DNA from: Anaeropeptidivorans aminofermentans
GTDB lineage: Bacteria; Bacillota; Clostridia; Lachnospirales; UBA5962
Assembly (NCBI RefSeq): GCF_940670685.1
Contig: NZ_OW711693.1
Coordinates: forward strand, 2,914,001 to 2,978,000
Reading direction: 5' to 3'
Length of the DNA: 64,000 bases
Numbering within the stretch: position 1 is the first letter of the stretch; each line of letters opens with the position of its first letter. A program made the position numbers and the translations under genes. Of the stretch, positions 1-64,000 are shown in pieces. The notes beneath the pieces were generated by a model that made no database searches, was not told the DNA's origin, and saw only the letters and a list, made by a program, of their open reading frames with translations.

Positions 1-529
1 ATTTTGTGGCAAGCTTAAAGCTTCCCGCTTTAAATTCACCTAAGGTATTTCCTTTGCTCCTCGTTCCCTCCGGAAAAACAACCATGGAATATCCGCTTTT
101 TAAAATTTCTATTCCTTCCAAAATGGCCTTTGCCGATTTTTTTATATCAGACCTATCCATGAATACACATCTTAATTCCGTCATCCAGTCTCTTAAAAGA
201 GGAATTTTAAGCATTTCAGTTTTTGCAATAAAACCCTTATCCTTATTGATACAGGCTATAAATACGGCGATATCAAAATTGCTTTGATGGTTGCTTACGA
301 ATAAAACATGCTCTTTCGGTATATTCTCTTCCCCGGCTACTTTTATTCTTGCGCCGGAATTTCTTATTTGCTTTTTCGCCCATTTTACGACTACTTTATT
401 TATGAGAGCCTCATATTCTCTTTGTTCCATATTGTTCTTTTGCTTTCTTACTTTGTTCAATTCAGGAGTTTTGAATAAAAGGCTTACGGCAAAATAAACA
501 TACCAGTAAACAGTTCTCAATATTGTCAT
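1..529 (-). CDS. plsC: 1-acyl-sn-glycerol-3-phosphate acyltransferase (PlsC family), 3' end cut by window edge
   Basis: Reading the minus strand from ATG at 529 gives a protein beginning MTILRTVYWYVYF, with a hydrophobic N-terminal anchor. It carries the two hallmark acyltransferase motifs: NHQSNFD (the catalytic HX4D) at about residues 69-75 and FPEGTRS at about 151-157. PlsC transfers an acyl chain to the sn-2 position of lysophosphatidic acid, making phosphatidic acid at the inner face of the membrane. A CAGGGGG ribosome site lies upstream of the start. The C-terminus lies outside the window, so the exact subfamily cannot be decided. Family assignment is firm. Confidence 0.88.
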   Translation of the reverse strand, partial: MTILRTVYWYVYFAVSLLFKTPELNKVRKQKNNMEQREYEALINKVVVKWAKKQIRNSGARIKVAGEENIPKEHVLFVSNHQSNFDIAVFIACINKDKGFIAKTEMLKIPLLRDWMTELRCVFMDRSDIKKSAKAILEGIEILKSGYSMVVFPEGTRSKGNTLGEFKAGSFKLATK

Positions 530-1015
530 AAAAAATACCCCCTGTTATAATAGCTTTCCAGTGCATAAATAAAAAATTCATCTTACTATATTAACATGGT
601 TTATGCATGGTTTACAATACCCCTGATTTGCCTAAGAAACGTAATTATGATATACTTATAAAATCAGTAGGTATTAAAACTGTTTAAGCGTTAGCCATGT
701 ACAGTCAATTTGCTTTATAACCCTGTAAGGATTGCTTTAAAGGGCATAAAATAAGAGAAAGGCAAAAATGGCTCAGAATTTTCGCTTCATGAAAATCATA
801 TTTTGTATGTTTGGATATTTTTCTGATTCTGTCTTCGAGCCGAAGGATTTTTCCGTTCCAATTGACTATGCTGCTGTTTTATATGAATTCAGTTATATTA
901 TTTAAATTTCTTAATACTGTATTTTATAAGAAAATCTTGAAATATCGAACCCTCCCTGAGTCATGATAAGCGCTTATCTATTTTTATAGACCCGTGATGA
1001 AAAGGAGTTGTTACA
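530..1015. other. Intergenic region with a degenerate family-2 repeat and a 14-bp palindrome
   Basis: There is no convincing gene between divergent plsC and the YitT-like gene. Positions 700-765 resemble the inside of the family-2 dispersed repeat (AGTCAATTTGCTTT ... AAGGGCATAAAATAAGAGAAA). A perfect palindrome GATAAGCGCTTATC lies at 965-978, about 40 bases before the downstream start codon, and could be an operator; no regulator is indicated. Confidence 0.5.
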
Positions 1016-1666
1016 ATGAAATCCCCAGGAAAGGGACGTTTAAAGGCCCTTTACCCTTATTTTGTAATTGCCTTGGGAACCGCAATCTCAACCTTCGGCA
1101 TACGCAATATTCATTCAAGAACCCATATTACAGAGGGCGGCGTTTTAGGCATGGTACTTCTGCTGAATTACTGGCTTAAAATTTCCCCGTCGATTGTAAC
1201 ATTGATTCTTGACGGAATATGCTATGCGATGGGCTTTAAATATCTCGGAGGCAAATTTTTAAAACTTTCGCTTTTTGCTACATGCTCCGTATCATTTTTC
1301 TACTGGTTTTACGCCTTATTTCCTTATGCTTTGCCGGACTTATCGGGCAATCCCCTACTGGCTTCTATTTTAGGCGGATTATTTATCGGTGTAGGAATCG
1401 GCCTTGTGGTTCGCACAGGGGCCGCCGCCGGCGGTGATGATGCTTTAGCGCTTATTATAAGCCATTTGACAAAATGCCCTATATCAAGAGCCTACCTTGC
1501 AACAGACCTGATTGTTCTTGTTTTAAGCTTAAGCTATATTCCTTTTGGGAAAATTATATTCTCTTTGATAACAGTTACTGTTTCTTCATTGGTAATCGGT
1601 GTTGTAGATAATCTTGGAAAGCAGAAAGCCAAAGAAATAAAAAATATCGCAGAGCAGGCAGTATAG
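1016..1666 (+). CDS. YitT-family (DUF161) integral membrane protein
   Basis: The 216-residue protein has about five to six hydrophobic segments. It carries the pattern of the YitT/DUF161 family: an N-terminal helix followed by NIH..THITEGGVLG, then a second glycine-rich half ILGGLFIGVGIGLVVRTGAAAGG with a GGDD turn. Typical YitT proteins are about 280 residues and end in a cytoplasmic DUF2179 domain. Here the protein stops about 20 residues after the last membrane helix, so that domain is absent. The start at 1016 is supported by AAAGGAG 9 bases upstream. The molecular function of the family is not established; transport is only presumed. It stands alone, next to an IS200-type element. Confidence 0.7.
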   Translation: MKSPGKGRLKALYPYFVIALGTAISTFGIRNIHSRTHITEGGVLGMVLLLNYWLKISPSIVTLILDGICYAMGFKYLGGKFLKLSLFATCSVSFFYWFYALFPYALPDLSGNPLLASILGGLFIGVGIGLVVRTGAAAGGDDALALIISHLTKCPISRAYLATDLIVLVLSLSYIPFGKIIFSLITVTVSSLVIGVVDNLGKQKAKEIKNIAEQAV

Positions 1667-1699
1667 TTATATTCAACATGATATTAAATAAAATAGTTT

Positions 1700-2440
1700 A
1701 AATCATGACCACCCTTAAAAGGGTGGTTTGAGCTAGGCCTGTAAGGCCTTGTTACCGGCCAGCATCTCAAGATGCTAGCTTTCACTTAAGTTCAAGCCCC
1801 TATGCCCTTGCCTCTTTTGCTTAGCCCTTAAGGGCTATTTGTATTACCAGCTAACCCCTAAAGGGGTCTTCATATTCTTTGACACTCAGCTTATCTAGAG
1901 CAATGTCATGTTGCTCTTATTCTCTGATGTATTTCTGGATGGTAGCTTCGTTCAGTCCTACCGTACTGACATAATAGCCAACTGACCAAAAATGCCGATT
2001 CCCAAACTTGTACTTCAAATTTGCATGTCGATCGAAAATCATCAGGGCACTTTTCCCTTTTAGATATCCCATAAAACTTGAAATGCTGATCTTTGGTGGA
2101 ATGCTCACTAACATATGCACATGATCTGGCATCAGGTGACCTTCGATCAGTTCTACGCCTTTGTAGCCGCATAACTCTCGAAGAATTTTCCCAATCGACT
2201 CTCGATATTGATTGAAGATGATTTTACGTCTATACTTTGGAGTGAACACAATGTGATATTTGCACATCCACTTTGTGTGGGACAAACTATTATGTTGGTT
2301 TGCCATTGAAACACCTTTCCTTTCTGCATAGTGGCTTGAACACTCACTATTCTATTGGAAAGGTGTTTCTTGTGGTAGAACCTTTTGGTCCTCTACCCGC
2401 ATAGCGGGTAGTTTTTTGTTTCGCACGCTATGCGAGCTCA
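1700..2440 (-). mobile_element. IS200/IS605-family single-gene insertion sequence (IS200-like)
   Basis: The element contains one tnpA-like gene on the minus strand and no tnpB. Ends were placed by structure: subterminal hairpins lie at about 1708-1725 (CCACCCTT / AAGGGTGG) and 2390-2412 (CTACCCGC / GCGGGTAG). IS200 elements lack terminal inverted repeats and use such hairpins. A further stem GAAACACCTTTCC / GGAAAGGTGTTTC (about 2308-2370) covers the ribosome site of tnpA, the known self-limiting feature of IS200 transcripts. Exact boundaries need comparison with an empty site. Confidence 0.7.
1851..2306 (-). pseudogene. tnpA: IS200-type transposase TnpA with in-frame stop codon
   Basis: The first 129 codons (2306-1917) encode an IS200 Y1 (HUH) transposase: MANQHNSLSHTKWMCKYHIV, the metal-binding HVHMLV motif, and the catalytic-tyrosine region YYVSTVGLNEATIQKYIRE. 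A TAA follows at 1917-1919. Reading past it in the same frame gives EQHDIALDKLSVKEYEDPF and a stop at 1851, which is the normal C-terminal tail of 151-152-residue IS200 transposases. The simplest explanation is one CAA to TAA change that removes about 22 residues. The catalytic residues are kept, so residual activity cannot be excluded. HUH transposases act as dimers on single-stranded DNA hairpins. Confidence 0.85.
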
Positions 2441-2459
2441 ACTGGCTTAAGCCATAATA

Positions 2460-2499
2460 AAAAATGATTTACAAGTCTAGACTTGTAAATCATTTTTTA
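2460..2499. repeat. Perfect 40-bp inverted repeat, terminator-like in both directions
   Basis: An uninterrupted palindrome is centred on TCTAGA at 2477-2482, with arms AAATGATTTACAAG / CTTGTAAATCATTT flanked by A and T runs. It lies just outside the IS200 element and could end transcription from either side. Confidence 0.6.
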
Positions 2500-2593
2500 T
2501 GGCATCGTAATATGAATTTAAGAATAACAGCCAATTTTTTTAATACTTTGCATCAGAGTGATTTTAAAAAATACTCTGATATAGGTAAATTCA

Positions 2594-2833
2594 AATAAAA
2601 TAGTAGCATTGTCAATTTACTTTTCTCTTATTTTATGCCCTCTAAAGCCAAATATAGTAAATTTATCATGAGGAAGTAGCAAAAGCCTATTCCCTTAAGG
2701 CTCAAAAACACGGGTTTCCTTCGGAAACGGTACATTTTTGAGCCTTAAGGGAATATACGGCTTTGCTACTGTTTAACTTTAAATTTACTATACTTATAGC
2801 AGTATAAAAGTAAATTGACTATACTGTTTCATG
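2594..2833. repeat. Family-2 dispersed palindromic repeat, interrupted by a family-1 element
   Basis: The left arm (2597-2650: AAATAGTAGCATTGTCAATT...TTATTTTATGCCC) and right arm (2804-2833: AAAAGTAAATTGACTATACT...TTTCATG) are inverted copies of each other. The same arms are seen at 3681-3848, 24144-24245 and 54147-54275. A complete family-1 element (2653-2792) sits between them, which indicates insertion of one repeat into the other. Confidence 0.65.
2653..2792. repeat. Family-1 MITE-like element, copy 1
   Basis: This is a 140-bp element with terminal inverted repeats TATAGTAAATTT / AAATTTACTATA. The whole element folds on itself: TCAAAAA and TTTTTGA arms surround the core hairpin GTTTCC-TTC-GGAAAC, and AAGTAGCAAAAGCC pairs with GGCTTTGCTACT. 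Related copies lie at 20467, 33046, 42192, 45340, 55847 and 63930. It has no coding capacity. Confidence 0.8.
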
Positions 2834-2846
2834 AAAATATTACTAT

Positions 2847-2887
2847 AAAAACAAAAGAGCCAGAGGACCTCTGGCTCTTTTGTTTTT
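2847..2887 (-). terminator. Rho-independent terminator of rpiB (bidirectional)
   Basis: A perfect stem AAAACAAAAGAGCCAGAGG / CCTCTGGCTCTTTTGTTTT with a one-base centre ends four bases before the rpiB stop codon. T-runs flank both sides, so it can act in either direction. Confidence 0.85.
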
Positions 2888-2890
2888 ATG

Positions 2891-3325
2891 TTATTTTTCA
2901 AGTCCGCAAATTTTATCTACTCTGGTTTTATGCCTTCCGCCTTCAAAGGGAGTTTCTGTAAACAGTTCAACCATCATATTGGCAAGGCCAGAACCTACAA
3001 CTCGGCCTCCAAGGCAGAGCACATTGGCATCGTTATGCATACGGGTATACTTGGCGGAATATGTGTCTGAACAGGATGCCGCCCTTATGCCTTTAATTTT
3101 ATTTGCGGCTATGCTCATACCTACTCCTGTTCCACAGCAAAGCACCCCTAACGTCCCTCTGTTAGCCAATATGTATTCGCATACCTCCTTGGCCACATCA
3201 GGATAATCAACGCTGCTGGTATCAAAGCAGCCGAAATCCCTATACTCGATATTTTTTTCGTTAAAAGCCTTAATTATGTCTCTTTTAAGCTCAAATCCGC
3301 CGTGGTCGCTTCCAATTGCAATCAT
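2891..3325 (-). CDS. rpiB: Ribose-5-phosphate isomerase B
   Basis: The 144-residue protein interconverts ribose-5-phosphate and ribulose-5-phosphate in the non-oxidative pentose phosphate pathway (LacA/RpiB family, normal length about 150). Visible signatures are SDHGG near the N-terminus, the catalytic cysteine in CCGTGVGMSIAANK at about residues 65-78, and HNDANVLCLGGR with the active-site histidine at about 98. The start at 3325 has AAGGAG 8 bases upstream. It is convergent with the IS region and ends on a strong terminator. The ribulose-phosphate epimerase gene lies 670 bases away on the other strand, a functionally related enzyme. Confidence 0.93.
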   Translation of the reverse strand: MIAIGSDHGGFELKRDIIKAFNEKNIEYRDFGCFDTSSVDYPDVAKEVCEYILANRGTLGVLCCGTGVGMSIAANKIKGIRAASCSDTYSAKYTRMHNDANVLCLGGRVVGSGLANMMVELFTETPFEGGRHKTRVDKICGLEK

Positions 3326-3360
3326 TATAAATCTCCTTACTATATTAAAATTTACACGCC

Positions 3361-3522
3361 CTATGGAAATATAAAATCCATAAGATCAAACAACGCTCCG
3401 ATAAGAATCGGGCTAACAAAGCCTATGCTTATTTTAATATTATTTCGCTTATTGTCAAGTATTAATTCGCTGTAAATACTGGGTTTTAAAGGGTTATAGC
3501 CTTTAGGCTTACGGTTTTCCAT
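3361..3522 (-). CDS. Possible small hypothetical protein upstream of rpiB
   Basis: An ORF of 53 codons from ATG at 3522 begins MENRKPKGYNPL and ends in a hydrophobic stretch (ISIGFVSPILIGALFDLMDF) that could be a membrane helix. It lies 35 bases before rpiB on the same strand. The ribosome site is weak, and I know no family for it. It may be a real small membrane protein co-transcribed with rpiB, or chance; conservation would decide. Confidence 0.3.
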   Translation of the reverse strand: MENRKPKGYNPLKPSIYSELILDNKRNNIKISIGFVSPILIGALFDLMDFIFP

Positions 3523-3680
3523 AACTTTAAAGCTATACTTTGTATACATAAAACCTTAATAAACGGCTAAAACAGGCTTTTTAATTTTATAGGCAGAGAA
3601 TTCCTGCAAATAAAAAATAAATCTATAAAAATTTTTATATTGCCTCAGCCGGACACCATAGAATATTTTAATATATCCTA

Positions 3681-3848
3681 TAGTCAATTTACTTTTCTTC
3701 CGCTGTAAGGAACAGGCTCCAGGAAAGCATAGATTTAAGGAAAAGCAAATGTACAACCTTACTGTTTTACTTTTATTCGGGTATAACTATGGGGCTTGAG
3801 AAAGCTTAAAATAAAGTAAAAGTAAATTAACAACGCTACCATTTCATG
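3681..3848. repeat. Family-2 dispersed palindromic repeat, second copy
   Basis: The left arm TAGTCAATTTACTTTTC (3681-3697) and right arm AAAGTAAATTAACAACGCTA...ATTTCATGG (3814-3848) are inverted copies. The interior is degenerate and non-coding. It fills most of the gap between rpiB and rpe; the remainder (3550-3680, 3849-3998) shows no gene. Confidence 0.6.
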
Positions 3849-3998
3849 GCGTTTCGCGTATAATGCAGATTCTAATTATATAAAATTATGCAAGAATCTG
3901 TTATAATGTATATAGTATAACAGATAATATTCAAATATCTTCGAATTTCATCAAAAATAAGTTAATTTTTTTAATCTAAACTACATTTACAGAAAGGA

Positions 3999-4676
3999 AT
4001 GTTTAAAATAGACATTAAAATTGCACCCTCAGTTCTCGCCTGTGACCTTTCGGCTCTTGCCGACGAAAGCATCAAGGTATATGAAGCAGGAGCCCATATG
4101 CTCCATTTAGACGTTATGGACGGTCATTTCGTACCGAATATTACCTTCGGGGCCCCTGTAATAAAGACGCTTCGCAAAAAGCTTCCCATCCTATTCGATG
4201 TGCATCTTATGATTTCAAAGCCTTATGACTATATAAAGGATTTTGCCGATGCCGGGGCAGATATAATAACCTTCCATCTTGAAGCCGAAAGCCCTGCGGA
4301 AGAAACCATCAGCTTGATTAAAAGCTTCGGTAAAAAGGTAGGAATCTCTATTAAACCCAATACCCCTGCCACAGAGGTTTTTAAATATCTGCCTCATATC
4401 GATATGGTTCTTGTTATGAGTGTAGAGCCTGGCTTCGGCGGCCAAAGCTTTATAGAAGGCTCCATTGATAAAATCCGGGAAATAAGAAAGGAAGCTGCCC
4501 GCCTCGGCCTTGACACAGATATTCAGGTAGACGGCGGCATCGACGATAAAACCGTTCGCCTTGTTTCTGAAGCCGGCGCCAATGTATTTGTGGCAGGCTC
4601 TTATATATTTAAAGATGATTATAAAAAGGCAATAGACCTCCTTATAAAAAATGCAGAGGAAGCAAAAAGCCTTTAA
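3999..4676 (+). CDS. rpe: Ribulose-phosphate 3-epimerase
   Basis: The 225-residue TIM-barrel enzyme epimerises ribulose-5-phosphate to xylulose-5-phosphate in the pentose phosphate pathway. Conserved motifs are IAPSVLACDLS at the N-terminus, HLDVMDGHFVPN (metal ligands H and D), DVHLM, MSVEPGFGGQ and the phosphate-binding VDGGI/FVAGSYIF. The ATG at 3999 directly abuts the AGAAAGGA ribosome site, an unusually short spacing. Family members normally begin near IKIAPS, and no better standard start codon exists in frame. A TATAAT hexamer occurs about 90 bases upstream. recD2 follows 12 bases later, so the two are probably co-transcribed. Confidence 0.92.
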   Translation: MFKIDIKIAPSVLACDLSALADESIKVYEAGAHMLHLDVMDGHFVPNITFGAPVIKTLRKKLPILFDVHLMISKPYDYIKDFADAGADIITFHLEAESPAEETISLIKSFGKKVGISIKPNTPATEVFKYLPHIDMVLVMSVEPGFGGQSFIEGSIDKIREIRKEAARLGLDTDIQVDGGIDDKTVRLVSEAGANVFVAGSYIFKDDYKKAIDLLIKNAEEAKSL

Positions 4677-4688
4677 CGGAAGTGAATA

Positions 4689-6944
4689 ATGGATAATAAT
4701 ACTAGATTAGAAGGAGAAGTCGACAGCTTAATCTATCAAAATGAAGATAACGGCTACTGTGTTTTTTCCGTAATCAACCAAGAAGACGGTGACGAAATCG
4801 TATGCACCGCCAATATTTCCAGCATAAGCCCGGGAGAGACCGTGGTTCTTTTAGGCTCTTACGTAAACCACCCTTCCTACGGAAGGCAGTTTAACGTACA
4901 AAGCTTTGAAACCAGTGTTCCCGTGACCCTTCAAGGCATGCAGAAATATCTTGGAAGCGGTGCCATCAAAGGCATCGGTGAAAGAATGGCAGAAAGAATA
5001 ATATCAAAGTTCGGCGAAGAAAGCTTTGACATTATCGAAAGCCACCCTGAAAGACTTTCCGAAATAAAGGGAATTTCTTTAAAAAGGGCTCAGGAAATAA
5101 GCTCCTTATTCCATGAAAAGGCTAATGAACGTATGATTATGGCCTTTTTGCAGTCTTACGGTGTGTCCCCTTCTCTTTCAACAAAAATATATAAAAAATA
5201 CGGTCCTAAAACCGCTGAAATCGTAAAAAGAAACCCTTACCGCCTTTCTGAAGAAATCCCCGGAATAGGCTTTAAAACCGTGGACACCATTGCCGGCAAA
5301 TTAGGGGTGGATTTTGCAAGCGTCTACAGAATCAAATCCGGCATCAGCTACTGCCTCTCCTTAGGCGCATTAAACGGCCATACCTATTTACCGAAGGACG
5401 AGCTTCTTTCCCTTTCCTGTGAGCTTTTAGGGGTTCCAAGGGAATCAGCCGAAAATGCCCTGATTGAAATGCAGGTGGAAAAGTCCATCATTCAGGCTAA
5501 TCTTTCTGATGGCATCGGCGTATTTTTAAACAGCTTTTTCTATGCGGAAAATTATGTAGCCAAAAAGCTTTTGGAAATATCCTCCCATGGAATAGAAAAA
5601 CCTGAAAACGTCTTTGACGAAATAGAAGAATTGGAAGAAACCCTTGGGATAACGCTTGCAAGAAACCAAAAATACGCCGTATCCGAAGCCATGACGGGAG
5701 GCGTTCTTGTTATAACAGGAGGCCCCGGAACAGGTAAAACCACAACATTAAACGCCATTATCGCCCTTTTAAAAAAGCGGGGGCTTGAAATAGAGCTTTG
5801 CGCCCCTACGGGAAGAGCTGCCAAAAGAATGTCGGAGGCCACAGGGGAGCCTGCAAAAACTATACATAGGCTTTTAGAGGTGAAATTTCTTTCAGACGAC
5901 TCCAGAAGGCAGAACTTTGAAAGAAACGAAGATAATCCCATAGAAGCAGACGTCGTAATTATAGATGAAAGCTCTATGGTTGATATTATGCTGATGTTCA
6001 GCCTCCTTCGGGCATTAGACCCTGCGACAAGCCTGATTCTCGTAGGGGATGCCGACCAGCTTCCTTCCGTAGGGCCCGGCAATGTCTTAAAAGACATTAT
6101 TGCAAGCGGCTCCATAAAAACCATACGCCTTGACGAAATTTTCCGCCAGGCCCAGAAAAGCCATATTGTAATGAACGCCCACAGAATAAATAAAGGGGAA
6201 TACCCTGTTTTAAACGCCGATGACAGCGATTTCTTCCTTGTAAGAAGAAACACTATGCCTGAGGTGGAATTTACAATCATTGACCTGATTAAAAAAAGGC
6301 TTCCTAATTTTAAAGGCTATGACTCCATGACAGATATTCAAGTTCTAAGCCCCATGAAAAAGTCTTTAATCGGCGTCATAAGCCTGAATCAGGCATTGCA
6401 GAAGGCCCTGAATCCCCCTTCCCAATATAAAAATGAATATGAGTTTAGAAACGTAATATTTCGTGAAGGGGATAAGGTAATGCAGATAAAAAACAATTAC
6501 ACTACCCCTTGGAGTATTTTCGATTCTTCGGGAAGGCTTCTTGAAGAAGATTTAGGCATTTTTAACGGCGATGAGGGCATTATTAAAACTATTAATTTAA
6601 AAACCGAGTATATGACCGTGCTTTTTGATGACAGCAAAACCGTCAAATATCCTTTCAGCCAGCTTGATGAGCTTGATTTAGGCTATGCGGCAACCATTCA
6701 TAAATCCCAGGGAAGCGAATATAAAGCGGTAATCATTCCCGTTCACAGCGGCCCCGCTCTTTTGCTTAATAGGAATTTAATATACACGGGAGTTACACGG
6801 GCAAAAGAAATGGTCATTCTCGTAGGAACAGAAGAAGCAATTAAAAAAATGGTAGATAACAATAAAGAAATCAACAGATATTCTTCCCTTGATTTAAAAA
6901 TCAAGAAATTCAGCAATCTTCTGACTAAAGAGGTTAAAGAGTGA
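4689..6944 (+). CDS. recD2: RecD2-type ATP-dependent 5'-3' DNA helicase
   Basis: At 751 residues this is the normal size for RecD2, the RecBC-independent helicase of Firmicutes and Deinococcus involved in DNA repair and replication-fork stability. An OB-like N-terminal domain (1-85) is followed by helix-hairpin-helix repeats (about 90-200: GSGAIKGIGERMAERI, ISLKRAQEI, IPGIGFKTVD). Superfamily-1 helicase motifs are then seen: Walker A GGPGTGKTTT at about 343, VVIIDESSMVD, VGDADQLPSVGPG, DEIFRQ, AATIHKSQGSEY and YTGVTRAKE. It sits between rpe and comFC with 4-12 base gaps, so an operon is likely. Confidence 0.93.
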   Translation: MDNNTRLEGEVDSLIYQNEDNGYCVFSVINQEDGDEIVCTANISSISPGETVVLLGSYVNHPSYGRQFNVQSFETSVPVTLQGMQKYLGSGAIKGIGERMAERIISKFGEESFDIIESHPERLSEIKGISLKRAQEISSLFHEKANERMIMAFLQSYGVSPSLSTKIYKKYGPKTAEIVKRNPYRLSEEIPGIGFKTVDTIAGKLGVDFASVYRIKSGISYCLSLGALNGHTYLPKDELLSLSCELLGVPRESAENALIEMQVEKSIIQANLSDGIGVFLNSFFYAENYVAKKLLEISSHGIEKPENVFDEIEELEETLGITLARNQKYAVSEAMTGGVLVITGGPGTGKTTTLNAIIALLKKRGLEIELCAPTGRAAKRMSEATGEPAKTIHRLLEVKFLSDDSRRQNFERNEDNPIEADVVIIDESSMVDIMLMFSLLRALDPATSLILVGDADQLPSVGPGNVLKDIIASGSIKTIRLDEIFRQAQKSHIVMNAHRINKGEYPVLNADDSDFFLVRRNTMPEVEFTIIDLIKKRLPNFKGYDSMTDIQVLSPMKKSLIGVISLNQALQKALNPPSQYKNEYEFRNVIFREGDKVMQIKNNYTTPWSIFDSSGRLLEEDLGIFNGDEGIIKTINLKTEYMTVLFDDSKTVKYPFSQLDELDLGYAATIHKSQGSEYKAVIIPVHSGPALLLNRNLIYTGVTRAKEMVILVGTEEAIKKMVDNNKEINRYSSLDLKIKKFSNLLTKEVKE

Positions 6945-6948
6945 TCTT

Positions 6949-7647
6949 ATGGTGAAGGAATTTGTAAAATGGCTTTATCCCGATAAATGCGCTTCCTGCG
7001 GAAATCTTATGGATATTCATAAAAATGAATGGCTCTGCCGTAACTGCAAAGATGCCTTTACTGAAATTTCCGGCCCTGTATGTAAAAAATGCGGGGCCTT
7101 TTATTGCTGCTGCCCTAAAGGCAAAAGCTTTTATTTTAATAAAAATATATCCTTTTTTCTTTATGATGAAAACATGAGAAAAGCTATCCATAATTTTAAA
7201 TACGGTAAAAAACTCAGTCAAGGCAGGGCCTTAGGGAAGCTTATGGCAGATTCCTTAATAAAAGCAAATATTGATTTAAAGGATTATGATTATATCCTTC
7301 CTGTGCCTATCCATAAAGAAAGGCTTCGGGAAAGAGGCTTTAACCAGTCTGAAATACTGGCTATGGAAATTTCAGAAAAGACAAAAATACCCTTAAACAC
7401 TAAAATTGTAAAAAGAATAAAGGATACCATCCCTCAAAGCACCTTATCTTATGAGGGAAGGGTAAGAAATGTAAAAAACTCCTTTAAGATATCAAAAGCC
7501 AACTATGTCTGCAATAGGAATATCATCCTTATTGATGATATTTTTACAACTGGAAGCACTGTAGACGCCGTAAGCAAAGCCCTTAAAGAAGAGGGTGCCT
7601 CTAAAATCCTGTCTCTTACCCTTTCCATAGCAGAAAAGCATTCCTAA
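6949..7647 (+). CDS. comFC: ComFC-like phosphoribosyltransferase-family protein
   Basis: The 232-residue protein has an N-terminal zinc-binding segment with CxxC pairs (CASCG, CRNC, CKKCG) within the first 55 residues. A phosphoribosyltransferase fold follows, ending with the PRPP-binding motif IILIDDIFTTGSTV at about 183-196 and containing PVPIHKERLRERGFNQSE. ComF family proteins assist natural transformation in competent Firmicutes by handling incoming single-stranded DNA in the cytosol, but they are also widespread in species not known to be competent. It starts 4 bases after recD2. A short stem AGCGTGTTTGCAAACATGCT follows the stop. Confidence 0.88.
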   Translation: MVKEFVKWLYPDKCASCGNLMDIHKNEWLCRNCKDAFTEISGPVCKKCGAFYCCCPKGKSFYFNKNISFFLYDENMRKAIHNFKYGKKLSQGRALGKLMADSLIKANIDLKDYDYILPVPIHKERLRERGFNQSEILAMEISEKTKIPLNTKIVKRIKDTIPQSTLSYEGRVRNVKNSFKISKANYVCNRNIILIDDIFTTGSTVDAVSKALKEEGASKILSLTLSIAEKHS

Positions 7648-7866
7648 AGCGTGTTTGCAAACATGCTCTAGTCTAATTGTATAAATATTGTGCCGCTTTA
7701 GTGTGAATTTACCCAAAATATATTCTAAGCCGTAATATAGTTTTTCTTAGAACATAAGCTTAATTTGCTTTTTACTGTATTTTCGCTATTTTATGAAAAA
7801 ATAAGAATTTTTGTAAAATTTGTCTAATTCTGTAGCATAGTTTTTTTAAAATATAATAAAATAATC

Positions 7867-7894
7867 TTAACTATGATCTTTTTAATGCCGATAA
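7867..7894 (+). promoter_or_regulatory. Sigma-28 (flagellar) promoter for flgM operon
   Basis: TTAA at 7867-7870 and GCCGATAA at 7887-7894 are separated by 16 bases, matching the sigma-D/FliA consensus TAAA-N15-GCCGATAT. It lies about 55 bases before flgM. The same layout precedes fliD at 41915-41942. The rest of the gap after comFC (7670-7866) is AT-rich with no gene. Confidence 0.75.
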
Positions 7895-7950
7895 TATAAT
7901 CAGAGAACAGTAGAGACAATATTCCTTTTCTTTTGTATAGGAGTGATAAA

Positions 7951-8226
7951 ATGAGCAATATGAGAATTTCCAATATTTTAAATTCATATGAAGTATCTGC
8001 CGTAGGCAAAAAAGGCCAGCTTAACAGAATGACAAGAGCTGAGGAGAAAAAGGATATGGTTGCCCTGTCGAACCAAGCAAAGGATTATCATACCGCCTTA
8101 AAAGCTGTTAAGGCGGTTCCAGATATTAGAGAAAACATAGTTTCCGAGATTAAACAAAAAATTGACTCGGGAAATTATCATGTAAGCTCCTCAGATATAG
8201 CTGATAAGCTCCTTAAAGATTTGTAA
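7951..8226 (+). CDS. flgM: Anti-sigma-28 factor FlgM
   Basis: The 91-residue protein starts MSNMRISNILNSYEV and ends KIDSGNYHVSSSDIADKLLKDL, the typical C-terminal sigma-binding region of FlgM. FlgM holds sigma-28 inactive until the hook is complete and FlgM is exported. An upstream TTG (7933) is possible, but AGGAG sits 8 bases before the ATG at 7951, which is preferred. It is the first gene of the flgM-flgN-flgK-flgK-flgL cluster, behind a sigma-28 promoter. Confidence 0.88.
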   Translation: MSNMRISNILNSYEVSAVGKKGQLNRMTRAEEKKDMVALSNQAKDYHTALKAVKAVPDIRENIVSEIKQKIDSGNYHVSSSDIADKLLKDL

Positions 8227-8262
8227 TTCCTATTTATAATTTTATGCAGGGTGGTGCGGCTA

Positions 8263-8763
8263 TTGGCCGGCTTAATAAACGAATTAATCGAAATACTAAA
8301 TAAACAGGCTTTGGCCTATGAAGAACTTCTGATATTGTCTACTGAGAAAAAGAGCGTCATTATCAATAACGATATTGACGCTCTTCAAAAAATAACCATA
8401 GTTGAAAATAAGATTGTATCCCGAAGCCAAAAGCTTGAAGAAAAAAGGCTTGAGCTTATGAAAGATATCTCAAGCGTATTAAACCGCAAAAATGAAGAGC
8501 TTACCCTTTCCTTGCTTGAAGCCCTTATGGAAGGGCAAGATGAGGCTCCGCTTATTTCAGAGGTAAGAACAAAGCTTAAGGATACGGTTACAAAGCTTAA
8601 AGAAGCAAACGATTTGAATACCCAGCTTATAGAAGGCTCTCTTGAATATATCGAATTTACTATGAATCTTGTACGCTCCGACTTGGACGAAGGGCCTTCT
8701 TATTATAATCAAGGAAAAAAGATTATCGATGGGGAAAAAGGCTTTTTTGATGCGAAGCAATAG
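8263..8763 (+). CDS. flgN: FlgN-family flagellar export chaperone
   Basis: The 166-residue, almost wholly helical, charged protein (AGLINELIEILNKQALAYEELLILSTEKKSVI at its N-terminus) matches FlgN. FlgN binds the C-termini of FlgK and FlgL in the cytosol and delivers them to the export gate. The position directly before flgK supports this. The start is ambiguous: a TTG at 8263 lies 6 bases after AGGGTGGT and gives the usual N-terminus, while GTG codons at 8251 and 8254 would add four residues. Confidence 0.82.
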   Translation: MAGLINELIEILNKQALAYEELLILSTEKKSVIINNDIDALQKITIVENKIVSRSQKLEEKRLELMKDISSVLNRKNEELTLSLLEALMEGQDEAPLISEVRTKLKDTVTKLKEANDLNTQLIEGSLEYIEFTMNLVRSDLDEGPSYYNQGKKIIDGEKGFFDAKQ

Positions 8764-8779
8764 CAGGAGGTAGCTTTTA

Positions 8780-11053
8780 ATGAACAGAGGATTTAATACG
8801 ATCGTAAGCGGGCTTAACGCCGCAAGAACAGGGCTTTATGTCACAGGCCATAATATGGCAAATACCGGAACTGTAGGCTATGTCCGCCAGCAGGCCCTTA
8901 CCCATGACTTTTTATATCAAAGCATATCGGCAGGAAAACAAATCGGTCTTGGTGTGGATGTAACCGCCATAAGACAAATCCGAAACGAATATCTTGACAT
9001 CAGCTATAGAACAGAAGTGGGCAGGGCAAATTTTTATAATATACAATACGCTGTAGGAAATGAAATAGAGACGATACTCGGTGAACTTGAAAGCACCTAC
9101 AGAAGCCAGACTGTGCTTCAAGATATGAAAGACGCTTTAAGCGAGCTTTCCACTTATCCTTCCGGTCTTGAAACGAGAGGAAATTTCGTTTCAACGGCCA
9201 CCTCTTTCATAACAAAAATGAATAATATTTATACAAGGCTTAGAAACGAGCAATATAATCTCAATGAAGATATTAAAGACGCAGTAAAAGTAATTAACCA
9301 GCTTACAACGAAAATAAACGAGCTTAATATAAAAATAGCCAACAGTGAAGCGTCCGGCCAGCGGGCTAATGACTTCCGTGACGAAAGAAATAACGCTATT
9401 GATGAGCTTGCCAAATATATAAAAATAGAATATAAAGAAAATGCCAAGGGCATTGTTGAAATAACCACAAATGGTCAGGAGCTTGTGGTTAACGGCTTCG
9501 TAAACCATATAGGCTTACGGTATACCGCCGCCAATTCCTCCTTTGTGGAGCCTGTTTTCACCACAAAATCCGAAATATTAGACTATGACCATACCTATGA
9601 AAATGCAAAATCCGTATTTAATTTTACAGGCATCGTAGGAAGCGAATACGGCAATGATTATGGCCAGCTTTACTCTCTTTTATGCGCCAGAGGCCTTTTG
9701 CCTGTCAATTATAATACGATGAACAGTGAGAACCCTTATAGTTTTAATCCCAATTGGGCCTATAATAATAAAGATAATGTTCCTGTAATAACATCTATTC
9801 CGGGTTTTTCTCCGTCAGCTACGGCCCCAAATTTAGCAGATTATACGAATTACAGTGATTTTATAAATGATTATAATGCTTATATGACAGAGCTTGAAAC
9901 ATATCTTACAGATGTTAAAGCCGACCCTAATTATATCAGCCTAGATGCAAATAATCCTGAAAAAATAGCCTTTGATAAATTTTATGCGGCCTTTGAAGAA
10001 GAAAAAGCTCATGCGCTTACAGAAAACAAGGTTAGTGCCTATGTAAATGCCATGAACTATGCTTATCCGCCTATGGCGGCTATCAATAACATTGGCAGTT
10101 CTCTCGATATCTTAGATTTAAGCACTCTTCCGTCGCCGGCATATGATACCTTAAAAGGAGAAATTGAGGCTGCTAAAGCTGCCATAACTACTTCTATGCC
10201 AGACTCTGCCGACTATCCTAAGGGCGTCTATGACCCTAATTACATACAGGATTGCCAGGATTATATAAAGAATGAGCTTATACCTTATATAGAAAAAATG
10301 GAAGCCCTTTTTAATGCACCGGGGATAGAGGGCGACTGGGAAGACTATAATAAAGAGCTTGCTAATTTAAAGATTTTTAAAGAAAATGTAGTTGCTTTTA
10401 ATTCCGATCTGAATCGGCTTAGCGGAGAGCTTGCCAATGGCCCTGTGAATAAGCGAATAGCCAATTTTAACGCAACCCAGTGTACCATTCCGAGAACATT
10501 AAGGCAGCTGGATTTATTCTTTAACTATACGGTTAAGCTGATTAACGAAGAGCTTTCAAAAGGATATGACTTATACGGAAATCAGTCTCAGACAAAAATA
10601 TTTACAACCATAGACGGCTCTTCCGTATTCACTTTAGGGAACGTTCAGATAAACCCTGATATTGTAAGCCCCGAAGGCTATAATCTTCTTTGCTTAGGTG
10701 ACGGAAGCGGCATAGACAGCGATAAATACATTGTTTCTCTGATTGATAAATGGAGTATGGAAGGCCTTTCCATAGACGGTTCCTATAAAATGAATATTGA
10801 AGAAGCCTACCGATACGTTGTAAACGATATCGGTGTAAGAGCAAATAAGTCTCTGAGCTTTTTAAACAGCCAGACAGGCCTTGTAGAAAACATAGACAGC
10901 AAGCGTTCTCAGGTTTCCGGCGTATCTCTTGACGAAGAAATGAAAAACATGATGATTTATCAGCATGCATTTAACGCCGCCTCAAGAGTGATAAATGTAA
11001 TAGACTCCATGATAGATAAACTTGTAAACGGAACGGGCCGCGTCGGCTTATAG
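8780..11053 (+). CDS. flgK: Flagellar hook-associated protein 1 (FlgK), long paralogue
   Basis: The 757-residue secreted junction protein joins hook and filament. The N-terminus MNRGFNTIVSGLNAARTGLY with GHNMANTGTVGYVRQQ, and the C-terminus SGVSLDEEMKNMMIYQHAFNAASRVINVIDSMID, are the D0 coiled-coil ends shared by FlgK proteins. Compared with the usual 450-600 residues, the middle (about 290-600) carries an Asn/Tyr/Asp-rich insertion, probably a surface-exposed domain. AGGAGGT precedes the ATG. A second flgK follows 39 bases downstream. Confidence 0.9.
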   Translation: MNRGFNTIVSGLNAARTGLYVTGHNMANTGTVGYVRQQALTHDFLYQSISAGKQIGLGVDVTAIRQIRNEYLDISYRTEVGRANFYNIQYAVGNEIETILGELESTYRSQTVLQDMKDALSELSTYPSGLETRGNFVSTATSFITKMNNIYTRLRNEQYNLNEDIKDAVKVINQLTTKINELNIKIANSEASGQRANDFRDERNNAIDELAKYIKIEYKENAKGIVEITTNGQELVVNGFVNHIGLRYTAANSSFVEPVFTTKSEILDYDHTYENAKSVFNFTGIVGSEYGNDYGQLYSLLCARGLLPVNYNTMNSENPYSFNPNWAYNNKDNVPVITSIPGFSPSATAPNLADYTNYSDFINDYNAYMTELETYLTDVKADPNYISLDANNPEKIAFDKFYAAFEEEKAHALTENKVSAYVNAMNYAYPPMAAINNIGSSLDILDLSTLPSPAYDTLKGEIEAAKAAITTSMPDSADYPKGVYDPNYIQDCQDYIKNELIPYIEKMEALFNAPGIEGDWEDYNKELANLKIFKENVVAFNSDLNRLSGELANGPVNKRIANFNATQCTIPRTLRQLDLFFNYTVKLINEELSKGYDLYGNQSQTKIFTTIDGSSVFTLGNVQINPDIVSPEGYNLLCLGDGSGIDSDKYIVSLIDKWSMEGLSIDGSYKMNIEEAYRYVVNDIGVRANKSLSFLNSQTGLVENIDSKRSQVSGVSLDEEMKNMMIYQHAFNAASRVINVIDSMIDKLVNGTGRVGL

Positions 11054-11092
11054 TGTAAAACCGGGAATTAATATTCCCAAGGGAGGTATAAG

Positions 11093-12727
11093 ATGAAATC
11101 TTCTTTTTTTGAATTCCATGTAGCGTCAAGCGCATTATTTACAGCGAAATCCGCCCTTCAAACCGTAGGGCACAATATATCAAACAATACGACAAAGGGA
11201 TATTCCAGGCAGTATGTGGAGCAAAGAGCCACTACCCCTTTGGCTACTTATAATTCAAAAGGCATGGTGGGCACAGGAAGCGAGGTATACGGCATCGGTC
11301 AGGTAAGAAGCTTTTATCTTGACCAGAAATACTGGAATGAAAGAGGCGTTATGGGAGAATACAGCTCCAAAGGCGCTCAATTAAGCCTTATGGAATCCAT
11401 ATTTAATGAATTTGCATCAACCAGCACCTCTGGAAACTTTGACAGCTTCTTTGCTACCCTTCAGGATTTAAGCACCAATACCCCTGATGCTACCTATAGA
11501 AACAATATATTAAAATCTGCCGAATCCCTTGCAACATTCATAAACTCAACTGCTTCAAGCCTTAAAAAGCAACAGCTTGATGTAAATTCTGAATTGGCTA
11601 CTCTTGTTTCCATAATCAATAATTTAGGAGAGCAGATTGCAAACCTTAACGAAAAAATAAGCAAATATGAAATAGACGGCTCCAGAGCCAATGATTTACG
11701 GGACCAGAGGGCCCTTCTTGTAGACGAGCTTAGCCTATATGTCAATGTGGACGTAAAGGAAGAAGAATTTAACCAAGACTATGCCGCAGGTAAATTTCCA
11801 AACCCCGAAGACAGGGGGAAAAGCGATAAACGCTATTCTATCCTTATAAACGGTTATGAATTTGTGAATAATTGGGACTGCAACGGTATCAACGTCGTTG
11901 AAAGAAAGCCCGGTGAAGAAAGAAATAAAATGGACGCAGAAGGCCTTTACGACATTGTATTTGATAACGGCGTTTCCTTTAATCTTTACTCCCCTACTTT
12001 AAAGGGAGAACTCAAAGGCCTTATTGATATAAGAGACGGAAATAACGGCGCCACGGAAGGGGCCCATGGCACCTTAACCCAAACGCATAATTATAAAGGA
12101 ATTCCTCATTATCTTAATAAGCTGAATAAGCTTGTACAGGTTTTTGCAAGGGCCATAAACGAAGGCCTTGACTATAAGGGTGAGAAGATTCCCGATATTG
12201 CAGGCCATAATCAGGGCTATGATAAAAACGGCAATTTAGGCGATGCCTTATTTACATATACGAAAAGTAACGGTGAAGACGCCACGATTGCAGACCTTAA
12301 TTCAGGAAATTCCTATGAAGAGCTTACTGCCTTTAATTTCAAAGTAAGCTCTAAAATACTCAGTGATCCTTATCTCCTTGCCTGCTCCAGCGAAGCAAAT
12401 TCGGGAGAATCAAATAATGAAATCATCCTTGGCTTTGCAAACCTTGGCAATTATGCTTCTTTGTTCAGAGAAGGAAAAATCTTAGACTATGTAACAGGAA
12501 TTACCGGTGAGCTTGGCATAGACGCAAAGCAGGCCAAAAACTTTACTTCAAACTATAAAGATGTAACCACCAGCATAGATAACCAAAGAATGCAGGTTTC
12601 CGGCGTAAGCTTAAATGAAGAGGTCCTTTCAATGGTCCAGTACCAGCAGCAATTTGTCGCCGCCTCGAAGTTTATGTCTGTGATAAACGAAATATACGAC
12701 AACGTCATAAACAAGATGGGCGTGTAA
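11093..12727 (+). CDS. flgK: Flagellar hook-associated protein 1 (FlgK), second paralogue
   Basis: The 544-residue FlgK-like protein has the N-terminal D0 signature VASSALFTAKSALQTVGHNI followed by SNNTTKGYSRQYVEQRA. The C-terminal signature QVSGVSLNEEVLSMVQYQQQF is followed by VAASKFMSVINEIYD. Its central region is unrelated by eye to that of the upstream paralogue. Tandem flgK genes are found in some Clostridia, but whether both proteins enter the same hook-filament junction is unknown. GGGAGG lies 8 bases before the start. flgL begins 12 bases after the stop, in the same transcript. Confidence 0.88.
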   Translation: MKSSFFEFHVASSALFTAKSALQTVGHNISNNTTKGYSRQYVEQRATTPLATYNSKGMVGTGSEVYGIGQVRSFYLDQKYWNERGVMGEYSSKGAQLSLMESIFNEFASTSTSGNFDSFFATLQDLSTNTPDATYRNNILKSAESLATFINSTASSLKKQQLDVNSELATLVSIINNLGEQIANLNEKISKYEIDGSRANDLRDQRALLVDELSLYVNVDVKEEEFNQDYAAGKFPNPEDRGKSDKRYSILINGYEFVNNWDCNGINVVERKPGEERNKMDAEGLYDIVFDNGVSFNLYSPTLKGELKGLIDIRDGNNGATEGAHGTLTQTHNYKGIPHYLNKLNKLVQVFARAINEGLDYKGEKIPDIAGHNQGYDKNGNLGDALFTYTKSNGEDATIADLNSGNSYEELTAFNFKVSSKILSDPYLLACSSEANSGESNNEIILGFANLGNYASLFREGKILDYVTGITGELGIDAKQAKNFTSNYKDVTTSIDNQRMQVSGVSLNEEVLSMVQYQQQFVAASKFMSVINEIYDNVINKMGV

Positions 12728-12739
12728 GGGAGGTTTATT

Positions 12740-14128
12740 ATGCGTATAACAAATTCAATGATGTCAAACCAGATGCTCCTTAATATCAACAGGAACGCAA
12801 CATCTGTAAATACCCTTTACAACAGGTGGGCTTCCACCAAGCAATATCAATTTCCGTCGGAAAACCCCATTGTAGCAAGCAGAATACTTAAATTCAGAAC
12901 GACCCTCGCCGAAAATCAGCAATATCAGAAAAATGCGGCTCAAGGCCTTTCATGGATGGAAGTTACGGAAGACGGCTATACTGAATGCATATCCATACTT
13001 AAGAAAATAAGAGAACTTGTATCTCAGGGCGACGGCGCAGAAACAGCGGAGGACAAACAAAAGCTTGCTACCCAGATAGAATCTCTTACGGAACAGCTCG
13101 GCATCGCCATGAATAAAAGCTATGCGGGAAGGTATCTTTTCTCCGGCTACAGAACTGATGAGCCGGGAACCCTTCTTAAGGATGACCCTACTCTTACATA
13201 TACAAATATCAAACAATCCTTTACAGGTTCTGATATTGAAAATACACGGGCCTTGGAAAAGGACTCTGTAAATAATACCTTTTCGGCTAAAGATGTCAGC
13301 ATCATAAAGCTGCCCTATAAAAATGTGACCTTTGACAGTGTTACGATAGACGGAGTGTCTTTGAATCTTCCCGGTGACATAGAAATAAAAAGCTCCACCG
13401 ATGACAGCGCCTATTCTCCCGGGCCAGACGATATATATTACATTCAGGATACAGGAGAGCTTGTTCTTGGAACCAATGTGGCCAAGCTTAAAAACCTTGA
13501 CGTATCCTATTCAAAAACAGGCTTTGAAAAAGGTGAGCTTAATCCCAAGGTTTATTTTGAATGCACCGATAAAGACGGAAAAACCTACACAATGGATAGC
13601 CAGAATATCGAATATGAATTTGGTGTGGGAACCCGTTTTCCTATCAATTCCCTTGCCAAGGATGCTTTTACTTCTAAGATGTATTCCGACCTTATAAATT
13701 TCTGCGATACGGTTTCAAAGGTTAAAATATCGGAAATTTCCGATGTAATAGCAGACCTTAAGGCAAAGGACCCTGACCTTTCGGACGAAGATGCAAGGCT
13801 TAAAGCCCTTGACTTTATTGATAACGAAAAAAAGGAAGCTCAGGCAATGCTCGGAAGCCGTTTTTCCAATATGCTTACAATAGTTGATAATCACGCTTCC
13901 GCTCTCTCAAAATCTCATACGGATTTAGGCACAAGAATGGACAGGCTGGAGATGATACAGACAAGACTTGAGCAAGACGAAGAAAGCTTTAAAAAACTTC
14001 TTTCCGAAAATGAAGATGCCGATCTCATTGAAACAGCCATGCTTTTAAGCAATGCCGAAGCTGCTTATCAGGCGGCAATGCAGATAGGAATGAACATTAT
14101 GCAGGTTTCTCTGGTTAATTTCCTTTAA
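12740..14128 (+). CDS. flgL: Flagellar hook-associated protein 3 (FlgL)
   Basis: The 462-residue protein starts MRITNSMMSNQMLLNINRNA, with the flagellin-like N-terminal D0 helix. It ends in ETAMLLSNAEAAYQAAMQIG then MNIMQVSLVNFL, the typical FlgL C-terminus. FlgL is the second junction protein on which the filament cap and flagellin assemble, and is exported through the flagellar type III system. It is longer than the E. coli protein (317) because of a mid-domain insertion at about 160-310. The operon ends with a terminator 10 bases downstream. Confidence 0.9.
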   Translation: MRITNSMMSNQMLLNINRNATSVNTLYNRWASTKQYQFPSENPIVASRILKFRTTLAENQQYQKNAAQGLSWMEVTEDGYTECISILKKIRELVSQGDGAETAEDKQKLATQIESLTEQLGIAMNKSYAGRYLFSGYRTDEPGTLLKDDPTLTYTNIKQSFTGSDIENTRALEKDSVNNTFSAKDVSIIKLPYKNVTFDSVTIDGVSLNLPGDIEIKSSTDDSAYSPGPDDIYYIQDTGELVLGTNVAKLKNLDVSYSKTGFEKGELNPKVYFECTDKDGKTYTMDSQNIEYEFGVGTRFPINSLAKDAFTSKMYSDLINFCDTVSKVKISEISDVIADLKAKDPDLSDEDARLKALDFIDNEKKEAQAMLGSRFSNMLTIVDNHASALSKSHTDLGTRMDRLEMIQTRLEQDEESFKKLLSENEDADLIETAMLLSNAEAAYQAAMQIGMNIMQVSLVNFL

Positions 14129-14138
14129 TTTAGCTTTC

Positions 14139-14172
14139 TCGCTTCGGCACCGATATTTGCCGAAGCGATTTT
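14139..14172 (+). terminator. Rho-independent terminator after flgL
   Basis: The stem TCGCTTCGGCA / TGCCGAAGCGA with an 8-base loop is followed by TTTTG. Confidence 0.8.
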
Positions 14173-14289
14173 GATTATGATAAAAAGATATAAATTAATA
14201 GAATACGAGGAATGTATTTAAAAAAGTTCCGTGGACTTAGGGAGTGCCTTTCGGAATACCTTATCAGTTTCAATTTCATTTATACTTAA

Positions 14290-14475
14290 ATTCATATGAA
14301 ATAGTCCCATTGCCAAATAGAACAGGAAAAAATCCTGCCCGGATTAAAATACCGTTTACAGCATTTTAATTTTATGGCATTTTACGGAGCAAAATTCTCA
14401 TTGCCTTTCTCTTATTTTTATGTCCTCTGCAACCAAATACTTATTGCAGAATAAAAGAAATTGACTATATTAAAA
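14290..14475. repeat. Degenerate family-2 repeat between flgL and fliW
   Basis: The region carries ATATGAAATAGTCCCATTGCC at its left and TTGCCTTTCTCTTATTTTTATG plus AAAGAAATTGACTATATT at its right, resembling family-2 arms. No gene is seen between 14173 and 14623. Confidence 0.45.
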
Positions 14476-14623
14476 TAATATAAAAATAAAGTTATGTAAA
14501 AGATAAAATATAGAGATACTAAGATTTCTTTAGTTATTTTATAAAAATAAAATCTTTATCATTCATTTTAAAAACCGTATAATGATTTGCGGGCCTCATA
14601 TCAGTCTTAGGAGGATAGAATAT

Positions 14624-15070
14624 ATGGAACTTACAACACGGCTTTTCGGTAAAATTAATGTAGATGAATCTAAAATCATTGTATTCGAAAATGGTCTGCC
14701 GGGCTTTCCCGACAATAAAAAATTTATGATAATAAACGATGCCGAATCCCCAGATAATGTTTTCTCTTGGCTCCAATCCATAGAAGACGGCATGCTCTCT
14801 TTTATTATCCTTGATACTTTAAGGGTACTTAAAGATTATAATCCTCTCGTTGAAGCGGAAGCTTTAGAACCTTTAGGAGAATTTAATATCGAAGACCTGC
14901 TGATATATAATATTGCGGCAGTTCCCGGGGATATTAATAAAATGACTATTAATTTAAAGGCCCCTGTTATAATTAACCCCAAAACCCAAAAGGGCAAGCA
15001 AGTCATCGTAAACAATGAAGAATATCCCATTCGTTATAATATAATAAACGATATAAAATCAGGCAGGTGA
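14624..15070 (+). CDS. fliW: Flagellar assembly factor FliW
   Basis: The 148-residue protein has the FliW signature: [34 protein letters not shown], and conserved [20 protein letters not shown] near the C-terminus. FliW binds both flagellin and the RNA-binding protein CsrA. When flagellin is exported, free FliW sequesters CsrA and relieves repression of flagellin translation. The gene directly precedes csrA (4-base gap), the conserved pairing. The chosen ATG has TTAGGAGG 8 bases upstream; a longer reading to 14582 lacks such a site. Confidence 0.92.
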
Positions 15071-15074
15071 TCAT

Positions 15075-15302
15075 ATGCTGGCATTAACCAGGAAAAAAGG
15101 CGAATCTATAATAATCGGCGATAATATAGAAGTTGTTATTTTAGGAATACAAGGTGATCAGGTAAAACTCGGCATTGAAGCACCTAAATCCATCTCCGTC
15201 CACAGACATGAAATATATCGGCAAATTCAGGAGGCCAATAAAGACTCTGCCGTAAATACCGATATGGACTTAATAAAGGATTTGTTTAAAAATAAAGAAT
15301 AG
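15075..15302 (+). CDS. csrA: Carbon storage / translational regulator CsrA
   Basis: The 75-residue protein starts [20 protein letters not shown] and continues [19 protein letters not shown], the CsrA RNA-binding beta-strand core with the conserved Arg in the VHRHEIY segment. As a dimer it binds GGA motifs in 5' leaders, notably of flagellin mRNA, blocking ribosomes. FliW from the preceding gene is its antagonist. It ends eight bases before a terminator. Confidence 0.93.
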
Positions 15303-15310
15303 CACATAAA

Positions 15311-15347
15311 AAGCCCGCCTGTAAAAATAGGCAGGCTTTTTTTATTT
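15311..15347 (+). terminator. Rho-independent terminator of fliW-csrA
   Basis: The stem AAGCCCGCCTGT / ATAGGCAGGCTT is followed by a run of seven T. Confidence 0.85.
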
Positions 15348-15486
15348 ACAGGATATAAAATAACAGTCTCTTTCAATGTTTATTGCTTACGCCTATATCA
15401 TTTTTTAAGTTCCCCTAAGTTAAATAAATAATTATTTCGAAACAGGAGCATATTAAATACATAATTTTTTAATGGCGGTGAATGAT

Positions 15487-16290
15487 GTGCATAAGGATTT
15501 TAAATATATAGGGCTGATTATTTTACTTACGATTTTTTCATTTTATATTGAGCCTATCAATACACAAATACTCACGCTTTCGGCTTCTAATGCCCAAAAA
15601 GAGCCTGAGGAATTAAAAAAAATAAATATAAACCTTAATAATTCCGCTGTTTCCTATGGTATATGCAATTTATATACCATGGAAAAAAGTAAAATGAGTT
15701 CTTCCGAGGCGGATTATTATGCGGTTTCTTTGGGAGCAGATGCCTTTTTAGCAGAAGAGAGTGAAGCATTTATATATTCCCTCAAGGATAATACCCTTAA
15801 AATTTATAAAAACGAATGCCGCCTCAGTATAATACCAAATTCCTCTTTAGTATCGGATAAAAAAATATCTTCCGAGGAAGCGCTTAACATAAGCCGTAAA
15901 TTATATTCCGAATATTTCCCAGAATCAGGCTACGAAGAAGCCCTTGTTTCTGTTGAAAATGAAATTTATAAAATAAGCTTCATAAAAAGGCTTGAAAACA
16001 TAAGGAATATGGCTTTTATCGATTCCATAAGCCTTAATTTGGACGGCTCTTTAATAAGCATCGACCATTATTTTATAAATTACATTCCTTCCGGAAAGGT
16101 AAATACCATAAACATCAATGAGGCTCTTAAAAAGCTTTCCGCTTCTTTTGATTTTGAAAATCTTTTGATTACAAATTATATGCTTGTTTATGTTTATCAT
16201 AACGGTATAATACAGCCTGCATATTATTTTAAAGGAATTTTAAATAATGAAGAAAGTTTTGAGGCATATATTCCAGCTTCTAAGGAATAA
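15487..16290 (+). CDS. Membrane-anchored extracellular protein of unknown function
   Basis: The protein has about 267 residues with one N-terminal hydrophobic helix (YIGLIILLTIFSFYIEPI) and a soluble remainder. That remainder shows two alpha/beta repeats (SSEALNIS-type segments and a C-terminal LVYVYHNGIIQPAYYFKGIL...FEAYIPA), reminiscent by eye of YycI/YpeB-like PepSY folds. That resemblance is an inference, not a recognised motif. GTG at 15487 lies 6 bases after GGCGGTG and is preferred over ATG at 15472, which has no ribosome site. It precedes the large SLH protein by 160 bases and could be functionally linked to the envelope. Confidence 0.6.
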   Translation: MHKDFKYIGLIILLTIFSFYIEPINTQILTLSASNAQKEPEELKKININLNNSAVSYGICNLYTMEKSKMSSSEADYYAVSLGADAFLAEESEAFIYSLKDNTLKIYKNECRLSIIPNSSLVSDKKISSEEALNISRKLYSEYFPESGYEEALVSVENEIYKISFIKRLENIRNMAFIDSISLNLDGSLISIDHYFINYIPSGKVNTININEALKKLSASFDFENLLITNYMLVYVYHNGIIQPAYYFKGILNNEESFEAYIPASKE

Positions 16291-16452
16291 AGTTTATATT
16301 TTATTTACTATTTGTATGCTATTTGTGCATTCTGTATGTTAAAAATTCTTTTTCTGTCATTTTTTAGTGCTATTTGTTGAAATATTCTTATGCAGATGAT
16401 ATACTTTCAAATAACCTTGTATAATATTATAAGCCTTTTGGAGGTGTATCTT

Positions 16453-19400
16453 TTGGAGTTTTTGAGCAATAGAAGCACATGGATTTATATTGCAGCTCTT
16501 ATTTTGTTAGTGACTCTTTTTAGCTTTAAGGTTTACGCCATGCCTGAAGGCCTTGTTTTTACAGATATTAAAGGCCATGAAAACGAAAATATAATAAAAA
16601 AATGGTCTGATTTTAACATCATTTCCGGCTATGATAATAATACATTTATGCCGGACCGTTACATAACAAGAGCGGAATTTTCCGTAATAATTGATAATAT
16701 TCTAAAAAGCACAAATTTCAATAATTATATATACCTGGATGCCTTTCCGGGGGAATGGCATTACATACCTTTAAGCAAAGCGGTTTCCAAAGGAATTCTA
16801 AAGCCTTATGAAAACCGTATTTTTCCCATGGAATATATTACGAAAAAAGAAGCCTTAGACGCCATTAAAGCCGCTTTTGGCATATCTTCTTCTAATGAAC
16901 CTCTTGCAATTAATGAATCCATCACAAGAAGCGGACTCCTCAAAGAACTTGATAATTTAATAGGAAAAATATATTCTTCCCCCGGCTCCTATTCTTTCGA
17001 TTTCCCTTTGGAAGGTTCAATAATCGTAAACTCCCCGAATGTTTCTCTTAATAATGTACATATAAACGGCAATTTAATTATTACTGAAAGCGCCTCTGCC
17101 CTCTCCATAAGCAATGTATCTGCAAACGGTAAAATAATAATTTTAGGAAAAACAAATACGGAGCTTTCCTCTCCAGAGCCGCTGAATATCAATTTTACAG
17201 GCCCTGATGGAAATATTTATGTTTACGGCAATTATGCCGATATTTCTCTTTCAGGAAACCTTAATACCCTTGTTCTCAATACCCCTAACTCACGCATTAA
17301 TCTCTTATCGGGTAAAATAAATTCTATCAATTTAAACGGCAATTCCAATATAAATATTTCAGGCAGTGCTTCCATAAATAAAATCTCATCTTCTTCCCCC
17401 CACTCAATTATTTTAAATAATACTGAAAACATCAGTGAAATATCTGAAAACATAAAAATAAGTGGCACTAACAGCAATAAAGCTAAAGAAGAACCGAATA
17501 AGCCCTCCATTATATCTTCTTCTGATTCTGAAGATTATAACGAGGACATCCCTTCTCCTTCTAATGAGAACAACCAAAATCCCCCTCATAAAGCAGAAAA
17601 GTTTAATATTATCTTCAATGCTAACGGCGGAAAATTTAAAAATAATGCTTCAAAGTTAGAATTTCAATTAGAAATAGATTCTAAGCTTTATTTTTCTATG
17701 GTAGGCGAAAGACCTACTAAAAACGGCTTCTCTTTTAAAGGCTGGGCGCTTGAAAAGGATTCTTCGGAAGGTATTGATGATGGTTTTCCTATTTCTTCTG
17801 ATATTACGCTCTTTGCCGTCTGGGAGAAAATGCCCGATCCCGTTTTTACCGTTTCTTTTGATGCCAACGGCGGCGTATTTGAAGATGATTTGGAAATATT
17901 GGATTTTCAACTAAATAAGAATTCTCCCCTTTATTTTTCTATTGCAGACCAAAATCCCACCAAGGGCGGCTTCTCTTTTAAAGGCTGGGCTTTTGAAAGG
18001 GATTCTTCGGAAGGTATTGATGATGGTTTTCCTATTTCTTCTGATATTACGCTCTTTGCCGTTTGGGAGAAAATGCCTGAACCAGTTTTTACTGTCTCTT
18101 TTGATGCTAACGGCGGTGTATTTAAAGATGATTTGGAAATATTGGATTTTCAATTAAATAAGGATTCTGTACTTTATTTTTCTATCATAGATAAAAATCC
18201 CATGAAGGACAGCTTCTTTTTTAAAGGCTGGGCTTTTGAAAGGGATTCTTCGGATGATATTGACGATGGCTTTCCTATTTCTTCTGATATTACGCTCTTT
18301 GCCATTTGGGAGAAGATACCTGAGCCCGTTTTTACCGTTTCTTTTAATGCCAACGGCGGCGTATTTGAAGATGATTTGGAAATATTGGATTTTCAAATAA
18401 ACAAGGATTCTGTGCTTTACTTTTCTATCATAGATAAAAATCCCATGAAGGACGGATTTTCTTTTATAGGCTGGGCTTTTGAAAGGGATTCTTCGGATGA
18501 TATTGACGATGGCTTTCCTATTTCTTCTGATATTACGCTCTTTGCCATTTGGGAGAAAATGCCTGAACCCATTTTCACTGTTTCTTTTAATGCCAACGGC
18601 GGTGTATTTGAAGATGATTTGGAAATATTGGATTTTCAACTAAATAAGAATTCTGTGCTTTACTTTTCTATCATAGATAAAAACCCTGCGAAGGACGGTT
18701 TCTCTTTTATAGGCTGGGCTTTTGAAAGGGATTCTTCGGAAGATATTGACGACGGTTTTCCCGTTTCTTCTGATATTACCCTCTTTGCCATTTGGGAGAA
18801 AATGCCTGAGCCCGTTTTTACTGTCTCTTTTGATGCCAACGGCGGTGTATTTGAAGATGATTTAGAAATATTGGATTTTCAATTAAATAAGGATTCTGTG
18901 CTTTATTTTTCTATCATAGATAAAAGACCTACGAAGGACGGTTTCTCTTTTAAAGGCTGGGCTTTTGAAAAGGATGCTTCGGAAGGCATTGTCGATGGTT
19001 TTTCCATTTCTTCTGATATTACCTTTTTTGCTATTTGGGAGAAAAATAATATAGAAGACGGGTCTTATGCCACTCCCTTTATCATCAATAGCCCTTATGA
19101 TTTTCTTTCTATAGGTTCCGACACTGGTGAACATGAAGGTTGGAAAATGAACTCCTGCTACAAAATAAATTTTGATATTGATATGGCTGGAATAAATTTC
19201 TCTCCCATCGGAAGTAAGGATAAAAAGTTTACCGGAGTACTGATGGGAAATGGTAAAAACATTATAAATATAAGACTTAATAGCAATGAGCTTTATCAAG
19301 GCTTATTTTCATATTTGGGAAATAGCGGTGTAATTGAAAACCTAAATATATCTTTTGATGAAATAAAAATAGCAGCCAATGGAAGCGGCAATGTGTTTTT

Positions 19401-20208
19401 CGGGGGAATCGCAGGATATAACGAAGGGAATATAAAAAATTGCCGTGTGGAAATATCCGATTTTAATTCTGAAATAACATATAATTCTAAAACAGCCTTC
19501 TACGCCGGCGGAGTTGCAGGAAATAATGCGGGAAATATAGAACACGCTTCAGCCTATTTTAACATTACTTCCGCTTCCGGCAATTCCTATATAGGCGGTA
19601 TCTCAGGATATTCCTCGGGAAATATTGGGGCCTCTTCTTCTGAATTTAATATTGAAATAACGAAAAAAGGCGGTACGGCGTATACAGGAGGAATAGCAGG
19701 AAATAATGAATCGATTATTTCAAATTCCTATTCCCAGGGGACACTTAGTATATCCGGAGTAGGAGTAGATAATTTTGCAGGACTTTTGGCAGGCAATAAC
19801 AATGGAACCATAAAAAATGCCTATACGGAAGGCAATATAATTTCTCAAATAATCAGAACCCGTTCATGCCTTGGGGCAATTGCAGGGTATAACAATGGAA
19901 ATATAGAAAATTGCGTAACTATCGCTGAAAAGATATCTTCTGTTTTTATAGATAAATTACATATAAAACGAATAAGCGGATATAATGCTGCATCGAAAGG
20001 CCTTTTAAATAATTATGCTCTTAACACTATGATTCTTGAAGTTGAAGGGGAAGCTGTCGATATTACGAGCAATAAAAATGAAGAACATGGCGAAAGCATC
20101 AGCATTGAGAGCATTGAAGATAAATCTTTCTTTAACACTATAGGCTGGGATTTTGATATATGGACATGGGATTCAGAAATTAAAAGACCTGTGATTATAG
20201 CACATTAA
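16453..20208 (+). CDS. SLH-domain surface protein with six InlB-type repeats and GLUG repeats
   Basis: TTG at 16453 with TTTTGGAGGTG upstream gives 1251 residues. A signal peptide (IYIAALILLVTLFSFKVYA) is followed by two S-layer homology-like segments at about 33-150 (VFTDIKGHENENIIKKWSDF, ITRAEFSVIIDNIL). A beta-rich segment comes next (170-340). Six tandem Listeria-Bacteroides repeats of 81 residues follow (about 383-866; FDANGGVFEDD...GWAFERD...DITLFAIWEK). After these come six GLUG-like glycine repeats (about 976-1160; GGIAGYNEGNIKNC, GGVAGNNAGNIEH and others). The SLH part should bind secondary cell-wall polymer; the rest is a probable adhesin or stalk. Repeats 2-6 are very similar at DNA level, with a 243-bp period. 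Confidence 0.85.
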   Translation: MEFLSNRSTWIYIAALILLVTLFSFKVYAMPEGLVFTDIKGHENENIIKKWSDFNIISGYDNNTFMPDRYITRAEFSVIIDNILKSTNFNNYIYLDAFPGEWHYIPLSKAVSKGILKPYENRIFPMEYITKKEALDAIKAAFGISSSNEPLAINESITRSGLLKELDNLIGKIYSSPGSYSFDFPLEGSIIVNSPNVSLNNVHINGNLIITESASALSISNVSANGKIIILGKTNTELSSPEPLNINFTGPDGNIYVYGNYADISLSGNLNTLVLNTPNSRINLLSGKINSINLNGNSNINISGSASINKISSSSPHSIILNNTENISEISENIKISGTNSNKAKEEPNKPSIISSSDSEDYNEDIPSPSNENNQNPPHKAEKFNIIFNANGGKFKNNASKLEFQLEIDSKLYFSMVGERPTKNGFSFKGWALEKDSSEGIDDGFPISSDITLFAVWEKMPDPVFTVSFDANGGVFEDDLEILDFQLNKNSPLYFSIADQNPTKGGFSFKGWAFERDSSEGIDDGFPISSDITLFAVWEKMPEPVFTVSFDANGGVFKDDLEILDFQLNKDSVLYFSIIDKNPMKDSFFFKGWAFERDSSDDIDDGFPISSDITLFAIWEKIPEPVFTVSFNANGGVFEDDLEILDFQINKDSVLYFSIIDKNPMKDGFSFIGWAFERDSSDDIDDGFPISSDITLFAIWEKMPEPIFTVSFNANGGVFEDDLEILDFQLNKNSVLYFSIIDKNPAKDGFSFIGWAFERDSSEDIDDGFPVSSDITLFAIWEKMPEPVFTVSFDANGGVFEDDLEILDFQLNKDSVLYFSIIDKRPTKDGFSFKGWAFEKDASEGIVDGFSISSDITFFAIWEKNNIEDGSYATPFIINSPYDFLSIGSDTGEHEGWKMNSCYKINFDIDMAGINFSPIGSKDKKFTGVLMGNGKNIINIRLNSNELYQGLFSYLGNSGVIENLNISFDEIKIAANGSGNVFFGGIAGYNEGNIKNCRVEISDFNSEITYNSKTAFYAGGVAGNNAGNIEHASAYFNITSASGNSYIGGISGYSSGNIGASSSEFNIEITKKGGTAYTGGIAGNNESIISNSYSQGTLSISGVGVDNFAGLLAGNNNGTIKNAYTEGNIISQIIRTRSCLGAIAGYNNGNIENCVTIAEKISSVFIDKLHIKRISGYNAASKGLLNNYALNTMILEVEGEAVDITSNKNEEHGESISIESIEDKSFFNTIGWDFDIWTWDSEIKRPVIIAH
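17605..19050 (+). repeat. Six tandem 243-bp coding repeats in the SLH protein
   Basis: Repeat starts recur every 243 bases (for example GTTTTTACC at 17842 and GTTTTTACT at 18085). Repeat 1 is the most diverged; repeats 2-6 are nearly identical. Copy number may vary between strains by slippage or recombination. Confidence 0.85.
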
Positions 20209-20466
20209 GATTTACAATTTTAAGTAAAGTAGATTAGAATCGAATTATTTTAATCTTTAAATAATCATTTAAGGCTTGTGAGTTTATATCGGGGCATTTA
20301 CTGTAAGAAGATTCACAAAATTTTCGCGAAATCTTTCAAATCTTTCATTTTAATAAAATGAATCTCAGCAAAATGATTAAAATCTAGGATATTAAAAGAA
20401 ATGTGTTATATGGTATTTACCGTGAGGCTTATGCTAGGGCGTGTCTGAAAAGTCTAAAACCTAGTT

Positions 20467-20800
20467 TATAGTAAATTTTTTATAAAGAAGTAACAAAAAC
20501 CTATCCACTACGGATTCATCGTTATCAAACAAAAAACAAGTTTGATAACGATAAGAAATTGCTCACTTAAAAAGAATTTGCAGGCTTATGCCTGATCTTT
20601 TTCCAAGTTCGCGTAGTATAAAAACACGGATTTCCTTCGGAAACATAGTGAAATTGCCTTTATACCGTAATAGATATAAACCTTTCAATATATAAAATCA
20701 ATGAAGGCAGTTTCACAAAGGCGCATTATTATATTTCTTCTAAAACGCATTTTTGAATCCTCCCGAATATACGGTTTTGTTACTATTTAAATTTACTGTA
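20467..20800. repeat. Composite family-1 element with internal insertions
   Basis: The ends TATAGTAAATTT and AAATTTACTGTA and the core AAAACACGGATTTCCTTCGGAAACA match family 1, but the span is 334 bp rather than 139. Extra segments are a hairpin GTTATCAAAC/GTTTGATAAC (20520-20549), a family-3-like piece (20564-20606), and a stem GTGAAATTGCC...GGCAGTTTCAC (20648-20717). No gene is present between 20209 and 20861. Confidence 0.65.
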
Positions 20801-20861
20801 TTTATTATTCTTAGCGGTTTGACTATTTTCAGGCACTGCCTAAGGGCACTTGTTTCAAACT

Positions 20862-20895
20862 ATAAAAAGCGGAAAATATATAAATATATTTTCCG
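20862..20895 (-). terminator. Terminator of the cobalamin operon
   Basis: On the minus strand the stem CGGAAAATATAT / ATATATTTTCCG is followed by CTTTTTATAG, 16 bases after the cbiC stop. Confidence 0.75.
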
Positions 20896-20910
20896 TTTCT
20901 ATCTTTTTTA

Positions 20911-21552
20911 TTATATCCTTGGGGAAGCCAAATATAAAAGAGCATTGCATATGGCGGCTGCAATATTGCTTCCGCCTTTTCTTCCCATGGCGGCAATATA
21001 AGGTATATCAAGGGAAGCAATCATTTCTTTGCTCTCCACCACATTTACAAACCCAACGGGAACGGCGATGATTAACCTTGGCTTTATTTTCTTCTCATCA
21101 ATCAGTTCTTTAAGGCGTATGAGAGCAGTAGGGGCGTTTCCTACGGCAATGATAAAATCTTCTCCCATTTCGGCTGCCTTATCCATGCATTTGGCCGCCC
21201 TTGTGGTTTTATCCGCTTTTGCCTTTATAGCGATATCTTCATCTGCCATAAAGCAATGGACATGAACCCCCAGCCTTTTAGCCGCGGCTTTATTGATTCC
21301 AGATGCCGCCATATTCGTATCCGTAACGATGGAAATCCCTGATTTAAGAGCTTCTATTCCAAGATTTACGGCGTTTGCTGAAAACTTAAGATTCTCGGCG
21401 TAATCAAAGTCCGCCGATGTGTGTATTGCTCTTTTAATGACCATTTCCTCTTCGGGCTTTAGCTGTATGCCCTTTTCTGAAAGCTCTTGGGTGATTATTT
21501 CAAAGCTCTTATTTTCTATTTCATCCGGAGGAAGCTTAAAAAAATTATCCAT
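20911..21552 (-). CDS. cbiC: Cobalt-precorrin-8X methylmutase
   Basis: This 213-residue enzyme moves the C11 methyl group to C12, giving cobyrinic acid. Signatures are RAIHTSADFDYAENL with the catalytic histidine, GISIVTDTNMAASGIN, the VHCFM segment, IAVGNAPTALIRLKEL, and GFVNVVESKE plus GRKGGSNIAAAICNALLYLA at the C-terminus. It is the last gene of the cobalamin operon, 12 bases after cbiP, with AGAGGAG before the ATG and a terminator just beyond the stop. Confidence 0.94.
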   Translation of the reverse strand: MDNFFKLPPDEIENKSFEIITQELSEKGIQLKPEEEMVIKRAIHTSADFDYAENLKFSANAVNLGIEALKSGISIVTDTNMAASGINKAAAKRLGVHVHCFMADEDIAIKAKADKTTRAAKCMDKAAEMGEDFIIAVGNAPTALIRLKELIDEKKIKPRLIIAVPVGFVNVVESKEMIASLDIPYIAAMGRKGGSNIAAAICNALLYLASPRI

Positions 21553-21564
21553 CGTATTCTCCTC

Positions 21565-23055
21565 TTAAAAGCCCATTATTTTATAAATCAAATCCATGTT
21601 AATGTTCTTCCTTACGGCATCAGCCAGCAAATCATACTGCTGATCCTTATATGCTTCATAGCTAAGCCGCTGTTCTGTTCTTTCAAGGCCTTTCATATCC
21701 ATAAATATATTTACAAAGGCATTGGTAAATTCATTGCCTTCAAATATGCCGTGTACATAAGTTCCGATTACATTTTCCTTAACATATCCGTCGGTGCTTT
21801 CATTTTTCCCATCGTTGATACGGGAAAAATTAGACCCTTCCTGCAAGCTGCTTTGTCCCATATGAATTTCATATCCCAAAACAGAAAGCCCTCCAAGGGG
21901 TTCAAAGATGCCCTTTGCATTTTCCACCGTACCGTTTACCCTCGTCCTAGTTTTTTCCTTTGAAAATACGGTTTCAGAAGGTATAATGCCCATACCCTTC
22001 ATATTGCCGCCGTATTCCGTATTATAAGGGTCTTTTAAATATTCTCCGAGCATTTGGAAGCCGCCGCAGATACCCATAATCGGCACGCCTTTTTCATGAA
22101 GTCTTAAAATAGATGCTTCAAGGCCGCTTTCTCTAAGCCATTTTAAATCCCCCATAGTGTTTTTCGTTCCTGGTAATATAATTAAATCACTGTTTTTAAG
22201 CTCTTCAGGGCTTTTTACATAATTCAGATTGATTTCTTCAAATTGCTCTAAAGGATTAAAATCCGTAAAATTCGATATATGGGGAAATCTGATAACAGAG
22301 ATATTAATAAGGCCTGATTTGTTTCTTTTTACAAGCCTTTCGGAAAGGCTGTCTTCGTCGTCGATATCCATATTCAAATAAGGCAGCACCCCTACTACGG
22401 GAACATTAGTTAAATCCTCAATCATTTTAAGCCCGGGTTTTAATATTTCCAAATCCCCGCGGAATTTATTAATAACAGTGCCTTTAACCCGCTTTCTTTC
22501 ATGTTCTTCAAAAAGGGCTATGGTTCCGTAAAGGCTTGCAAACACGCCGCCTCTGTCAATGTCTCCTACGATAATGACAGGGGCGTCGGCAATCTCCGCC
22601 ATGCCCATGTTTACGATGTCGTTTTCCTTAAGATTTATTTCGGCAGGGCTTCCGGCTCCTTCTATGACGATGATATCAAAGGTCTTTTGAAGCTCGTCAT
22701 AAGCCTTTTTTATTTCAGGGATAAGGCTTTTTTTATATTTAAAATATTCGGCGGCAGGCATATTGCCAAGGACTGTACCGTTTACGATTACCTGGCTTCC
22801 TGTATCGCTGTTTGGCTTTAATAAAATTGGGTTCATAATGGCCAGAGGCTCCGTCCTGCATGCTTCCGCCTGCATTACCTGAGCCCTGCCCATTTCAAGG
22901 CCGTCTTTCGTTATAAAACTGTTTAAAGCCATATTCTGACTTTTAAAGGGGGCAGGCTTATATCCGTCCTGCAGAAATACACGGCAGAGACCTGCCGTTA
23001 AAATGCTTTTTCCGGCATTAGAGGTGGTTCCCTGAACCATAATAGACTTAGCCAT
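21565..23055 (-). CDS. cbiP: Cobyric acid synthase (glutamine-hydrolysing)
   Basis: The 496-residue CbiP/CobQ amidates side chains b, d, e and g of adenosylcobyrinic a,c-diamide. An N-terminal ATP-dependent synthetase domain begins [20 protein letters not shown] (P-loop variant). A C-terminal class I glutamine amidotransferase domain has the nucleophile in [14 protein letters not shown] at about 330 and the histidine in YVHGIFEG. The start overlaps the end of cobD by 8 bases, indicating translational coupling. Confidence 0.95.
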
Positions 23056-24112
23056 GATATTGCCTCCTGATTTCTTTAAATGCCTCTATAAGGGCTTCAT
23101 TTTCTTCTCTGCTTCTTACGGCGATGCGGTAATAATCTTCTGAAAGGCCCCTGTAATTTCCGCAGCTTCTGATGAGAATGCCTTCCTTTTCCGCCAGTTT
23201 ATTTAAATCCTTCATTTCCGAAGAAAAAAATATATAATTGGCCATCGATGGATATACTTTAAACCCTATGTCCGAAAGCTCTTTTTTTAAATATGCTCTT
23301 TCTTCTTTAATCACAGTCTTTGTTTTTTCTATGTATGCTATATCCGAAAGAGAAGCAATTCCTGCAACTTGGGCTATGGTTGAAACTGCCCATGGCTGGG
23401 CAGAGTAATATAATTTCTCTAAAACTTCCCTGTTAGACGTGAGAAGATAGCCAAGCCGAATCCCTGCCATGGCAAAAAACTTCGTAAAGGATTTTAAGAT
23501 GATTAAATTATCAAAATACGCCAGTTCATCTTTCAGGCTGTATTTTTCCGGTTCCTCCAAAAAATCGTTAAAGCATTCGTCAAGCACAAGAATGATATTC
23601 TTTTCTTTGCATTTTTTAAGTATCTTTAAAACACTTTCCTTTTCCTCTGCAATTCCTGTAGGATTATTGGGATTGCAGAGAAAAAGAATATCGATATCAT
23701 TCAGCCGATCAACTATATCCTCATCAAGAGAAAATTCTTTATCCTCTTTAAGAAAATAATATTCTATTGCGCAATCTACGGTTTGAAGGGCCTGTTCGTA
23801 TTCCGAAAAGGTAGGCGCCAAAAGGAGAGCCTTTTTAGGCTTCGCAACAAGGGCGATACGAAAGATTAAATCGGCTGCACCGTTTCCGAACAGGATATAC
23901 GCTTCCTTTATATTTTCATAAGAAGCTGTTTTTTCCCTAAGGCTTCTGCAAAAAGGGTCGGGATAGGGCGGCAAATTATCAAGCTCTTGAAGAATAGCTT
24001 CTTTTACTGCCCTATTTAATCCCAGAGGATTTATATTGGCGGAAAAGTCCAAGGGCTTCTTCCCATATTTTCTTCTGTATGATTCAATATCTCCCCCGTG
24101 GGCATATTCCAT
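23048..24112 (-). CDS. cobD: Threonine-phosphate decarboxylase (CobD-type aminotransferase fold)
   Basis: The 354-residue PLP enzyme of the HisC/CobD family makes (R)-1-amino-2-propanol phosphate, the linker of the nucleotide loop. Motifs are HGGDIESY...[10 protein letters not shown] (typical CobD start), [15 protein letters not shown] and [15 protein letters not shown] with the PLP lysine in SFTK. Histidinol-phosphate aminotransferase is the alternative, but the HGGD/NINPLG start and the cobalamin context favour CobD. A family-2 repeat lies between it and cbiB upstream. GGAGGAAAT precedes the ATG. Confidence 0.92.
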
Positions 24113-24143
24113 TTTATTTCCTCCTGTAAAAGGTTTATACTTG

Positions 24144-24245
24144 ATTTAATAGTAAAGTCTATTTATTTTTATTCCCCAGGAAGCAGGTAACTTTGAGAGG
24201 GCATATAATCAAAAAAACAAATAGACAATACTGTTATTTCATATT
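24144..24245. repeat. Family-2 repeat between cbiB and cobD
   Basis: The left arm AATAGTAAAGTCTATTTATTTTT and right arm AAAAAACAAATAGACAATACT followed by GTTATTTCAT are inverted copies. The element lies inside the cobalamin operon (24113-24316). Confidence 0.6.
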
Positions 24246-24316
24246 GAAATAAGTATACCATTGTTAAAAACCACTGAGCGTAATTTTATAGAAAGCAGAA
24301 GCTATATGATAATTTT

Positions 24317-25276
24317 TCATGTGCTCACGGCGATTTTAAGAATAGAGAGCATAAGTAGAAACAATATGCTGGAAGCATATAAAAGCTTGTTCACTGAAGG
24401 GATATCCTCCGGCTCTATTTCTTTCAAGGCTTTCCCTATGGTCGGCTTTTCATAAAGCTCTCCGAAATAATAGGCGTTTCCTGCAAGCTCCACTCTTAAA
24501 GCCCCTGCCGCCGCGGATTCCGTCTGGGCAGAATTGGGGCTTTTATGGTTCAGCCGGTCTTTCTTAAATACCTTCCATGCATTTTTATAGTCCATATTCA
24601 GCATAAAAGCTGACGCAATAATCATAAAAGCCGAAAGTCTTGAAGGGATAAAATTCATCACGTCATCAAGCCTTGCCGCTACTTTCCCGAAATAAAAATA
24701 TTTCTCATTTTTATATCCTACCATACTGTCCATGGTGTTCACAGCCTTATAGAAAAATCCAAGGGGCGCCCCTCCTATAAATATAAAAAACATCGGGGCC
24801 GTTACTCCGTCACATAAGTTTTCTGCTACGGTTTCTACGGCAGCCTTTGTGATGCCTTTAAAATCAAGGTTTTTTGTATCTCTTCCGACAATTCTTCCTA
24901 CGGCAGTTCTTGCGCCTTCAAAATCCTTTGCCTGAACCTTTTCATATACATTCATGCTTTCATTTTTCAAGCTTTTCATAGCAAATATCTGAAAGCACAT
25001 GAATATTTCTATTCCGTAATAAAGATATAGGTTTATTCTCTTTGCAATAAAAAGAATGAAAAACGCCGTTCCCCATGAAATCAGCGGAACTAAAACAGCG
25101 AGAAAAAAACCTGCCGCAAGCTCTCCTTTTGAATCCTTGGGAAATAATTTTCTTAAACCTCTTTCCATGAAGCTTATGAGCTTTCCTATGGCAATGACAG
25201 GGTGGTAAAGCCACTTTGGGTCGCCAAAAAGCATATCCAATAGAAACCCTGCCGAAATAATTAAAATATCATTCAT
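24317..25276 (-). CDS. cbiB: Adenosylcobinamide-phosphate synthase
   Basis: The 319-residue integral membrane protein attaches aminopropanol (phosphate) to adenosylcobyric acid. The N-terminus has GFLLDMLFGDPKWLYHPVIAIG, the family hallmark. Further conserved parts are AAVETVAENLCDGVTAPMFF, NTMDSMVGYKNE, and HKSPNSAQTESAAAGALRVEL. Four to five hydrophobic helices are visible. Its ATG overlaps the cbiA stop (AAATGAATGA), indicating coupling. Confidence 0.94.
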   Translation of the reverse strand: MNDILIISAGFLLDMLFGDPKWLYHPVIAIGKLISFMERGLRKLFPKDSKGELAAGFFLAVLVPLISWGTAFFILFIAKRINLYLYYGIEIFMCFQIFAMKSLKNESMNVYEKVQAKDFEGARTAVGRIVGRDTKNLDFKGITKAAVETVAENLCDGVTAPMFFIFIGGAPLGFFYKAVNTMDSMVGYKNEKYFYFGKVAARLDDVMNFIPSRLSAFMIIASAFMLNMDYKNAWKVFKKDRLNHKSPNSAQTESAAAGALRVELAGNAYYFGELYEKPTIGKALKEIEPEDIPSVNKLLYASSILFLLMLSILKIAVST

Positions 25277-26648
25277 TTTTTATTCTCTTTTCGTGAAATT
25301 CATAAGCTGATTTTATAAAGCCTTTTGCAAATTCAATATTGCCGTAAAAATAAAGATGGGGAAATCCCGCAAATATATTCTTTTCGGCAATAATACATTC
25401 ATATTGCCTATTGGAAAAAGGCTTTTCGGCGATGAAGCTGCGGCCGTTTTCTTCCGTATCCCAATAATGAAACTCATGGGCATTGATGCTTTCACCTTTT
25501 TTAACAAGAATATTATCTTCATTGGAAATCAGGCTGATATAGCCGAAGCGCTGTAATTTCTCCGTTTTATATGCTCTTTTGGAAAATACCCCTGCCATGG
25601 GATACTCTGTTGAATCAGTACCTTCAAGGGATGCATTCAGATACAGAAAGCCGCCGCATTCCGCAAAGACAGGCATTCCTTTATCCGCCGCATTTTTAAT
25701 GCTTTTAAGCATGGATTTATTTTTACTTAATTTATCTGCGTAAAGCTCGGGATAACCGCCGCCGATATAAAGGGCGTCTATATTCTCCGGAATTTCCGCA
25801 TCATTTAGGGGACTTATATCAATAAGCTCTCCCCCCAATTCCTTTAAAATATCCAGATTTTCATCGTAGTAAAAGCAAAAGGCTTCGTCCATGGCAACGG
25901 CGATTTTAGGCCCGGGGCGATACATAGGCCTTATTGGCGGAAGCTCCCCTTTTATCTCCGGGGCAGAATTTCCGATTGCTATAAGTTTATCTAAATCAAT
26001 AGATTTTTCTATTTCTTCTGCTAAAACCATGATTTTTTCTTTTAAATCCTTTTGCTCTCCTGTCGTAACAAGGCCTAGATGCCTGCTTTCAATGGCAATT
26101 TCTTTCTTTTCCGGAAGATAGCCGATGATAGGAATTCCTGTTTCTTCTTCTAAGGTGCCTGCGAATTTTTCATAAAGCATTTTAGGGCATTTATTCAATA
26201 TAATGCCTGCAATATTGCTGTCTTTTCTAAATTCTTTAAAGCCTTTGATTAACGCCCCTAAGGAAAGAGAAGCCCCTCTTGCGTTGATTGTCAAAATGAC
26301 AGGTGCCGTAAGGGTTTTGCTCACTTCGTAGGCAGAGGCCCTATGGCTGATGCCGCCGAGACCGTCATAATAACCCATGGCCCCTTCGATGACAGAAAAA
26401 TCAGAATCCTTTGCGTATTTGGAAAAAATACCTCTTGCCATAGACTCATCAACAAAAAACAAATCCATATTATGACTGTCGGCATTGATTATTTTTTTAT
26501 GGAACATGGGGTCAATATAATCCGGCCCCGATTTAAAGGCAGAAAGCTTCAGGCCTCTATTCATAAGCGCCTGTAAAATACCGCAGGTAACGGTGGTTTT
26601 TCCTTCTCCGCTTCTGGGGGCTGAAATGAGGATTCTTGGCATATTCAT
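25269..26648 (-). CDS. cbiA: Cobyrinic acid a,c-diamide synthase
   Basis: The 459-residue CbiA uses glutamine and ATP to amidate the a and c side chains of cobyrinic acid. The N-terminal P-loop ISAPRSGEGKTTVTCGI is followed by FKSGPDYIDPMFH. The C-terminal class I amidotransferase domain carries MPVFAECGGFLYLN with the nucleophilic cysteine at about 330 and NAHEFHYWD. The start overlaps the cbiET stop (TAATGA) after GGAGGGG. A second ATG two codons later is possible. Confidence 0.94.
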   Translation of the reverse strand: MNMPRILISAPRSGEGKTTVTCGILQALMNRGLKLSAFKSGPDYIDPMFHKKIINADSHNMDLFFVDESMARGIFSKYAKDSDFSVIEGAMGYYDGLGGISHRASAYEVSKTLTAPVILTINARGASLSLGALIKGFKEFRKDSNIAGIILNKCPKMLYEKFAGTLEEETGIPIIGYLPEKKEIAIESRHLGLVTTGEQKDLKEKIMVLAEEIEKSIDLDKLIAIGNSAPEIKGELPPIRPMYRPGPKIAVAMDEAFCFYYDENLDILKELGGELIDISPLNDAEIPENIDALYIGGGYPELYADKLSKNKSMLKSIKNAADKGMPVFAECGGFLYLNASLEGTDSTEYPMAGVFSKRAYKTEKLQRFGYISLISNEDNILVKKGESINAHEFHYWDTEENGRSFIAEKPFSNRQYECIIAEKNIFAGFPHLYFYGNIEFAKGFIKSAYEFHEKRIKNE

Positions 26649-27847
26649 TAGGAAACCCCTCCGCTTATAATATAGATAGGATTTTGAGCAAGCATCATAT
26701 GTTTTTCACCGGCTGGCTTTGACCTTGAAATATTAACTTCAATGATTTCAGAGTTTTCTATGGAATGTTTTTTAAATGAAGCTAGGACTTCTAAAACTGT
26801 TTCCAAGGTGATAGCACTTGCCGCAATACGCATATTGGGATTTCTATTTAGTAAGGTTTCAATAATTTCTTCAATATTTCCTTTGGAGCCTCCGATAAAT
26901 GCCGCATTTGGCATCGGAAGGCCTTCCAAGGCTTCCGGAGCCGTACCCTCCACTACTTTTATATTCCCTAAATGAAATTTTCTTGCATTTTCTCTGATAA
27001 GGCCGCAGGCTTCCCCATTATGATCTATGGCATAGACTGTGCCGTTTTTTAAAAGCCTGCCAAGCTCTATGGATATAGAGCCTGTCCCTGCGCCGATATC
27101 GTAAATTAGATCGTTTTCTCTTACTTTAAGCTTCGATAGGATAATGCTTCTGACCTCTGATTTTGTCATAGGAACACTGCCTCTATTGAAAACCTCATCG
27201 GGAAGACCGGAATTCACATATTCCTCCGCTGAAAAATAAGGATTTTCTAAAATAACAGCACTTAAAGAGGAAAAATCCTTCCCATAAAGCTCCTTTGCTT
27301 TTCCCGAAGTAATGCATTCATTTTCATAGGAAAGATTCTCCCCTATGTGAACCACAATATCTTCCAAATTACTTTCAACTAAATCACTGATCATGGTTTT
27401 AGGAGTAATTTTTCCGCCGGTTGTAAAAAAACATTCCTTATGAGAAAGTATAATGGGTAAAATATCCGTCTCTATGCCGTGGGCCGTTGCTAAATGCATC
27501 TCCTGCCATGGCTTTTTAAGCTTTGAAGCCAAATACTGAACTGTTGAGATGCCGGGATAGGTGTCTATTTCATAAGCTGAAATATGTTCATACAGGCCCT
27601 TTGCACCGCTATAGATGCCGATGTCACCGCTTAAAAGCACGCAGATGTTTTTATACCCATTGCTTTTTATGATTTCGGCTATTTTCTCTGAATTAATTTC
27701 TTCAAATTTATCTGCAGAAATATCGGAAAAGCTCTGTAAAATCCGCTTTGCTCCGATAAGGCAGTCGGCTTCTTTGATTCTTTTTTCGGCGCCTATGGTA
27801 AGGGTGTCTCTGTTTCCCATGCCGATTCCGATTAAAGCTATTTTCAT
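26648..27847 (-). CDS. cbiET: Fused cobalt-precorrin-6B/7 methyltransferase CbiET
   Basis: This 399-residue protein fuses two enzymes. The N-terminal CbiE domain (about 1-200; IGIGMGNRDTLTIGAEKRI, GDIGIYSGAKGL) methylates C5. The C-terminal CbiT domain (about 215-399; RGSVPMTKSEVRSIILSKL, DIGAGTGSISIELG SAM-binding loop, AFIGGSKGNIEEII) methylates C15 and decarboxylates. The fusion is equivalent to aerobic CobL. It overlaps cbiJ by four bases (ATGA). Confidence 0.94.
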   Translation of the reverse strand: MKIALIGIGMGNRDTLTIGAEKRIKEADCLIGAKRILQSFSDISADKFEEINSEKIAEIIKSNGYKNICVLLSGDIGIYSGAKGLYEHISAYEIDTYPGISTVQYLASKLKKPWQEMHLATAHGIETDILPIILSHKECFFTTGGKITPKTMISDLVESNLEDIVVHIGENLSYENECITSGKAKELYGKDFSSLSAVILENPYFSAEEYVNSGLPDEVFNRGSVPMTKSEVRSIILSKLKVRENDLIYDIGAGTGSISIELGRLLKNGTVYAIDHNGEACGLIRENARKFHLGNIKVVEGTAPEALEGLPMPNAAFIGGSKGNIEEIIETLLNRNPNMRIAASAITLETVLEVLASFKKHSIENSEIIEVNISRSKPAGEKHMMLAQNPIYIISGGVS

Positions 27848-28584
27848 ATTTCCTCCTTAAAGGCTGAAAGAATTTCTTTAAAGCTCATGCCTTCTTCTTC
27901 GGAACGCTTTATAACAACAGAAAGGAGATTGCATTCTCTTGCGGCTTCTATTTTTTCCATAAAGCCGCCGGCCTTTCCGCCGTCTTTCGTGATAAGTATT
28001 TTTATATTGAACTGCCTGTATAAGGCAAGATTAATTTCCTTTGAAAAAGGCCCCTGCATAGCAATAATATTGCTTTTTTTATAGCCTAGCCTGTCACAGG
28101 CCTCAATTGCTTCCACCGTAGGCAATACCCTTGGATATACCCTTTCGGAAAAATCAGAAACTCTTGTATAAGCTTCCAAATCCTTGCTTCCTGTGGAAAG
28201 AAGGATATTGCCTTCGTTTTGATTGATAATTTCAATCGCTTCTGCTATATCTTTTACTATAATAAGGCCTTTGGTATCCGATTTTTCTCTTAAAAGCCGC
28301 ATATATTTTATGCCCGTATCCATAGCCGCTTTTTTTATATTCTCCGTTGCTATAATGGCGTAAGGGTGGGTGGCGTCAATGACGGTATCAAATTCTTCAC
28401 TTATGAAGAAGCTTTTCATTTCTTCGGCATCCATTCTGCCATAGATGGTTTTGATATTCCGATCCATCAGGCTATAGCCGTATTCTGTTGCAACAGACAC
28501 AGTAATATCTAAATCAAGCTTTGATAATGCTTCTGAAAGGGATCGCCCTTCTGTCGTTCCGCCGAAAATCAAAATCTTTTTCAT
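27844..28584 (-). CDS. cbiJ: Cobalt-precorrin-6A reductase
   Basis: The 246-residue CbiJ/CobK enzyme reduces the macrocycle of cobalt-precorrin-6A with NAD(P)H. Family signatures are ILIFGGTTEGRSLSEAL at the N-terminus, DTVIDATHPYAIIATENI at about 66-83, YMRLLRE, ILLSTGSKDL and RVLPTVEAIEAC, then TKDGGKAGGFMEKIEAAREC near the end. The start codon overlaps the cbiH stop (TAATG). Confidence 0.94.
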   Translation of the reverse strand: MKKILIFGGTTEGRSLSEALSKLDLDITVSVATEYGYSLMDRNIKTIYGRMDAEEMKSFFISEEFDTVIDATHPYAIIATENIKKAAMDTGIKYMRLLREKSDTKGLIIVKDIAEAIEIINQNEGNILLSTGSKDLEAYTRVSDFSERVYPRVLPTVEAIEACDRLGYKKSNIIAMQGPFSKEINLALYRQFNIKILITKDGGKAGGFMEKIEAARECNLLSVVIKRSEEEGMSFKEILSAFKEEI

Positions 28585-29312
28585 TATAATCTGTAGCCCC
28601 TCGGTGTTACCATTTTGTTATCTATCATAACAGTCTCTTTATTTCCTATAAAAACAGTGGTAAACATATCTACTTTTTCGTCTTTTAATTCCTTTAAGCT
28701 TAACACCTTATATGCTTCCCCGTGACGGCCGATATTTCTTACTAAGCCGCAAACAGTTTCAGGAGGCTTATGTTCCATCATGATGCTGCAGGCCTTTTCT
28801 AAATAGTCGCTTCTTTTCCTGCTGGAAGGATTATAAAGGCATATAGCCATATCGGCTTCCGCAGAAAGCCTTAAGCGTTTTTCAATCAGTTCCCAAGGGG
28901 TTAATAAATCACTTAAAGAAATGACGGAAAAATCATGGCCCAAAGGCGCCCCAAGGACTGCTCCGCCGCTTAAAGCCGCTGTAATTCCAGGGATTACTTC
29001 CACTGAAACATTTTCATAGTCACTTAAAAGCTCGTATATAAGCCCCGCCATGCCGTAAACTCCTGCGTCACCGCTGGAAACCATGGCAATGGTTTTCCCC
29101 TTGGAAGCTTCTGAAAGGGCGGCTTCACAGCGTATTTTTTCCTGTTTCATGGGGGTTGTCATAAACTCCTTATGGGAAAACTTCTCCTTTAATAAGTCCG
29201 CATATACTGTATATCCTACGATGATATCTGATTCCTCTAAGGCTGTTAAAGCCTTTTGGGTCATGTTTTCAATATCTCCCGGGCCGATGCCCACAACATA
29301 TAATTTTCCCAT
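28584..29312 (-). CDS. cbiH: Cobalt-factor III C17-methyltransferase
   Basis: The 242-residue SAM-dependent methyltransferase performs ring contraction together with C17 methylation. Visible motifs are LYVVGIGPGDIENMTQKAL, VSSGDAGVYGMAGLIYE, EVIPGITAALSGGAVLGAPLG followed by HDF, and ICLYNPSSRKR. An upstream TTG (29324) is possible, but GAGGT lies 5 bases before the ATG at 29312, one base after the cbiG stop. Confidence 0.94.
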   Translation of the reverse strand: MGKLYVVGIGPGDIENMTQKALTALEESDIIVGYTVYADLLKEKFSHKEFMTTPMKQEKIRCEAALSEASKGKTIAMVSSGDAGVYGMAGLIYELLSDYENVSVEVIPGITAALSGGAVLGAPLGHDFSVISLSDLLTPWELIEKRLRLSAEADMAICLYNPSSRKRSDYLEKACSIMMEHKPPETVCGLVRNIGRHGEAYKVLSLKELKDEKVDMFTTVFIGNKETVMIDNKMVTPRGYRL

Positions 29313-29313
29313 A

Positions 29314-30315
29314 CTATACCTCAAAATCTATATTATAATTGCCCTCCGAAAGGGCCATGGTGATGCCGTCAAAGGCTCTTTTTCTGAAAATAAGCCTGCC
29401 GTTATTTCCCAATACGGCGCTTCTTTCACATACATTGTCTACTCCTGTAACGCTCTTTACAAAATCCGAAGAGACAAAATCCCCTTTTGCCGCCACAAGC
29501 TCCTGCGAAGTAAAAATAACGAGAGGGATATTATGTTTTTCCGAAAGATTTAAAATTGCCTTTTCATCTTTTTTTAAGTCTATGGTAGCTATCTTAAAAA
29601 TAGCTTTTTCATGAATCTCTGAAAGACTTAAAAGCTCTGCGAAAGCCTTTTCCATTTTTTCCGCAGCCATATCTTTACGGCAGCCGATACCTAAACATAA
29701 GCTCTTTGGAATTAAATGAAGGGCGTCTTCTTTTATTTTATAAGGGCTTATTATGACGTCAGGCTGAGTTCCTTCTAATTGAACCCCTTTAGGGATTTTT
29801 CCTTTGATTTCATAAAGGCTTTTTATATAGATATTTTTGCCTGATAAAATTTTAGCGGAAACCGGGGCTATTTTTTCAGGATTGGCGATGGAAAGATTGT
29901 TTTTCTTCGCCCATGTGTCTACGGCAAAGACATTGTTAATATCTGTCGCCGTCGTAATCACAGGAACCGCCTCTATGAGCTTTGATATTTCCTCCGTAAG
30001 GGCATTGGCTCCGCCTAAATGGCCGGAAAGCAAGGATATCACAAAGCACCCTTTTTCATCTATGACGATTACGGCAGGGTCTACGGTTTTGGATTTCATA
30101 AAGGGGGCAATAGCCCTTACGGCAATACCGGTGGCCCCTATGAATATCAGGGCCCCTGCTTCCTTGAAGCTCTCTTCCGTCCATTTTGAAAGGTTCGTGT
30201 GCTCCTTTTTCCCGGAAGAAAGGCTTATGCTGTTTCCTTTCTGGTGAAGAAGCTCTTGGAGCCTTTCTCCAAGGGCCATTCCTTTTTCAGTAAATGCAAT
30301 CATATTAATTTTCAT
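29314..30315 (-). CDS. cbiG: Cobalt-precorrin-5A hydrolase
   Basis: The 333-residue CbiG opens the delta-lactone and releases acetaldehyde. The N-terminal domain is KINMIAFTEKGMALGERLQE with GATGIAVRAIAPFMKSK. The middle has DPAVIVIDEKGCFVISLLSG followed by HLGGANALTEEI. The C-terminal CobE-like domain is LCLGIGCRKDMAAEKME and ATIDLKKDEKAI. The ATG at 30315 overlaps the end of cbiF by 11 bases and gives the standard N-terminus. A longer reading to 30357 has no support. Confidence 0.93.
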   Translation of the reverse strand: MKINMIAFTEKGMALGERLQELLHQKGNSISLSSGKKEHTNLSKWTEESFKEAGALIFIGATGIAVRAIAPFMKSKTVDPAVIVIDEKGCFVISLLSGHLGGANALTEEISKLIEAVPVITTATDINNVFAVDTWAKKNNLSIANPEKIAPVSAKILSGKNIYIKSLYEIKGKIPKGVQLEGTQPDVIISPYKIKEDALHLIPKSLCLGIGCRKDMAAEKMEKAFAELLSLSEIHEKAIFKIATIDLKKDEKAILNLSEKHNIPLVIFTSQELVAAKGDFVSSDFVKSVTGVDNVCERSAVLGNNGRLIFRKRAFDGITMALSEGNYNIDFEV

Positions 30316-31069
30316 TTGTTGTTCCTTTACGGAATTCCGTTGTAAAGTCCGGGGCATAAAGCCTTGACCTTTCGTATGGTTCTCCTAAAAAGCCCCCCAC
30401 GAGAATCAGGGCAGTCTTTTTTATATTGTTCTTTTCGGCGGTTTCCGCAAGCTCCGAAAGCCTGCACCGAAACACCTTTTCATCGGGCCATGTGGCTTTA
30501 TAAACGATTGCCGCCGGTGTATCCTCCGAATAGCCGCCTTTTATCAGCTCCTGCTGCAATCCCTTTATAAGCCCTGTGCTTAAAAAAATCACCATCGTGG
30601 CTCCATGGGCGGCAAAGGAAGCTATTTTTTCCTTTTCAGGCACAGGGGTCCTGCCTTCCATTCTTGTGATAATGACGCTTTGGCTTACCCCCGGAAGGGT
30701 ATATTCTGCCTTTAAAGCAGCCGCTGCACCGCAGAAACTTGAAACCCCCGGCACTACGTCATAGGCTATATTTCTTTCGTCAAGCTCGTCCATCTGCTCT
30801 TTTATGGCACCGTAAAGGCATGGATCCCCCGTGTGAAGCCGTACTGTAAGGCAGCCCTTTTTCTCGGCTTCTTTCATGACAGTAATCACTTCTTCAAGGG
30901 TCATTTCTGCACTGTTATAAATTAAAGCATCTTTACGGCAGTATTCTAAAAGCTCTTTATTTACAAGGCTTCCCGCATAGATGACGCAATCTGCCTTTTC
31001 CAGAAGCCTTGCTCCTCTTACGGTTATAAGGTCCGCCCCTCCGCTTCCCGCTCCTACAAAATAGACCAT
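30305..31069 (-). CDS. cbiF: Cobalt-precorrin-4 C11-methyltransferase
   Basis: The 254-residue SAM methyltransferase has VYFVGAGSGGADLITVRGARL at its start, CVIYAGSLV, RLHTGDPCLYGAIKEQMD and VVPGVSSFCGAAAALKAEYT followed by LPGVSQSVIITR, the distinctive CbiF/CobM region. A C-terminal VGGFLGEPYERSRLYAPDF is also typical. It begins 5 bases after cbiL. Confidence 0.95.
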   Translation of the reverse strand: MVYFVGAGSGGADLITVRGARLLEKADCVIYAGSLVNKELLEYCRKDALIYNSAEMTLEEVITVMKEAEKKGCLTVRLHTGDPCLYGAIKEQMDELDERNIAYDVVPGVSSFCGAAAALKAEYTLPGVSQSVIITRMEGRTPVPEKEKIASFAAHGATMVIFLSTGLIKGLQQELIKGGYSEDTPAAIVYKATWPDEKVFRCRLSELAETAEKNNIKKTALILVGGFLGEPYERSRLYAPDFTTEFRKGTTNEN

Positions 31070-31074
31070 AGCAT

Positions 31075-31764
31075 CTAATCCTTTACTATAATAGTCGTAA
31101 AATAACTTCCGCCGTCTTGCGCTTCGTTCATATCATATATAACCTTTTCATTGGGCAAGCCGCAGTTTTCCACCAAAATGGCTTTTTCCAAAAGTCCTGC
31201 TTCAGCTAATGCTTTTTTAACGCTTTCAATGGATTCTTTGTTTTTCATCAAAACCTTAGTGCCTTTTAGGCCAATGTTTTCTTCAAGGCCTTCATGGCAC
31301 ATGGGCACAATATGCAAAGGCTTTTCGATGGAAGTAAGGCTTTCCTGCAATCTTGCCCCCACGGCACAGAAGCTTGTAATCCCAGGAATCATTTGAGTTT
31401 CAAAGCCTTTCTCCTTAATTAAAGGAAGGATATAGCTTACGGTAGAATAGATGGAAACATCACCCAAATTAAGCATGGAAACATTCAATCCCTGATTTAA
31501 ATAGCCTTCCGCTTCTTTGGCTATTGCTTCATATCTTTTTTGTCTGATTGTTGCATCCTTTACCATGGGAAAAGCTATTTTCACAACCTTTTTCCCTGAA
31601 AAATCCACGGCTCCTTCTGCGATGCTTAAAGCTAAGGATTGCCCGCTTTTTGTTTCCGGCGCAAGAATGATTTGAGAATTTTCAATGGTCTTTACGGCTT
31701 TCAAAGTCAAAAGCTCCGGGTCTCCCGGGCCGATGCCCACGCCGTAGAATACTCCTTTTTTCAT
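31075..31764 (-). CDS. cbiL: Cobalt-factor II C20-methyltransferase
   Basis: The 229-residue SAM methyltransferase has GVFYGVGIGPGDPELLTLKA followed by VKTIENSQIILAPE, MLNLGDVSIYSTVSYI and QMIPGITSFCAVGARLQESL, matching CbiL/CobI. It catalyses the first methylation after cobalt insertion. AAAGAGGT precedes the ATG. It lies 23 bases after cbiD. Confidence 0.94.
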   Translation of the reverse strand: MKKGVFYGVGIGPGDPELLTLKAVKTIENSQIILAPETKSGQSLALSIAEGAVDFSGKKVVKIAFPMVKDATIRQKRYEAIAKEAEGYLNQGLNVSMLNLGDVSIYSTVSYILPLIKEKGFETQMIPGITSFCAVGARLQESLTSIEKPLHIVPMCHEGLEENIGLKGTKVLMKNKESIESVKKALAEAGLLEKAILVENCGLPNEKVIYDMNEAQDGGSYFTTIIVKD

Positions 31765-31787
31765 GATGTACCTCTTTAGATTTATTT

Positions 31788-32924
31788 TTATGGGGCAATT
31801 TCTCTGAAATATGCCATAAGCCTATCTAAACCGCTGCTTTTGGCGAGGATACCCCATTGATTGCTGTAAATCATAATTTCTGTATTCAGGCCCTCGGCCT
31901 TTCGTTTGATATTATGCTCTATTTTTTCCATAAGAGATGCCATAACCCTATCCCTTAAATGAACTTCATCAAGGATTTCTATGGCCTCGTCTGTGGTTAC
32001 GCTATTCATAAGGCGTATGAGTATTTCTTTATCCGCCCCGGAGACTCCTGCATGGGCCGTTATGATTTCTGCCCTGCCATCCCCATACATGGAATGGGTA
32101 TTTAGCATATTGGCGGAAAGCTTTACAAATTTCCCGATATGGCCTACAAGAAGCACATTTTCAAAGCCGTAGTTTAAGAGAAAATCGATGGTTTCTCCGA
32201 TAAAATTAGCGCATTTTATCTGAGGGATTTTTTCCGCAAAAGGATAACTTTTTAAAAAATCCTCCCCGTAATTACCGGGGGTGATGATAATATCCTTCTT
32301 ATGCTCTGCCGAAATCATCTTGATTTCTGCTTCTATAGTATCTACAAGGGCTTGAAGGCTCTGGGGCTCCACGATGCCTGTGGTTCCGAGAATGGAAATA
32401 CCCCCTTCAATGCCAAGGTTTGCGTTAAAGGTCTTCTTGGCTATTTCTTCTCCCATAGGGGCGCTGATAATTACATTAAGGCCGCCGGTATAACGATATT
32501 CTTTGCATACCTTTAAAACCGCTTCTTCTATCATTTGCATCGGAACCTTATTGATGGCGGCTTCTCCGACGTTTTGCTGCAGCCCCCGCCTGGTTACCCT
32601 GCCGATGCCCTTTCCCCCGTCTACAATAATTTTTCCGTCATCTCTAAAAGACACTTCAGCATAAATCAGCATCCCTCTGGTGGCATCAATATCGTCGCCG
32701 GAATCCTTTTCTACAGCACAGGAGGCCTTTTCTTCATTCAGTATGATATCATGAAGCATTGCTTCTACTTTTAATCCCTTTGGGGTCATAATATCTGCTT
32801 TTGAAGCGGTATTTTGGCTTAAAAGCATAAGGGCAGAAGCCTTTGCGGCAATCGTCGCACAGGTTCCGGTAGTATACCCGCATCTTAATTTTTTTCTTCC
32901 TTTTGTGATATAATGCTCAAACAA
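31788..32924 (-). CDS. cbiD: Cobalt-precorrin-5B C1-methyltransferase
   Basis: The 378-residue CbiD has the diagnostic LRCGYTTGTCATIAAKASAL near the N-terminus. It also has GKGIGRVTRRGLQQNVGEAA, NVIISAPMGEEIAKKTFNAN followed by LGIEGGISILGTTGIVEP, and NFIGETIDFLLNYGFENVLL then VGHIGKFVKLSANMLNTHS. The start is TTG at 32924. The upstream interval to cbiK (32925-33190) holds a complete family-1 repeat, so cbiD is separated from cbiK within the presumed operon. Confidence 0.94.
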   Translation of the reverse strand: MFEHYITKGRKKLRCGYTTGTCATIAAKASALMLLSQNTASKADIMTPKGLKVEAMLHDIILNEEKASCAVEKDSGDDIDATRGMLIYAEVSFRDDGKIIVDGGKGIGRVTRRGLQQNVGEAAINKVPMQMIEEAVLKVCKEYRYTGGLNVIISAPMGEEIAKKTFNANLGIEGGISILGTTGIVEPQSLQALVDTIEAEIKMISAEHKKDIIITPGNYGEDFLKSYPFAEKIPQIKCANFIGETIDFLLNYGFENVLLVGHIGKFVKLSANMLNTHSMYGDGRAEIITAHAGVSGADKEILIRLMNSVTTDEAIEILDEVHLRDRVMASLMEKIEHNIKRKAEGLNTEIMIYSNQWGILAKSSGLDRLMAYFREIAP

Positions 32925-33045
32925 GAAAACCGCCCCTGTACTTTCAGCTAAACTTTTTTATAATAAATTTAAAATTAAACAGCAGCAAAAGCCGTTTATG
33001 GAAAATAGCTTTTTGTTTCTATTTCAATCTCATTTTGCTTTAATT

Positions 33046-33184
33046 TATAGTAAATTTCTTATAAAGAAGGAACAAAAACCTATTCGCTGCGGATTCAAAA
33101 ACACGGATTTCCTTCGAAAACAGTACATTTTTGAATTCTCGCAAATATACGGTTTTGTTCCTGTTTTGCTTGAAATTTACTATA
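33046..33184. repeat. Family-1 MITE-like element between cbiK and cbiD
   Basis: This 139-bp copy has ends TATAGTAAATTT / AAATTTACTATA and the core AAAACACGGATTTCCTTCGAAAACA. Its edge is 6 bases past the cbiK stop. If cbiK-cbiC is one transcript, the element is transcribed as a long hairpin. Confidence 0.8.
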
Positions 33185-33190
33185 CTATAT

Positions 33191-33967
33191 TTATTTCTTC
33201 ATGGATTCTTCCAAATGGTTCATATAAATAGTTCTTATTTCTTCGTATTCGCCAAGGCCTTTCAGTATGACTTCAACCTCGATGCCTTCATTGGCAATGA
33301 TTGCTTTCCAGCTGTCGTCCTCATCTCCTGCCATATCATTTGTGGCATGGTCTCCCGCAACAAGCATCAAAGGCGTAAGCTTTACTTTTTTAGGCTTCAT
33401 TTCTTTCAGTGCTTCTATAATATCTTCAATATCGGGCTTTGCTTCAACGGTGCCTACAAGAATATTCTGAAAGCCTTTTTTATCAAATTCGGCCTTGATT
33501 TCCTCATATACCTTATTAATTTCATGTTCTGTTCCGTGGCCCATTAAAACAAGAGCTTCGTCTTCTTCCAGCGGGAAGGCCTTTGATATAATATTCGTAA
33601 AGGTTTCAACATCGGAATAATCTGCAAATAAAGGCTTTCCTACGGTGATTGTTTTAAATTTATCCTCATATTCAGAAACCATACGAAGCATTTTCTCATA
33701 CTCGTCACCGCATATGATGTGGGTAGACTGAATATGCAGATTTTCTATGCCGTCATCTAAAAGCTTTTGAAGGGCTTCTTTCACGTTAAAAATCTTCATG
33801 CCTCTTTTTGAAAGGCTCCTTATAATCATGGAGCTTGTATAAGCCTGAACCAAAGCATAAGAAGGGTATTTTTCGGATATTGCTTTTTCAATATTGTTAA
33901 TCGTCTTTTCTCTTGTTTCGTCATAGGTAGTACCAAAACTGATTAATAAAATTGCATCTTTTCCCAT
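33191..33967 (-). CDS. cbiK: Sirohydrochlorin cobaltochelatase (CbiK type)
   Basis: The 258-residue anaerobic cobaltochelatase inserts Co2+ into sirohydrochlorin, the first committed step of the anaerobic pathway. Motifs are ILLISFGTTYDETREKTI at the start, the metal-binding histidine in LVLMGHGTEHEINKVYE at about 142, and LTPLMLVAGDHATNDMAGDE followed by DDSWK. No signal peptide is seen, so this is the cytosolic form. AGGAGG lies upstream of the ATG. It is the first gene behind the cobalamin riboswitch, about 370 bases downstream of its terminator. Confidence 0.94.
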   Translation of the reverse strand: MGKDAILLISFGTTYDETREKTINNIEKAISEKYPSYALVQAYTSSMIIRSLSKRGMKIFNVKEALQKLLDDGIENLHIQSTHIICGDEYEKMLRMVSEYEDKFKTITVGKPLFADYSDVETFTNIISKAFPLEEDEALVLMGHGTEHEINKVYEEIKAEFDKKGFQNILVGTVEAKPDIEDIIEALKEMKPKKVKLTPLMLVAGDHATNDMAGDEDDSWKAIIANEGIEVEVILKGLGEYEEIRTIYMNHLEESMKK

Positions 33968-34000
33968 AATATCCTCCTGGAATATAATAAAGTTCAGCGT

Positions 34001-34211
34001 AAAATAGCTTTAAAATAGTAGCAAAACCCTATTTTCATAAACGGCTTAAACATAATAGAAACGCTTATATTAAGCCCTTCATAGTCAACAAAGCTGAAAA
34101 GGACCTTTATTGACTATGAGGAAGCGTTCATCTATCTTCACTGTAACTATTTTCAGATTCACTAAGTATAAAATATACAGTTTTTTACTACAACTAAATT
34201 ATTTTAAATAG
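34001..34211. repeat. Subfamily-1b hairpin repeat in the cbiK leader
   Basis: AAAATAGTAGCAAAACCCTA...TCATAAACGGCTTA at the left matches 54410-54450. The right end TACAGTTTTTTACTAC...AAATTATTTTAAATA is its inverted partner. The interior contains a nested stem: AAACGCTT / AAGCGTT outside CATAGTCAA / TTGACTATG (34059-34128). It is non-coding. Confidence 0.55.
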
Positions 34212-34268
34212 GCTGCGGGCAATCCAAACCGCCACTTATAAAGCTCACAGGGCATTTTTATGCTCAGA

Positions 34269-34312
34269 GAACTTAAAATCAAGCATAAGCTTGTAAATCT
34301 CTTTTAAGTGAG
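34269..34312. repeat. Family-3 short palindromic repeat
   Basis: GAACTTAAAATCAAGCATAA followed by GCTTGTAAATCTCTTTTAAG contains the stem AAGC-ATA-AGCTT. Related copies lie at 34621, 37502 and 58450. Confidence 0.55.
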
Positions 34313-34340
34313 CCCTGGTTACTAAGTTCGTGCCTTCTCA

Positions 34341-34375
34341 TAATAATAAAAAAACCATTTTCTATACGAAAACGG
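34341..34375 (-). terminator. Riboswitch-controlled intrinsic terminator before cbiK
   Basis: On the minus strand CCGTTTTC-GTATA-GAAAATGG is followed by a run of seven T. It lies directly after the cobalamin aptamer and is the likely expression platform: high cobalamin would favour this hairpin and stop transcription of the cbi operon. Confidence 0.75.
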
Positions 34376-34379
34376 CGGC

Positions 34380-34573
34380 AAAAGCTCAGGGCTTGTGGCT
34401 GCTTCTCCTATGTTTCGTAGGCAAGCAGTTTGCGGCCAGTTTTCCGCTATGGCTTAAGTAACAGAAACTCTGTTACTTAAAGACAGTTTTCCGGCTTCAT
34501 AAGAAGATTTCTTCTTATTTCACGGTGGCGAACCCGCACAGGAATTTACCTGTTTGCCTGTCTTTAAAGCATT
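34380..34573 (-). ncRNA. Cobalamin riboswitch (RF00174 type) controlling the cbi operon
   Basis: The minus-strand transcript has AAAGACAG pairing with CTGTCTTT (P1). The conserved core ACAGGTAAATTCCTGTGCGG leads into GTTCGCCACCGTGAA (the GCCACTG element), followed by a variable stem AAGAAGAAATCTTCTT and the 3' AGCCGGAAAACTG box. A stem AGTAACAG/CTGTTACT and the large hairpin CTGCTTGCCTACGAAACATAGG complete it. The RNA senses adenosyl- or other cobalamins. It sits between a consensus promoter and a terminator, upstream of cbiK. The box CGGAAAACTG is repeated 50 bases later (AGCGGAAAACTGGCC). Confidence 0.85.
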
Positions 34574-34579
34574 TCTTAA

Positions 34580-34608
34580 AGTATAACACAGCCTGCATAG
34601 GCCGTCAA
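34580..34608 (-). promoter_or_regulatory. Sigma-A promoter of the cobalamin operon
   Basis: On the minus strand TTGACG (34608-34603), a 17-base spacer and TATACT (34585-34580) match the consensus. Transcription would begin about 34573, immediately before the riboswitch P1 stem. Confidence 0.85.
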
Positions 34609-34620
34609 TTTATACAAAGG

Positions 34621-34668
34621 GAACTTAAAATAAGATATAAGCGTAAGCTTGTAAATCTTTTTTAGGAA
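34621..34668. repeat. Family-3 short palindromic repeat
   Basis: GAACTTAAAATAAGATATAA...GCGTAAGCTTGTAAATCTTTTT is related to the copies at 34269, 37502 and 58450. It lies between btuD-like and the cbi promoter. Confidence 0.5.
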
Positions 34669-34730
34669 GCGCCTTTTTAACAAACAGATTTTCATCTTTG
34701 TTAAAGATATTACAGTATCTCTGCAATTTA

Positions 34731-35495
34731 TCAAATATTCCTAAAAAAATATTGGATACCTGCGGTTTTTGTTTCCTCCTTGGAAATGGAAACCCCAAAG
34801 GCCTCGTTTATACGGCCTGATTCGTACACGTCTTCCGGCTTTCCTGAAATTATCATCTCCCCCTTATTCATGAGAGCTATTTTATCGGAATTTTTAAGGG
34901 CCAAATTCAAATCATGCAAAACCATAATAACAGTTTTTCCCCGTTCTTTAAGAAGCTTTGCCATATTCATGATTTCAAGCTGGTGGGATATATCCAGATA
35001 CGTCGTCGGCTCATCGAGAAAGACGATTTCCGTATCCTGAGCAATAACCATGGCAATATAGGCCTTTTGCCTTTCTCCTCCCGAGATACGGCTTAAATTT
35101 TTATGGGCCAAATGAAAAATATTCGTTGCCTTCATAGCTTCCCGTGCTATTTCATAATCTTTTTTCGTGTACCTTCTGGGATAGCCTAAATAAGGGAATC
35201 TTCCATGGAGAACCATTTTTTCAACGGTAATATTATAAGTATTTCTTGATTGGGGAAGATACGAAATCTCTTTGGCTACATCACATCTTTTTATAGTAGA
35301 TAACTCTCTGCCTTTAAGCAGAACTTTTCCGCAGAAAGGCTCTAATAGGCCTGCGGTAATTTTTATAAATGTGGACTTTCCGCAGCCGTTCGGGCCGATG
35401 ATTGTTGTGATTTCTCCTTCCGAAAACCCAAGGGAAACATTATGTATCTTAGGCTCTTTGAAATATCCCCCTGTAATATTCAACGCTTCAAGCAT
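34731..35495 (-). CDS. btuD: ABC transporter ATP-binding protein, probable cobalamin/corrinoid importer (BtuD-like)
   Basis: The 254-residue ATPase of the FecE/BtuD class has Walker A IIGPNGCGKSTFIK at about 34-47, Q-loop YLPQSRN, signature RISGGERQKAYIAM, Walker B IVFLDEPTTYLD and switch histidine VLHDLN. The ATG at 35495 has GGAGG 7 bases upstream and lies inside the permease gene end, so the two are translationally coupled. By sequence, siderophore and cobalamin importers look alike. The adjacent riboswitch and cbi operon make corrinoid the likely substrate. Confidence 0.85.
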   Translation of the reverse strand: MLEALNITGGYFKEPKIHNVSLGFSEGEITTIIGPNGCGKSTFIKITAGLLEPFCGKVLLKGRELSTIKRCDVAKEISYLPQSRNTYNITVEKMVLHGRFPYLGYPRRYTKKDYEIAREAMKATNIFHLAHKNLSRISGGERQKAYIAMVIAQDTEIVFLDEPTTYLDISHQLEIMNMAKLLKERGKTVIMVLHDLNLALKNSDKIALMNKGEMIISGKPEDVYESGRINEAFGVSISKEETKTAGIQYFFRNI

Positions 35496-36519
35496 CTTCA
35501 CGCCTCCTTTTTCGTCCCAGAAGAAGCCATATGAAAAATGGAACTCCTAAAAAAGACATGATGATTCCCAAAGGAAGCTCATAAGGGGCAAATATTACTC
35601 TTGCTAGGGTATCACATATACAGGCGAAGGCCGCTCCCATAATTGCCGAAAGAGGCAGAAGCTTCTTACTTTCATTTCCTGTAAAGAACCTTGCTGCATG
35701 GGGAATAATAAGGCCTATAAATCCTAAAAGACCGGCAAAGCTTACAGATGCGCCTGCAAGGGCCGCCCCTGAAACAAGAAAGATAAATTTATAAAGCTTC
35801 GTGTTAAGGCCAAGACTTTTGGCTGTAGTTTCCCCAAGAGAAAGCACGTCCATTTCATTGGAAAGGCTTATGGTAAGAAGGATTGCCAATAATATGATTA
35901 TCCCGGGAAGCCTGATGCTGTCTATGGTTGCTCCTGCGATGCTTCCGATTCTAAAGGAGGTGGTTCCCGTTAGCGCTTCCGGAAAGAAAGTGACTATTGT
36001 ATCTATTCCGGCGCTTAAGAGGCTGCTTACGGCTACTCCTGCAAGGATTAAGGTTGCCCTGCCCGCCCCTGTTCTTGAGGATAACAAATATACAAAAAGC
36101 ACCGTAAAAAGCGCACCTAAAAATGCGGCAAAAGGAGACAGATAAAAATAATCGGGAAAAAAAGCATAAAACAAAATAACTGCAAATCCCGCACCGGAAT
36201 TTACCCCTATAATATTCGGCCCTGCAAGGGGATTTTCTAAAACCGACTGTATTACTGCGCCGGAAACTGCAAGGGCACTGCCTGAAAGCAAGGCGGCAAG
36301 CATTCTCGGAAACCGCACATGGGCTATGATTCTATAGGTTTTGGAATTTTCTCTTAAAATAAGCGCTTCTGTAATATCTTTAAGGCTTATATTTACGGAA
36401 CCTATGCAGATACTTAATACTATGGCAATGAAAAGAACCCCAATACTAAAAAACATGATGGTTTTAAAATCCGGCTTATTCTGTTTTATCTGAATAAAGA
36501 ATTTCCTTAAGCATTTCAT
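35488..36519 (-). CDS. btuC: FecCD/BtuC-type ABC transporter permease
   Basis: The 343-residue permease has about ten hydrophobic helices. Family hallmarks are RFPRMLAALLSGSALAVSGA then VIQSVLENPLAGPNIIGVNS near residues 55-90, GAALAGASVSFAGLLGFIGL then IIPHAARFF, and PLGIIMSFLGVPFFIWLLL at the end. The ATG at 36519 with GGGGAGAAAG upstream is preferred over 36540. It overlaps the btuF-like gene by 44 bases. Confidence 0.88.
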   Translation of the reverse strand: MKCLRKFFIQIKQNKPDFKTIMFFSIGVLFIAIVLSICIGSVNISLKDITEALILRENSKTYRIIAHVRFPRMLAALLSGSALAVSGAVIQSVLENPLAGPNIIGVNSGAGFAVILFYAFFPDYFYLSPFAAFLGALFTVLFVYLLSSRTGAGRATLILAGVAVSSLLSAGIDTIVTFFPEALTGTTSFRIGSIAGATIDSIRLPGIIILLAILLTISLSNEMDVLSLGETTAKSLGLNTKLYKFIFLVSGAALAGASVSFAGLLGFIGLIIPHAARFFTGNESKKLLPLSAIMGAAFACICDTLARVIFAPYELPLGIIMSFLGVPFFIWLLLGRKRRREDA

Positions 36520-37441
36520 AGCTTTCTCCCCATCTGGCATTTGGCTTATAGTGGAATAAATCCTTCGGAAGCACTATGTAACGATCATTTTTAACTGCCG
36601 AAAGCTCATTCCAAGCCGGGTTTGACTGTATGCCCTTTTTAAGAGATTCAATAGCCTTTTCACTTGATGCTCCCATGGTCACTACAAAAATATAGTCCGG
36701 GTCCTCGGAAATAATGCTTTCTATACTTAAATCTTCAAGAAGGCTTTTATCGTTATCCGCTATATTGATGCAGCCCATGTCTTTAAGCATAATCCCTGTC
36801 ATATTATCGCTTCCCTTGGCCTTTGCTCCTGTGGAAAAGGCCCTTATGAAAAGAACTTTCGGGCTCTCACCTTTTATGCCTTTTATAGCTTCCTCTATTT
36901 GTTTTTGTACTTCAAGACCATTTTTTTCATATAAATCTTTTCTGCCTGTTATATCCGTACATATTTTAAGCATCTGAAGATAATCGTCAAAGCTCTCCAC
37001 ATCAAAATATGCCGTGGTAATACCTGCATTATTAATGGCGTCGTATAAATCCACATGCTCTGCTATATTTGAGGATAAAATGACGAGGTCTGTATCCATT
37101 TCTATAAGCTTTTCTACACTTGGGCTTTTCATAAGGCCTAAATCAACAACGCCTTCTCCTAAATCAAGCTCCCTTTCGGAATAGGCGTCCTCTGTAACCC
37201 CTGCCAGCTCTCCGCCGGCAAGTAGCCATGTTTCCGCAAAGCTTCCCATAACGGCAGCCACATTTTCAGGGTTTTCTACGGAGATTTCCTTTCCTAAAGC
37301 ATCGGTAAATGTAACGGCACTTTTTGCTGTTGCAATTTCCTTTTCTGTACTTTCTTTACTCTTCGTACACCCCATAAGCCCTGCTGCAGCAAGAATAAAA
37401 ATAACAATGGAAAAAAATACAGGTCTTACTCTAACTTTCAT
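36476..37441 (-). CDS. btuF: Periplasmic-binding-type substrate-binding lipoprotein (BtuF/FhuD-like)
   Basis: The 321-residue protein has a lipoprotein signal ending LMGC (cysteine at about 24), anchoring it to the membrane outer face. The mature part is a class III binding protein: FTDALGKEISVENPENVAAV, LMKSPSVEKLIEMDTDLVIL, ITTAYFDVESFDDYLQMLK, and a C-terminal YIVLPKDLFHYKPNARWGES. The ATG at 37441 has AGGGAGTGG upstream; the longer reading to 37492 is not supported. Substrate (cobalamin, cobinamide or heme/siderophore) is inferred from neighbours only. Confidence 0.85.
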   Translation of the reverse strand: MKVRVRPVFFSIVIFILAAAGLMGCTKSKESTEKEIATAKSAVTFTDALGKEISVENPENVAAVMGSFAETWLLAGGELAGVTEDAYSERELDLGEGVVDLGLMKSPSVEKLIEMDTDLVILSSNIAEHVDLYDAINNAGITTAYFDVESFDDYLQMLKICTDITGRKDLYEKNGLEVQKQIEEAIKGIKGESPKVLFIRAFSTGAKAKGSDNMTGIMLKDMGCINIADNDKSLLEDLSIESIISEDPDYIFVVTMGASSEKAIESLKKGIQSNPAWNELSAVKNDRYIVLPKDLFHYKPNARWGESYEMLKEILYSDKTE

Positions 37442-37501
37442 TATTCCACTCCCTCTATAGATAATTGTAAATACATACAAATGAGCAAGCATATATCAAG
37501 C

Positions 37502-37551
37502 AACTTAAAAAATGATACAAGCATAAGCTTGTAACTCTTTTTTAAATGAGC
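37502..37551. repeat. Family-3 short palindromic repeat upstream of btuF
   Basis: AACTTAAAAAATGATACAAG followed by CATAAGCTTGTAACTCTTTT folds as ACAAGC-ATA-AGCTTGT. Closest relative is at 58450. The rest of 37442-37771 is AT-rich with no gene. Confidence 0.6.
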
Positions 37552-37771
37552 ACCCCGTTATAGTTTTTAAACCAATTTTAAATTTGATAATTATAACAGC
37601 ATTTGCTATAAAGCTTGCTCTGTTCGTACTTTATTTACTTTTTTATATTGCAAGCACTATTATAACAAATAAAGAGTAAAGTAGAAATATAAAGTTTTTT
37701 GCTGTCATTTACAATATTTTGCAATAATATCAATAACATTAAAAATAGTTTGATATCCCTAACTCATTTGA

Positions 37772-37800
37772 TTGACACAGAAAAGCTTATCTGCTATAAT
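37772..37800 (+). promoter_or_regulatory. Consensus sigma-A promoter
   Basis: TTGACA at 37772-37777 and TATAAT at 37795-37800 with exactly 17 bases between, a perfect consensus. It drives the 38-residue ORF at 37917 after a leader of about 110 bases. Confidence 0.9.
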
Positions 37801-37916
37801 ATAATTAAGTTAGCAGTAGGTAACATTTTATTATTCCAAACACATTAAAGTATTCATTAAAGGAATCATTTTAAATTATAACAATCAGATATTTAGATGA
37901 ATGGAGGGACTTGTAT

Positions 37917-38033
37917 GGAATTTTTATCGGCACTGGCATTTGTATCTTTGATTCTTTCTATCAATTTCTATGTTACGAAAAAAACCTCCCATTACTCATC
38001 TTTTTTCAGAAGAAATAGGAATATTCATAGATA
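37917..38033 (+). CDS. Small 38-residue membrane peptide
   Basis: ATG at about 37917 follows GGAGGGACTTGT. The peptide starts MEFLSALAFVSLILSINFYV, one hydrophobic helix, and ends KKTSHYSSFFRRNRNIHR, a basic tail. The layout of a consensus promoter, good ribosome site, single helix with positive C-terminus and an immediate terminator argues that it is a real gene. I do not recognise a family. Type I toxin, small regulator of a membrane complex, or a dual-function RNA are options; none is supported by a specific motif. Confidence 0.6.
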
Positions 38034-38038
38034 AACTA

Positions 38039-38067
38039 AAAAGCTGGAGACTTTGTCTCCAGCTTTT
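38039..38067 (+). terminator. Terminator after the 38-residue peptide
   Basis: Stem AAAAGCTGGAGA / TCTCCAGCTTTT with loop CTTTG, beginning 5 bases after the stop. The next 190 bases to fliS show no gene. Confidence 0.85.
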
Positions 38068-38265
38068 CATTTAAGCCGCAAATTCCGCTTAAATGGGTTA
38101 TTGTAGGAAAGCATATTCTGTTTCAATGCTGTACTTGAAACGGAATAAACGCTGCTTTTGATCGTTCTATTGGTTATCGCTAAACCAAAATACCTGCCTT
38201 TATGCCAGTATCCAATAATCTATATAGACCCATGCAATAAAAATATTTATATACAGGATATCTTT

Positions 38266-38643
38266 TTACTTCTGTTTTGCAAGAACCATAGCCTGCTTCC
38301 ATGTATCTCTTAAATCTCTTAAAAACCCTCTTACTTCTTCCAGTATTTCTATGCTTTTTTGCATATTGGCTTCAATGAGCCTTCTATGTAAATAATCATA
38401 CATTAAGGCAAGACCTTTTGACACCTCATATTGCATATCAAGGGTTATTTGAAATTCTCTGATGATGTTTTGTACCTTTATGATGGTTTCGTTGGCCTTA
38501 TCCAAATCCTTGTTTTCGATTGCAATTATGGCCTGATTGCAAAACTTTACTGCACCTTCATAGAGCTTTAAAGTAAGCTCCTCAGGAGACGCGGTTTCAA
38601 TAGAATTGTTAGCATAACTGCTATATGGGTTTCTTATAGCCAT
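38266..38643 (-). CDS. fliS: Flagellin export chaperone FliS
   Basis: The 125-residue helical protein has NPYSSYANNSIETASPEELT and LKLYEGAVKFCNQA, the FliS N-terminus. Further on are FQITLDMQYEVSKGLALMYD and YLHRRLIEAN. FliS wraps the flagellin C-terminus in the cytosol, preventing early polymerisation. It is the last gene of the fliD-(fliT-like)-flaG-fliS cluster. No flagellin gene is in the window. Confidence 0.94.
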   Translation of the reverse strand: MAIRNPYSSYANNSIETASPEELTLKLYEGAVKFCNQAIIAIENKDLDKANETIIKVQNIIREFQITLDMQYEVSKGLALMYDYLHRRLIEANMQKSIEILEEVRGFLRDLRDTWKQAMVLAKQK

Positions 38644-38686
38644 GATTACCTCCTAATATTACCCAAACAGAAATTGAAAATTCAAG

Positions 38687-39061
38687 CTATATTTTTTCGT
38701 CCACTATAATTCCTGCAAGCTCCCACATTTTCGCAACAGCATCTAATGTTTTTTCAGGCGGAATCTCCTTTAGTATCTCTTTTGTGTTAATATCTATAAC
38801 TCTTATTAAAACCCTGTGGGTAGCTTCATGATAGCTGTAGCTAAGCTGTTTATCAGTACCGAAAATCTTTTTATTGGCCTCTTCTATTACCTTATCGAAG
38901 TATACGGCATTAAATTCAGGGCCTTCCGCTTTATCGCCTATATCCTCATAGGAGGCTTGAGAACCCTTTTTGATTTTTTCTGTAGTTACAGCTTCTGTCT
39001 GATTTATGCCGGAAGACAAATTTCCGTTTTGAACTCCATTCTTAAGACTATCAACTTCCAT
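38687..39061 (-). CDS. flaG: FlaG-family flagellar protein
   Basis: The 124-residue protein has a disordered first half and the conserved FlaG domain in the second: LSYSYHEATHRVLIRVIDIN followed by TKEILKEIPPEKTLDAVAKM and WELAGIIVDEKI. FlaG influences filament length in some species. It sits between the fliT-like gene and fliS with a 43-base gap to fliS. Confidence 0.9.
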   Translation of the reverse strand: MEVDSLKNGVQNGNLSSGINQTEAVTTEKIKKGSQASYEDIGDKAEGPEFNAVYFDKVIEEANKKIFGTDKQLSYSYHEATHRVLIRVIDINTKEILKEIPPEKTLDAVAKMWELAGIIVDEKI

Positions 39062-39081
39062 ATTAATAGACCTCCTATTTA

Positions 39082-39522
39082 TTACTTCCTTTTATCAAAA
39101 TAGTAACCGTTATACGCCGTCATATCTTCACTGTAAATATTGCGTATGCTTTTTCCTTCCTGCATGGTTTTCATATTACCTTTCAGATTGTTCACAATGC
39201 CTTCCGCTTTTTCAAGAAGCTCTTTATCAAGCTCGATTATCTGCGCCGCCAAGGATTTGATATTATCCCATAAAAGCCCAGCATCCTTGCTTAGACCAAT
39301 GGGAAGAGTATCAATTTTTTCGGGGCTGAAATCTGCCTCCATATCCAGATTATGAATTTTATCCATAATCTCCTGTCTTTTCTCCACAAGCGCTATATAA
39401 TTTTCCGGGTCCGTATCGGTTCCGTTAAAGCGAACAGATTTTGTGAGAAAAAGCATTTCATTAAGCATCTCTCTTTTTTGATTTAAATAATCAACCAATG
39501 AACTGCCGTTTTCACCGCTCAT
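39082..39522 (-). CDS. FliT/FlgN-like flagellar chaperone candidate
   Basis: The 146-residue, mostly helical, acidic protein has no strong motif. Its position directly after fliD (15-base gap) and before flaG, its size, and the alternating charged helices (LVDYLNQKREMLNEMLFLTK, AAQIIELDKELLEKAEGIVN) fit FliT-type chaperones of FliD. The C-terminus MTAYNGYYFDKRK is like clostridial members. Assignment is by context. Confidence 0.6.
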   Translation of the reverse strand: MSGENGSSLVDYLNQKREMLNEMLFLTKSVRFNGTDTDPENYIALVEKRQEIMDKIHNLDMEADFSPEKIDTLPIGLSKDAGLLWDNIKSLAAQIIELDKELLEKAEGIVNNLKGNMKTMQEGKSIRNIYSEDMTAYNGYYFDKRK

Positions 39523-39537
39523 AGCTCACCGCCAAAT

Positions 39538-41865
39538 CTATGCTAAACCAAGCATTGATTGAAGGCTTGCCATTTGATTGTTGTTTTTATTGATAGCTGC
39601 CTCCATTTTTGCAAAAAGCTGATAATAATAATTTTCTTTTTCATAAAGATATGTCATCATATCGGATATTTTCTGAGAAGAATCTTCAAGCTCCTTCTTA
39701 AGGGCATTGTTGGTTTCCGTATAAGAGCCTTTAATACCTGCTTTGTTGGATATGGTACCGTTTGTGCCTATAGCATCTCTTACAATATCATTCAGGCGCT
39801 CCGCTATGCCCTCAGAAGCTAACCTTTCTTGTTTTTTGCCCTTTGTGCCGTAAACAATATCGGAAGATTTAGTGAAAAACTCTGTAATCTTATCGCTATA
39901 TTTTTCAAGGGCCGCATCTATTTTCGTATCATCTATTTCGAGCTTACCTTGTTCCGAATATTTATCGGTTGTCGTTATGCCCAGTTCATAAAGGCTTAAT
40001 TTTGTGCCGTCGCTTAAAGTTACAGGCTGATAAAGCTGGTTTCTCATGGCAGAAGTAATATCTGAAAGGATACTGTCTCTATACAATATACCCTGCTTTG
40101 CCTTTTCTTCCCAAAGCTTGATTTCGTTTTCCGTCAATTCCTTCTTTTCATCGTCTGTAAGCGGGTCATAGCCTGAATATTTGCTGGCTTTGGCCTTTTT
40201 CTCGTTTACCATGCCGTTGATGCTTTCAATAAGCTCGTTATAGCCTTTTACAAATTCCTCAAGCAAGGTTTTTGCCTTTGACGTATCTTTGGATACGTTT
40301 ATTTCTATAGGATCGCCTGTTATATTACCACCACCATCAATGGTTGAGGTTTCTCTTTTCAAGGTATAGGTAACACCGTCAATGATAAAGGTATTGGAGC
40401 TTCTCGATGTAAGGATGCCGTCAAGCTCGAATTTGGCATCTAAAGCCTCAGTATGCTTCATTATCGGGTCGCCGTCTTCGCCAACCTCCCCTACGCTAAA
40501 GAACGCCTTTGCCTCTTCGCTCATATCGATTACAGAAGTACTTCCCGTACCCTTTGAAGAAAGAGAAATTTCTCCTGAAAGCTTGCTGTAGGTCAATTCT
40601 ACATTGGCGCCGCTGGCACTTATTTTGTTTATCATCTGTGAAAGTGTATCATCTGCATTAATTTCTATTTCTTTACCATTAATAGCAAATGTAGCACTGT
40701 CGCTGCCTCCAGCAAAAGCATTTGTGAAAATATCCTTAACCTTCATATTATCATTCACATAATTGCTTGATCCGCTTACAAAGCCACCAAATTTATCTAG
40801 GGTGCTGGTTTTTTCAAAGGCAAGGGCTTCTGTTTTGCCTAAAGCGTTTAAAAATCCCCCATCTCCGTCACTTATTTCTATTTTGGAATTTGTAAGTCCG
40901 TTGGTCTGGGCCTTTAATTTATCCCCTTCTAAATAAAAGCTTACGGAAACGCCCTTTAAAGACAGGGCATTGTTTATTTCGGAAACGGCGGCTTTTGCTG
41001 TTAAGGGCCTATCATCGTTATATTTTGAAAAATCAATTTCCACTGTTTTTACTGTGCCGTCTTCTTCCACATTTAAAGCAAATTTCTTCCCCTGAAGGCT
41101 TTTAGCTATATCGTCTGAAAATAAGACCTCTAAATCCGCTTTAGATACTCTGGGGTTTCCATCGGCAATAGAAAGGGTGTGGCCGTCTCCGTCCACTGTA
41201 ATAGAAAGAACATCCTTACCTTCCTCTTGAACTATCTTAGCTGAAACCCTTGAACTTCCCTCGCTCGTTTTCCCAAAAGCTCCTGTCAACTTTTGATTTA
41301 AAGCCACTATATATTTATCAGTGATAGTTTTATCATCAGGTTCTTTTTTTATGGCGGCAAGCTCTTCTTCCGTAAAAGAAATTGTCTTTGTCACACCGTC
41401 AAGGGTGAGTTTAAAGCTGTCTTCAGCAGAAAGATTCTTTATTTTTTCTTCAGAAAGTGCTTCTATTCCTTTTATCGTCTTTTCGATTTTCCTAGTATAG
41501 GTATCCTTCGTGGCAAGCTGCAAAATATGAAGCTTATGGCTTCCGCTTACTGCCGATGAAGATGCCGATACGCTTACTGCTGAGGTATCCTGATCATTTA
41601 TTTTCGCTATAGCACTTAAAACATTAAAATTAGAAGGAAGCATGATACTGTTGGCGCCGTTTGAGGCCCTTAGGAACTTATCCTGAAAGGTTTTAAGCTT
41701 ATCGGCAACAGACCAGTAAGCCTCCTGCTTCCATGTAAGCAAAGTATTATTTTTTTGAAGCTTATAAAGTTTTTGACTTTCAGAAAGCATAATCTGCTTT
41801 ATCATGCTTTCCGTATCTATGCCTGAAAGACCTGTCATTCTGTTCACATTTGAATACATAGCCAT
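39538..41865 (-). CDS. fliD: Flagellar filament cap protein FliD (HAP2)
   Basis: The 775-residue secreted cap promotes flagellin insertion at the filament tip. The N-terminus MAMYSNVNRMTGLSGIDTES with MIKQIMLSESQKLYKLQKNN, and the C-terminal FliD_C region (SDGTKLSLYELGITTTDKYS and EQGKLEIDDTKIDAALEKYS), are diagnostic. The C-terminal coiled coil ends in NKNNNQMASLQSMLGLA. It is longer than the usual 450-700 residues owing to repeat-like beta domains in the middle. The ATG at 41865 is preferred because GGAGG sits 8 bases upstream. A sigma-28 promoter lies at 41915-41942. Confidence 0.93.
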   Translation of the reverse strand: MAMYSNVNRMTGLSGIDTESMIKQIMLSESQKLYKLQKNNTLLTWKQEAYWSVADKLKTFQDKFLRASNGANSIMLPSNFNVLSAIAKINDQDTSAVSVSASSSAVSGSHKLHILQLATKDTYTRKIEKTIKGIEALSEEKIKNLSAEDSFKLTLDGVTKTISFTEEELAAIKKEPDDKTITDKYIVALNQKLTGAFGKTSEGSSRVSAKIVQEEGKDVLSITVDGDGHTLSIADGNPRVSKADLEVLFSDDIAKSLQGKKFALNVEEDGTVKTVEIDFSKYNDDRPLTAKAAVSEINNALSLKGVSVSFYLEGDKLKAQTNGLTNSKIEISDGDGGFLNALGKTEALAFEKTSTLDKFGGFVSGSSNYVNDNMKVKDIFTNAFAGGSDSATFAINGKEIEINADDTLSQMINKISASGANVELTYSKLSGEISLSSKGTGSTSVIDMSEEAKAFFSVGEVGEDGDPIMKHTEALDAKFELDGILTSRSSNTFIIDGVTYTLKRETSTIDGGGNITGDPIEINVSKDTSKAKTLLEEFVKGYNELIESINGMVNEKKAKASKYSGYDPLTDDEKKELTENEIKLWEEKAKQGILYRDSILSDITSAMRNQLYQPVTLSDGTKLSLYELGITTTDKYSEQGKLEIDDTKIDAALEKYSDKITEFFTKSSDIVYGTKGKKQERLASEGIAERLNDIVRDAIGTNGTISNKAGIKGSYTETNNALKKELEDSSQKISDMMTYLYEKENYYYQLFAKMEAAINKNNNQMASLQSMLGLA

Positions 41866-41914
41866 AATTATTACCTCCATTGCTCTACTCTAAAAACCAT
41901 GTCTCTTTCAATAT

Positions 41915-41942
41915 ATATCGTCCAAATACATATTTACATTAA
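41915..41942 (-). promoter_or_regulatory. Sigma-28 promoter of the fliD operon
   Basis: On the minus strand TTAA (41942-41939), 16 bases, then GACGATAT (41922-41915). This is the same layout as the flgM promoter (TTAA-16-GCCGATAA). It lies 50 bases before fliD. Confidence 0.7.
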
Positions 41943-42191
41943 TATTAAGAGCTTATTTTTTATATAATAATTCTCTTAAAGGAGGCATTGAAGTCTAGCA
42001 GGGTACTGCCCTTACAGACAAATATAAAAGCTGCTGTTCTTTTTCCTTATTTTCTCTTACCGTCTGTAAGCTTATAGTAGTACAATGGAGGTTCCTGGAG
42101 CAGCTTTATCTTAAATTCGTCAATAACCCCAGCATTATCAATTGCTTTTCTCTTATTTTAAGCCGTTCAAATTCTAGTATCCGCTTAGGAA
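41943..42191. other. Intergenic region with imperfect inverted segments
   Basis: There is no gene. ACAGAC / GTCTGT (about 42017 and 42062) and AGCTGCT / AGCAGC segments could form a hairpin. 42135-42165 (TATCAATTGCTTTTCTCTTATTTTAAGC) resembles one arm of family 2. Confidence 0.4.
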
Positions 42192-42329
42192 TATAGTAAA
42201 TTTCTTATACAGAAGTAGCAAAGGCCCCTTCCCGGCAGACTCAAAAACACCGATTTCCTTCGGAAACGGTACATTTTGCGCTTTCGTGAATATATTGCTT
42301 TGCTGCTGTTTAACTTTAAATTGACTATA
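42192..42329. repeat. Family-1 MITE-like element
   Basis: This 138-bp copy has the left end TATAGTAAATTT, right end AAATTGACTATA, and core AAAACACCGATTTCCTTCGGAAACGGTACATTTT. It lies downstream of the P-type ATPase terminator. Confidence 0.78.
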
Positions 42330-42342
42330 TATCTCAGCCCAT

Positions 42343-42384
42343 AAAAAAAGCCTTATTTCAAGCTTTCGCTTGAAATAAGGCTTT
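42343..42384 (-). terminator. Terminator of the metal-efflux ATPase gene
   Basis: On the minus strand the stem AAAGCCTTATTTCAAGC / GCTTGAAATAAGGCTTT with loop GAAA is followed by TTTT. Confidence 0.85.
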
Positions 42385-42392
42385 ATAAGCTT

Positions 42393-44705
42393 TTACTTTG
42401 CTCTCATAGCGTTTAATATTGCAATGAGGGCAACCCCTACGTCGGCAAATACTGCAAGCCACATGGAGGCAAAACCAAATACACTTAGGAATAAAACACC
42501 AAATTTTATAATAAGAGCAAATGCAATATTTTGCTTTACTATTTTCATGGTTTTTCTTGCGGTTAATATGGCATCGGCTATTTTTGAAGGCTCATCAGTC
42601 ATGATAACAATATCCGCCGCCTCAACTGCCGCATCAGAGCCTACGCCGCCCATGGCTATGCCTACGTCTACTCTTGCAAGAACAGGGGCATCATTAATTC
42701 CGTCGCCGGCAAAGGCTATTTTCCTTGAAGGATTTTGGGCATATATTTTTTCAATGGCTGCTACCTTTTCATCAGGAAGGAGCTCTCCGTAAACCTGATC
42801 AAGCCCCAAAGATGAACCTATGGTGTTTGCGGTTTCTTTCTTGTCTCCTGTAAGCATTATTGTATTTTTTATGCCAAGGCCCTTTAGCCTTTCTATGGCG
42901 TCCTTGCTGTCTTCCTTTATAATATCGGATATAACGATATATCCTAAATAATCCGAGCCGTAAGCCACATGGAGAATGGTTCCGAAGCCGTCAAAGTTTT
43001 TATAGGATATGCCGTATTTTTCCATAAGCCTTGCATTTCCGGCAAGTATATTTTTTCCGTCTAAAAGAGCCTTCACTCCGTGGCCTGCTATTTCTTCATA
43101 CTCCGTAACTTCTGCCGAATCTTCCGAAAGGCCCGAAGCCCTGTATTCGCTTATAATAGACTTTGCTATAGGGTGATTTGAAAGCTTTTCAACCATATAA
43201 GTTGCTTTCAGAAGTTCTTCTTTGGAGTGACCTTCTTCCGGGCTTATGTTTGTTACTCTGAAAACGCCTTTTGTAAGGGTTCCTGTTTTATCAAAAACTA
43301 CAGTGTCAACTGCCGTAAGAGCCTCAAGATAAGTGCTTCCCTTAACAAGAATACCCTTTTTAGAAGCAAACCCTATACCGCTGAAAAAGCTTAAAGGAAC
43401 GGATATCACAAGGGCACAGGGGCAGGATACAACCAGGAATACTAAGGCCCTGTAAAGCCAGTCTGAAAACTCGGCCCCGGGAATCACAAGGGGAGGAACA
43501 ACAGCCAGAAGAACCGCGGCCCCTACCACAGCAGGCGTATAAACCTTTGAAAACTTTGTAATGAATTTTTCTGTAGGCGCTTTTCTGCTGCTGGCTTTTT
43601 CAACCATTTCCATAATCTTTGCAACAGTTGAGTTGGAGTAATCCTTTGTGACCTTTACTTTAACTGCGCCTGTAAGATTTACACAGCCGCTCATGATGCT
43701 ATCGCCTTCGTAAGCGCTTTGGGGAACCGACTCGCCTATGAGAGAAGAAGCATCTATCTGGGTTTTTCCTTCTATTATTATTCCGTCAAGGGGGATTTTT
43801 TCCCCGGGCTTAACGAGAATGATATCACCTATGGAAATTTTCGCCGGGTCAATGGTTTCTATTTTATCGCCTTTTACGAGATTTGCGTAATCTGCTTTCA
43901 GGTTCATAAGAGACTTAACTGACTTTCTCGACCTATCGACGGCCATATCCTGAAAGAATTCTCCCACCTGATAGAAAATCATAACGGCTACGGCTTCTTT
44001 ATAATCACCGATGGCAAAAGCACCGATAGTGGATATACTCATTAAGAAATTTTCATCGAAAACTTCCCCATGAGCAATGTTTTTAGCGGCAGTAAGGACT
44101 ACAGATAAGCCGAAAAGAAGATATGCCGCCAAATAAAACACAAAATTATATTGAGGAAGTATCGCTTCCGTAATTGCTATTATGAAAAATACAAAACCAA
44201 ATCCGTAAGTAATAAGCCTTTTTTTCAGTTCGTCGCTTATGGCCCCCAGCAAAAATTCTTTTGAGCTTTCCTTTGAAGGGCTTTTGGCTTCTTCATGGCC
44301 ATGGGAATGGTCATGCTCATGAGAATGGCTGTGATCATGTCCATGGGAATGACCATGATCATGACCGCAGGAGCAGGCCTCGCCTTCATGGCTATGACTA
44401 TGATTATGGTCATGGTCATCATGGTCATGACCACAGGCATCTGAATGCACATGGGCGGTATGTACGGGAACAAATGCCTCTGTTTTCTCTTTTACCTTAA
44501 CATGAGGCTCCAAAGATATAGTAATTTTGCTAATTGTATCTATAAGCTCTTCTTTATTGAGGTTATTGTATATAATAAGCATTTCCTGATTCATTAAATT
44601 AATATTTGCTTCCGATACGTTTTTTAGCTTGCTTACCCGGTTTTCAATTTTACCTGCACAGTTAGGACAGTTAAGCCCTTCCATAATCAAGCTTAATTCC
44701 GACAT
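42393..44705 (-). CDS. cadA: Zn/Cd/Pb-exporting P1B-type ATPase
   Basis: The 770-residue membrane pump exports soft divalent metals. An N-terminal heavy-metal domain carries MEGLNCPNCAGKIENRVSKL. A His/Asp-rich tract of about 60 residues follows at about 85-145 (repeats of HSH, HDH, HGH). The catalytic core has the membrane CPC motif in VSCPCALVISVP, phosphorylation site DKTGTLT, HP motif in SNHPIAKS, and GDGINDAPVLARVDVGIAMG. CPC with a downstream DVG motif fits the Zn/Cd class. GGAGTG precedes the ATG at 44705. It lies 180 bases after its likely ArsR-type repressor; that gap holds no gene. Confidence 0.92.
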   Translation of the reverse strand: MSELSLIMEGLNCPNCAGKIENRVSKLKNVSEANINLMNQEMLIIYNNLNKEELIDTISKITISLEPHVKVKEKTEAFVPVHTAHVHSDACGHDHDDHDHNHSHSHEGEACSCGHDHGHSHGHDHSHSHEHDHSHGHEEAKSPSKESSKEFLLGAISDELKKRLITYGFGFVFFIIAITEAILPQYNFVFYLAAYLLFGLSVVLTAAKNIAHGEVFDENFLMSISTIGAFAIGDYKEAVAVMIFYQVGEFFQDMAVDRSRKSVKSLMNLKADYANLVKGDKIETIDPAKISIGDIILVKPGEKIPLDGIIIEGKTQIDASSLIGESVPQSAYEGDSIMSGCVNLTGAVKVKVTKDYSNSTVAKIMEMVEKASSRKAPTEKFITKFSKVYTPAVVGAAVLLAVVPPLVIPGAEFSDWLYRALVFLVVSCPCALVISVPLSFFSGIGFASKKGILVKGSTYLEALTAVDTVVFDKTGTLTKGVFRVTNISPEEGHSKEELLKATYMVEKLSNHPIAKSIISEYRASGLSEDSAEVTEYEEIAGHGVKALLDGKNILAGNARLMEKYGISYKNFDGFGTILHVAYGSDYLGYIVISDIIKEDSKDAIERLKGLGIKNTIMLTGDKKETANTIGSSLGLDQVYGELLPDEKVAAIEKIYAQNPSRKIAFAGDGINDAPVLARVDVGIAMGGVGSDAAVEAADIVIMTDEPSKIADAILTARKTMKIVKQNIAFALIIKFGVLFLSVFGFASMWLAVFADVGVALIAILNAMRAK

Positions 44706-44885
44706 GTAGTTCACTCCAATCCTTTTACAATAATAAGACACTATAATTAAGCCCTGTTACTCCCTGCAAATCAAAAGAAGTAAAGGCGGAAGGCGGAAAA
44801 TTTAAATTGCTGTAAGGTGACGGCCTGAACTAAATAACATTCAGAACAAGTTCTTGGGTTATTTGATTCAGTTGCTATAAATCAT

Positions 44886-45254
44886 TTATTCATAAACCTT
44901 TTTGTGAAGAATATGGCTTATGCCTTGTTCGAGGAGGGTAGAAACGTGATTATCGTCCAGAGAGTAATATACTACTTTCCCATCTTTTCTGAATTTAACA
45001 AGGTCATTCTGCCTTAAAACCCTAAGCTGATGGGATACTGCCGATTGGTTTAAGCCAAGGGCCTCGGCTAAATCGCCTACACACATTTCCTTCTCCAGCA
45101 AAGCGCACAATATTTTAAGCCTTGTGGAATCGCCAAAAACCTTAAAAAAATCTGCTATATCATAAAGAACTTCATCTGCGAGCATTTTTTTTCTGGTTTC
45201 TTCTACGACATCCTCATGAATACAGCAAAGTTTGTCATCTTTCTTTTCTTCCAT
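44886..45254 (-). CDS. cadC: ArsR/SmtB-family metal-sensing repressor (CadC-like)
   Basis: The 122-residue winged-helix repressor has the N-terminal cysteine pair KLCCIHED, CVGDLAEALGLNQSAVSHQL then RVLRQNDLVKFRKDGKVVYY (recognition helix and wing), and a C-terminal helix DDNHVSTLLEQGISHILHKK. The last resembles the alpha-5 zinc site (D, H, H, H). Both CadC-type (alpha-3N) and SmtB-type (alpha-5) metal ligands may therefore be present. It should release DNA on binding Zn, Cd or Pb and de-repress itself and the ATPase. Confidence 0.9.
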   Translation of the reverse strand: MEEKKDDKLCCIHEDVVEETRKKMLADEVLYDIADFFKVFGDSTRLKILCALLEKEMCVGDLAEALGLNQSAVSHQLRVLRQNDLVKFRKDGKVVYYSLDDNHVSTLLEQGISHILHKKVYE

Positions 45255-45280
45255 TTAGCCACCTACTTTATAATATGTTA

Positions 45281-45304
45281 ACATATGAATATCTGTTCAT
45301 ATGT
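45281..45304. promoter_or_regulatory. Predicted ArsR/SmtB operator
   Basis: The dyad ACATATGAA-TATCTG-TTCATATGT lies 27 bases before the repressor start. It matches the ATATGAA...TTCATAT pattern bound by this family. Confidence 0.65.
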
Positions 45305-45339
45305 ATATTAACTCATTTTAATTATAAAGTCAATAAGAA

Positions 45340-45478
45340 TATAGTAAATTTAAAGTTAAACAGTAGCAAAGCCGTATATTCACACAGGTTCAAAAATGTA
45401 CCGTTTCCAAAGGAAATCCGTATTTTTGAGCTTGTTGGAAATAGGTTTTTGCTACTTCTTTATATGAAATTTACTATA
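45340..45478. repeat. Family-1 MITE-like element, inverted orientation
   Basis: This 139-bp copy reads opposite to the copy at 2653: TATAGTAAATTTAAAGTTAA at the left, core CGTTTCCAAAGGAAATCCG, and AAATTTACTATA at the right. Confidence 0.8.
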
Positions 45479-45480
45479 AA

Positions 45481-45575
45481 ATAAAAAAGAGCCTTTCGGC
45501 TCAAAACTTTTTTCTTATCTTAACAGGCCTTTTTGCTTGTAAAAGGCAATAAAAAAAGCCCTAAGGGCTTTTTCT
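45481..45575 (-). terminator. Two consecutive terminators after the ferredoxin gene
   Basis: On the minus strand AAAGCCC-TTA-GGGCTTT with T-run (45551-45573) is followed by GAGCC-GAAA-GGCTC TTTTTT (45484-45502). Confidence 0.8.
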
Positions 45576-45587
45576 ATGTATGATTTA

Positions 45588-45758
45588 TTATTCTTCGTTA
45601 GGCGCTCCAACAGGGCAAACGCTTGCGCATGCTCCGCAGCTGATGCAAACGTCCTGATCTATAACGTAAATTCCGCTTCCCTCGGAAATACAAGACACAG
45701 GGCATTCCGGTGCGCATGCTCCGCAGCTGATGCAGCTGTCATTTATAACATATGCCAT
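45588..45758 (-). CDS. 2[4Fe-4S] ferredoxin
   Basis: The 56-residue clostridial-type ferredoxin starts MAYVINDSCISCGACAPECP and has a second motif CISCGACASVCPVG. Eight cysteines in two CxxCxxCxxxCP clusters bind two [4Fe-4S] centres for low-potential electron transfer in the cytosol. The ATG at 45758 follows GGGGGAG. It is monocistronic, with two terminators behind it. The two halves of the gene are near-identical at DNA level around the cysteine clusters, reflecting the ancient internal duplication. Confidence 0.93.
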   Translation of the reverse strand: MAYVINDSCISCGACAPECPVSCISEGSGIYVIDQDVCISCGACASVCPVGAPNEE

Positions 45759-46012
45759 GATTTACTCCCCCTATTAATTTGAATATGAGTTCCGTAGTCG
45801 TATATGGAACTCTTTAAACAAATTATACAATATACAAGCATTAATTTCAAGAGATTTATGAAAATATAAAGGGCATATTCCGAATTTGCATAACAGAAAA
45901 ATGCTTTATATTTGTTAGCTTAATCATACTGTATTTATTGCAGCTCATTAGTTTAGACTAACATTAATCATTAGTAGATTTTCAAAATTTTCCAAATTGT
46001 TTTATGCACCTT

Positions 46013-47317
46013 TTACGAAAGGCTGTCGTAATTTAAATTGGCCGTATTTTCGTAGAAAATATATTCCGGCTTCATTTCCGCAAGGGGTACTTCCTTTTCA
46101 AGATATATCCCCGTAACGGAAGAATGGACCCTTTTCAGCCTTTCAATATCCTTAGGCCTTAAATTATTGTTTATCCCGTTTTCATAATCTTTCAGGGCAT
46201 CATAAACCGACAATACCCTTACATAGTCTTTTCCTGATAAATCCCTGAACTGAACCCATGTGGGAATAAAAGAAACTTTTTCAATAATTGCCTTATTGCC
46301 GTTAAGCTTAGATATTTCAAGGTTTAATATAATGCCCTGATCTCTTGGCTCCGTTCTCTGAGAGGATATGAAATTTCCCAAAGAATATATAATAAAAGCC
46401 TGTCTTCTGCTTCCGTCTTCTTCCTCAACTTCTTTTATTTCCATCGGCTGGAGCACATGGGGATGGCTTGCAAGAACGATGTCCGCTCCGTTATCCACCA
46501 TAAGCCCTATCCATCTTTTAAATATTTCCTTAGGGTAAAGCTCATATTCATTACCTATATGGGGCATAACGATGATCATATCCGGCTCAAGTTTCTTTAC
46601 CTCATTTAAATCCTTCAATATAAGCTCTTCATTTAAAATATTTATAAGATAGTCTTTGCCCTTTGGCACAGGTATGCCATTCGTACCGTAGGTATAAGAT
46701 AAAAATGCAAGCTTAAGACCGTTTACCTCCACTATTTTATAAGTATTTCTTTCTTCTTCCGACCTGTAGGTTCCCACATGCTCTATATCCAAGCGGTCCA
46801 AAACATCAAGGGTTCTTAAAAGCCCTGCTTCTTTTTTATCCAGAGAATGGTTGTTGGCGGTAGTGAGAAGGTCAAAGCCCGCTTCTTTTATTGCCTCTCC
46901 AAAGGAATCCGGGGTGTTGAACATGGGATAATCGCTGTAGCCTATTTCCTTTCCCCCAAATACCGTTTCCAGATTGCCTACTCTGTAATCAGACCGGTCC
47001 AGATACTTTTTTACCATTTCAAAGTCATTGGAGAAATCATATTCCCCTGTTTCCTTTACATAGGCATCGTTCATCTGCCACGTATGTACCATCAAATCGC
47101 CTACGGCAGAGATGGAAACCCTCTTTATTTCATCTGCAGATGGCGGGCCGGAAGCCTTAGGCCCTACAGGAATCTGCGTATAAGTAAGAGAGGGCTTGTC
47201 TAAAGTAATCTCTTTCGCAGGGTCTATAATATTGCCGGAGCTTGGAGCGTCCTTAAATGAAAAAGAAATTATTAAACATACTGTTAATATTGCAGAAATG
47301 ATTTTTACTTTCTTCAT
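46013..47317 (-). CDS. CapA-family (poly-gamma-glutamate synthesis-like) secreted phosphoesterase-fold protein
   Basis: The 434-residue protein has an N-terminal signal or anchor (IISAILTVCLIISFSF). The CapA metallophosphatase fold follows: SAVGDLMVH at about 70, GNLETVFGG at about 114, TANNHSLDK at about 152, VMPHIGNEYEL and DIVLASHPHVLQPMEI with the metal-ligand histidines. CapA/PgsA supports poly-gamma-glutamate export in Bacillus. Solitary homologues like this one are common in Clostridia, with unknown substrate. No capB/capC neighbours occur here, so the role is open. Confidence 0.8.
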   Translation of the reverse strand: MKKVKIISAILTVCLIISFSFKDAPSSGNIIDPAKEITLDKPSLTYTQIPVGPKASGPPSADEIKRVSISAVGDLMVHTWQMNDAYVKETGEYDFSNDFEMVKKYLDRSDYRVGNLETVFGGKEIGYSDYPMFNTPDSFGEAIKEAGFDLLTTANNHSLDKKEAGLLRTLDVLDRLDIEHVGTYRSEEERNTYKIVEVNGLKLAFLSYTYGTNGIPVPKGKDYLINILNEELILKDLNEVKKLEPDMIIVMPHIGNEYELYPKEIFKRWIGLMVDNGADIVLASHPHVLQPMEIKEVEEEDGSRRQAFIIYSLGNFISSQRTEPRDQGIILNLEISKLNGNKAIIEKVSFIPTWVQFRDLSGKDYVRVLSVYDALKDYENGINNNLRPKDIERLKRVHSSVTGIYLEKEVPLAEMKPEYIFYENTANLNYDSLS

Positions 47318-47399
47318 GCAATACCTCTTTTCATAAATAAATTAACATTCTTAAATTTCATTATAACATAATAGGGCAATTGAGCCTAACCCATAATCT

Positions 47400-47760
47400 G
47401 ACAACTTATTTAAGAATTTAAGCTTAACATATTTTTTAAAATATGTTAAGCTTAAAAGGCTGTACTTATTCGTTTATATATATTAATATATATTAATGTG
47501 AGTTCGGCGAAATAAAAATTTTATCGAACTTATGAAACTATTCGTATAAATTTGCAGAAAAACACTGCAAATTTATACTTAACGTGAAAAGCCCTCCTGG
47601 CTTTCTCTTGGTAAACCAAGGGGTTCTATTTCATCAAACACACGTTATTTTAGGCGCATTATGAGAACTTGAATCGCCCGTTTTTATAATGCCAAACCAT
47701 GCCATAATGCCGGCAGGTTAATTTAAACCTTAACGGCTATAAATAATCATATTAAGAGGA
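47400..47760 (+). promoter_or_regulatory. Hairpin-rich leader upstream of the ABC-F gene
   Basis: Successive perfect stems occur: TTTAAGCTTAACATATTTTT/AAAATATGTTAAGCTTAAA (47413-47456), TATAAATTTGCAG/CTGCAAATTTATA (47546-47578), AAAGCC/GGCTTT (about 47587-47604) and CTTGGT/ACCAAG (47607-47621). There is no gene. Attenuation control is plausible since several ABC-F resistance genes are regulated that way, but I see no leader peptide with certainty. Confidence 0.45.
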
Positions 47761-47769
47761 ATGAAACAG

Positions 47770-49353
47770 ATGCTCATTATTGAAAACTTAAGCCTTAGAT
47801 TTGGCGAAAGAAAGCTTTTTGAAAACGTAAACCTTAAATTTACCCCGGGGAACTGCTACGGTATTATAGGTGCCAACGGCGCAGGAAAATCTACTTTTTT
47901 AAGGATTATATCCGGTGACCTTGAGCCTACCACAGGAGAGGTATTTTTATCCAAAGGAAGCAGAATGTCCGTATTGAAGCAGGACCATTATGCCTACGAC
48001 GAATATAACGTTATGGATACGGTGATTCTCGGAAACCCAAGGGTCTATGAAATCATGAAATTAAAGGACGAAATTTACGCAAAAGAAGATTTTACCGACG
48101 AAGATGGTATAAAGGCGGCAGAGCTTGAAGGAGAATTTGCTCAGCTGAACGGCTGGGAAGCAGAATCAGATGCCTCGAAGCTTCTCCAGTCCCTTTCTAT
48201 CCCTGAAGACATGCATTATAAGCAAATGTCGGAGCTTACGGGAAAGGAAAAAATAAAAGTATTTCTCGCTCAGGCCCTTTTCGGAAACCCTGACGTTCTT
48301 GTTCTTGACGAGCCTACAAACGATTTGGACATAAAAAGCATTGCATGGCTTGAAGAATTTCTTATTGAATACGAAGGCATTGTTATTGTAGTTTCCCACG
48401 ACAGGCATTTCTTAAACAATGTATGTACCATGATCGCCGATGTGGATTTTGGAAGCATAAAGCTTTACACAGGAAATTACGATTTCTGGTACCAGTCCTC
48501 TCAGCTTGCATTGCAGCTTATGAGAGACCAGAACCGTAAAAAAGAAGAAAAAATCAAGGAGCTTCAAGCCTTTATCCAGCGCTTTAGTGCCAATGCTTCA
48601 AAAAGCAAGCAGGCGACTTCAAGAAAAAAGCTTCTTGATAAAATAGAGCTTGACGAAATAAGGCCTTCCACAAGAAGATACCCCTTTATTCATTTTAAAC
48701 CGGAAAGAGAGGCAGGAAACGATATTCTTATGGTGGATTCCCTTTCAAAAACCATTGACGGCGTAAAGGTTTTAGATAACCTTCGGTTTACTGTAAATAA
48801 AAATGAAAAAATCGCTTTTATCGGAAGTGAAATCGGTATTACAGCCCTTTTTAAAATTCTTGCGGGGGAAATGGAGCAGGACAGCGGAACCTATAAATTC
48901 GGCATCACCATAACAAAGTCCTATTTTCCCAAGGATAATACAGAGTTTTTTGAAAACTGCACTTTGAATCTTATTGATTGGCTCAGGCAGTTTTCAGATG
49001 ACGACAGCGAGTCTTATTTGAGAGGCTTTTTAGGAAAAATGCTTTTTGCAAGAGAAGAAGCCTTAAAAGAAGCTCAGGTGCTTTCCGGAGGAGAAAAGGT
49101 GCGCTGTATGCTTTCAAGGGCAATGCTTTCTACGGCTAATTTCCTTATTTTAGACCAGCCTACAAATCACCTTGACCTTGAAACTATCACGGCATTAAAT
49201 GATTCCTTAATCGATTTTAAGGGAAATATCCTTTTTACATGCCACGACCATGAATTTATTCAGACTACGGCAAACCGTATCATAGAAATAAAGGACGACG
49301 GCTCCTATGTAGATAAATCCGTAACCTATGATGAATATTTAGGATTAGCTTAA
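47770..49353 (+). CDS. ABC-F family ATPase (ribosome-associated type)
   Basis: The protein has two ABC domains without membrane segments, about 527 residues. The first has GANGAGKSTFLRI, ...GKEKIKVFLAQAL and VLVLDEPTNDLDI. An interdomain linker (about 240-310; QLMRDQNRKKEEKIKELQAF) follows. The second has IGSEIGITALFKIL (a degenerate Walker A), LSGGEKVRCMLSRAM and FLILDQPTNHLDLET. ABC-F proteins bind the ribosomal E site, either relieving antibiotics or rescuing stalled translation. The second P-loop lacks the GKS triad, which is unusual. The ATG at 47770 fits AAGAGGA spacing better than 47761. Confidence 0.88.
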   Translation: MLIIENLSLRFGERKLFENVNLKFTPGNCYGIIGANGAGKSTFLRIISGDLEPTTGEVFLSKGSRMSVLKQDHYAYDEYNVMDTVILGNPRVYEIMKLKDEIYAKEDFTDEDGIKAAELEGEFAQLNGWEAESDASKLLQSLSIPEDMHYKQMSELTGKEKIKVFLAQALFGNPDVLVLDEPTNDLDIKSIAWLEEFLIEYEGIVIVVSHDRHFLNNVCTMIADVDFGSIKLYTGNYDFWYQSSQLALQLMRDQNRKKEEKIKELQAFIQRFSANASKSKQATSRKKLLDKIELDEIRPSTRRYPFIHFKPEREAGNDILMVDSLSKTIDGVKVLDNLRFTVNKNEKIAFIGSEIGITALFKILAGEMEQDSGTYKFGITITKSYFPKDNTEFFENCTLNLIDWLRQFSDDDSESYLRGFLGKMLFAREEALKEAQVLSGGEKVRCMLSRAMLSTANFLILDQPTNHLDLETITALNDSLIDFKGNILFTCHDHEFIQTTANRIIEIKDDGSYVDKSVTYDEYLGLA

Positions 49354-49360
49354 TTAAAAT

Positions 49361-49401
49361 AAAGGGGTTGCCGTAAAACAAACTTGCGGCAACCCCTTTT
49401 T
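49361..49401 (+). terminator. Terminator of the ABC-F gene
   Basis: AAAGGGGTTGCCG / GCGGCAACCCCTTTTT with a 12-base loop. The stretch 49402-49606 has no gene. Confidence 0.85.
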
Positions 49402-49606
49402 CGTTTAAAGCTCAAGAGAGCTTTAAACGAGATTCTATAGGAATAAATAGCGTATTTCAAGCTTTTCTTAGCTAAAGCCACTAAATACGCTATTTTCCGT
49501 AAATGTGGCAAAGCCCCGTTTGCGGAATTAATTTAAAACGCTGCGTATTCCTTAGGCCGCCGGCTATATTGAAGTTATAAGCGTTAACTTTTCAGCAGCC
49601 CTTTTT

Positions 49607-49933
49607 CTACCAACTTTTATTATCCAAAAAGAACTCCTTTTTGATGCGGTCTTTTTTGTCAAATTCAACTCCTTCTGAAATAAGGAGGGCCTTTTGTATT
49701 TCTTTGCTTTCAAATACATATCCCGGGGCAAGCGCTCCGCTTTTTGAAACCACCCTGTGGCAGGGAAGGTTTCTTTCTTTGGGAACATTTTTCATTGCCG
49801 TTCCCACAAGTCTTGCGTTTCTGGGCCTTCCTAAAATTTTCGCGATTTCCCCGTAGGATATTACCTTTCCTTCCGGAATGACTTCAACAATATCATATAT
49901 CCTATTAAAAAACTCTGTATTATGATTTTCCAT
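49607..49933 (-). CDS. MGMT/Ogt-domain DNA alkyl-transferase-like protein
   Basis: The 108-residue protein consists only of the C-terminal DNA-binding and active-site domain of O6-alkylguanine-DNA alkyltransferases: FFNRIYDIVEVIPEGKVISY, GEIAKILGRPRNARLVGTAM and the PCHRVV active-site motif. Many stand-alone short proteins (ATL/YbaZ) have Trp in place of this Cys. Here the Cys is kept, so direct alkyl transfer is possible. It overlaps the preceding ABC ATPase gene by 14 bases, an odd operon partner. Confidence 0.85.
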   Translation of the reverse strand: MENHNTEFFNRIYDIVEVIPEGKVISYGEIAKILGRPRNARLVGTAMKNVPKERNLPCHRVVSKSGALAPGYVFESKEIQKALLISEGVEFDKKDRIKKEFFLDNKSW

Positions 49934-50507
49934 ATGAAAACCTCACAATATTGCCGCCTATAAATTCCGCTTCAAAGGGGTCATGGGTAACCCATATAAG
50001 GGTTTTATCTTTACAGATATCTTTAGTATAGCGCATAACCTTCTTCTTCGTATCTTCGTCAAGGCCTTTAAAGGGCTCATCAAATATGAATATATCACTT
50101 TTGCTTAAAAAAGCCCGGGCCAGGGATATCCGCCTTTTCATTCCTCCGCTTAGCTCTCTTACGGGTTTTTTAAAACAGTCATAAAGCAAAAGCGCTTCTA
50201 ATGTTTCCTTTACCTCGGAAAAATCAAGCCTTTCCTTTGATGCAAGGCGTATATTGGATAGGGCGCTTAAATTTTCACATAGCCTTTCTTCCTGAAAAAC
50301 CGGAGAAATAAATTTGCCCTGAAGGCCTGAAACTGTTCCTGAATCCGGCTCCATAATTCCCATAAGAATATTCAGTAACGTGCTTTTTCCGCAGCCGGAC
50401 GGCCCCATGATACAATGGGTTTTATGAAGCTCAAATTTCATATTTATATTGTCAAGAACCTTTAAATTCCCAAAGGATTTACTGATATTTATGATTTCAA
50501 TGCTCAT
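49920..50507 (-). CDS. NitT/TauT-type ABC transporter ATP-binding protein
   Basis: The 195-residue ATPase has Walker A MGPSGCGKSTLLN at about 34-46, Q-loop SPVFQEERLC, signature ELSGGMKRRISLARA, Walker B DIFIFDEPFKGLD and VTHDPFEAEF. It is 40-60 residues shorter than SsuB/TauB proteins at the C-terminus. It forms an importer with the permease (3-base gap) and the lipoprotein upstream. Substrate cannot be read from the sequence; sulfonate, nitrate and thiamine-precursor systems belong to this class. Confidence 0.85.
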   Translation of the reverse strand: MSIEIINISKSFGNLKVLDNINMKFELHKTHCIMGPSGCGKSTLLNILMGIMEPDSGTVSGLQGKFISPVFQEERLCENLSALSNIRLASKERLDFSEVKETLEALLLYDCFKKPVRELSGGMKRRISLARAFLSKSDIFIFDEPFKGLDEDTKKKVMRYTKDICKDKTLIWVTHDPFEAEFIGGNIVRFSYGKS

Positions 50508-50510
50508 TTC

Positions 50511-51284
50511 TTACAGCCTTTCTATCTTTTCCATAAGCTTTTTAAGAAGCTCTATGAAGACCTTTTCAAATAAAAAACTTAGGGCAATAATCACTATGGT
50601 CCATGCAAATAATTCTTTTGTATCTACGAATATTTTAGCCTGATAAAGCTTTTCTCCTATGGAGCCTAAGGGAAGGCCGATGACCTCTGCGGCGATTCCC
50701 GATTTCCAGCAAAGGCCGAGAGAAAGGCTGCTGGCCGAAAGAAGAAAAGGCATCAGCTCGGAAGAATAGATATAAAGCGCTTTTTTAAAAGGGCTTATTT
50801 TAAAGACCTGCGCCATTTCCAAAAGCTTTTTATCTGTATTTAAAAGCCCTTGAAGCACATTTATGTATATAATAGGCAGGGCCATCATAAAGGATATAAA
50901 AACCGAAAGGTTCTTCGAAGGCATGAAAAGCAGGCAGATAATCGTATAAGATGCGACGGGAGAGGCCTTTATAACAGACATTGCAGGGTTTAAAAATGCT
51001 TTTACAGGCATAAATTTATAAGCCAAAGCCCCGGATAAAATGCCTCCGAAAAATGCAAATAGAAACCCTCTGATAACTCTTGAAAGAGAAAAATAGATGC
51101 TTTGCCAAAAACCAGGGCTTAAAGAAAGCTCAAATAGTTTTATGAATACCGAAACAGGAGATGCTATAAGCATCTCCTGTTTTACATAAACCGCCGCAAA
51201 TTGCCAGATTAAAATCCAGCCTATAACAGGAATTATTTTTTTAACCGCTTTTCCAAAATTACGGAATATAGTAGAAACTTTCAT
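50511..51284 (-). CDS. NitT/TauT-type ABC transporter permease
   Basis: The 257-residue protein has about six hydrophobic helices and the cytoplasmic EAA-like loop QGLLNTDKKLLEMAQVFKIS (about 150-175), followed by SLGLCWKSGIAAEVIGLP as in SsuC/TauC. Its first codons overlap the end of the substrate-binding protein gene by 26 bases, so translation is coupled. Confidence 0.86.
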   Translation of the reverse strand: MKVSTIFRNFGKAVKKIIPVIGWILIWQFAAVYVKQEMLIASPVSVFIKLFELSLSPGFWQSIYFSLSRVIRGFLFAFFGGILSGALAYKFMPVKAFLNPAMSVIKASPVASYTIICLLFMPSKNLSVFISFMMALPIIYINVLQGLLNTDKKLLEMAQVFKISPFKKALYIYSSELMPFLLSASSLSLGLCWKSGIAAEVIGLPLGSIGEKLYQAKIFVDTKELFAWTIVIIALSFLFEKVFIELLKKLMEKIERL

Positions 51285-52350
51285 TGGGCAGTGTTCCTCC
51301 TACCGACTTGGGATTCTCGCCGTGTAATACATTCAGATAGCCTTCAAGAGCGGTTTTCATTTCCTGCCCGTCAATATAGGTTATATTGCAAAAGGGTATT
51401 GCTTTTTCCGCTATAGCCGCATCGACAATACCGTATTTTCCCACAAGGGCGGCAGCGTCTGATAAGTTCGTGCTGCAAAATTCCGTAGATGCTTTGTATT
51501 CTTCGAGAAATATTTTAACGGCTTCGGGATTTTCCTCTGCAAATTCTTTTCTTACAACGATAACCCCGGTAACAAGAGTGCTTTCGCCCTTGGAAATAGT
51601 ATTCCATTCCTCTGTCCAGTCAAGGGCCGTCCTTAAGCCTTCTACTTTGGCTTGAGCTGAAGTAACAAAGGGCTGAGGAAGAATAGCGATTTCGGCCTGT
51701 CCTCCTGCAAGCATGGGCAGTATTTCCGCAGCTTCCGATTTATATTCTATGGTAAGGTCTTTTTCCGGGTCTATGCCGTTTGCCTTTAAAACATAATTTA
51801 CAGCAAACTCGGGGGTTGCGCCCTTTCCTGTGGAATATATGGTTTTTCCCTTTAAGTCCCCTATTTCCTTAATTGTTTCTCCTTTTTCAACTGCGTATAA
51901 AACACCTAAGGTATTTATTGCCATTACCTGAACTTTTCCTTCGGTATTGTTATAAAGAACGGAAGCAAGGTTTGCCGGCAAAGCGGCAATATCCACCTCG
52001 CCTTTAGAAAGCTTTGGCACTATTTCATCAGTAGTTGCAATGGTGAATTCATACTTATTTGTTGTTGTCCCTTCTTCAGCATCCGCCATAAGCTTTACCA
52101 TACCCATTGCCGTAGGGCCCTTAAGAGCAGAAATAATTACGGTTTCTGCCTCTTTAATTTCTTCTGAAGTTTCTTCATCTTCCTTCTTCTCTTCGGAGAG
52201 CTGCTCTTCTGCTTTTTTAGGCTCTTGTGAAACATCAGCCGGATTCTCCTGAACAGGAGGTTCCTGAACGGCTTCTTCCTTTGCCCCGCAGCCTGAAAGA
52301 ATCATCAGTAAAAATAAAACAGAAAAAATAATATTCAGTATTTTATTCAT
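51259..52350 (-). CDS. NMT1/SsuA-like substrate-binding lipoprotein
   Basis: The 363-residue protein starts MNKILNIIFSVLFLLMILSG with the lipobox LSGC. A Glu/Pro-rich linker of about 50 residues follows, then the binding fold: IISALKGPTAMGMVKLMADA, VDIAALPANLASVLYNNTEG, DLKGKTIYSTGKGATPEFAV and LAGGQAEIAILPQPFVTSAQ. This is the class that binds nitrate, sulfonates or pyrimidine precursors. Start chosen at 52350 (AAGGAG upstream) rather than 52374. Confidence 0.85.
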   Translation of the reverse strand: MNKILNIIFSVLFLLMILSGCGAKEEAVQEPPVQENPADVSQEPKKAEEQLSEEKKEDEETSEEIKEAETVIISALKGPTAMGMVKLMADAEEGTTTNKYEFTIATTDEIVPKLSKGEVDIAALPANLASVLYNNTEGKVQVMAINTLGVLYAVEKGETIKEIGDLKGKTIYSTGKGATPEFAVNYVLKANGIDPEKDLTIEYKSEAAEILPMLAGGQAEIAILPQPFVTSAQAKVEGLRTALDWTEEWNTISKGESTLVTGVIVVRKEFAEENPEAVKIFLEEYKASTEFCSTNLSDAAALVGKYGIVDAAIAEKAIPFCNITYIDGQEMKTALEGYLNVLHGENPKSVGGTLPNESFYYIP

Positions 52351-52762
52351 AAAAAACTCCTTTTGATTAAGCATTCATGCGTATTATAAAATTTGGAACT
52401 TTTCTATTCCATTTAAATACGCCTGTAAATTCATAACCTTATAATAATTACTATACTTTAAGGCCATTCATTGGAATAATAACACAAGTTTTTTTCATTT
52501 TCAATAATCTTTAATAGACGATGGACAATTATTTATTAAAAAAACCTGCATAATTTACGATTGTCATATGTTTTAAAAAACCTGCATTTTTTGATATATT
52601 TATTTTGGAATATTTATATAGAATTTACCACAAGTATGTGTTAAAATAAAAATAGCTGTATAAATTATTACAATATAATCCAAAATAAGTTATTAAATAG
52701 GTATTTTTTTATACCTATAATTATAGTTTTTACTATTAATATTTATATAGGGGGTTTATTTT
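52351..52762. other. Intergenic region before glyA with a 13-base direct repeat
   Basis: AAAAAACCTGCAT occurs at 52539-52551 and 52575-52587, 36 bases apart, in otherwise very AT-rich DNA. No glycine riboswitch core or T-box was seen. The glyA promoter lies somewhere here but no clear -35/-10 pair can be chosen. Confidence 0.5.
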
Positions 52763-54007
52763 ATGTACGATTTAAAAATACTTTCCAAGACCGATCCTGA
52801 TTTGTATTCTGCCATGATGCAGGAGCTTGCAAGACAAAGGGAGAACATTGAACTTATCGCTTCTGAAAACTTCGTTTCAGAGTCTGTTCTCGCAGCTATG
52901 GGATCTCACCTTACGAATAAGTATGCAGAAGGCTACCCTGGAAAGCGCTACTACGGCGGCTGCCAATGTGTTGACATTGTAGAGACTCTTGCAATCGAAA
53001 GAGCAAAAGAGCTTTTCGGTGCAGATCACGCCAATGTTCAGCCTCATTCCGGCGCTCAGGCAAATATGGCAGTTTATTTTGCAACCCTTAAACCCGGCGA
53101 CAAAATTATGGGTATGAATCTTGCTCACGGCGGTCACCTTACTCATGGAAGCCCTGTAAGCATCTCAGGAAAATATTATCAGGTAGCAGCTTACGGCGTT
53201 GATGAGAAAACCGGCCGTATCGATTATGACAAGGCAAGACAGGTTGCCCTTGAAGAAAAGCCCCAGATAATAGTAGCAGGCGCCAGTGCCTATTCAAGAA
53301 TCATAGATTTCAAAGCCTTCTCAGAAATAGCGAAAGAAGTTGGCGCTTATTTCTTAGTTGACATGGCTCATATTGCAGGTCTTGTTGCAGCAGGCCTTCA
53401 TCCAAATCCTGTTCCATATGCAGACTTCGTAACATCTACAACTCATAAGACTTTAAGAGGCCCAAGAGGCGGATTAATCCTTTGCAAAGAGGAACACGCA
53501 AAAATGATTGATAAAGCCGTATTCCCAGGAATCCAAGGCGGCCCCCTTATGCACGTTATCGCAGGCAAAGCAGTATGCTTTAAAGAAGCTCTTGAGCCTT
53601 CCTTCAAAGATTATGCTCAGAAGGTTATAAATAATGCTCACGTTTTAGCAGAAGGCCTTAAGAAGAGAGGCTTTGACCTTGTTTCCGACGGAACAGACAA
53701 CCATCTTATCCTTGTTGACTTAAGAAGCTCCAACATCTCCGGTAGAGACGCAGAGCACCTTCTTGACGAAATAAAAGTTACCTGCAACAAAAACTCCATT
53801 CCTTTCGATCCTAAAAAGCCCAATGAAACAAGCGGCATAAGACTTGGAACAGCTGCTGCTACATCAAGAGGCATGAATGAAGAAGATATGGAAGTTATCG
53901 CAGAAATCATAGCCCTTGCTATTAAAGAAAACAAGAAAGACGAAGCTTTAGCAAAAGTTAACGCTCTCGTTGAAAAATACCCTCTTTACCCAACAATCAC
54001 GGAATAA
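52763..54007 (+). CDS. glyA: Serine hydroxymethyltransferase
   Basis: The 414-residue PLP enzyme interconverts serine and glycine with tetrahydrofolate, supplying one-carbon units. Motifs are [54 protein letters not shown] and the PLP-lysine site [15 protein letters not shown] at about 222-236. Length matches the family (410-420). GGGGG precedes the ATG. Codon choice is somewhat more regular than in neighbours, as expected for a highly expressed gene. Monocistronic, ending at a terminator. Confidence 0.96.
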
Positions 54008-54056
54008 TGATAAAATAAAAGATAAAGAAGCTTTCTGCTTTATTTAATTAAAGTTC

Positions 54057-54099
54057 TAAAGAGCAACGTATGTAGAAATACATGCCTTGCTCTTTTTTT
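54057..54099 (+). terminator. Terminator of glyA
   Basis: The stem AAAGAGCAA.GTATGTA / TACATGC.TTGCTCTTT with GAAA loop is followed by TTTT. Confidence 0.8.
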
Positions 54100-54146
54100 C
54101 TGCAAAAATAAATGATGGATTGCTTTTATTCTGCAATAGAGTTCTA

Positions 54147-54275
54147 AAAGAAGAAAACAAATAGACGATATGGTTAATTTGCTTTTATTCAACTTATAAG
54201 GATAGGACTTTAAAGGATATAAAAAATAAGAGAAAAGTAAATTGACAATACTACTATTTCATCTTTATTCAAGGA
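54147..54275. repeat. Family-2 dispersed repeat
   Basis: The left AAAACAAATAGACGATATGG and right AGAAAAGTAAATTGACAATA followed by CTACTATTTCATC match arms at 24144 and 2594. The interior contains AAAGGATATAAAAAATAAGAG. Confidence 0.6.
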
Positions 54276-54393
54276 TAGCGCAGAACTTCGATTTTTAGAA
54301 GAATACAACAATTGGCCTCGCAAAAGAAAAATCACAGCACCCAAAGCCTGAAAAGTAAAAAAATTTATATTTTTAAAGCAAACGCGTATAATA

Positions 54394-54520
54394 TATAGTG
54401 AATAGCCTCAAGATAGTAACAAAAACCTATTTTTCATAAACGGCTTAGTTATAGTAGAAATGCTTATATTAAACCAAAAATACACGGTTTTTGTTACCGT
54501 AATTAAATTATTTTACTATA
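54394..54520. repeat. Subfamily-1b hairpin repeat
   Basis: This 127-bp element has ends TATAGTGAATAG / TTATTTTACTATA and the inner stem AGTAACAAAAACC / GGTTTTTGTTAC. It shares TTTCATAAACGGCTTA and ATAGAAACGCTTATATTAA-like stretches with 34001-34211. Confidence 0.65.
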
Positions 54521-54615
54521 GTTAACAAATCAGAGTTTTTCCGCGGCGGAGCCTCTGATTTACAAAAAATGGTCCCAGCCGCAGCAAAAAATTTATTATA
54601 AGGATGTGAAACACT

Positions 54616-54864
54616 ATGGGTATTATCGGATGGATTGTTATTGGTGCTTTGGCTGGATGGCTGGCAAGCATTATTACTGGAAACAACAAGAAAATGGGTA
54701 CTTTTGCAAATATAGCCGTAGGTATTATAGGCGGCTTTATCGGCGGCTTTGTTATGAGTTTGCTGGGCGGTACAGGGGTTACCGGTTTTAATTTATGGAG
54801 CCTTTTTGTCGCCGTTATAGGTGCAGTCATCCTGCTTTGGATTGTCAATATGTTTCACAAATAA
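54616..54864 (+). CDS. GlsB/YeaQ/YmgE-family small membrane stress protein
   Basis: The 82-residue protein has three hydrophobic helices and glycine zippers: GIIGWIVIGALAGWLASIIT, NIAVGIIGGFIGGFVMSLLG, FVAVIGAVILLWIVNM. This matches the transglycosylase-associated/GlsB family, often induced by general stress. AAGGATGTG precedes the start. A CsbD-like gene follows 100 bases later, a combination seen in stress regulons. Confidence 0.88.
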   Translation: MGIIGWIVIGALAGWLASIITGNNKKMGTFANIAVGIIGGFIGGFVMSLLGGTGVTGFNLWSLFVAVIGAVILLWIVNMFHK

Positions 54865-54965
54865 GGCTTCTGCCTTTTATACTTATGAAACTTGAAAACA
54901 GTCTTTTTGTTTCTAAGTTTCATAAGTTTTCTTACAGCTTATATTCTATAAAAACAGGAGGCTTA

Positions 54966-55196
54966 ATGATGGAGGATTCTATTAAAAACAAAACAGATCA
55001 GCTTATTGGCTCTATTAAAGAAAATGTAGGAAAAGCTTTGGGTTCAGAGCAAATAGAGCTGGAAGGAAAATTACAAAAGCTTACCGGCGACACTATGGAA
55101 AAAACTAAAAAGATTGGAAAAGATGTCAAGGAAGCCCTTGCCGAAAAAGCAAACGATTTCATTGATTCTATAAAGGACCCGCAGGAAGATAAATAA
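54966..55196 (+). CDS. CsbD-family stress protein
   Basis: The 76-residue charged helical protein has KNKTDQLIGSIKENVGKALG followed by SEQIELEGKLQKLTGDTMEK, the CsbD motif with GxxKExxGK and LEGKxQKxxG. The start is one of two adjacent ATG codons (54966, 54969) after AGGAGG. Function of the family is unknown; in Bacillus it is sigma-B controlled. Confidence 0.88.
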   Translation: MMEDSIKNKTDQLIGSIKENVGKALGSEQIELEGKLQKLTGDTMEKTKKIGKDVKEALAEKANDFIDSIKDPQEDK

Positions 55197-55206
55197 ACTT
55201 TACCTA

Positions 55207-55305
55207 TACGCGAATTAAAGTAAAATAGTTGCGTTGTAAGTTTGCTTTTCCTTGATTTTATGCCTGTTTAGCGTCTTCTACTTACTACGGAAGAAAAGCA
55301 AATTT
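55207..55305. repeat. Degenerate family-2 repeat
   Basis: GAATTAAAGTAAAATAGTTG and GTTTGCTTTTCCTTGATTTTA at the left face AGAAAAGCAAATTTACTAAATA at the right. Confidence 0.5.
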
Positions 55306-55312
55306 ACTAAAT

Positions 55313-55352
55313 AACTGAAAGGCCCCTTTCAAAAGAAAGGGGCCTTTCAGTT
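55313..55352. terminator. Bidirectional terminator between csbD-like and the next gene
   Basis: AACTGAAAGGCCCCTTTC / GAAAGGGGCCTTTCAGTT with an AAAA loop lies between the convergent genes. Confidence 0.8.
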
Positions 55353-55385
55353 ATATTGATTTTCTTGATTGCTTAAAAATATCGC

Positions 55386-55724
55386 CTAGACCGTAACATA
55401 AAGTATCGTGCAGGCAAGCATGATGCAGGCGCTTATTACAAACAAATTTATAAGGGTATCAAGGCTTGAACCGTTTTTTATGATAATCTGCTGTATGCCT
55501 TCATGCCTTTGCAATACCGCGTCTTTTTGGGCCTTCTGGATAGCCTTGTTTCCCTCTTTCAGCTTAGCGCTTATGATTTTTTCTGCTTCTTGCACAAAGT
55601 CTATACGGCCTTTACTTCTAATATTAAGCCCTGTATTTTTTTCCTTCATAACAAATATTACCTGCTCATAAGCCTGGAACTCGTCGCCGGGTATACATAT
55701 GACTTTTCTGCTTTTCTTTTCCAT
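55386..55724 (-). CDS. Hypothetical C-tail-anchored protein
   Basis: The 112-residue protein has a basic, helical, coiled-coil-like middle (FVQEAEKIISAKLKEGNKAI, QKAQKDAVLQRHEGIQQI) and one C-terminal membrane helix (LINLFVISACIMLACTILYV). GGAGGG precedes the ATG. No family recognised. Topology suggests a tail-anchored cytosolic protein. Confidence 0.65.
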   Translation of the reverse strand: MEKKSRKVICIPGDEFQAYEQVIFVMKEKNTGLNIRSKGRIDFVQEAEKIISAKLKEGNKAIQKAQKDAVLQRHEGIQQIIIKNGSSLDTLINLFVISACIMLACTILYVTV

Positions 55725-55846
55725 ATTCCCTCCATGACCTTGAAAGTATATTTATTTTTTAATTCAGCTGATTGTATTGAGGAATTACTTTTATAGTAAT
55801 TTTCCATATACAGTAATTTTCTCCTGCAAAACTAAAAATATACATA

Positions 55847-55984
55847 CATAGCAAATTTCTCATAAAGAAATAAGAAAAGCTATTTACTAAAGATTTAAAA
55901 GCATGAATTTCCCCGGAAACAGTAAATTTTGGAATCTATGCGGGTATATCCCCTTTATTATTGTTTTACTTTAAATTTACTATA
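55847..55984. repeat. Family-1 MITE-like element, diverged
   Basis: The left end CATAGCAAATTTCTCATAAA, core AAAAGCATGAATTTCCCCGGAAACAGTAAATTTT and right end AAATTTACTATA are less conserved than other copies. The remainder of 55725-56018 shows no gene. Confidence 0.65.
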
Positions 55985-56018
55985 GTAAATAAAGATAAGA
56001 TATTTTATTATAGGCATA

Positions 56019-56047
56019 AAAAAGCCCGGCTTTCGCCGGGCTTTAAA
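56019..56047 (-). terminator. Terminator of the 186-residue membrane protein gene
   Basis: On the minus strand AAAGCCCGGC-GAAA-GCCGGGCTTTTTT, 8 bases after the stop. Confidence 0.85.
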
Positions 56048-56054
56048 GCTTTCA

Positions 56055-56615
56055 TTATTCAGCTGCAAAAAGGAAACCGATTCTGGATAAGGTTAGCGCC
56101 ATAAAGATGAAAAAAGCATATAAGGGCCATCTGCCCAGAAAATATCTTCCTTCTTTATAAATGTATAAAAATCCAAGACCTATACATAAATAAAAGCTAA
56201 TGCTACTCATAAAGGGAATAAAAAGCTTTATAATGTTATTTATCCCGTAAGCTGTTATAAGCGTACCTGGAATAAGGAGCCCATTCTTATTTTTATTAAA
56301 ATAAAGAGCGATAAAAGAGAATCCCACAAATAAAAAGCTCATGGAAAAAATAATGCCGTCAAGGGTTGCCTTAAGAATATTAAAGTGCGAAAAATTATCC
56401 ACAAGGATTCCGCTTAGGCCTAAATACATAAGAAACGCACCTAAAATAAGCGACCAGCTTTTTCTTTTCGTCTTATATAAAAGAGAAAAGGCAAAGCCTA
56501 AAACCATAAGGGAAATGCTTCCGAAATTAATGACTACGTTTCCCTGCACAAAAAAGATTATGCCAATCAGAAGTACAATTATCCCTATAAATATTTGTTC
56601 ATATCTGGAATTCAT
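56055..56615 (-). CDS. Multi-pass membrane protein of unknown function
   Basis: The 186-residue protein has six to seven hydrophobic helices (IFIGIIVLLIGIIFFVQGNV, FGSISLMVLGFAFSLLY, and so on). No catalytic motif or family is recognised. ATG at 56615 has GGAGG 7 bases upstream. It lies 115 bases downstream of the DltA-like gene on the same strand and could be part of that transcript, but nothing else links them. Confidence 0.65.
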   Translation of the reverse strand: MNSRYEQIFIGIIVLLIGIIFFVQGNVVINFGSISLMVLGFAFSLLYKTKRKSWSLILGAFLMYLGLSGILVDNFSHFNILKATLDGIIFSMSFLFVGFSFIALYFNKNKNGLLIPGTLITAYGINNIIKLFIPFMSSISFYLCIGLGFLYIYKEGRYFLGRWPLYAFFIFMALTLSRIGFLFAAE

Positions 56616-56730
56616 ACGGCCTCCAAAACTACAGAAAAATTTAAAACATCGATTGTGTACCATATAGTAAAAGTAATATCCTTAATAATATATACTTTAA
56701 TTCATCTTATTTGTCTGAACCGGATTCATT

Positions 56731-58266
56731 TTAAATTTTGCCTTCTGTCATAAGGGATTTAAGCATAACCCTGTCTATTTTCGAATTCGCCGTATAGGGG
56801 AACTTTTCCATAATTTTTATTTTCTGAGGAAGCATATATTTAGGTATTAAAGATAAAAGTCTTTTCTTAATATCCTTAAGGTTTAAATCTTCTGCTGCTT
56901 CCAGGAGAAGAACGATTTGGGTATTTTCATAATCGTAAAGGACACAGGCATTATCCACCCCTTCAAGGCTCTTTGCCGCCGTCTCGATTTCACCAAGCTC
57001 TATTCTGTTGCCTCTGTGCTTTATTTGGCTGTCCTTTCTTCCGGCGAACATAATAAGGCCGTCGGGAGCTTCATATACAAGATCTCCCGTGCAATACATT
57101 TTTTCCTCATATTTATCGTTTAAAGGATTTTGTTTAAAGGCATTTTCCGTAAGCTCTTTTTCTCCGTAATAGCCAAGAGAAATCCCGGAGCCTAATACGC
57201 AAAGCTCTCCTGTTTCGCCTTTTCGAACTTCTTTTCCTTCCTCATCAAGGATAAGAACGCTCATATTCCTGCAGGCTCTGCCGATAGGCAAAGGCTCATG
57301 GTCCTCAAACTCTTTGTCTATGATATAGTAAGTGCATACGTCGGTTATTTCCGTAGGCCCGTATAAATTGGCATAAAGCACATGGGGCTGAGTCTTTCTC
57401 CACACATTGAGCTGCTTATTGGGCATAACCTCTCCGCAGAAAAGAGCCTGCTTCAAATAAGGAAGCTTTGTTTCTTCAAGAAGCCCCGTATTGGCAAGGT
57501 TAATATAAATCGTTGGAACCCAGAAGATGAAATTTATTTTCATTTCATTAAGATATTCCAAAACCTTGGCCTGAAACTGAAAAAATACATCGGGGATAAT
57601 AATAAGCTCTGCCCCTGTTTTAAGGCAGGCATAAATATCAAGAACCGTATTATCAAAATAAAAAGGCGATTGGTTTCCTAAAATTACGTTTTCATCGATT
57701 GCAAAGGTATCCATAAGCCAGTTTACATAATCTATAACGCCTCTGTGGGGAATTACAACCCCTTTTGGGTTTCCCGTAGAGCCGGAGGTATACATAATAT
57801 AAACAGGGTCTGAATCCCTGACAAGCCTTAAAGCATTATCAATAAGCCCTCTGTCATGAAGCTCTTTTATAATTTCATCGTAGACAGCGATTCTTTCTTC
57901 TTCTATGCCCAATGCCTTTAATTCTTCTGCGTGGTCTGAATCCGTAATAATAAGCTCGGGAGAAAGATTCTTAAATATTCTTCCAAGCCTTTTTTCAGGC
58001 ATAGATGTATCAAGAGGGATATAGGTATTTCCGCTGTACAGAATTCCCATAAAGGAAATAAGCACCTTTACGCTTTTAGGAAGAAATACGGCAATCATTC
58101 TGTTCTTCTTAAGCGCTCCAAAATGCTTTAAAATAGAAGTGCCCATGTTCATGGCAAGGTTTCTGTATTCAGTATAGCTTATTTTGATATCTCCATCCGT
58201 TACCGCCGTTTTAGAGCCGAATTTTTCTGCTGTTTCGTCTAATAAAATTACTGTAGAATTATACAT
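56731..58266 (-). CDS. dltA: DltA-like amino-acid adenylation enzyme
   Basis: The 511-residue enzyme of the ANL superfamily activates an amino acid as AMP-ester and loads it on a carrier protein. Motifs are YIMYTSGSTGNPKGV (A3), QSPFYFDNTVLDIYACL (A4), LFCGEVMP (in DltA proteins the Cys of this FCGE motif favours D-alanine), NLYGPTEITDVCTYY (A5), YCTGDLV (A7), GRKDSQIKHRGNRIELGEIE (A8) and the catalytic lysine in ANSKIDR (A10). No condensation or carrier domain is fused. D-Ala is the likely but unproven substrate. The ATG at 58266 fits the ribosome site AAAGGA better than 58275. It is divergent from the carrier gene. Confidence 0.85.
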   Translation of the reverse strand: MYNSTVILLDETAEKFGSKTAVTDGDIKISYTEYRNLAMNMGTSILKHFGALKKNRMIAVFLPKSVKVLISFMGILYSGNTYIPLDTSMPEKRLGRIFKNLSPELIITDSDHAEELKALGIEEERIAVYDEIIKELHDRGLIDNALRLVRDSDPVYIMYTSGSTGNPKGVVIPHRGVIDYVNWLMDTFAIDENVILGNQSPFYFDNTVLDIYACLKTGAELIIIPDVFFQFQAKVLEYLNEMKINFIFWVPTIYINLANTGLLEETKLPYLKQALFCGEVMPNKQLNVWRKTQPHVLYANLYGPTEITDVCTYYIIDKEFEDHEPLPIGRACRNMSVLILDEEGKEVRKGETGELCVLGSGISLGYYGEKELTENAFKQNPLNDKYEEKMYCTGDLVYEAPDGLIMFAGRKDSQIKHRGNRIELGEIETAAKSLEGVDNACVLYDYENTQIVLLLEAAEDLNLKDIKKRLLSLIPKYMLPQKIKIMEKFPYTANSKIDRVMLKSLMTEGKI

Positions 58267-58345
58267 ATGCATCATTCCTTTGTAAAAGGCAATCGCCTAT
58301 ATTGACTTTAAAATACGTAATAAATTTAAGTTCATCTACTTAAAA

Positions 58346-58374
58346 AGTATAACCTATATACTATGGTTATTCAA
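58346..58374 (-). promoter_or_regulatory. Sigma-A promoter of the dltA-like gene
   Basis: On the minus strand TTGAAT (58374-58369), 17 bases, TATACT (58351-58346). A weaker plus-strand TTCACG-18-TATACT (58542-58571) could serve the divergent operon. Confidence 0.65.
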
Positions 58375-58449
58375 GTTTCTTATTGTATAAAGGGCCTAAA
58401 TAGGGTAAAATATGAATGAAATTAAGCTTACTTGCTATTATGCTAAAGG

Positions 58450-58496
58450 AACTTAAAAATGATACAAGCATAAGTTTGCAAATCTTTTTAAAAGAG
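58450..58496. repeat. Family-3 short palindromic repeat
   Basis: GAACTTAAAAATGATACAAG followed by CATAAGTTTGCAAATCTTTT is close to the copy at 37502. It lies between the divergent dlt-like transcripts; nothing else is seen in 58276-58611. Confidence 0.6.
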
Positions 58497-58611
58497 CATT
58501 CTTTATAGTTAATAAAGAGGATTTCAGCTTTATTTGCTATATTCACGAATACAGTAAACTTATGGTATACTTATGGAATAATTTATTAAACTAACTTTAG
58601 AGGTGATTGCA

Positions 58612-58869
58612 ATGGATATAAATAAAATCAAAGAGGAAATACGCTCATTTTTAATAGAAAATTTTGATATTGATAAAGACGACAATGAATTTACAGACGA
58701 TGTGGACTTTTTCACTTACGGCTATGTGGATTCTTTCGGTGCCGCGGAAATCATAAGCTTTATAGAGGAGAATTTTAATATTGAAGTCTCAAATAAGGAC
58801 CTTGTGAAATACCCCATGACCTCCATAGATGAAATAGCCCACTATATAAATGTAAAAAAGGGTGCGTAA
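58612..58869 (+). CDS. dltC: DltC-like acyl/aminoacyl carrier protein
   Basis: The 85-residue acidic helical protein has the phosphopantetheine attachment serine in YGYVDSFGAAEIISFIEENF (DSF, about residue 40). It resembles DltC (VDSFG) more than fatty-acid ACP (DSLD). It would accept the amino acid activated by the divergent DltA-like enzyme. The ATG at 58612 follows AGAGGTG. The GNAT gene begins one base after its stop. Confidence 0.88.
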   Translation: MDINKIKEEIRSFLIENFDIDKDDNEFTDDVDFFTYGYVDSFGAAEIISFIEENFNIEVSNKDLVKYPMTSIDEIAHYINVKKGA

Positions 58870-58870
58870 T

Positions 58871-59308
58871 ATGGTTATAAGAGACGCCGGAGCAGGCGAC
58901 GTAACCGTTCTTACTGCCATGCTTAACGACATGTATTCGGAGATAAAATACGGTATTTCCTTTAACGAGGATTTTTTTAAAAGCCGCATTAAATCAAGGT
59001 TTTTTATAATAAAAATATTGGAAGAAGATGGACAGGCCTTAGGCTTTTCCACCGTTAAAATTACGAAAAGCGACTATACCCCAGAGGTTTCCTCCATGGG
59101 CTTTTTATATGAACTTTATATTAAACCTGAAATCAGAAAAAAAGGCTATGCCCGCCTTCTCCTTTCGGAAATGGAAAAGGAGCTTAAAGAATCAGGTATA
59201 GACTATATGGAGCTTTATGTAAGGCTCGATAATGAAAACGGCATGGACTTCTGGCTTAGAAACGGCTGCAAGCCTATATATCATGTGCTTTCAAAGAAGC
59301 TAATTTAA
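58871..59308 (+). CDS. GNAT-family N-acetyltransferase inside the dlt-like operon
   Basis: The 145-residue single-domain GNAT has the acetyl-CoA loop ELYIKPEIRKKGYARLLLSE (R-x-x-G-x-A) at about 80-99 and ENGMDFWLRNGCKPIYHV at the C-terminus. It lies one base after the carrier gene, with AAGGGTG 6 bases before the ATG, and 16 bases before the DltD-like gene. Classical dlt operons lack such a gene. It may acetylate the amino acid, the carrier-bound intermediate or an unrelated substrate. This is inference from position. Confidence 0.8.
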   Translation: MVIRDAGAGDVTVLTAMLNDMYSEIKYGISFNEDFFKSRIKSRFFIIKILEEDGQALGFSTVKITKSDYTPEVSSMGFLYELYIKPEIRKKGYARLLLSEMEKELKESGIDYMELYVRLDNENGMDFWLRNGCKPIYHVLSKKLI

Positions 59309-59324
59309 AGTAAGGAGCTTTATT

Positions 59325-60218
59325 TTGTTCTTTAAATTTATAAGAAAAAATCTTTTTTTCCTGTTTTTTATACTTTTTTTCATTATAAGCAATACTGTAT
59401 TTGCAAAAATGGATTATGTAAATAAAAGCCCTATGTTCGTTCCAAACGACTATGCAAAAACCCTTTACGAATACGGAACGAACCGCTTTTCCACGGCCAT
59501 TTTAGGAAACTCCACTGCAATCGCCGCCCTGAGAAATGATTTGCTTGGAAAAGACTGCGGCAATGCTTCCATCAGCTACGGAACTATAAAGGATTTTGAA
59601 GAAATTTTAAGAAGGGGCTTCATTGTTTCCGATAAAGAAGTTATTATCTGTGCCAATTATCTTGCCTTTCTGGACAATTGGGAAACAAACGAATCCTACC
59701 CTTGGCTCAGAGAGCCTTATGCCCCTTACGTATATTATTACCGTTCTGCAACGGCAGATTATCTTAAAGAAAACATCATCAATTACTTTAAAGGGGACAA
59801 TACCTTTTTTGAGCCTGTGGCAGATTATTATTTCGATAAAACCATTACCCCCGGCCATATGACCGATAGTGAGCTTGAAGAAAGAAAAATAAGCTTTGAA
59901 GAGCGGTTCGGGGATAAAACCATAGAGGATTTTAAAGGAAATATAAAAGCTCTTGAAAAAATCATAAGCTATTGTAATAAAAAAGACCTTACGCTTCGCT
60001 TCGTATGGATGCCTATCAATCCAAAATACGATAACAGGCCCGCTTATATCAAAGAACTTAGTGAAAAAGTAAATGGAATTCTCACAGAAAACAATATCGA
60101 TTATATAGACTGGACCGATGCCTTCGAGGCCAAATACTTTTATGATTTAGGTCATATCAGCTGGGAAGAAGGCTCTCTGGTATTTACTCAGGAGTTTATA
60201 AAATGGCTAAAGAAATAA
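59325..60218 (+). CDS. dltD: DltD-like secreted SGNH-type protein
   Basis: The 297-residue protein (TTG start, AAGGAG 8 bases upstream) has an N-terminal membrane anchor (LFFLFFILFFIISNTVFA) and an extracellular domain. That domain has an SGNH-like serine motif ILGNSTAIAAL at about 60-70 and DLGHISWEEG at about 275, carrying Asp and His as in the terminal DxxH block of DltD. It is shorter than typical DltD (about 400). In Dlt systems DltD acts outside the membrane in transferring D-alanine to teichoic acids. Overlap of its stop with the following microprotein gene shows coupling. Confidence 0.7.
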   Translation: MFFKFIRKNLFFLFFILFFIISNTVFAKMDYVNKSPMFVPNDYAKTLYEYGTNRFSTAILGNSTAIAALRNDLLGKDCGNASISYGTIKDFEEILRRGFIVSDKEVIICANYLAFLDNWETNESYPWLREPYAPYVYYYRSATADYLKENIINYFKGDNTFFEPVADYYFDKTITPGHMTDSELEERKISFEERFGDKTIEDFKGNIKALEKIISYCNKKDLTLRFVWMPINPKYDNRPAYIKELSEKVNGILTENNIDYIDWTDAFEAKYFYDLGHISWEEGSLVFTQEFIKWLKK

Positions 60219-60316
60219 TCTTTCAGGCTCTTAAGGCCTTACTGTTCGTCATCATCGTGTATTTAATATTTTTATTTATCGGGGGCCAGCAGGCCTTTGT
60301 TTACGAGGGCTTTTAG
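60203..60316 (+). CDS. dltX: DltX-like membrane microprotein with C-terminal FxYxxF motif
   Basis: The 37-residue peptide starts MAKEIIFQALKALLFVIIVY, has one membrane helix, and ends ...GGQQAFVYEGF. The extreme C-terminal FVYEGF fits FxYxxF, the motif of DltX in which the tyrosine has been shown to carry D-alanine across the membrane for DltB. It overlaps the end of the DltD-like gene by 16 bases, with AGGAG 8 bases before the ATG. It precedes the MBOAT gene by 48 bases. Such genes are usually missed because of their size. Confidence 0.82.
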   Translation: MAKEIIFQALKALLFVIIVYLIFLFIGGQQAFVYEGF

Positions 60317-60364
60317 GCTTTTACTAATTTTTCTATCTATAGCTTTTCATAAAGGCAGGTTATT

Positions 60365-61495
60365 ATGTGGTATCTGGATTCTCAGCTTAAATATATCATG
60401 CTCATGGCAGTTTTTTATATTGCCTTAAGCGCCCTTTATCCAAAAGGCGCTGCCTTTGCTAAAAGAAATTTATTTCCGGCGGCTTTTTTTGTGTTCCTTT
60501 TTAGCTATAATCCCTATACGGGATTTTTATATATCGTTGCTGCCTTCATTAATTTCTATATAGCAAAGCTTATATTGAAATCAAACCATAAAAAAACACT
60601 ATTTATATTTTCTATTATATTCAATAGTGTTGCTTTTTTAATTGTGAGCATTCTTCCTTATTTTAATACTGATATACTGAGTTTTATCTCCTTCATAGGC
60701 TACGCCTATGCTTATTTAAAGCTTATGGATTTATCTTATTATGCTTACTTTTACGAAGAGGAAATGAATATCAGAGATGTTCTTAGCTTTATTTTATTTG
60801 TCCCTGTATTTACATCAGGGCCTATTATCAGTTTTAACGACTATAAAAACCAAATTGATACGCCTCAGGAGATGCCGGAGCTTGAAGCGCCTGTAAAAAG
60901 AATCATAAAAGGCTTTTTTAAAAAAGTAGTTTTAATTAAACTGATTTACATATTCCACGACCGTCTTCTTGAAGGAGAGCTTAATATGCTTTTAAGCCTT
61001 CTTGTGCTTTTTTCATTTTATATTATAGGCTATCTTGATTTTTCGGGGTACTCCGATATTGCCATCGGCTTTTCAAAGCTTATGGGCTTTCATATCCCTG
61101 AAAACTTTAAATTCCCGTTTCTCTCTCCTTCCTTGACCATCTTCTGGAAGAACTGGCATATTACCTTAGGGGCATGGATTAAATCCCATATATCCATATT
61201 TCTTAAGCCTAAAACAAGGCTTCAGGCTGCCGTAAGCGCATTTATCATCATGCTTTTCATCGGGGTATGGCATAAGTTTTCACTGCTTTTCTTTTTATGG
61301 GGCGTATGGCACGGCATCTTCCTTTTTATTGAAGCCTATTTCAATATCGGAACCGTAAACAAAAAGAAAACAAAGCCCCTCATCTATTACGCAAGGTGCT
61401 TTGTCACTAATCTGATTGTTACGCTTGGCTGTATTTTCTTCTACAGCGATATGGATATTGTATTAAAAATATTCAAAGGTCTTTTCAGTTTATAG
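60365..61495 (+). CDS. dltB: DltB-like MBOAT-family acyltransferase
   Basis: The 376-residue protein has about ten hydrophobic segments and the MBOAT core: LDFSGYSDIAIGFSKLMGFH, FWKNWHITLGAWIKSHI and MLFIGVWHKFSLLFFLWGVW then HGIF, with the invariant catalytic histidine in VWHG at about 316. In Dlt systems DltB passes the aminoacyl group from the cytosolic carrier to the outside through DltX. AAGGCAGG precedes the ATG. It ends the operon; no terminator stem is obvious. Confidence 0.88.
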   Translation: MWYLDSQLKYIMLMAVFYIALSALYPKGAAFAKRNLFPAAFFVFLFSYNPYTGFLYIVAAFINFYIAKLILKSNHKKTLFIFSIIFNSVAFLIVSILPYFNTDILSFISFIGYAYAYLKLMDLSYYAYFYEEEMNIRDVLSFILFVPVFTSGPIISFNDYKNQIDTPQEMPELEAPVKRIIKGFFKKVVLIKLIYIFHDRLLEGELNMLLSLLVLFSFYIIGYLDFSGYSDIAIGFSKLMGFHIPENFKFPFLSPSLTIFWKNWHITLGAWIKSHISIFLKPKTRLQAAVSAFIIMLFIGVWHKFSLLFFLWGVWHGIFLFIEAYFNIGTVNKKKTKPLIYYARCFVTNLIVTLGCIFFYSDMDIVLKIFKGLFSL

Positions 61496-61645
61496 CCAAA
61501 CAAATAATCAGGGTAACAAAAGCCGTTATTTTATCCTCAGTGAGCCTGAAAACACTCCCGACAAAGCTGTTGTAAAAGCTTCAGGTGAACGTTCCCTTAT
61601 ATAGTAAATTTCACAGAAGGATGCTGTCTCAAGATTGTTTTGCTT
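61496..61645. repeat. Remnants of family-1 repeat
   Basis: GGTAACAAAAGCCGTTATTTTA (about 61512) and TATAGTAAATTTCACAGAAGG (61600-61620) match isolated parts of family 1 but do not form a complete element. No gene. Confidence 0.4.
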
Positions 61646-62479
61646 TTAATATTTTCTCATATAAGGCAGATGCTTTTCAACAATCCATTTGATGATATAA
61701 ATAAATATCAATGTGCCTGCCGTTTCAAGGGCAAAGCCCATGAAATTCGTTCCGAAAGCCGTCATTCTGATAAAGGAGTCGGCTATTTTTGTGCCTAAAA
61801 GAATATAATAGCCTATTTTCCTATAATTATATGTAAACACAAGCCCTGATAAATAGCCTGCAGCCCTTAAAAGGGAAATCCCTGTAAATATTATTTTATA
61901 GCTGTCCCAAGGCAGAGGCCATATATTTTTTAAGGAAATTACCGTTAAAATAACAAGATAGCCCGTCATTGCCCCAAGGATAAAAAAATCATTGAAGCTG
62001 ATGTGCTTTACCTGCTTTCCGCAGGAAGGGCAAAACCCAAAACCCTTTGTGTCCGAGCCGCAAAACTCACAAGGAATTTCTTTAAACGAAACGCTCGTTT
62101 CAAAAAGCCCTTTATTTTTTGCTTCCTCATAGCCTTTTACTGGGGCGTCGAGGCCTTTAGATTCCTGTTTAAGACAACTGTTTTCAATGGAAGCAAGAAG
62201 CATCTCGCCCTTCTCGCTTCTGTAAGGGCTTACTTCTATTTCTTTATAAAGAATATGCTCCATCATTTCATCTGTGGATTTAATTATTTCCGCGGCTTCG
62301 TTCAGAAGCTCAAAATCCTTGCTTTTTATTTTCACGTAATGCATTTTTTCATGAGTAACGCCCTTTCTTGTTACTCCCGTAATGCCTGCGCCGTTAAGCC
62401 TTTTCATATCCAAAGTTCTAAAAAGCTTTTCAAAACACTCCCAAGGCTCAAGCGCTCCGTTAAAAATAAGCTTAAGCAT
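61646..62479 (-). CDS. Zinc-ribbon membrane protein of unknown function
   Basis: The protein has about 277 residues: a cytosolic N-terminal half (MLKLIFNGALEPWECFEKLF...), a zinc ribbon CEFCGSDTKGFGFCPSCGKQ at about 140-160, then four to five hydrophobic helices to the C-terminus. The arrangement resembles many clostridial zinc-ribbon membrane proteins with no known role. The ATG at 62479 is favoured over 62530 since only it has an AAGGCAG-like site. Confidence 0.65.
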   Translation of the reverse strand: MLKLIFNGALEPWECFEKLFRTLDMKRLNGAGITGVTRKGVTHEKMHYVKIKSKDFELLNEAAEIIKSTDEMMEHILYKEIEVSPYRSEKGEMLLASIENSCLKQESKGLDAPVKGYEEAKNKGLFETSVSFKEIPCEFCGSDTKGFGFCPSCGKQVKHISFNDFFILGAMTGYLVILTVISLKNIWPLPWDSYKIIFTGISLLRAAGYLSGLVFTYNYRKIGYYILLGTKIADSFIRMTAFGTNFMGFALETAGTLIFIYIIKWIVEKHLPYMRKY

Positions 62480-62708
62480 ATATACACTGCCTTTATTATA
62501 AGATGGGGCCAAATTGATACCTCCCTGCACATATTTTCCGTTAAATTCCCATATGCTTAATTATATACAAGAAAAGCAATAATACCAAGAGAAATAAAAA
62601 AATTTGCCTGATTCTGTCTTATGGAAAAAATTATGTAATTATATGTTGGACAATTTTTCTTGTGAAGAGTTTATTAAATGGAATAAAATGGAATCAAGGA
62701 GGTCTGCC

Positions 62709-63209
62709 ATGAATATACCCAAAATTATAATTATAATTCTTATATTGCTGCTTTTTATATTTCCTCAAAGGGTCTATGCAAAAGAGCTGAATGCCTTTTA
62801 CATTGCCTACGACGAAGAAAATGAGGCCTACTTTTATAGAGAAAGCCTTGAACTAAAAGATGAAATCACAGAAAAAAGCATCTGCCTTATTTTCAACATG
62901 CTTTTTAAAGGCACGGAAAATGCCAACCTATATAAGTTTCCTGAAGGGACAAGAGCCTTGAACGCTGATATAAAAGATGATTTGCTCACCCTTACGGTAT
63001 CTTCTGAAATACTCAATTACGGCGGCGGAAGCTTTTATGAAACTATCCTCAGGGATCAAATCGTAAAAACAGCCCTTGACATAGAAGGGGTAGGCAAAGT
63101 AACCTTATTAATAGACAATCAGACAAACGCTCTTGTCGAAGGGCTTATTATTAAGGAGGCAGACCAATGCGTTCTGACAACAGAAGAAACGACGAACTTA
63201 GAAAAATAA
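62709..63209 (+). CDS. GerMN-domain (sporulation/germination-type) secreted protein
   Basis: The 166-residue protein has a signal peptide (IIIIILILLLFIFPQRVYA) and a GerMN domain: EKSICLIFNMLFKGTENANL, YKFPEGTRALNADIKDDLLT, LTVSSEILNYGGGSFYETIL, IVKTALDIEGVGKVTLLIDN. GerM takes part in spore coat/engulfment assembly in Bacillus. AAGGAGG 7 bases before the ATG fixes the start. Its end overlaps rph by 43 bases, a pairing also found in other Clostridia. Confidence 0.85.
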   Translation: MNIPKIIIIILILLLFIFPQRVYAKELNAFYIAYDEENEAYFYRESLELKDEITEKSICLIFNMLFKGTENANLYKFPEGTRALNADIKDDLLTLTVSSEILNYGGGSFYETILRDQIVKTALDIEGVGKVTLLIDNQTNALVEGLIIKEADQCVLTTEETTNLEK

Positions 63210-63886
63210 ATATTACAAGAAATTATTTGCTCTATCCCGAAGGCTCGGTATTGATAGAATGGGGAAATACAAAAATTATATGTACCGCAACAGTTGAAGA
63301 AAAAGTTCCGCCTTTTCTCATAGGAAAGGAGCAAGGCTGGATAAGCGCGGAATATTCCATGCTTCCCGGGGCTACCGCCACAAGAAACCAGCGGGACATT
63401 GCAAAGCTTAAAAAAAGCCCCCGCTCCGTTGAAATCCAAAGACTCATAGCCCGCTCTTTAAGGGCCGGTGCCGATTTAAGCAAATTAAAAGATATTTCCA
63501 TCATCATAGACTGCGACGTTATCCAGGCAGACGGCGGAACAAGATGTGCTTCCATAACGGGAGGCTTTGTGGCCCTTTATGATGCCTGTATAAAGCTTAT
63601 GGATAAGGGAATCCTTCTGGAAAACCCCATAAAGCAGTTTGTTTCTGCCGTAAGCATCGGCATCGTCAATAAAGTTCCCATGCTTGATTTATGCTATGAA
63701 GAGGATTCTTCTGCCGATGTGGATTTTAACGCTATTATGACAGAAGACGGGCGCTTTGCGGAGATTCAGGGAACGGGAGAAAACAATACCTTTTCCATGG
63801 AGGAGCTTCATGAAATATTAAAGCTTGCCAAAATAGGAAACGATGAAATTATCCAAATACAGAAAAAATCTCTTGAAATCCTATAG
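63167..63886 (+). CDS. rph: Ribonuclease PH
   Basis: The 239-residue phosphorolytic 3'-5' exoribonuclease trims tRNA 3' ends. Motifs are RSDNRRNDELRKINITRNYL, PEGSVLIEWGNTKIICTATV, EYSMLPGATATRNQR, RSVEIQRLIARSLRA, DCDVIQADGGTRCASITGGF and MTEDGRFAEIQGTGENNTFS. The length equals the family norm. AAGGAGG lies 6-7 bases before the ATG, within the end of the GerMN gene. Confidence 0.95.
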   Translation: MRSDNRRNDELRKINITRNYLLYPEGSVLIEWGNTKIICTATVEEKVPPFLIGKEQGWISAEYSMLPGATATRNQRDIAKLKKSPRSVEIQRLIARSLRAGADLSKLKDISIIIDCDVIQADGGTRCASITGGFVALYDACIKLMDKGILLENPIKQFVSAVSIGIVNKVPMLDLCYEEDSSADVDFNAIMTEDGRFAEIQGTGENNTFSMEELHEILKLAKIGNDEIIQIQKKSLEIL

Positions 63887-63929
63887 CTTTTTCTTTAGTA
63901 ATTTTACGGAAACCTGTTTTCGGGAAGCA

Positions 63930-64000
63930 TATAGTAAATTTCTCATAAATAAAGTAACAAAACCTATTTACTTCAGACTCAAAAAATATAGATTTCCTTT
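63930..64000. repeat. Family-1 MITE-like element, cut by window end
   Basis: TATAGTAAATTTCTCATAAA then AAAGTAACAAAACCTATTTAC and TCAAAAAATATAGATTTCCTTT match the left half of the copies at 33046 and 42192. Confidence 0.75.

Follow-up and report, generated by a model that had tools for sequence, protein, structure and literature searches.

The window (the whole 64-kb stretch of DNA that was analyzed) contains a six-gene locus that is quite likely to encode a self-contained, carrier-dependent machine for acylation of an envelope polymer. It resembles Dlt in its working and is not a canonical dlt operon. The gene content, the folds, the catalytic residues, and the shuttle motif are in place, and family searches found no other adenylating enzyme or dedicated carrier in the genome.

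The locus contains the core parts of a D-alanylation-type machine

ORF calls combined with Pfam and NCBIfam searches yielded six ORFs, each with the domain or motif given here.

56731..58266, minus strand: amino-acid adenylation (A) enzyme, DltA-like, distinct from canonical DltA; AMP-binding; 511 aa from ATG 58266
58612..58869, plus strand: carrier protein, 85 aa; PP-binding; ...GYVDSFG... with the phosphopantetheine serine
58871..59308, plus strand: GNAT N-acetyltransferase, 145 aa; Pfam GNAT; acetyl-CoA-binding-type motif RKKGYA
59325..60218, plus strand: SGNH protein, DltD-like, 297 aa; TTG start; N-terminal membrane helix; GNS with S63; D274-x-x-H277
60203..60316, plus strand: DltX-like membrane microprotein, 37 aa; C-terminal FVYEGF (acyl-shuttle motif FxYxxF)
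60365..61495, plus strand: short MBOAT with DltB fold, 376 aa; catalytic-type histidines H265 and H303; lacks a fused shuttle motif

All core parts of a D-alanylation-type machine are thus present, as an earlier note on this DNA had claimed. Its description of an arrangement unlike the classical dltXABCD also holds: the A gene is on the minus strand, and the carrier, GNAT, SGNH, microprotein, and MBOAT genes run divergently from it on the plus strand in a single tightly packed series. The microprotein gene has the SGNH gene directly before it and the MBOAT gene directly after it. The locus has no glycosyltransferase or sugar gene next to it. The term "split" used in that note does not go far enough. 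The locus is not a canonical dlt operon whose genes were moved apart; the A enzyme and the carrier are members of a different clostridial family that spans the order.

Judged by eye, each of the six genes is preceded by an AGGAG/AGGTG-type motif resembling a ribosome-binding site. For the A gene, the start codon was chosen from the AAAGGA that precedes it; a longer in-frame ATG at 58275 gives 514 aa. The A gene had also been credited with its own promoter. A promoter scan gave 22 matches in total versus 20.4 ± 4.4 by chance, i.e., not above chance, and the best promoter-like match (11/12, at 58286-58258 on the minus strand) overlaps the A start codon. The scan thus did not bear this claim out, and a separate promoter for the A gene follows from the divergent orientation alone. 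An Rfam scan of positions 55000-62000 found no RNA elements.

Genome-wide statements rest on family searches. In the 3.76-Mb genome, the A enzyme is the sole AMP-binding protein found, and the carrier is the only one outside the fatty-acid genes; the other two carriers are ACPs of fatty-acid synthesis. A second, canonical dlt operon had been named beforehand as evidence that would speak against a distinct machine. Searches with the AMP-binding, MBOAT, and PP-binding families detected none in the genome. As the sole adenylation-type enzyme and the sole non-fatty-acid carrier sit in the locus described here, these searches leave no room for a canonical dlt operon at another site. The genome has one AcpS-type phosphopantetheinyl transferase (PPTase) and one LtaS/GacH-like phosphoglycerol transferase, the latter making a glycerol-phosphate polymer a candidate substrate. 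One further MBOAT was found (L003 7500-8969); it has FLYFQF as its fused motif, its partner (6567-7487, minus strand) is SGNH-like, and there is no carrier or A enzyme near it. A long GPTGPQG collagen-like protein is encoded about 1.5 kb from this second MBOAT (L003 10480-12765).

The single LtaS/GacH-like enzyme and the lack of other dlt genes in the genome would also fit plain D-alanylation of (lipo)teichoic acid. The locus would then be a diverged and rearranged dlt operon using the same amino acid and polymer, with the GNAT as a passenger. All five Dlt working parts are indeed present. We nevertheless regard this explanation as rather unlikely, given the properties of the A enzyme and the GNAT described in the following two sections.

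The A enzyme lies outside the canonical DltA clade

The A enzyme matches Pfam AMP-binding (6e-68). It scores 339 bits against the amino-acid adenylation model TIGR01733 (over the cut-off of 317) and 308 bits against the DltA equivalog TIGR01734 (under the cut-off of 560). A tree built from 51 A enzymes, five of them canonical, gave 100/100 support to a canonical DltA clade that excludes the window enzyme. Its sister is the A enzyme of locus L091 (56% identity, 100/100).

Read by alignment, the pocket code of the window enzyme is DNLTLCLDVK, compared to DLMSLCTVAK in the canonical loci L144 and L145. Canonical L146 and L147 have close variants of the latter code, and L143 diverges more. Asp208 and Cys280 of the DltA-type pocket are retained, while the Leu, Thr, and Val of canonical DltA correspond to Asn209, Leu304, and Asp312. 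In DltA, a Leu, a Met, and a Cys border the D-Ala methyl group, and the cysteine (Cys269 of BcDltA, Cys268 of BsDltA) helps the enzyme to reject L-Ala (PMC8972799, PMC4176424). In the window enzyme, the methyl-pocket Leu and Met are replaced by Asn and Leu, and Val330 of DltA by Asp. Its C280 aligns with C269 of BcDltA, the D-Ala-selecting cysteine.

Based on these residues, the substrate is probably a small D-amino acid, and possibly one other than alanine. The use of a different amino acid, raised in the earlier note, is made more plausible by the A-domain phylogeny and the pocket code, although the enantioselectivity cysteine is retained. Reading the code as one definite amino acid was rejected as over-reading. 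For plain D-alanylation, the same residues cut both ways: the conserved cysteine speaks for it, while the replacement of the methyl-pocket Leu by Asn209 and of Val330 by Asp (pocket residues from PMC8972799) and the position outside the DltA clade speak against it.

Carrier and GNAT are shared with related clostridial loci

The carrier matches Pfam PP-binding (6e-8). It does not reach the cut-offs of the DltC equivalog TIGR01688 (19.8 bits, cut-off 52) or of PRK05087 (24.9 bits, cut-off 68); a canonical DltC scores 121 bits in the DltC-model comparison. Indeed, no window protein reaches the curated Dlt cut-offs (DltA, DltB, DltC, and DltD), which further argues against plain D-alanylation.

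The GNAT matches its Pfam family with 2e-12. For each of the window A enzyme, GNAT, and carrier, the nearest relative is a protein of L091, where the three genes are adjacent (layout A-GNAT-carrier-MBOAT); for the GNAT this link is weak (22% identity). A GNAT gene between the A and carrier genes was found in L091, in the whole family L095-L110 (except L103, L108, and L109, which belong to other families), and in the distant phylum family L170. This recurrence in related loci makes the GNAT unlikely to be a passenger, contrary to what plain D-alanylation implies. Going by gene neighborhood, the recurrent GNAT may N-acetylate the amino acid on the carrier ahead of export.

SGNH protein, microprotein, and MBOAT

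The SGNH protein gives a sub-threshold match to Pfam DltD (E 0.0026, 17.6 bits versus a cut-off of 22.7). With 297 aa versus 388-422 aa for the DltD proteins of the canonical loci inspected, it is about 90-125 residues shorter, in agreement with the roughly 100 residues estimated previously. Ser63 (GNS, nucleophile-type) and Asp274-x-x-His277 are invariant in 14 proteins, i.e., the SGNH protein and 13 related ones. The predicted structure has an SGNH fold with medium confidence (pLDDT 65.6). With DltD structures, this medium-confidence model aligns at Z 11.5-12.4 across 215-224 residues; PatB, OatA, and generic SGNH esterases tie with DltD in Z, over fewer residues.

The 37-aa microprotein, MAKEIIFQALKALLFVIIVYLIFLFIGGQQAFVYEGF, is a one-helix protein with FVYEGF, a form of FxYxxF, at its very C-terminus, and is DltX-like in this respect. 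The FxYxxF acyl-shuttle motif was described for DltX and PatA, and experiments have established that both work as acyl-Tyr shuttles (PMC12148441). Since the microprotein is short and has no family match in Pfam or NCBIfam, its ORF might be a chance frame, the MBOAT acting without it or with the motif of the other MBOAT. We consider this extremely improbable: among the 457 short ORFs (25-70 aa) of the window, it is the only one that ends in FxYxxF, and it combines this exact C-terminal motif with a membrane helix and a ribosome-binding-site-like motif. Moreover, the window MBOAT lacks the fused motif seen in its fused relatives, and separate microproteins recur beside short MBOATs in other loci.

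Short MBOATs of DltB length with a separate FIYxxF microprotein were observed in L150 (274-1768), L152 (7457-8980), L153, and L155-L161. Most have an SGNH-size neighbor, and no A enzyme or carrier was detected nearby. The DltX-like microprotein was stated to be absent from non-Dlt MBOAT-SGNH pathways (PMC12148441), to which these loci would be exceptions.

The MBOAT matches its Pfam family (9e-15) and scores 138 bits against the curated DltB model (cut-off 375), no higher than fused MBOATs do. The best match of its predicted structure (pLDDT 85.6) is DltB, which aligns to 361 of the 376 residues with Z 33.4 (next family, Z 30). The model stops at the end point of DltB, without the extra shuttle-motif helices of PatA-type MBOATs, and both family histidines (H265 and H303) are retained. 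In sequence, the protein is an orphan with a best identity of 28-34%: no close relative above approximately 34% was found in 146 genomes of relatives, 398 genomes of the phylum, and one genome-contig scan. In the tree, branches with 98/96 and 100/99 support separate it from the fused-motif clade, but its own branch is so long (3.77) that its placement is unsure. Such a branch would suit a fused MBOAT minus its tail as well as a diverged DltB.

Relatives across the order and phylum

In a sample of species, the neighborhoods of 40 related A enzymes of the order were inspected. A carrier was present in 35, an MBOAT in 31 (each within 5.5 kb of the A gene), and an SGNH protein of one cluster in 23. 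In 27 loci, the MBOAT carries the motif fused C-terminally. The common layout across the order is A, carrier, MBOAT with fused FxYxxF, and SGNH. Loci with A, (GNAT), carrier, fused MBOAT, and SGNH constitute a previously unremarked clostridial family. We know of no name for it, and no publications on clostridial A/GNAT/carrier/MBOAT loci were found in the open-access literature.

The complete six-gene arrangement was found in the window genome and in none of the other genomes sampled. For the family of genome G030, one genome was available as a relative, and the MBOAT gene there runs off the contig end. The lack of a relative with the full arrangement and the orphan MBOAT, which leave operon-wide conservation without support, count against the proposed machine. 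The window locus is unusual in joining the trio of A enzyme, GNAT, and carrier with a separate DltX-like microprotein and an orphan MBOAT.

Several related loci have additional genes. In L077, L080, and L081, an Asp/Glu racemase gene adjoins the A gene, and the code is DAKSAGLGMK or similar with Lys at position 239; the racemase and this Lys suggest an acidic D-amino acid, e.g., D-Glu or D-Asp, as substrate. In L084, L087, and L090 (code DVKSLSLCNK or similar), the A gene has a neighbor encoding a PLP-dependent Orn/DAP-decarboxylase-like protein. L071, L073, L075, L076, and L082 have A enzymes of the window enzyme's clade with a code without Asp235 (SM[LT][ST]LALD[IT]K), and thus their substrate might be something other than an alpha-amino acid. 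In L075, a PPTase gene is adjacent. The A gene of L172 (394-3669) seems to be split, about 1.6 kb with an opposite-strand ORF of 533 aa having been inserted.

A enzymes close to that of the window are also encoded in the surface-glycan clusters L092, L093, L168, and L169, which have no MBOAT. In most of them, a carrier gene is beside the A gene. Their neighbors include genes for glycosyltransferases, an AAC(3)-like acetyltransferase, and radical SAM proteins; the L092 cluster also seems to include flagellar genes.

Such clusters raise the alternative that the window A enzyme and carrier function in a cytoplasmic pathway for surface glycans, in which the GNAT N-acylates an amino sugar. SGNH protein, microprotein, and MBOAT would then be a neighboring but separate acyl-CoA-dependent O-acylation system. 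In L092, L093, and L168, an A enzyme sharing the pocket code of the window enzyme is accompanied by glycan genes and not by an MBOAT; A enzyme and carrier alone are thus no proof of polymer esterification. Conversely, trios of short MBOAT, microprotein, and SGNH protein exist without an A enzyme or carrier (L150, L155-L161). We judge this alternative improbable, however, since the genes from carrier to MBOAT form one tight run with no glycosyltransferase or sugar gene adjacent, an MBOAT is found within 5.5 kb in 31 of the 40 sampled A loci, and L091 likewise has A-GNAT-carrier-MBOAT.

Proposed function and significance

By analogy, the locus most likely works as Dlt does, passing the acyl group from thioester to acyl-Tyr to acyl-Ser and to a polymer ester. 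According to the Dlt/Pat mechanism, the A enzyme would adenylate the amino acid and load it on the phosphopantetheine arm of the neighboring carrier. The GNAT may then modify the carrier-bound group, most simply by N-acetylation. The MBOAT would carry the acyl group across the membrane to the tyrosine of FVYEGF, and Ser63 of the SGNH protein would accept it and esterify an extracytoplasmic polymer, e.g., a glycerol-phosphate polymer. The GNAT step, the amino acid, and the polymer are the least certain parts.

More tentatively, we propose that the Dlt-like machines of Clostridia might constitute a broad family exporting a variety of carrier-bound amino acids, with a dedicated GNAT N-acylating some of these, and that the window locus might attach an N-acetylated or non-alanine D-amino acid to an envelope polymer by an ester bond. 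The pocket codes and the linked racemase, decarboxylase-like, and GNAT genes suggest such variety across the family.

To our knowledge, D-alanylation of teichoic acids is essentially the only envelope aminoacylation described for this type of machine. The window locus may put something other than D-alanine on the cell surface, and if it adds an N-acetylated amino acid, no positive charge would be gained, unlike in D-alanylation. If the A enzymes of the family activate different amino acids, many Clostridia would bear undescribed surface amino-acid esters, with bearing on surface charge, resistance to antimicrobial peptides, and host recognition. The window locus also connects two known acyl-shuttle layouts, the separate microprotein and the fused motif.

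Comparison with known systems

With Dlt (dltXABCD), the window locus shares an adenylating enzyme, a carrier, an MBOAT of DltB length, a membrane-anchored SGNH protein, and a separate FxYxxF microprotein. It differs in that the A enzyme and carrier are outside the canonical families, the pocket code is another one, a GNAT is added, and the SGNH protein is about 100 aa shorter. Further, the A gene is divergent, and the microprotein gene is located between the SGNH and MBOAT genes instead of before the A gene. The locus thus does not show the X-A-B-C-D order on one strand. This mismatch weighs little, as the order varies among canonical loci too: L146 (5554-10031) is a canonical dlt operon with the order A-B-C-D-X, its microprotein (ending in FTYAEF) being encoded after dltD and not before dltA.

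PatA/PatB and AlgI-type O-acetylation systems also have an MBOAT-SGNH pair and an acyl-Tyr shuttle motif. Those systems use acyl-CoA as donor and carry the motif as a fused part of the MBOAT, whereas the window locus encodes the motif in a microprotein and has a carrier served by a dedicated adenylating enzyme. The two extra C-terminal MBOAT helices bearing FxYxxF, a trait of the PatA/AlgI type, are absent from the window MBOAT.

The clostridial loci L073, L077, L095-L107, and L170 share the A clade, the carrier, and an aligned SGNH catalytic motif with the window locus, which, like this family, has an A enzyme outside the canonical clade and an adjacent carrier. A GNAT is a feature of several clostridial fused-MBOAT loci as well. 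These loci differ from that of the window in their A-enzyme codes and in their MBOATs, which are approximately 530 aa long, bear FxYxxF as a fusion, and group in a clade to which the window MBOAT does not belong.
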